A stretch of 24,847 bases of DNA from positions 79,159 through 104,005 of the forward strand of contig NW_003153251.1 in NCBI RefSeq assembly GCF_000003605.2. The letters run 5' to 3'. The notes beneath the pieces are model-generated. The model was not told the origin of the DNA, did no database searches, and saw only the letters and a list, made by a program, of their open reading frames with translations. The stretch is from Saccoglossus kowalevskii. Taxonomy: Eukaryota; Hemichordata; Enteropneusta; Harrimaniidae. Positions 1-24,847 of the stretch are shown here, in pieces (position 1 is the stretch's first letter; every line of letters starts with the position of its first letter). A program made the position numbers and the translations under genes.

Positions 1-50
1 GCACACACACACACACGCACACACACACACGCACGCACACACACACACGC
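1..50. repeat. CA dinucleotide microsatellite
   Basis: An almost pure (CA/GC-interrupted) dinucleotide run begins at the window edge, so its full length is unknown. Confidence 0.95.
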
Positions 51-919
51 GCTCATCTCTTTAGCTACCTTATAATATCAAAAAGCGATAACATGCAAAC
101 CATGGATTAAAATCAGTCGTATAGTGAGGTAATATCACACCTATTATGCGATTTTTTACAGCATTTAACAGGAACAAATGCAGGATGTTTAGTTAGAAGG
201 GGCGCATTTTTACATCATCGTCATTGTCGCACTGCATATACATGTATAGGTAACTACGGTTTTAGAAAGGGCGCTACTTCACTGATAAACATGAGTTTTC
301 AGCTGACGGAAAAAAGTACAATATTTATGAGAACATGCAAATTATACTATTGTTTGAGACTGCACATCGGATATCTAAAACACTTATGCACCAAAATGCA
401 CTATACATCGAAACACGAGCAGCGTTGAACCATTATAGTTCTAAATTTCCTTTATGTGACGTGGTCAAAAAATACGCCCTAGTTTCTGATGTGTGATATG
501 ATAAATGGCAAGTGTTTTTGTGAAATACCCGAGCATTGTATCCGACCTAATATTGAAATCAGCAAATACGACTATCGTTCTTGTGACTCAAAAGATCTAT
601 GGTATGTTTAAATTTATTCTAGAAATTTACACGTGTGTCAGTAAGTAGTTCAATTCTGGAGAGAGGCCGGAGAATACAACTTCCCAATAAATTGCGCCCT
701 CTAGTAAAAACGCTTGTTACTTCAACATGACGTAGATGGCATGGTTCAGTTATAGCTCGTCATACAGAACATATTATGTCTTCAAAATTACAAATTTTAT
801 TGACAGGCAACTACAGGTCAAATCAATATCTATGATAAGAACGTCATTCTGATCACCCATTACGTTACAGAATCGTTTTGTCGCTAGAGGGCGCCAAAAC
901 GAATTTAAAATGTACTCAC
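51..919. other. Intron after ACE exon 11, partial; no gene seen
   Basis: This is AT-rich intronic sequence. GCGCCCTCTAG-type motifs at about 695 and 883 (inverted) recur elsewhere in the window near 6890, 6935, 7448 and 7570, and look like ends of a dispersed repeat. I found no coding match to the missing ACE C-terminus. Confidence 0.6.
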
Positions 920-1048
920 GCGAGAAGATCACCAGCTTCGTGAGACTCGTACACGTCGCAATGGTGCAGTGGTTTAGCAGGGTACTCGCCAGCAGCCTCG
1001 CATATGGCTTCGTGGAACTGAAATTGCAAAATGTGACTCACGAAGTAC
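920..1048 (-). CDS. ACE: ACE-like exon 11, last exon in window
   Basis: Forty-two codons with a split Arg codon at the start (R518); acceptor CAACTGTAG|GTAC, donor CTCGC|GTGAGT, phase 2 out. It encodes [20 protein letters not shown] and ends [17 protein letters not shown], matching [19 protein letters not shown]...LHQCDIY. Y519 matches catalytic Y523 of testis ACE. The C-terminal 60 or so residues of an M2 domain are still missing and I see no exon for them in 1-919. Confidence 0.92.
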
Positions 1049-4000
1049 CTACAGTTGAAAAACATACATACTTAATAATTAGACGACACGATAAGACGAC
1101 ACTTATGACTCGTTTGCGACTTTTTCGCGAGATTCCCGAGTCCATTGAGTTGTCCACGCGACTATCACGCGCCAAGACGACCTGGCGAGAATAGCATTCA
1201 TAGCTCTTTGTGGTTTTGTTCGCTTATGTGATACAAGTAGACCACTTTTCCGGGAGTCAAAGATACCGCGTTTTAGTTGTATGCGCGCCCGCCAAAACAT
1301 GCACGCGTGATATTGTGCTTCAGAATGTACCAATCGACGCCACAAAAATATAATTCCCTTCTATCGAATATCACTGAGCAAACTGACATGTTTGTATTTT
1401 CCGCCATAACAAAGCAGGCGTATTCTGCACCCCAGTCTTGCTACTTTCGGGAAAGTGGTCCGTAGAAAGTGAAATCTTGCAGCAAGTTACATCCAACATA
1501 CTGTGTCTGAGAAGGAGGTTTTAGTTTTCGGCGTTCGAAACTCTTACTAATTTTTAGTTTAGTTCGCCGTCGACTCTTTTCATTGGTTGCGTTTAGTTGC
1601 TTGTGCACGATTAGTAAACACTTCATAAAACATACCACAACACAACACGACATGGCATGACGCAATAAATACTAGTAGTAACCAAAATTCGTAAACAACG
1701 ACACTAACCTGATGTAGGGAACGTCGGCCGGAACGTGGTATTTTGCGCCAGCATCAAAATCACCCGCCAAATCGGAACGTTTGACTGGCTCCACCACACC
1801 CTGAATACCAGTTCTGAAACAACCGGGCACATGACGTATTTGTTAAATAACAACTTCATGATGATGACGTCAGTCAAGACAATTCCGCGAAAAATTAAAA
1901 GTTGAATAAATCAAAGACGCAATGGGCGCCGAAATCCCGCTGAGAGCGAGAGAGCGACGAGACTTGTTTTGCACCTTGAATGGTGTTCCTTTTTTCAGTC
2001 ATCGCGTCTTCTATTTGTCTGGTATATGTTCATTCTCCTTCCCAGAGTTCCTTGCGGTTAGATCACCGAAAGTATCTCTGCCACCACACACCGCCATTTT
2101 ACTTTTACTACGCCTATTTGTCTCACCTCATATGCCACCACCTTTCATTATAGTTGTATTCAGTAATGGTGCCGTCAAAGATTTCCCATCTCCAGAGGTC
2201 AATGAGTAAACCGAAAGGCAGGAAAGCTACTTTCTGCAAAGCCATCGACATCAGGTAATTCAGATCCGACTCTAGAGAAATGAAATGAGGACATGGTTTG
2301 TTATTTTCCGTCCCAAAGTTAGGAGCAAATATACACACTAAACACATTCAACAATCTTAACGCGAACATGAAAGGGAGTGTTCCACATTCCCTGTAATAT
2401 AGCGTCCAATATTCGAAATATGATGGTTAATTAACCCATGCTAAGGGAGATGCTACTAGTATTTCGTTTTGTGTGCATTTCAATCATGATTGAGAGAAAT
2501 TAGCGAAATATGGGAGTGGTAGTAACGGAAAGCATGTGTAGAGTGGGCTTTTTTTCGAGACACGACCAAGGGGACCCGTTTATCTGTGCAACAGTCAAAG
2601 TCATCATCTTTGTTCATATGAGACTCGTGTCCCGCACATGCTTGGCGCGACGACCACCACCCTAGAATTTTGTTTGGAAGTCTTCAAAAAATAATACGTT
2701 ATTCCTACCCCGAAAAATGATTCGCAAAGAAAATTGAGCCATACATTCGTGCCTTTGAAAACCACTTTAATTACAAGTTTGAAAACTTCAATGACTGGAT
2801 TTCACCTGATTTGTACCTTGGATGTATTGTTAACATCGTTGGTTCACTTGGCTCAGTAAGGAAACGCGGTGTCTAACAGGCTTGCATCCGAATGTGCCAG
2901 ATTAGATTTTTAGGAGATTTAATTAAAATATGTACCAGGCCAAATACAATGTCCAAGGAGGCTCGGGTGCATTTGATTGTCACTCGCTTGAACACTTCCT
3001 TGTTGCATCTCTTGTTATCGCCTTTATTTATTATTCAAACATTATATTAAAGCGGAGGAGTCGTCACCTACGCATGCGCCAGGTGGCCATAGCGTGTCAT
3101 TGTTTACAAACAAGCGTCTACCCATGAGCCTTTGCGTTCATAGCGTGTGTTATCGTCGCTTGGGATTCAATTCTCGCGCATGCGCAGGTGACAACCCTTC
3201 CGCATTAATATGTAGTTACTTGTTGTTCCAAATATGCAAATTATTGTGATGTGACAGACTCCAATATGTCACTTGCCAGCATCATTTGCTGGTTAATTCT
3301 TTAAGACTGGTTGTTCTGAAGCCTTACTAAGCCGAGAAAACTAACTACTCCTAAAGGTTCTTGCCATTTGTAACAGAAGAAACTAGACCGAGAACATGTT
3401 ACAGTGGACGGGAAACTTTCAATTGGATGCTTGTGATGTACTACTATACGGAGGAACTCTGACGTCATAGTCACAGCCTTCCCGTTACCTATTTTCAACA
3501 ACGTGACTTGATGGCTGAATAATTCTACCGCATAGTAAAAACAATATCACACAACAATTCCTCAATATTGATGAAGCGACCGACCTACCCTGATCTTGGA
3601 CAAGTTCCGGTAGTAAACCAACCTCGTAGAGATGTTCCGGTGTCTGGACAGACAGAGATATGGTGTCACCGAGCGCCTCGTGGAAGCCATTGTTGGCGCC
3701 ATCGCGGTATTCAACGGGCTGTGGTGCGTATTGGTAGTAATACTGAGTGTGTCCCATCTCGTGATGAATGGTGATCAAATCCTCGTGATTTACACGTGTA
3801 CACATCTTGATTCTGTCAAATATGCCGGGAAAAATTAGACCTAGCGACCGATGACGTGACGTCATTTAATGCGGTAAGGTGCCAAGATGAACTCGGTCAA
3901 ATATGGTGAATACAATGCGCATGCGCATACAATGGTCTAATTAGTGTGGACAACCTCGTTTTGAAAAACACTAGCGCGCGCATTGCATAAATAAATACGA

Positions 4001-7000
4001 TTCGCGGCGCTAAACTTCTTAGGTTGTGGTTCGTTTTAGATTTTATTATCGACGAATCGTATGCGCAGATGAGATGGGACACACTACTACCAAGTGACGT
4101 ACCATTATACTTCCGTACCTTTATGGTAACCATCTGAATAGGTTGTGCACTCTCAGCCCCGTGACCAGACTCAAATTTTAGAAACGACGCCCACATTTGC
4201 GAAAGGACCCCAAATTATAAGTCGATATTCCACTAGGAGTTGACCAAACATCAAGTCAGGGCAACATAGATTGTTTTTTGTTGTCTAACGTTAACATTTA
4301 GCAACTCAAAATTTTCACCAAAATTTCAACCAAATATCCTCGGGGGCGGAGCTACGTCACAGACGTTCCACGTTGCTAAGACGCGCACCACTGTACCATG
4401 CATTTCTATGGGCTCTGTGCGCGCTGCTGTGGAACGCCGGTCGAGCCGGTGAAAATTCGAGAAAACGACACAAACTCAACTTTGAAGTAATCCATAACAA
4501 TCAAATTTATATATGTTACACACGTAGGGCTAATCTTGTTGCACTGTTCAGAGGAGTCTCAACAATCACCCCAAAGTACCGTTTTCTGTGAGTTTTGGGC
4601 CTTTGTTTTCACCGCCGTGGGTTGCCAGGCGGTGAAAATGCCCGGATGTCCGCCCCCGAGGATTGAGTTATTGGCGACCTATGGTAGATTTTTTAATCTC
4701 TTTGTGACCACCCGGTATGATTGTCTGTTTCAACCTTTGATCTTAGTCATTTGTGAAAGCTTAAACTAAAAAAAATCTAGATTGCCTGTAACTGTTTTCT
4801 CTAATCTGTTAGTTGAATATCAAATTGTAATATTGTGTGGTTTCGCAGAAGAGGGTGTGGTTCCTAAAACTACGCAAAGGGTTGCAATAACATTGTAACT
4901 AGAAATAACTGGATTTCTATTAAAATGCATGCTGTATCCTTGGCAACAAGCTCACCTTGATCTTGGACAAGTTCCGGTAATAAACCGACTTCGTAGAGAT
5001 GTTCCGGTGTCTGGACAGACAGAGATATGGTGTCACCGAGCGCCTCGTGGAAGCCATTGTTGGCGCCATCGCGGTATTCAACGGGCTGTGGTGCGTATTG
5101 GTAGAAGTACTGAGTGTGCCCCATCTCGTGATGAATGGTGATCAAATCCTCGTGATTTACACGTGTACACATCTTGATTCTGTCAAATATGACAGACGAG
5201 TTTAGATGCATGAATGCACAACTACAGCCGAGGACAGAATAACGTGTATATGCGTGTACGCTGAAATTCCGGATACGCGTTTCGAATGACGTCACTAGGC
5301 AATACGTTACGACGACGTTCGATTGGGAGGAACAAATGAGTGCACGAAAACTAATATAGTGGCATTTCAATGTATTCTCAAGGACATCGCGCGTTCCAGG
5401 GAATACACTTCTCCAAGATATAAAACAAATCACCGAAAATCAGAGAAACGTAAGGCAGTTTGGGTTTACCCAAGCGTTTTTCTAATTTCATGCGCGCAAT
5501 TTGAATTATTGTACAATGTGTAGACAACGCGCGCGTGCGTGGCAATCGTTTCAATAGTCGGAACAACCATGCGATTCTGTCCTCGAGTGTAACGTGCTAA
5601 ATGGTTTTTGCAGATGACACGTGGTACAGGATGATGGTACAATGTGGTTTACACTATGGAATTGTAAAGGTAATGTACATTTAATAATATCCGAGGTCTA
5701 TAAACATGAACTTGAATATACAGTGAAAGTCATGAATCTAAGAATGTTTTAAACCTTTTATAAATATATATTTGTAAAAATCAAAATGACTGGTAGAATT
5801 CAAATTGACCAATCCAGAAACGATATGACGACATCATCGGGAGTTCTATTTAATATTAATGAGTTAGTTCAACATCACCAATTAGCAAGTTATACATTTT
5901 GAATAAGTGCGCAGTCGCAGTTGCTACGTCACTTGCAGGTTTGCGCGCGCATTATGGACGCGGACTATGTGAAGCTCTCGGGCCAAATTGGAAGCTGATG
6001 ATCGGTAATTACAAATTGTTTAAAAATATTTTTATAAACCAAATACTGCTTTCACAGTGCTGAACGGTTTTAGTGTTTTGATGACATCCAGTATTTGAAA
6101 CAGCCCAAAGAAGGGTCATAGGTTACAATGATGACGCATAGTCGGGTGCGTATAACGATGTTCAAACCACTCAAGTCATTGGGAAAACGACAAAGAATGT
6201 GATGTCGTCCGAACCACCCAAGTCATTAAGAAAACGAAAAATGATGTGATGACGTCATCTTCAGGAAGTAAGGCTATAAGAAAGGCATAGTTACAGACGT
6301 CTGGCGTGGCGACGTTAATAACACCGTGAGTTTTTTAAACATGTATGTTTTAACAGTAAATATACAACAAATCATCTTGAACATATAGGAAGCAAGTGTA
6401 CAGATAAGGGATTGACCATTGACAATTTTGAGTGTGTATGATGGAAAAAAAATAATGCAGGGAACAATAACAAAATACTGTATGCCTAAATCTTGGTGAA
6501 AAAAACATTCTACGAAGTGTAAAAATAACTTATACTAGCATTATGGGGAAATAGCATAACACTATTTGAAGAAAACAATTATTAGATGGAAGACAAATAT
6601 TTCCGATAATATTTATCACACTAGTACTTTTGCTTAACCCAATCTTTCTGACGTCATAACAATGCATTGTGGGTATATCAATATTTAATACCTGAAATCT
6701 TTCCTGTTGAAAAAATCCCACGCTGAAGCATGGCACGTGACCTCTCGTCCATCATCTGGTTTTTCAAACATGGAATCCTCCCAGAAACTCTGTGGCGATG
6801 GAATCAATCCCATGGATACAAAGAAATCTTCTGATAGTTGGAACATCTGCAGAGCATCGTAACCCTGTAAAATACACAGTTCATATAAATGCGCCCTCTA
6901 GCGACTAATCGTATCGGTAAAACGATTCATAAGTGCGCCCTCTGGCGAAAAATTGCAACGGTAACGCTCAGTTGGCTGGTTTCCGCCTCAGGTGTCATGG

Positions 7001-10000
7001 CGAACCAAGCCACAAGAGGCCGGTAACGAGTAATGAATCCGGCATTCTGATTGGTCAATCACTTTCTTGTTCCTTGTTATATTTCCCTTGGTTACCTGAC
7101 GTCAGCGTTTACGCTCGTGGCCCGAGACCATGGGTTTCCTTTTCCTCTCGAAAGTTGGGTTTCTTTTGTTATAAATTTGCACAGAAACAACGAGAAATGC
7201 CAGAAACATCTCAAATATGCAAGTCTGGGCAGACAGAATGTATGAGCATGGCTTTATTGTAGTATTATAGACACGTTTACGCAAAGCGAAACTTGGAATG
7301 TTTTCAAATTATGTAACACAGTCACGTGCGGAAAACCGGCCCAGTGGAACAATATGGCGATTACCAGTTACCTGCGTTCTACTTGCCATTCGCAGGGAAC
7401 GCCGGGAACCAGCGAATAACGTAGAAGAAATAAAACGATTCATAAGTGCGCCCTCAGTATAAGGAAATAACATTTCCTAAACTACAGGATTAGTGTAATT
7501 CTCTTCCCATTTTGAAGTATTTTTTCTATGACGTTATATGTGCTTGCTGTGTTTGATTAAATTGGGTTATATCGCCCTCTATGGTTGAATTGTGTAAATA
7601 TTTGGGCAGATGTGAATAAATAGTTCTCTTAAATGTTTAAGCCTTGCGTAAGGTGATTTTTTTATTTACTTAAAACAGCTCACAAACTTTGCAGATTTAA
7701 TCAATTCGTCAACAGTTGTATTGGTGGTAAACACGCTGACCAGAACATTATTTTAAGCCTCAGTTACCATTTTTAGATTTTCACTGAACTCGACTGTGGG
7801 GCGAAGTTCAGAATACGATTTTCCTTCAGGCGCTTCAGAGCACACTGAATGTCTGTGTTGTGTATTTGTGACCGAACTATGAACAAACGTATTTAAAGTT
7901 TCTGAACGAGTCTATATTATCACGAACACTTACCTGGTTAATTAATTCGTCTGTAACATCAATGGATGAAGCATTAGGGAATGGTAACACGATGTCGCTG
8001 ATACTCATCCAATCCTGTGCCCACATATTACCTACAAAAAGAAATAATAATGTCAGAAGATGGTTTACATTGACTATTAAGGTAGAATCCTACTCATCCG
8101 GTTAATTTAAGGATATTGACTTAAAACAAAGTTGGGGTCATCTGATTAATTTCCCCAAAAATGATGTTTTTATTTTAGTGAATAATGGCATTTCGGCAAT
8201 GTTATAGTGTTTTACCATGGGTTGCTATGGCAGCGATATTATACCATATCTCAAATTGTAGCCTGGTGACATATTGTCAATGATGGGGTACTTTTTGTTT
8301 CCCTCAATTATTTCAAAACACTGGGTTTTAAAAAGTGCCAAAAAATGCAATTTTTCTTTAACACTGTGTTCTATGGAATTGTTCTAAAAATAGCATTTTT
8401 TGCAAAATAATAGGACAAGTTACCCAAAATACGTCACTGTAACACACAAAAGAATGCTAAGTCGGTTTCGCGTGGGCGCGGCCAATCAGAATTGGCGTAA
8501 CTTACCGTAATGAAATAAAACAAAATGGCGGGTTGTCGAACCAAGGTATTCTCGGACCTACTTCAAAGAAAGTTCTATGCTGCTAAGACGCGCACCACTG
8601 TACCAAACTTATTTTCTTAGACTTAGAGACTTAGAAGTTCTGTATGGCATCAGATTAGTTTTGGCGGTACCACTTTCGCGGATGCCCTGCGGTGTTTGGT
8701 GCTGGTGGTTGTTTCGGCAAAGCGCGATGCCATACAGACATATTTGTTCACTTATTGATTAATAAGCTATATTTAACACCGATTTGTATTAACTTTCATA
8801 TTCATTTCTTTAGTTATTTATCAATTTGGTTAGTTAATCTTCATATTAATATACTTATTTTTGGCCCTCTACTATATACGTTATAATTTACTTCCAATGT
8901 ATATAGGAAATCAGACTAGACTAGCAGTAAGCTATTTTCTGATTTCCTTTTTACCCAATATATATGTGTATTTTTCTTACCATTTGTTTTTTTGTATGGC
9001 TTACTTTTTTTTGCTTTGTTTTGTTTTTTCAGTGTTTCTTATTGTTATTATTATTATTATTGGGTAAATAAATAAATATTGTATATTATATTATGTATTT
9101 CTATGGGCTCTGTGTGAGCTGTTGAGGAACGCCAGTCGTAGAGCCGGTGAAAACAGCAAAAGTCGAGGAAGACAGCACAAACTCAACTTTAATTTGAAGC
9201 AATCCTGAGCAATAGAATGTATATATGTAATCTTCTTCCAACGTTCGGATTTGTTTTAATATCAGTACATCAGCCAGTAAAAGGCCACAAATTGTTCTGA
9301 CATTCCGTGACATGACCTCTAACTTTGACAGATACTTAATATATTACTATTAAATTTACTCACCGGTGATGTGTGCCGGGATGGCTCCGGTTAAACTAAC
9401 GTGTTCTGTTCCATAAACCCCGCTCAACTTTCTTCGTACGTATGCATGTAACTGCTCGTACATAGGCAACACTTCGTCCCACAGTCTCATTACTTCAGCC
9501 TCGAAATCTTCCATTTCATACCAGGATCGCCAGAAGGCACCCATGTCCGGTTGGTCTAGAGACGATGAGACAATAAATCATAATGTAGTTATTAGGTATA
9601 ATACTTAACAGACCTTTGAAGCAAATGACTGCCGAAATCTCGCCGAGATCTCGGCGGCCATTTGCGTGAAGCATTAGCCCCAAGTTACATTCCAACATAA
9701 TAATGACTCACAGAGCAAAACTCCAAATCCAGAGATGACGTCATCATTGTTCACCTCTCAGCAAACCACATGAAGATATCGAACTCGCAATATTTTAATT
9801 GTTGTCGTCAAAGAAACCAATGCTCCAATAAAGTGAACGAGATCATCACATCTTTTGAAACCTGAGACAACATCGGCGAGAAACCTACCACCTGATTCAA
9901 GTCAGTGACGTCGTACAACGTCAATAACTCTTAATCTAAGAGTGCATTCCAATGAGTGAATAGAAAGTGACAAATTAAATTCCAGGGCATCAAATAATAG

Positions 10001-13000
10001 TGAAAGTTCAAAACAGTTGATTTCAATAATTGATTTAATTGGAATGATTTTGTGAATAAAATCATGAATGTAGGCACCTTTATGTAGCTAGTTGCATTTA
10101 CTCCAAGACAAGTACATTATTTTCAAGTTAAGTTGTAAGTTGGATGTAGCACGCAGCCACGTATGTACATTAAACCCAGTCGAAAAGTTGAAATGACCGC
10201 CAACCTTAATTCATCTGCTATTCATTGGTGAGATGTTCACTTTAGAAGTTTTTAAATTATTATCAGCGAATAACGGTGGGCGAATATGATGTGGGTCTAT
10301 TAACACAAAATTCGAAAGCGTGCAGCAGGACGACTACTAGTATAATGCTTTAAATGGCCACACGCGTAATGTTGAAACGAGCTGTTCCATTGGCTAATTC
10401 ACATATACCGTTGAAACGAGCTGTTTTATTGGCTAATTCTTAATTATCGTTGAACAGATCTGCTTCATTTGATACTTTACATATACAATTAAATAGAGCT
10501 GCTCCATCGGCTAATTCACATATATCGTTGAAACGAGCTGTTTTATTGGCCAATTCATACTTACCGTTGAAACAAGTTGCTTCATTGGCTAATTCACACT
10601 TACCGTTCAGAAGAGCTGCTTCGTTGGATAATTCAACATATCTCGGGTACATTGGTTTCATGGGAGGACCACATGTATCACGCCATCCTTCCCATGCCCA
10701 TACCAGTTCACTCCAGTTGCGACTATTGGCCATTACGTCATACAGATCTGTTCGATAGCACACACATACAAAATAGTTTACTTATGCTATTCCATATGAT
10801 GTACAATTGCCCAATGTATCATTTGCATTAAACACAATATCAACGTTCAATGGCGGTGGTCGTCGCGATGCGTCCTGTTCGATATGGGACTCATAGCGAC
10901 GTACACGACACGTGTAAAATACGTTGTTTGTTTATATGAAATTTGAAGAGGCGCTGCGCGACTACCACCACCCCTTCATCAATGTCTCAAAGCGTATAAA
11001 ATAATGTAATACTATAACATTTGATCATTTTTCATTTAAGGGATATCCGTTTCGACTGTTTCAGTAATTTATACGTTCACGATCATCGCAGCGTTATTGC
11101 GTAAGTTTGCAACACTAAACATCACATGTGGTGTAGTTATCGTGATGGTTATTATATAATTATTTGGTTGCTTTGATTGCAGCTCGTTGGTGAAGTGGGC
11201 AATAAGTGGGCACCGATAAACTGTGCGATTCGGACGATGGTCTGTCTGTAATCTAGGCAAGGCAAGTGGCGTATTTGATGACTTGAGTGTACTAATTTGT
11301 GTAATGCCAAGATCAGGAAAATCATCGGTTTGAAAGATCTTAGATTGCAAATGGCCGCCGACATCTCGTTGAGCGCGAGAGCGCCACGACTCGTGATTTT
11401 GTCCCAGAAATACTAGTACTATAGAATTTCAGTCTCCCCGTCATCCCGTCTGCTTTTATATTGAATTGTGTATCCGATCACAGTCCCTCAGGACTGTGCA
11501 TGGTATTTGGAGCATTATTCAAGAGGGAAAAACAAGTATCGTGGCTCTCTCGCGAGATCTTGGTGTACTGCACGCTGTGCCCGAAATCCCATTGTTAATG
11601 TGTGGTATACCGTACAATACCGTTTGTTCTCGGTGTAGTTTACATAGTTCATAAACGCTTTACGAGCTGGTTACCGCGACTTGATGACGTCATAAACGCA
11701 ATTACACGCATGCGCACCGGTACCAGACACCCATGCACGGTGGACTGTTCGCATTCGACACTGGAACCAGTACTAACCTGGGTCCAATGGGTAACATGCA
11801 TCTGGATTTGGATCCCCTGGTTTGTCACATACCTCACCAGTGTTGTAAATAGCCGACATGTCAGCAACTATTTGGTTAAACTAGAAAGTAGTTCAACATT
11901 AGTAGCTCCATTATACAACATACCACAGGCTTTAGAGAATGGGGTTAAACACTTTTCCTTTGATATTATGTAGCATGTAATTTGATATACATTGAAAATG
12001 CTACTTAAGTCAAGTTTTGAGAAAAGCATCACGTGTTATCTTTGAATTGAAAATTAAGTTATGTTCGCCATACTTTCTATACTTTCTATGAGCTCATGCC
12101 ACCGGGATACCGAAAATGAAAAAAATGAGGTCACCAGACATTTTTAGAGATAAAAAATAGAGTCCGAATGGTCATGAAAACTAGTCAACATTATCATTTT
12201 GACACTGGTTTCTAAAACCAAAAGGTTTTATTCATGGAATGAAATTGTCATTTTTGACATGAATAATATTTTGGAAATATTTCAAAAATCGACATATAAT
12301 TTAGTTATTTTTTACTGCCATAGTAGTTGTTTTCTATAATATACATTGTATACGGCTCAAAACGCCCCAACTTACCTCATCGAACTTTTCATCATCCAGC
12401 GCCGCTGCACCGATATAGATGAGGTTCTCTAATCGTCTGTTTGTATCAAATGTGAAATCAGTTCTGTCGAATACCAAAGCACACGTTCGCATGTCCCTGT
12501 CAAAACCACCAGCGACGGATATAGCATCTAACTGATAGAAAAGAAAATAGCACGATATTAAAGCGCAGGGGGTAGTCACCTGCGCACGCGCGGGAATCGA
12601 ATCCCAAACAACAATAACAAGGCATGCTGAAACGCAAATGCTCATGGGTAGACGCTTGTTTGTAAACAATGACACCCTATGGCCACCTGACGCATGCGCA
12701 GGTGACGACTCCCCGCTTTAAGCCTAGTCTGAGTTAATGATAAGGTGAAAAGATGTATCGCTATATCACGATAAAACAGCTGCTGATGTTGAGTAGTTTA
12801 CTCAACATACGTGTGTGCGTACATGATCTGTTTTTTTTTACAGCGACTCAACAAACCCCCTCTACCATATTGTAATAGACATTTCACGATTGCTACACTT
12901 TAGATGTGAACAAATGTTAGAAAATAATTAACGAATTTACATATTTGCAACTTAAATATATTCAAAAATAGACAAATAGTATAATCAATGTTATGCAGCG

Positions 13001-13984
13001 TTAAAGATATGATTTGAATATACTTTTGAATATACCGTCGTTGGTAGCTGCATGCGCATATTCAAACTGCCATACGTTAATTAATTAAATGTTTTGGATT
13101 CGTTAAAAACGCGAAACTTTCACGAATTTTGGAGTGTAAAATAAGTGGTCAAAACTACAAAAACTATACATAGTTAAATCTGATATAATTTATCTGGAAT
13201 ACACTTGGCCATCATTCACGGCGGTGGAATATTGTAAAATCAATACGACTACAAAATAAAACAATTTATTCGAAAATAGATCAAAAAATAGCATATAGAC
13301 TATATTTAGTTGTACGAAAACGGTTTCTGAACTTGTTTGGAAGTCATTTGCGCTTCTTAGTGAATTGTAATTAAGAATAATCTTCATCAACTTTATCGCT
13401 ATTAATTACGTCCAAGGTTGGTTGGTAGATCGGTCAGACCAATCACAGAGAAGCTTGTTTGTTGACAGTTTTTTTTTCGACGAATTAAATTCCGCCTTGT
13501 ATAAATGGTTCGACTCAACTGTAACTGTATTGTAACCCCGGTCTACCTATGTTACGTTGAAGCAAAAAAACTATTGTCATTACTCATCGCGATAAAGTAT
13601 CGACAATATGCAATCATATAAAAAGTCGAAAAAAAACCATGTGCACTCTGAAATGTGCAAGGACGACAGACGATAAAAAAATATTTTCTTATATGTATTC
13701 TGTCTGTACCTGCCTACCAACTTCTTACAAGATAAAATTCACGAAAAGAATTCATTTATTACGTAACTCACCATCACTTGTTGGTTGTACTCGGTGATGT
13801 TAGTCTCATAGTCCCAAGACGCACTAATGGCGGTTGAGTAAATGATCTCTGCATTGGGGTTGTACGTATTATTCAACCAGAGCACGGCCTTAGATTCGTC
13901 TGCAACCGACCCAGCGGGTGCACCGCAGTCTATTTGCGCACGCACAGCGACCAGGGCTGCGCTGAAAAGCAGTAGATAACGCAT
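920..13984 (-). CDS. ACE: Angiotensin-converting enzyme-like M2 metallopeptidase, partial gene
   Basis: The gene span has 12 recognisable coding exons, two of them alternatives, giving 560 residues; the C-terminus lies off the left edge. Family knowledge: M2 peptidases remove C-terminal dipeptides outside the cell using zinc. Seen: a signal peptide (residues 1-16), HEMGH with zinc ligands H377 and H381, base E378, and third ligand E405 in FHEALGD, 24 residues after H381 as in testis ACE. Also seen are H347/A348 (CHASAW), K507, H509, Y516 and Y519, with R518 at the position of the chloride-linked Arg of testis ACE. Q275 in MWAQ matches ACE Q281, whereas ACE2 has Arg there, so dipeptidyl carboxypeptidase activity is expected. 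Cysteines pairing as in ACE are C346/C364 and C534/C548. Sequons occur at N38 and N62. All exon phases agree. Only one M2 domain is visible; a second domain or a membrane anchor could lie beyond the window. Confidence 0.95.
1049..1708 (-). other. Intron 10 of the ACE-like gene
   Basis: A 660-bp intron with GTTAGT donor and CAACTGTAG acceptor. I see no repeat or conserved element in it. Short ORFs on both strands have no family resemblance. Confidence 0.8.
1709..1813 (-). CDS. ACE: ACE-like exon 10 ([10 protein letters not shown] active-site segment)
   Basis: Thirty-four codons with split codons at both ends; acceptor TTGTTTCAG|AAC, donor ATCAG|GTTAGT. It encodes [20 protein letters not shown] and [15 protein letters not shown]507, H509 and Y516 correspond to testis ACE K511, H513 and Y520, which hold the substrate C-terminus. 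The exon was placed by homology and phase. Confidence 0.93.
1921..1975. mobile_element. Family C MITE end, solo copy C1
   Basis: GGGCGCCGAAATCCCGCTGA followed by GAGCGAGAGAGCGACGAGAC matches the left ends of the fuller family C copies at 11351, 15965 and 23809. I do not see the opposite terminal repeat, so the copy is truncated or diverged. It lies in the intron between exons 9 and 10. Confidence 0.6.
2127..2271 (-). CDS. ACE: ACE-like exon 9
   Basis: Forty-seven codons with split codons on both sides; acceptor ATTTCTCTAG|AG, donor ATGAG|GTGAGA. It encodes [20 protein letters not shown], then [13 protein letters not shown] and ending WWHM. This is the ACE [20 protein letters not shown]...DQWRWGVFSG segment. 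Its phase fits either exon 8a or exon 8b upstream. Confidence 0.94.
2593..2665. mobile_element. Family B MITE fragment B3
   Basis: The stretch from CAAAGTCATCATCTTTGTTC to GGCGCGACGACCACCACCCT matches the right-hand end of the family B copies at 18041-18310 and 23018-23650. The left end is not clear. Confidence 0.6.
3047..3208 (+). mobile_element. Family A MITE copy A1 (TTAA ends)
   Basis: A 162-bp element bounded by TTAA on both sides, with inverted termini (TTAAAGCGGAGGAGTCGTCA left; AGGTGACAACCCTTCCGCAT right). It shares the core TGTTTACAAACAAGCGTCTA with the copies at 12558, 14584, 16517 and 18648. TTAA at both ends is the target signature of piggyBac-type transposases; that affiliation is an inference. 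Confidence 0.85.
3589..3812 (-). CDS. ACE: ACE-like exon 8b (duplicate zinc-site exon, Tyr form)
   Basis: This second copy of the zinc-site exon is also 224 bp and intact, with acceptor ATATTTGACAG|AATC and donor CAGG|GTAGGT. The product equals that of 8a except TQYYYQY in place of TQYFYQY; human ACE has Tyr here. Six of the seven base differences are silent. Homology to the 8a flank extends about 12 bp past the acceptor and does not continue past the donor. Using both copies would shift the frame (phase 1 out, phase 2 required), so it can only replace 8a. It may instead be a silent spare copy; transcript data would decide. Confidence 0.85.
3813..4955 (-). other. Intron between the duplicate exons 8a and 8b
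   Basis: A 1143-bp interval containing a complete family D MITE (4336-4663), a perfect TGCGCATGCGCA palindrome (3916-3927) and a TGACGTCA site (3857-3864). It is far too long for steric splice exclusion. Confidence 0.75.
4336..4663. mobile_element. Family D MITE copy D1, complete
   Basis: Perfect 15-bp terminal inverted repeats (ATCCTCGGGGGCGGA and its complement) bound a 328-bp element. A subterminal inverted pair, CGTTCCAC near 4369 and GTGGAACG near 4430, gives a long hairpin. Related copies lie at 21757-22060 and, split, at 8571-9225. Confidence 0.85.
4956..5179 (-). CDS. ACE: ACE-like exon 8a (zinc-site exon, Phe form)
   Basis: A 224-bp exon, phase 2 in and phase 1 out; acceptor ATATTTGACAG|AATC, donor CAAG|GTGAGC. 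It encodes [21 protein letters not shown], then [22 protein letters not shown] and [16 protein letters not shown]. Zinc ligands H377, H381 and E405 and base E378 are intact. It is the first of two near-identical copies in transcript order and joins in frame from exon 7 and to exon 9. It differs from copy 8b at 7 of 224 bases, and only F385/Y385 is a residue change. Phe at this position also occurs in Drosophila AnCE. Confidence 0.92.
5180..6691 (-). other. Intron 7 of the ACE-like gene
   Basis: A 1.5-kb intron containing a two-copy 47-bp tandem repeat (6161-6254) and TGACGTCA sites at 5287, 6250 and 6649. I see no MITE and no gene. Confidence 0.75.
6161..6254. repeat. 47-bp tandem duplication
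   Basis: Two adjacent 47-bp units (6161-6207 and 6208-6254) share the pattern AACCAC-CAAGTCATT--GAAAACGA then TGTGATG, with a handful of substitutions. Confidence 0.85.
6692..6864 (-). CDS. ACE: ACE-like exon 7 (CHASAWDF active-site strand)
   Basis: Fifty-seven codons plus two bases; acceptor TATTTTACAG|GGT, donor TTCAG|GTATTA, phase 2 out. It encodes [20 protein letters not shown] followed by [18 protein letters not shown], nearly identical to [28 protein letters not shown]347 and A348 line the substrate cleft. C346 pairs with C364 in the next exon in known ACE structures. Confidence 0.95.
6865..7933 (-). other. Intron 6 of the ACE-like gene
   Basis: A 1.07-kb intron containing a 25-bp perfect direct repeat (6918-6942 and 7431-7455) and a TGACGTCA site at 7097. 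No gene is seen; the 109-residue forward ORF here has no family features. Confidence 0.7.
6918..7455. repeat. Segment flanked by 25-bp direct repeats
   Basis: An identical 25-bp stretch beginning TAAAACGATTCATAAGTGCG and ending in the recurrent GCGCCCTC motif occurs at 6918-6942 and 7431-7455. The roughly 490 bp between them could be an insertion or a duplication inside a dispersed repeat. Confidence 0.7.
7934..8031 (-). CDS. ACE: ACE-like exon 6 (MWAQ substrate-binding segment)
   Basis: Thirty-two codons after a split Gly codon; acceptor TTTTTGTAG|GT, donor CAG|GTAAGT, phase 0 out. It encodes [18 protein letters not shown] and then [14 protein letters not shown], matching ACE DMWAQSWENIYDMVVPFP. 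Q275 (the Q of MWAQ) is the position that binds the substrate C-terminal carboxylate in ACE; ACE2-type carboxypeptidases have Arg there. Confidence 0.93.
8571..9225. mobile_element. Family D MITE copy D3, split by an insertion
   Basis: GCTAAGACGCGCACCACTGT up to 8605 matches D1. The match resumes at about 9093 with ATGTATTTCTATGGGCTCTG and runs to about 9225. The distal terminal repeat is not visible. The two halves are contiguous in D1 and D2, so 8606-9092 is an insertion. Confidence 0.75.
8606..9092. mobile_element. About 487-bp AT-rich insertion inside MITE D3
   Basis: This segment interrupts family D. Near its left side it carries a 13-bp perfect inverted repeat (TCTGTATGGCATC at 8639-8651, complement at 8726-8738) around a GC-richer loop. 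It is then strongly AT-rich and ends with TTATTATTATTATTATTGGG and TAAATAAATAAATATT runs. The family is not recognised; a retroelement tail is possible. Confidence 0.5.
9364..9555 (-). CDS. ACE: ACE-like exon 5
   Basis: Sixty-three codons plus split codons at both ends (phase 1 in, phase 1 out); acceptor TCGTCTCTAG|AC, donor ACCG|GTGAGT. It encodes [15 protein letters not shown], then [14 protein letters not shown] and GAIPAHIT, matching ACE AYWRSWY, LHAFVRRALHRRYG and [19 protein letters not shown] leads into the MWAQ motif of the next exon. Confidence 0.92.
9556..10603 (-). other. Intron 4 of the ACE-like gene
   Basis: A 1.05-kb intron beginning inside the 39-bp tandem array. It also holds a collapsed family C hairpin (9621-9665) and a TGACGTCA at 9736. 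The rest is unremarkable. Confidence 0.75.
9621..9665. mobile_element. Family C remnant C2: bare terminal-repeat hairpin
   Basis: Two 22-bp arms (GCAAATGACTGCCGAAATCT onward; mirrored in GATCTCGGCGGCCATTTGC) with three mismatches and a single-base spacer. The arms equal the family C termini (TGGCCGCCGAGATC), so the element has lost its whole interior or is a precursor palindrome. Confidence 0.65.
10368..10640 (-). repeat. Seven-unit 39-bp tandem repeat spanning the exon 4 end and donor
   Basis: Seven units of exactly 39 bp start at 10368, 10407, 10446, 10485, 10524, 10563 and 10602. The unit at 10602 is the coding tail of exon 4 ([11 protein letters not shown] on the minus strand), and the other six extend into the intron. 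Donor-like dinucleotides at the unit borders are GTAAGT at 10603 (exon 4 donor), GTAAGT at 10564, GTATAT at 10486 and GTATAT at 10408; the GT is lost at 10525 and 10447. The minus-strand frame stays open until a stop at 10440-10442, so each added unit is 13 residues. The array is best read as an exon tail that expanded as a minisatellite. Confidence 0.93.
10604..10747 (-). CDS. ACE: ACE-like exon 4 (end lies in a tandem array)
   Basis: The exon encodes [20 protein letters not shown] and continues to [10 protein letters not shown], the ACE LLFAWEGW...ALSNEA segment. The acceptor is ATCGAACAG|AT and the proximal donor is AACG|GTAAGT. Its last 37 bases are part of the first unit of a 39-bp tandem repeat that continues into the intron. 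A second near-consensus donor lies 39 bp further on (see repeat entry), so an alternative form ending at 10565 and adding [13 protein letters not shown] is possible. The proximal donor gives the length expected of the family. Confidence 0.88.
10850..10976. mobile_element. Compact family B MITE copy B4
   Basis: Inverted termini GGCGGTGGTCGTCGCG on the left and CGCGACTACCACCACCCC on the right bound about 127 bp. The interior retains the TTGTTTATATGA stretch of family B. Confidence 0.65.
11351..11563. mobile_element. Family C MITE copy C3
   Basis: Left end ATGGCCGCCGACATCTCGTT with GAGCGCGAGAGCGCCACGAC; right end GTGGCTCTCTCGCGAGATCT. About 213 bp. The internal segment CATGGTATTTGGAG is shared with the copy at 15965. 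Confidence 0.7.
11778..11880 (-). CDS. ACE: ACE-like exon 3
   Basis: Thirty-four codons plus one base; acceptor TACTTTCTAG|TTT, donor CAG|GTTAGT. It encodes [18 protein letters not shown] and then a loop ending YPLDP, matching the MSRIYSTAKVC...LDPDL segment of ACE. The two cysteines (C141, C152) correspond to the first ACE disulfide, but the loop between them is slightly longer than in the human protein. The exon is too short to stand out as an ORF and was found by splice-phase continuity. Confidence 0.88.
11881..12375 (-). other. Intron 2 of the ACE-like gene
   Basis: A 495-bp AT-rich intron; nothing beyond its splice sites was recognised. Confidence 0.8.
12376..12531 (-). CDS. ACE: ACE-like exon 2
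   Basis: Fifty-two codons, phase 0 on both sides. The acceptor is TTTTCTATCAG|TTA and the donor is GAG|GTAAGT. The product ([17 protein letters not shown]) aligns with the FTDPQLRRIIGAVRTLG helix of human ACE, so exon 1 joins directly to this exon. A family A MITE ends only 26 bp upstream of the exon's 5' edge. Confidence 0.88.
12558..12721 (-). mobile_element. Family A MITE copy A2, next to the exon 2 acceptor
   Basis: TTAA-bounded, 164 bp, in reverse orientation to A1. Left end TTAAAGCGCAGGGGGTAGTC; right end GCAGGTGACGACTCCCCGCT. It shares the AGACGCTTGTTTGTAAACAA core. Its edge lies 26 bp upstream of exon 2. Confidence 0.88.
13431..13530 (+). repeat. Repeat pair G, copy 1
   Basis: The pattern CGGTCAGACCAAT, GAGAAGCTTGTTTGTTGACA, TTTCGACG and CGACTCAACTG is shared in the same order with 15263-15360. 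It is a dispersed repeat of unknown family, ending near the 5' part of intron 1. Confidence 0.6.
13772..13984 (-). CDS. ACE: ACE-like exon 1: start codon and signal peptide
   Basis: Seventy-one codons, phase 0 at the donor (ATG|GTGAGT). The start ATG has A at -3 and lies about 40 bases downstream of a TATA box. Residues 1-16 are a short basic start, a hydrophobic core ([11 protein letters not shown]) and an RA|Q cleavage-like site. The rest ([15 protein letters not shown]) matches the first helix of the M2 domain, where human ACE has ASWAHDTNIT. No other in-frame ATG lies between the TATA box and this start. Confidence 0.9.
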
Positions 13985-14021
13985 GATGGTGAACTATTGA
14001 TGACTCGGCGTGGCTGTAACG

Positions 14022-14028
14022 TTTTATA
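14022..14028 (-). promoter_or_regulatory. TATA box of the ACE-like gene
   Basis: TATAAAA lies on the minus strand about 40 bases upstream of the ATG. A start site about 30 bases downstream (near 13998, in a TCATCA context) would leave a 5' leader of only about 15 bases. Placement is by motif and distance only. Confidence 0.6.
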
Positions 14029-14038
14029 GTGGACCAAA

Positions 14039-14134
14039 TTGATAACTGAAAACACGCCTTCTTGATAACCACCTGCCGATTCACTCAGTGTTTTTTCCAG
14101 ATCGCGATTCGTATTAATTTATCAACTTGATAAC
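14039..14134 (-). promoter_or_regulatory. Cluster of GATA-type motifs upstream of the TATA box
   Basis: TTGATAAC occurs at 14039-14046, 14062-14069 and 14127-14134. An inverted TTATCAA at 14119-14125 forms a near-palindrome with the third. WGATAR motifs are bound by GATA factors, which drive gut and blood genes in animals. That they regulate this gene is an inference from position. Confidence 0.4.
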
Positions 14135-14583
14135 TGATATTTCTCATCGTTCTGGTGCATTTAAGGTCACTGGAACCAATGTAACTTCAAGCGTTAGCGT
14201 AACACCTGTTTACGTTTTGCGCGCGTGCGCAGTTACTGGTTGGCAAGAACCGGTCGTTCGCATCCGAAGATAAAACGGCGTTCAACACTGTTTCTGTCAT
14301 TAAAATACATGTATGTGTCCATTTTAATAAAACTTATGGACAATGTTGTCACAGCAGATCGCGAGCAAGTGTTGACCCGTGAGCGACATTTGTTATCGTA
14401 TATTTGCAAGATGGTTCGCAAAAACGTAAACATGTGACGTCACAACGCGTGTACATTGTTTGGAACAGAACTTGCATGTGTGGAACTTACATGTGTGTCG
14501 GTGATTAGTTTCTTGATATAAATATCAGGTCAAATAACGTTTTATTTTTAATAATGAATGTCAATCACTGAAATAGTCACAGT
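14135..14583. other. Proximal upstream region of the ACE-like gene
   Basis: No gene is seen. A TGACGTCA palindrome lies at 14435-14442, and a GCGCGCGTGCGCA stretch at about 14219. A transcribed 5' extension cannot be excluded. Confidence 0.5.
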
Positions 14584-14737
14584 TTAAAACGGGAGGGTCG
14601 TCCCCTGCGCACGCGCGGAAATTGACGATAACAACACCTCGCTAAAACGCAAAGGTTCATGGGTGGACGCTTTCTTGTAAACAATGACACGCCATGGCCA
14701 TCTGGCGCATGCGCAGGTGACGACTCCCCCGCTTTAA
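14584..14737 (-). mobile_element. Family A MITE copy A3
   Basis: TTAA-bounded, 154 bp. It has GGAGGGTCGTCCCCTGCGCA on the left and GCGCAGGTGACGACTCCCCC on the right, with the CTTGTAAACAATGACACGCC core. It is about 560 bp upstream of the TATA box. Confidence 0.88.
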
Positions 14738-15262
14738 TGAAAGGTGAAGGTTGAAATTTATTTATATGCAAATGTGTTTACGGGTAGGATACAGGTTCAA
14801 GTTTTGCCCGCAATGTATGCATTATCACATATTCATCAGTACACATCAGAATAATAAAACTGAATGATTCATTTACGCTCCCGAGTGTATACTTGTTTTT
14901 CTGTTCCGTTAAAATTTCAACTTTGTCGCAACCTTGTTATCGGATATCCGAATAGTGTAGCGGAGCGGCACGTTCCATGTGAAGTGTTGTTTACGTTTTG
15001 AGTGTGTTTATTACACCTGTATCTTAGTTCAAACGGCCAAACTGATGCGAAATTGTCAGTGATAACCGAAATTATTCCAAAATATTTCGCATATTAATAT
15101 TCATGTTCTTAAAAAATGTGTTTCTTCTTTTTCTTTTGCGAAAAAAAATACCTATTAACGTAATAAATAGCTGCCCATGCCAAGTGTATCGGTACGGTTT
15201 CAACCATCTTCGAATCTTCTTGTAAGATTATGTCTGATTGGCCAGCCAACCCAAACACCAAA
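14738..15262. other. Intergenic, nothing recognised
   Basis: AT-rich sequence without ORFs, repeats or motifs that I can support. Confidence 0.6.
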
Positions 15263-15360
15263 CGGTCTGACCAATTGGAGAACAGCTTATTTGTTGATAG
15301 TTTTTGTTTCGACGTGTATTTGCACGTATATATATATACACATCGACTCAGCTGCCATTG
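15263..15360 (+). repeat. Repeat pair G, copy 2
   Basis: It matches 13431-13530 (CGGTCTGACCAATTGGAGAA, TTTGTTGATAGTTTTTGTTT, CGACTCAGCTG). It includes a (TA)n run absent from copy 1. Confidence 0.6.
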
Positions 15361-15964
15361 ATTTCCGCCATCTTGTCCACTCTACATTTTACCATAATGT
15401 TAATAACCTAAGAAATACATCGCGGATGCTGTCCATTTCCATACAATCGCTTGTGCGTTTTTCATAGCTTTGATAGTAAAACTCATACAGTCTTTTCGGG
15501 GTTATACTATTCACATTGATTGCTACGGGTCAAATGCTGTATACTGGCGTGCACATACGCACGTTTCTCTTTGTGGTTATCGCGAATTATAATTTGGCTA
15601 CTCAGATGTCTAGATAGACCTGTCATGTCCATATGTCAGGGTTCCCATTGGTAACCATTTTGACTTAACCATTTCTGAAAAGGGTGTGGTTCAGACATTT
15701 AATTAACGATATCTTGAAAACTGCAATAATAGTACATAATATACTGCACACGCATACTGAACACATTAAATATCCGTACTTGACACAAGCCGTGAGGTCA
15801 CAGTTGTAGGGTCGTATGTAAGGATATGACATTGAACCTTACGCTGCAGCTACCTACAGTCCCACAGTACCGAACAATTTTGAAAACTGGTAGCGAGTAC
15901 GTTTCACACACACACGCCTGAGATAACGAGTCGAAAACACAATGACAATATTGCTTATTTGCAA
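15361..15964. other. Intergenic, nothing recognised
   Basis: No supported gene or repeat was found in this AT-rich stretch. Confidence 0.55.
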
Positions 15965-16190
15965 ATGGCCGCCAAGGTCCCGTTGAGAGCGAGATAGCCA
16001 CGGGAGACCCCCCCCCCCGTATATAGTGTACCATTCTCTAATGTCGTCGCGTCCGCTGTTCTCTTGACCTTTATAACCATGGTATTTGGAGTAGTTGACG
16101 CGATGACGACAGAGAATGGAATACTATTAGTGCGAGGGGCAAAAAAAAAGTCACGCGGCTCTCTCGCTTTCAACGTGATCTCGGCGGCCA
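15965..16190. mobile_element. Family C MITE copy C4
   Basis: A 226-bp element with inverted ends TGGCCGCCAAGGTCCCGTTG and CAACGTGATCTCGGCGGCCA, then GAGAGCGAG/CTCTCGC subterminal pairs. It carries a poly-C run (about 16009-16018) and shares the ACCATGGTATTTGGAGTA core with C3. Confidence 0.8.
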
Positions 16191-16490
16191 ATGAGGTTTT
16201 GACTAGATATTACGTATTTGGCTTTTGTCTGAGATCTAGTTTATGAATGATAAACAGGCAGGACGCAATTTGTAGCACAGTAATTACAGTAGGTTAGAGA
16301 AAAAAAAAAGATATCCCACAAAAGTTGTAAAGGGGGACTGGTTCTGTGGAGAGGATACTGTAGAATATTAGGGTAAGGACTTTGTCCTGCAGAGCCGGGA
16401 CTGTCTCTATCTGTTGATGATGATATCAGATTTATTATAAATGACAACATGAAATAACGTCAACAGATTTGATTTGATTTGATTTGATTT
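16191..16490 (+). mobile_element. Possible non-LTR retroelement 3' end with (GATTT)5 tail
   Basis: The sequence ends in exactly five GATTT repeats (16466-16490) after a GC-richer stretch around 16330-16410. Many LINE 3' ends terminate in short simple repeats, but no reverse-transcriptase coding remains, so this is a guess. The (GATTT)5 microsatellite itself is certain. Confidence 0.3.
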
Positions 16491-16516
16491 GGCAGATAAA
16501 CGTACATTAATGAGTT

Positions 16517-16681
16517 TTAAGGCGGGGAAGCCGTCACTTTCGCATGCGTCAGATGGCCATAGCCTGTTGTTGTTTACAAACAAGCGTCTGTCCATGAGCC
16601 TTTGCGTTTTTAGCATCCGTTGTTATCGTCGCTTGGGATTCAATTCACACGCATGCGCAGATGACGACCCCTACACGTTAA
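16517..16681 (+). mobile_element. Family A MITE copy A4
   Basis: TTAA-bounded, 165 bp, same orientation as A1. It has GGCGGGGAAGCCGTCACTTT and CGCAGATGACGACCCC ends and the TGTTTACAAACAAGCGTCTG core. Confidence 0.87.
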
Positions 16682-18040
16682 ATACTTAGCCACGACTGCA
16701 AATTTATGTTTAAAAATGGTCTATAATTACACTTTCCAAACAAATTCAATCAGACTTTATTAGCTCAAACGATATTTATTTTAAAATTATTATCAAACGA
16801 AGTCGACAAAACTATACAAAACTACATTCGTAAGTTAATGGCAGTATGTAGGTACAGCCGGAACGCAGCTGAGCGATTTGACCGTTATTTCGCGCGATTA
16901 TTAGATTGGAAGAGCGCCACCAACGGCACGAAAGCATGTTTGTATAGTATAAGAGAAAGTGATGTGGTAATTTCCCGCGGCATTTTCTTTTTGTGTTTTT
17001 TTAGAATCTCGGGGAAAATATTACAATTTAAAGTGGTGAACTAATATGCAGGTCTCAAAATGTAACGAATTTTCATTGATTTTAGTACAAAAATATACTA
17101 ATAAAGTGAAATATTATGCAATACACAGTGACCCCTCTTGTTAAACTTTCAAAATAAAATCTAAAATTGGCATTTTCATTTTCTGTTTTCACTAAAAAAA
17201 ATATGACTAAAATCATAATCTAAAATAAAAATATTAGTGCTACAGTCAGCGGGCATTGCAATTTCGACCTTTGCAGTGATGTACGTGACACTTTCTCTCT
17301 ATCTGACGTTTTTACCCCAGCAACGACATAGCATGACTTGTTTGACGAGCGGACTCAGAATTGCACAGTGTTTGACTGTCTTTTCGCCGAATTTAATATA
17401 AACCTTTAACCAAAGAGAGCAGTATTTGCTTATTACCAATCGTATTTTGGTGTTTTGAGGTCACGTTTAGGGTTCAGTTCCGGGGATTTTAGTTAGTTCG
17501 TCCTCATCTCTGGGTTAACGTACCCGACGTACATGGCATACGTTTATTTTCTTGATCCCAAGTTCCCCTTTTTGGAATTTCTTGTTATGAGTATATTATA
17601 ACCGTTAAAATTCCAGTAAAACACATGCTATCACAATTTTGAGTGCCACATCTTCCAGGTTTAGTATTTGAAAATTGTTTTCTGGAAAAAAATCCGCCCG
17701 TTACAGTCAGTGTTCAAGCTAAAAGCTTATTTGTTTGTCTAAAGGTTATTAAGGTGAAAGACTGAAGTAGCATACTTGAACGTGATTAATTTTTCTTCTG
17801 AATTGGGCTTCTTAATGACTTGTGTACACAAATTAAAATATATATAAATATAAAATTCATCCTATTCCTTATAAACTAGAGGGTTGTTTCGATTTACATT
17901 TATTTATTTTATTTAACTTTTTTTATTATCTATTGTGTATTTGTCTATTAGTCTATGTTTTTGTAATCGTATTTCTGTTCGTAATATAAGTTGTCCCGTG
18001 TATTTCCACATGCATCCCGTATCTGGGAGGCATAGTTCCC
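16682..18040. other. Intergenic, nothing recognised
   Basis: About 1.36 kb of AT-rich sequence with homopolymer runs. No ORF, repeat match or RNA gene is supported. Confidence 0.55.
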
Positions 18041-18310
18041 TGAAGGGCTGTGGTCGTCGCGCTGCGCATGTGCGACATTTGTGTTGATAAACATTGATTT
18101 TCCCACATCCCAATAAGCTCTTCAAAACGTGACTTGCACTAATGACCACCGGTTACTATTTCGATACTTTCCAATGATCTAAAAAATACAAAATTAAAGC
18201 TTGGTAACGTCTCCGCTTGTACTCGTTGATCTGTAGTCAAAGTCGCCATTTTTGTTTATATGAGACCGTATATCTCGCGCATGCGTGGCACGACGACTAC
18301 TGTTCTTTAA
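18041..18310. mobile_element. Family B MITE copy B1
   Basis: A 270-bp element with inverted ends GGGCTGTGGTCGTCGCGCTG and GCATGCGTGGCACGACGACT and a terminal TTAA on the right (18307-18310). The internal AAGCTTGGTA and ATATGAGAC segments are shared with B2. Confidence 0.8.
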
Positions 18311-18647
18311 CGGAAACAATTGATAGAGTTGGGAACGTTTCATTGAATGAAATTAAACACATGTATGTTTCCACGTATTGTTTTAAAGGACACTGACTGT
18401 TTACTAAGCAAAGATCAGTTGAACAATACGCAGCTGAGAGCTTTATCGATCTGACGAGCTTGGAGTTTATACAAGAAATTATGACACGGGGTCAAATAGT
18501 TATTCAATCAAATCCACGCATCAAGTCAACGTGGCATTCATATATGGAGGCGATAAAATTTCAGCTTTTCATATCTCTTTAATGTGGTAGTTTGGTACCA
18601 TTGAAACAAATGTTCGTTTTCCCTTTGCGTTTACACTACGGTTTAAT
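18311..18647. other. Intergenic, nothing recognised
   Basis: No supported feature between two MITEs. Confidence 0.55.
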
Positions 18648-18798
18648 TTAAAGTGGGAGGGTCGCCACCTGCGCACGCGCGGGAATTGAGTTCAAAAGGA
18701 CGCTAAATCGCAGAGGCTCATGGGTAGACGCTTGTTTGTAAACAATGACACGCTATGGCCATTTGACGCATGCGCAGGTAACGACTCACCCGCTTTAA
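18648..18798 (-). mobile_element. Family A MITE copy A5
   Basis: TTAA-bounded, 151 bp. It has AGTGGGAGGGTCGCCACCTG and CGCAGGTAACGACTCACCCG ends and the AGACGCTTGTTTGTAAACAA core. Confidence 0.88.
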
Positions 18799-19307
18799 TG
18801 TCATTGTTCACAAAACCCAGATAAAAATATACTAGTATGGTTACAGAACAACTTTTCGCAAAGGTCACACATCAATGAAAATGTTCATTTTGGGCCAAAT
18901 ACCATTGATTCCCGTAGTGAAAAGTTTTTCAACATCTATCAAGTGTCATTTTGTTGCTTATGGTGGGAACACTATCTGTAGTTATAAGTTGGATACTTGC
19001 GGTTGTCAGGAGATATCAGGACATTCTGGTGACTACGTTTCATTTGCTATGAAATTACGCCTACATGATGGCTCGCGATGGAAATTGTTCCCTAAAAAAT
19101 ATTTCGAACTGTGAAAAAAAGTCAATAAATCAATAATTATGTGATTAATTAATAATTATTACTTTTAAATCAAACGAATGTGGTAATTTTTTGGCCCTTT
19201 GTGAGATCGAACCCCTGCGATCGACTTTGACATTCGGATGCTCTGTGACCTCTGTTGTAATTACTCATCAAATACATGTAGGTGTCATTTGTAAATGCAT
19301 GGACACA
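18799..19307. other. Intergenic, nothing recognised
   Basis: A 79-residue forward ORF (18875-19114) lies here but shows no family features. Confidence 0.5.
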
Positions 19308-19374
19308 TTGTATTTCACCGTTGACCGCATATATTATTCATTTCTGCAGTGAAACCAATCGTGACAAATTCAAT
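19308..19374 (+). repeat. Repeat pair H, copy 1
   Basis: The pattern TTGTATTTCAC, GTTGACCGCA, then AAACCAATCGTGACAAAT matches 22740-22807 in the same order. The family is unknown. Confidence 0.6.
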
Positions 19375-19699
19375 GCTAGGGGCATTTAGGATATTAACGT
19401 CATACGCGTGAAGTTAAATACAACATGTAGTGCTTTATCCTTGTATTGTCATCTACAAATCGCCTTTCATTCTTGTTCGTAAAATTATTTACCATGATAC
19501 AAATATTCTCAACATGGTACAAATATTTTCCACGCCCTTTGGACTGTTAGAGCTCGTTGCTAGTGATTTCAACTCTCCGTGAATTGTTCTTTGTACAATG
19601 CGTACCAACTCACACTAATTAATGACAGAATGGTGAACGGCACGAATCAGATACGGTCCACATATTTATTTTCATTACTATTATTCATTTTTATAATAT

Positions 19700-19812
19700 T
19701 GTGTTTTTTTTTGTCAGCTTGACATCCGACAATATTCGGGATTCAAACTCACGACCACGAAAAAGCACGTTGCCAATGTAAGCATACGCACATCCACTAC
19801 GCCACACTCAGT
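19700..19812 (-). mobile_element. tRNA-derived SINE-like unit 1
   Basis: On the minus strand an A-box-like TGGCGTAGTGG (19794-19804) is followed by a B-box-like GAGTTTGAATCCC (19738-19750). These are the two internal RNA polymerase III promoter boxes of tRNAs. The 43-base spacing is tRNA-like and the sequence then runs into an A-rich stretch. No intact acceptor stem is evident, so a SINE is more likely than a tRNA gene. Confidence 0.5.
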
Positions 19813-20049
19813 ATAGTGTCCAATACGAAAGCGCGTAACAATCGCGAACCTACAGCGACTTGTCGGACATGCGCATATCAAGACTTTGACATCCTATACA
19901 GTACATTAGATGTTAATCAAATGCTAGTTGTATTTTATCGATGGTAGTCTGCTGTATCGCGGAATTCTACCTTCGAAGTTACTTAGCATTATAATTTATG
20001 AAATGATAGTTCCATAACCAAGGTTCCCCCAAAGTCGCATTCGCTAGTG

Positions 20050-20215
20050 AATGAATCTCGGCCAGTGGAATTGGCCTTCCCATTGAGTCTGTGGCACACT
20101 CACCCAGGGTAGGGGTCGACCATTTTGATGTTCAGCCTAAGGTAGGATTTGAACTTGGGTCTACCGATCATGAGTCTGATGCGACAACCACTATGCTACC
20201 AGTGACCGGTACGGT
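20050..20215 (-). mobile_element. tRNA-Met-like SINE unit 2
   Basis: The minus strand reads TAGCATAGTGG (A box, 20188-20198), then GCATCAGACTCATGATC, resembling the elongator tRNA-Met anticodon arm with CAT, then AGTTCAAATCC (B box, 20145-20155). A tail follows with the GGCCAATTCCACTGGCC hairpin near 20056-20072. The acceptor stem is not well formed, which favours a tRNA-derived SINE head plus body. Confidence 0.55.
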
Positions 20216-21754
20216 TCATTACCCTTTCTATGTCAGTTTACTTGAAGATTTTCATAGATACGGAAGCAACCTCTTGATTCATGTGCTGCGGATGAAGCCG
20301 AAGAAACAGTTCTATCTCCCATTAATCTCAAGTTCAAGACTTAATACATCATTGAAAGATGATTACTAAATTTAAAATTGTAGATGTAAAGTACATCATC
20401 AATATATCTGAATTTGAAATTAAAGAATTTTACTTCATCAAACTTGTTTTCTTTTTTACCCAGTCTCTTGATTAATCGCCTAATTAAATTACCTAATTCC
20501 ATCGTTTGCTGCTATGAAAATGAATGAACACGTTCATAGAAGAGACGTCATTTTCAATTGCTGTCCATTACAATCACAAAACAAGTGTCCAGTTAAAAAA
20601 ATCGCCCTGTTTAGTCATAAGCTCACGCTCGGAAGATCACTGCGCTATGTTATTGAGAAAAACAAAATTTATTTTCAATCCCAACTCATACCACTCTGGA
20701 ATACCAGCTTTGAGATGATACAGCCAACTCCTGCTGTCAATTACTCGCTATTTATATTTATATTTACGTTTATCAAAGTATCAAACCATAATCAGGTAGG
20801 TAAATATTTTAGTCAGATGGTGATTCCATCTTTTTTTTTTATTTGATTTCCATTAAAATGCCGAATGACAACTTGAAAACTTATCTGTATTTCAAATTTC
20901 GAAATTTTTATTGTACGCTTCTAAACATAGAGAAAATCTACTTAACCAGTTATGACTTGTATATTCAACGATTATTTAAAGGAATCCCTCTTTATGCATT
21001 TTTTTCTATTTTTGATTTATCGTACCAAAGGCCTGAGGCCATTGTACTGAATAAAATTCATATTCAAAATGCCAAATGTGAAAATTGACCGCACGCTAAA
21101 GTTAATTGCGTATTGTAAGCGACCTCGACCTACAATACACATGTAAAGTGAAAGACCATGCCCTCATGCAAGCAAAATATTATTTAAAAAAAAATAGAAA
21201 ACATCCTATGACAATATGTCATGTATAAATTGCAGCACAGCTGTTAAGCAGCTAAGCACACGTGCTGGTTTTAAATTCGCTTATTTTGTACTTTTGCCGA
21301 TGATGGTATTACTGCGCATGCGCATTTCCACAGGATAGTACATCGCCTCATTGATTTTACCCATGATCCATTATGATTTGTAGCGTCGAATTTTTGAAAC
21401 TCTGATAAGCCCACCGGTATATGACATTCATAAATTCATATTTTTTTTTTTATTTTGCGATAACCTAATAGCTTGACAGTCAGTAGTGTCGGTATTTCTG
21501 CACACTACTATGCCTAAATTTGTGTGCATAATAGTGCCCAAATTGTATTAAAATACCCGGATGCTGGATTTGTCTTCAGAAAATACAACCTTCAAACAAA
21601 TCTAGCTGACATGTGGTGACAATCATGCCGGTGAAGACCTCTAGAATGATTGCTAATTTAGAACCTGCATACATTGTTTTTCATTATGCTTTGAAGTCAA
21701 TTTGATGATTTGATTCAGAGTTGATGCAAGATGTACTATTGGAAACATATCTTT
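20216..21754. other. Intergenic, no gene supported
   Basis: About 1.5 kb of AT-rich sequence. Overlapping forward ORFs of 64-110 residues at 20514-21088 are Lys/Phe/Ile-rich low-complexity translations without motifs. A perfect TGCGCATGCGCA palindrome lies at 21313-21324. Confidence 0.5.
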
Positions 21755-21756
21755 AG

Positions 21757-22060
21757 GGGCGTTCCACGTTGCTAAGACGCGCCCAGTGTACCACGTATTT
21801 CCAATGGGCTCTGCGCGAGCTGCTGTAGAACGCCGGTCGAAGCTCCGGTGAAAACAGCCAGTCAAGGAAACAGCACAAACTCAACTTTGAAGTAACCCCG
21901 AGAAACCAAATTAATATATGTTGCACAAGCAGTGGTAATCTTGTTACACTGTTCAAGGGAGTCTTAACAACCATCCCAAAATGCATGTTGATAGTTATCG
22001 GCCTTTGTTTTCATCGTGATGTTTGCTAAACGGTGAAAATACCCGGATGCCCCCCCGAAT
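21757..22060. mobile_element. Family D MITE copy D2
   Basis: Collinear with D1: GGCGTTCCACGTTGCTAAGA, then CACAAACTCAACTTTGAAGT, then CGGTGAAAATACCCGGATGC at the right. The outermost G/C-rich ends are reduced (GGGGCG and GCCCCCCC). The hairpin GGCGTTCCAC / GTAGAACGCC is kept. Confidence 0.8.
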
Positions 22061-22739
22061 CACAACATTTCAGATAGATCATTTACGGGTTCTTGTGTCA
22101 CGTTGTATTTGTGTTCTAATACGTGACAATTATCCGCTATTTTGTAGTTCTTGTTCGTAGTTGGGGTTACAAAACAGCAAAATATCAACCAATAACCAAT
22201 ACCTATAACACGAAGTGTTTCAGGTAAACGTTTGACTTATAGAACTTGCCCTGAACTTCTGAAAAATTCACAAACTGCGATTGCGATAAAATGAGCTGCT
22301 GACTGCGCGCCACGCATGCACAGACAGAAATCGTGGCGCACACCACTCGCGCACTACTTGAAAGTTACTTGAAAGTTATCTGCCCAGTTAATAAAATATA
22401 CATATTGAGATGACTTGGTGGAGTGGTCTATGGATGTTGGCGAGACAGAGATAGAACACTTTGTCAGGATGTGCGTGATGTGGGTTTGGGGATTTTTTCA
22501 CGCGGGGAAAGACAAACAAAATGTTGTTTTCTGCTGAGAAATCTGCGTCACTAAGATGGTTTCAACTGAGCATGCTGAATTTCAAAAATGTAACTATAGT
22601 TATAGAATATTTATAAAACAAGCTAGATAAAACCATTAATGTTAACACTACGATAAAATGTGACCCGTTTGCCGACAGTTAGTCATCGCCGGAAGTACGT
22701 CACAAGTTAAGAACAGAATAATGTGTGAGTTGTTGGAGC
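22061..22739. other. Intergenic, nothing recognised
   Basis: GCGCGCCACGCATGCACAGA near 22306 resembles MITE B ends but I cannot pair it. No gene is seen. Confidence 0.5.
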
Positions 22740-22807
22740 TTTGTATTTCACAGTTGACCGCAAATATATTTTATTTATTGAGCAAAACCAATCGTGACAA
22801 ATGCAAT
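22740..22807 (+). repeat. Repeat pair H, copy 2
   Basis: It matches 19308-19374, with AAACCAATCGTGACAAAT the best conserved part. Confidence 0.6.
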
Positions 22808-23017
22808 AAAAACACAACTAAGTCGATTCAGTATTATCACAACGGGCGTGGATTTAGATGGCACATGGATTTGTTTTACTTTGTTAATTTCACCGTGTGT
22901 AATTGCAGGCACCATGTGTATCATTATTATACTCACTCTTGTCAATTTCAATAAGTCACCGCTCTGGCATTGTAGCGAAAACACAAAAATGGCGTATAGT
23001 AGCTAGATGTAATTTCG

Positions 23018-23650
23018 TTAAAGGGCACTGGTCGTCGCCCGCTCATTTGCGACATTTGCGCTCTTTTTATTGAACTCACAAGTACGAGGGTTGACCTGGG
23101 CGCACCTTGCACTAATTACTATCGGCGACCTTTTAGATACCTTACTATAACCTCAATAAAATTCCTAATTGAAGCTTGGTATCCTCCCAGCACTCGTTAA
23201 TAGACCATTTTCCGTACACTGCGAGAATCACGCGTTATGCGTGAAATCGAACGTAAAAACAGGACAAACAAAGGTCATAGCGTCGTAGTCGCGTCAAACA
23301 TCGCGCGGGATTCGACAAACGCGAAAGTATTTCGGGGACATTTCCATGCTTAATAATGTGCTGTCCACATTTGATGATAGGCAATTTCGATTAAGTAAGG
23401 GTATTCGGAAGCAATATTCCTCTGTCGAAGATCGGCCGGTCAATGTAAGCTGCGAAATAAAAAAATTCAAGTTCAAAATCAAATCGTTCGATTTTTGCGG
23501 CAGACGTTCGACGCGCGTCTTTCATGCATTTCGCGAGATCTCGCAATTGTTCGGAAAATCACCTATTTGCACAACAATCAAAATCGCCGTCGTTGTTCAT
23601 AAGAGACTCATAAATTGCGCTTGCGTGGCGCAACAACCACCGCCCTTTAA
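23018..23650. mobile_element. Family B MITE copy B2, enlarged by a nested element
   Basis: TTAA at both ends, with inverted TTAAAGGGCACTGGTCGTCG and CAACAACCACCGCCCTTTAA. The outer 190 bp on the left and 85 bp on the right match B1. The middle 23202-23564 is absent from B1. Confidence 0.8.
23202..23564. mobile_element. Nested CpG-rich inverted-repeat element inside B2
   Basis: About 363 bp with imperfect inverted ends: AGACCATTTTCCGTACACTG on the left against AGGTGATTTTCCGAACAATT on the complement of the right, both continuing into TGCGAGA. It is richer in CG dinucleotides than its surroundings. It sits at a point where B1 is continuous, so it is a later insertion. Confidence 0.6.
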
Positions 23651-23808
23651 GATTGACAAATATCTAAAATAAAAATAAAATATTATTGTCACACAATTCC
23701 ACATCATTCAATACGCCGTCCTTTTCAACAATATAAATCTCGTTGCTAGAGGGTGAAACCTCGGTATCTACATTCATTATCTGCCACGAGTTAGCCATTA
23801 GACGTAAA

Positions 23809-24036
23809 TGGACGCCAAGTTCTCGAAGAGAGCGAGAAAGCACGATACTTTATTTGTTTTGTCTCTGGAATATTATTTCATTCTCTCGATTCCGCTGTGC
23901 CAAAGAATGCCCGTCCGCATACAACAATTAAGATAAGAGGAGCAGTGGACATGATAACAAGAAGAAATGAAATACTAATCAAGGAGAAAATACAAATCTT
24001 GTGGCTCTGTCTCTCTCAACGTGATCTCGGCGGCCA
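23809..24036. mobile_element. Family C MITE copy C5
   Basis: A 228-bp element with ends TGGACGCCAAGTTCTCGAAG and CAACGTGATCTCGGCGGCCA, GAGAGCGAGAAAGCACG and GTGGCTCTGTCTCTC subterminal pairs, similar in length to C3 and C4. Confidence 0.75.
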
Positions 24037-24436
24037 GTAAAGTCTAACGTCTATTACGACGGTACATCTATTTTGTTTTTGACTTGCTATGGGCGTTATT
24101 CACTTAACAGGGCTGCTACAAAACACATATACACTGTGTCGTGCTAACATATTCTCAACCACGACGCACACATATCTCAACGCAATATTCAGAGTTAGTG
24201 GAATACATGAGGGGCCTATGAAATTGTAAAACTAAATTTGAGACTAAGAGCAGGTCAACACAAAAAGGAAACATATGTATGATGCATTCACGACATTACA
24301 AAGGATTTTTATATTCAAATAATAGTATTTTTAACCATGTGTATGAGTCATTTGATTCTATATATGCTTTACGATTTGTGGTCAGAAATGAAATACAAAA
24401 CACGATTAATGGATTATTGCAGTCACGATTGCCACA
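24037..24436. other. Intergenic, nothing recognised
   Basis: AT-rich sequence leading into the minisatellite; no supported feature. Confidence 0.55.
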
Positions 24437-24847
24437 ACGTACTTTCTTCATGCTACACTGTACTACCACTATAATACACTGCACTTTCTCCATGCTACAC
24501 TGTACTACCCCTATAATACACTGCACTTTCTCCATGCTACACTGTACTACCACTATAATACACTGCACTTTCTCCATGCTACACTGTACTACCACTATAA
24601 TACACTGCACTTTCTCCATGCTACACTGTACTTCCCCTGTACTAAACTGTAGTATCCATATGCTACATTGTACCACCTGTATGCTACACTGTACTACCTT
24701 TATGCTACATTGTACTACCTTCATGTTATACTGTACTACCTTCATGCAGAATTGTACTACCTTCATGCTACAATGTATTCTCTATTCTACAATGTACTCT
24801 CTATTCTACACTGTACTACCCCTGTGCTATACTGTACTACCCATATG
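24437..24847. repeat. 21-bp minisatellite with 42-bp higher-order units
   Basis: Basic unit about ATGCTACACTGTACTACC plus three bases (21 bp). From 24451 five unit starts are exactly 42 bp apart (24451, 24493, 24535, 24577, 24619), each a dimer of two diverged 21-bp units. From about 24660 the period falls to 21 bp, and the array continues past the window edge. As 21 is a multiple of 3, the minus strand stays open as a KVVQCSI-type heptad ORF, which I take to be incidental. Confidence 0.93.

Follow-up and report, generated by a model that had tools for sequence, protein, structure and literature searches.

In this work we describe two copies, 8A and 8B, of the zinc-site exon in a single-domain ACE gene of Saccoglossus kowalevskii, which we read, with moderate confidence, as a frame-locked mutually exclusive pair that would toggle one residue of the S2 subsite. 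The gene is on the minus strand of the window (the whole stretch of 24,847 nucleotides, positions 79159-104005 of contig NW_003153251.1, analysed here) and has 11 exon positions, from a start codon at 13984 to the end of exon 11 at 920, with a GT donor at every exon and an AG acceptor at every exon after the first. The spliced model with 8A matches the Peptidase_M2 profile PF01401 (731 bits, E 1.2e-219, profile positions 2-527 of 581) and human ACE structures in the PDB match the spliced product over residues 27-558; this family-wide similarity, together with the zinc-site motifs HHEMGH and FHEALGD in both copies, places the product in the M2 (ACE) family. The last exon of the gene is absent from the window, and the family search gave no match to the end of the profile between this gene and the next one. 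Scans of the window for tRNAs and, at gathering thresholds, for Rfam families both returned 0. The mitochondrial COX1 gene reads TGA at Trp, carries ATA where Ile is conserved and contains no AGR codon, as is probably the mark of an invertebrate. The features are as follows, in window positions; exons 2 to 7 and 9 to 11 are from the spliced model.

13772..13984, minus strand: exon 1, with the start codon; N terminus signal-peptide-like by eye
12376..12531, minus strand: exon 2
11778..11880, minus strand: exon 3
10604..10747, minus strand: exon 4
9364..9555, minus strand: exon 5
7934..8031, minus strand: exon 6
6692..6864, minus strand: exon 7, ends in phase 2
5715..5986 (approximate), no strand assigned: dispersed element in intron 7 (assembly search)
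5180..5191, minus strand: acceptor of 8A, CATATTTGACAG, the same 12 bp as at 8B
4956..5179, minus strand: exon 8A, zinc-site exon with FHEALGD, F variant (exon comparison, spliced model, PDB ACE match)
3813..4955, minus strand: spacer intron between 8A and 8B, 1143 bp, matched at full length only by its own locus among the best 40 assembly candidates
4335..4663, no strand assigned: dispersed element of about 330 bp within the spacer, at 39 other places with 93-98% identity among the best 40 of 2219 candidates
3813..3824, minus strand: acceptor of 8B, CATATTTGACAG, the same 12 bp as at 8A
3589..3812, minus strand: exon 8B, duplicate zinc-site exon with FHEALGD, Y variant (exon comparison, spliced model)
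3045..3208 (approximate), no strand assigned: dispersed element of about 165 bp in intron 8 (assembly search)
2127..2271, minus strand: exon 9, starts in phase 1
1709..1813, minus strand: exon 10
920..1048, minus strand: exon 11, the last coding exon that the window was found to contain

Exons 8A and 8B are each 224 bp long and agree at 217/224 bases (97%), a resemblance that, over such a length, is not due to chance. They differ at exon bases 61, 73, 75, 190, 193, 200 and 223, six of these changes being silent and one replacing F by Y; both copies keep HEMGH and FHEALGD intact, have AG and GT ends, and are entered in phase 2 and left in phase 1. The preliminary description of this DNA had given these coordinates, lengths, identities, motifs, splice sites and phases, and the count of six silent changes among seven, and all were returned exactly on recomputation. 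Its further claim, that a transcript must pick one copy, is borne out by the spliced models. With 8A alone or 8B alone the model reads through 560 codons to the end of exon 11 without meeting a stop; with both copies it continues for 7 codons beyond the end of 8A and stops within 8B, ahead of three exon junctions, and with neither copy it continues for 23 codons and stops within the frame-shifted exon 9, also ahead of further junctions. Messages that stop ahead of further exon junctions are as a rule degraded, and since both early stops are so placed, messages with both copies or with neither should be degraded. Early stops in both cases are what marks a frame lock. The pair also has the features by which a published predictor recognizes mutually exclusive exons from sequence (PMC3228551), namely length, splice sites, frame, homology and an internal position, here between exons 7 and 9; in the part of that paper available, few other exons of the fly X chromosome look like such pairs (90/16180). 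A single set of exons, 1-7 and 9-11, surrounds the pair, which separates it from neighbouring gene copies. The frame rule makes double inclusion and skipping unproductive, and is not itself proof of regulated mutually exclusive splicing.

In the mechanism that we favour, exon 8 would have been duplicated in tandem, leaving two zinc-site exons that can replace each other and of which a given message would use one. Exon 7 would be spliced to either copy and this in turn to exon 9; a message that contained both copies, or lacked both, would meet an early stop and be removed by nonsense-mediated decay, with the reading frame as the lock. The two resulting enzymes would be alike in their zinc-site motifs and have either F or Y at the S2 residue, so that the choice of exon would alter how the P2 position of peptides is bound. 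Steric exclusion is unlikely because the copies are 1143 bp apart, and the donors of 8A and 8B are unlike the U12 consensus. As for competing intron pairing of the docker and selector kind, in this one species two reversed comparisons were not above shuffles, a third comparison being unshuffled. Given a spacer too long for steric exclusion, GT/AG at both copies and no intron pairing that stands out, frame plus decay appears to be the best-supported lock; the available text of PMC6071210 proposes that decay may keep two exons exclusive when their length is not divisible by three. On a table of donor-site frequencies the 8B donor (AGG/GTAGGT) scores 3.7 vs 6.7 for 8A, which is still above the donors of exons 7 and 11. 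One may guess from this that 8A is the default exon, its donor being stronger than that of 8B.

The zinc-site motif reads on as HEMGHTQYF in 8A, and the replaced residue is F in 8A and Y in 8B. In alignments with human ACE, and with residue numbers counted along them, this site corresponds to Tyr369 of nACE and Phe391 of cACE, a position that the preliminary description had not pointed out. As far as the available parts of four papers go (PMC3875237, PMC5947662, PMC12025037, PMC11880972), the residue has been put in the S2 subsite and linked to inhibitor selectivity. The Y369F mutation of nACE lowers affinity for 33RE 36-fold (PMC3875237), the ring of RXPA380 would have the Tyr hydroxyl only 2 A away (PMC5947662), and the S2 rows tabulated for different enzymes list Phe375 in fly AnCE, Phe391 in cACE and Tyr369 in nACE (PMC12025037). 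In a diprolyl series P2 groups discriminate partly via this F/Y residue, whose influence can be smaller than that of a property away from the site (PMC11880972). A strong reading of the replacement is weakened by the mildness of an F to Y exchange and by two further points. The chance that a replacement in this exon falls on a subsite-difference residue is about 7%, 5 of its 74 residues being in the table (PMC12025037). The partner S2 residue, Arg381/Glu403 in human, is Asp in both 8A and 8B, and because of this neither copy is entirely of the N- or of the C-domain type. Phe stands at the F/Y site in all of the paralogue exons that were found (3/3), so the Tyr of 8B is probably the derived state. 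A more far-reaching proposal, which we consider improbable, is that a single-domain ACE toggles its S2 residue between the C-domain Phe and the N-domain Tyr by choice of the catalytic exon, partly reaching the two-specificity solution that vertebrates have by domain duplication, while gene conversion keeps the exons alike elsewhere.

The same replacement is central to the best-placed alternative, itself unlikely, in which the duplicate is redundant: both exons would be used at random and give equivalent products, the F/Y difference would have no functional weight, and the constraint on the copies would reflect that either is usable. A single replacement in 74 codons, and a conservative, mild one, is consistent with this, as is the variation of the F/Y column within the family: in 26 bacterial M2 loci, many of them from Sphingomonas, it holds Q 18 times, F 4, D 3 and Y 1, and as the eleventh most variable of 52 columns it is variable without being extreme. 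However, experiments on human ACE, according to the sources cited above, have shown that the residue which changed determines selectivity, and this argues against redundancy.

Over their 74 codons the two exons differ by dS 0.14 and dN 0.006 (dN/dS 0.04). The probability of at most one replacement among seven changes is 0.0005-0.0023 if all changes are neutral and 0.004-0.028 if one copy alone has been neutral from birth, the ranges covering three values each of transition bias and of constraint strength. One replacement among seven changes therefore argues that both copies are under selection and makes free decay of one copy from birth unlikely, although the test is weak, with seven differences only, and allelic differences would give the same pattern. 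These values bear on a second alternative, that one copy is dead or nearly so, a recent duplicate that has not yet decayed and is omitted by splicing. The small number of differences (7) and the weaker donor of 8B (by the table used above) are compatible with it; nevertheless, a copy neutral from birth would lead one to expect 57-69% replacements where 1/7 is observed (the second range above), and active-site motifs and splice sites are intact in 8A as in 8B, so that we regard this explanation as doubtful, and more so than redundancy. Far less probable as the main account, and compatible with the mutually exclusive pair that we favour, is poison-exon control, in which double inclusion would be a regulated off-switch: the stop 7 codons on, within 8B and ahead of three junctions in the model, would suit such a switch, but this leaves unexplained why each copy stays productive alone.

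The sequences around the exons are unrelated. The claim that the flanks fail to align beyond about 12 bp was upheld: beyond the 12 bp CATATTTGACAG at the acceptor identity is 16/48, and beyond the donor GT it is 22/58 (33-38%), against about 87% expected of flanks duplicated with the exons at a dS of 0.14 (P about 1e-17 and 4e-18, respectively). Local alignments among intron 7 (1512 bp), the spacer (1143 bp) and intron 8 (1317 bp) gave no score above shuffles, the top match of intron 7 vs the spacer being the acceptor 12-mer itself, and extension anchored at the exon edges revealed no weak homology, since it did no better than shuffles (71/150 and 150/150 of which reach the observed score). 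A search of the 572-Mb assembly with exon 8 DNA hit these two places and no others (2/2 candidates scored), and among the best 40 candidates scored for each of the three introns the only full-length match was the intron's own locus; the remaining intron matches are dispersed elements. The searches with the exon and, for the best 40 candidates each, with the three introns found no haplotig. The preliminary description had named a haplotype artefact as one finding that would overturn it, and a check on the animal's own assembly gave no sign of one. Side-by-side placement of two alleles of one exon is accordingly the weakest of the explanations and highly improbable: the window lies between N runs in the assembly (4357 bases on the low side), and a 3%, mostly silent difference resembles the allelic divergence of highly polymorphic animals, but allelic introns would be expected alongside. 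Haplotype duplication was rejected on the absence of co-duplicated introns, the unrelated flanks and the lack of a haplotig in these searches.

A search of the assembly for the M2 family gave 35 matches (33/33 candidates scored); in 14 control genomes the same search had a match in one, below the cut-off. The matches come from this gene; from its tandem paralogue, which shares contig and strand, lies across the adjacent gap and has an exon 8 of its own; from genes on C3898 and C2039; and from a fragment on C357. Each of the three paralogues in which the zinc-site exon was found has a single copy of it, and over 150 bp of DNA these copies share 63-66% identity with 8A and 8B, silent sites being saturated. 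Together with the assembly search, the single-copy exons of the paralogues indicate that the exon pair is a local event in one gene.

The duplicate may have arisen by either of two routes, an exon-sized copy landing 1.1 kb away or an older duplication homogenized over the exon by gene conversion. The preliminary description had suggested exon-only duplication, gene conversion or purifying selection on both copies; the similarity is indeed confined to the exon and constraint on both copies is supported, with gene conversion a candidate process. A third route, co-duplication of the introns followed by their decay without exchange, was judged unlikely, the silent divergence of the exons being only 0.14. 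The piece common to both copies extends 12 bp before the exon and includes only the GT after it. Branch points usually lie further than 12 bp from their acceptor; the common piece is therefore too short to hold one and the landing site would have had to supply it, which counts against an exon-sized copy. A difference-free run of 114 bp between the copies (P about 0.04-0.05) may favour gene conversion and is only suggestive. For other duplicated exons, no conversion is reported in the available text of PMC3236188 and PMC5896119.

The architecture proposed here is already known. In U2AF1, inclusion of both or neither of the homologous exons Ab and 3 leads to stops and decay (PMC5224494), as predicted for the ACE pair, and the homologous exons IIIb and IIIc of FGFR2 are a case cited for decay (PMC6071210); unlike the ACE pair, neither concerns an enzyme active site, and both have transcript proof, where the ACE pair is predicted from sequence. 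Ketohexokinase is an enzyme with an either/or exon pair, 3A/3C, whose C isoform binds fructose more tightly according to the available text of PMC6464065, but it belongs to another enzyme class, whereas the ACE exon holds the catalytic metal site and its copies are one residue apart. Local exon duplication with mutually exclusive use is described, in the part available, for another invertebrate case, the cephalochordate G-alpha genes (preGNAI exon 6 and preGNAQ exon 5; PMC5896119); these encode signalling proteins, and gene conversion tests were negative there, while none is decisive for the ACE pair. Dscam arrays likewise consist of tandem duplicated exons used one at a time, but with dozens of strongly diverged copies and, as far as the same source goes, no gene conversion found between them (PMC3236188). 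In human ACE, F or Y at the same S2 position separates the N- and C-domain catalytic sites (PMC3875237, PMC5947662, PMC12025037, PMC11880972, in the parts available); there, both sites of the somatic enzyme are on one chain, whereas the single-domain gene described here would make the choice through splicing, and the Asp that 8A and 8B have as their second S2 residue also sets them apart from the human domains. The preliminary description knew of no alternative splicing of an ACE catalytic exon, and our literature search, by titles and abstract starts and with most subscription papers outside its scope, agrees in finding no report of such an exon pair in the ACE family or of duplicated active-site exons in a peptidase. 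What would be new is thus a candidate occurrence in the ACE family, with a well-placed one-residue difference.

In conclusion, the finding raises the question of how an exon copy with almost no common intron becomes and stays a working alternative exon. If the favoured reading is true, a peptidase whose alternative exons swap the metal site would offer a natural test of ACE specificity that turns on one residue, and the design of inhibitors of the human enzyme has already shown that this residue affects selectivity.

The minus-strand ACE gene (peptidase family M2) that carries the zinc-site exon twice, as 8A and 8B, contains a second exon-edge duplication, at exon 4 (10604-10747). A 39-bp tandem repeat of about seven copies (10371-10645) starts within the 3' end of this exon and extends into intron 4. 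The repeat copies the exon edge together with its donor, and AACGGTAAGT is found again once, as an exact match; the repeated edge includes a possible decoy donor.

All three introns around the duplicated zinc-site exon contain dispersed elements, each with many genomic copies, and the window as a whole is scattered with copies, in both orientations, of a dispersed repeat of about 100 bp whose core resembles GCGCATGCG. CpG observed/expected is 1.12 over the whole window, which indicates no depletion.

Repeats in the window
3045-3208, 4335-4663, 5715-5986: dispersed elements in the introns around 8A and 8B
3039-3138, 12625-12724, 14640-14745, 16517-16628, 18701-18804: copies of the ~100-bp dispersed repeat
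24350-24847: 21-bp minisatellite array, extending to the N run at the high end

In mitochondrial COX1 from the same assembly (L081, G000:C4830), TGA occurs at Trp positions and AAA at one Lys position (n = 1), AGR codons are absent, and ATA falls at what we take to be conserved Ile positions. An ND1-like frame lies nearby on the opposite strand.

The ACE gene is followed by a tandem paralogue on the same strand (G000:C4306:57723-72821; L029:3289-3642), and further ACE genes are present on contigs C3898 and C2039, with an ACE fragment on C357.
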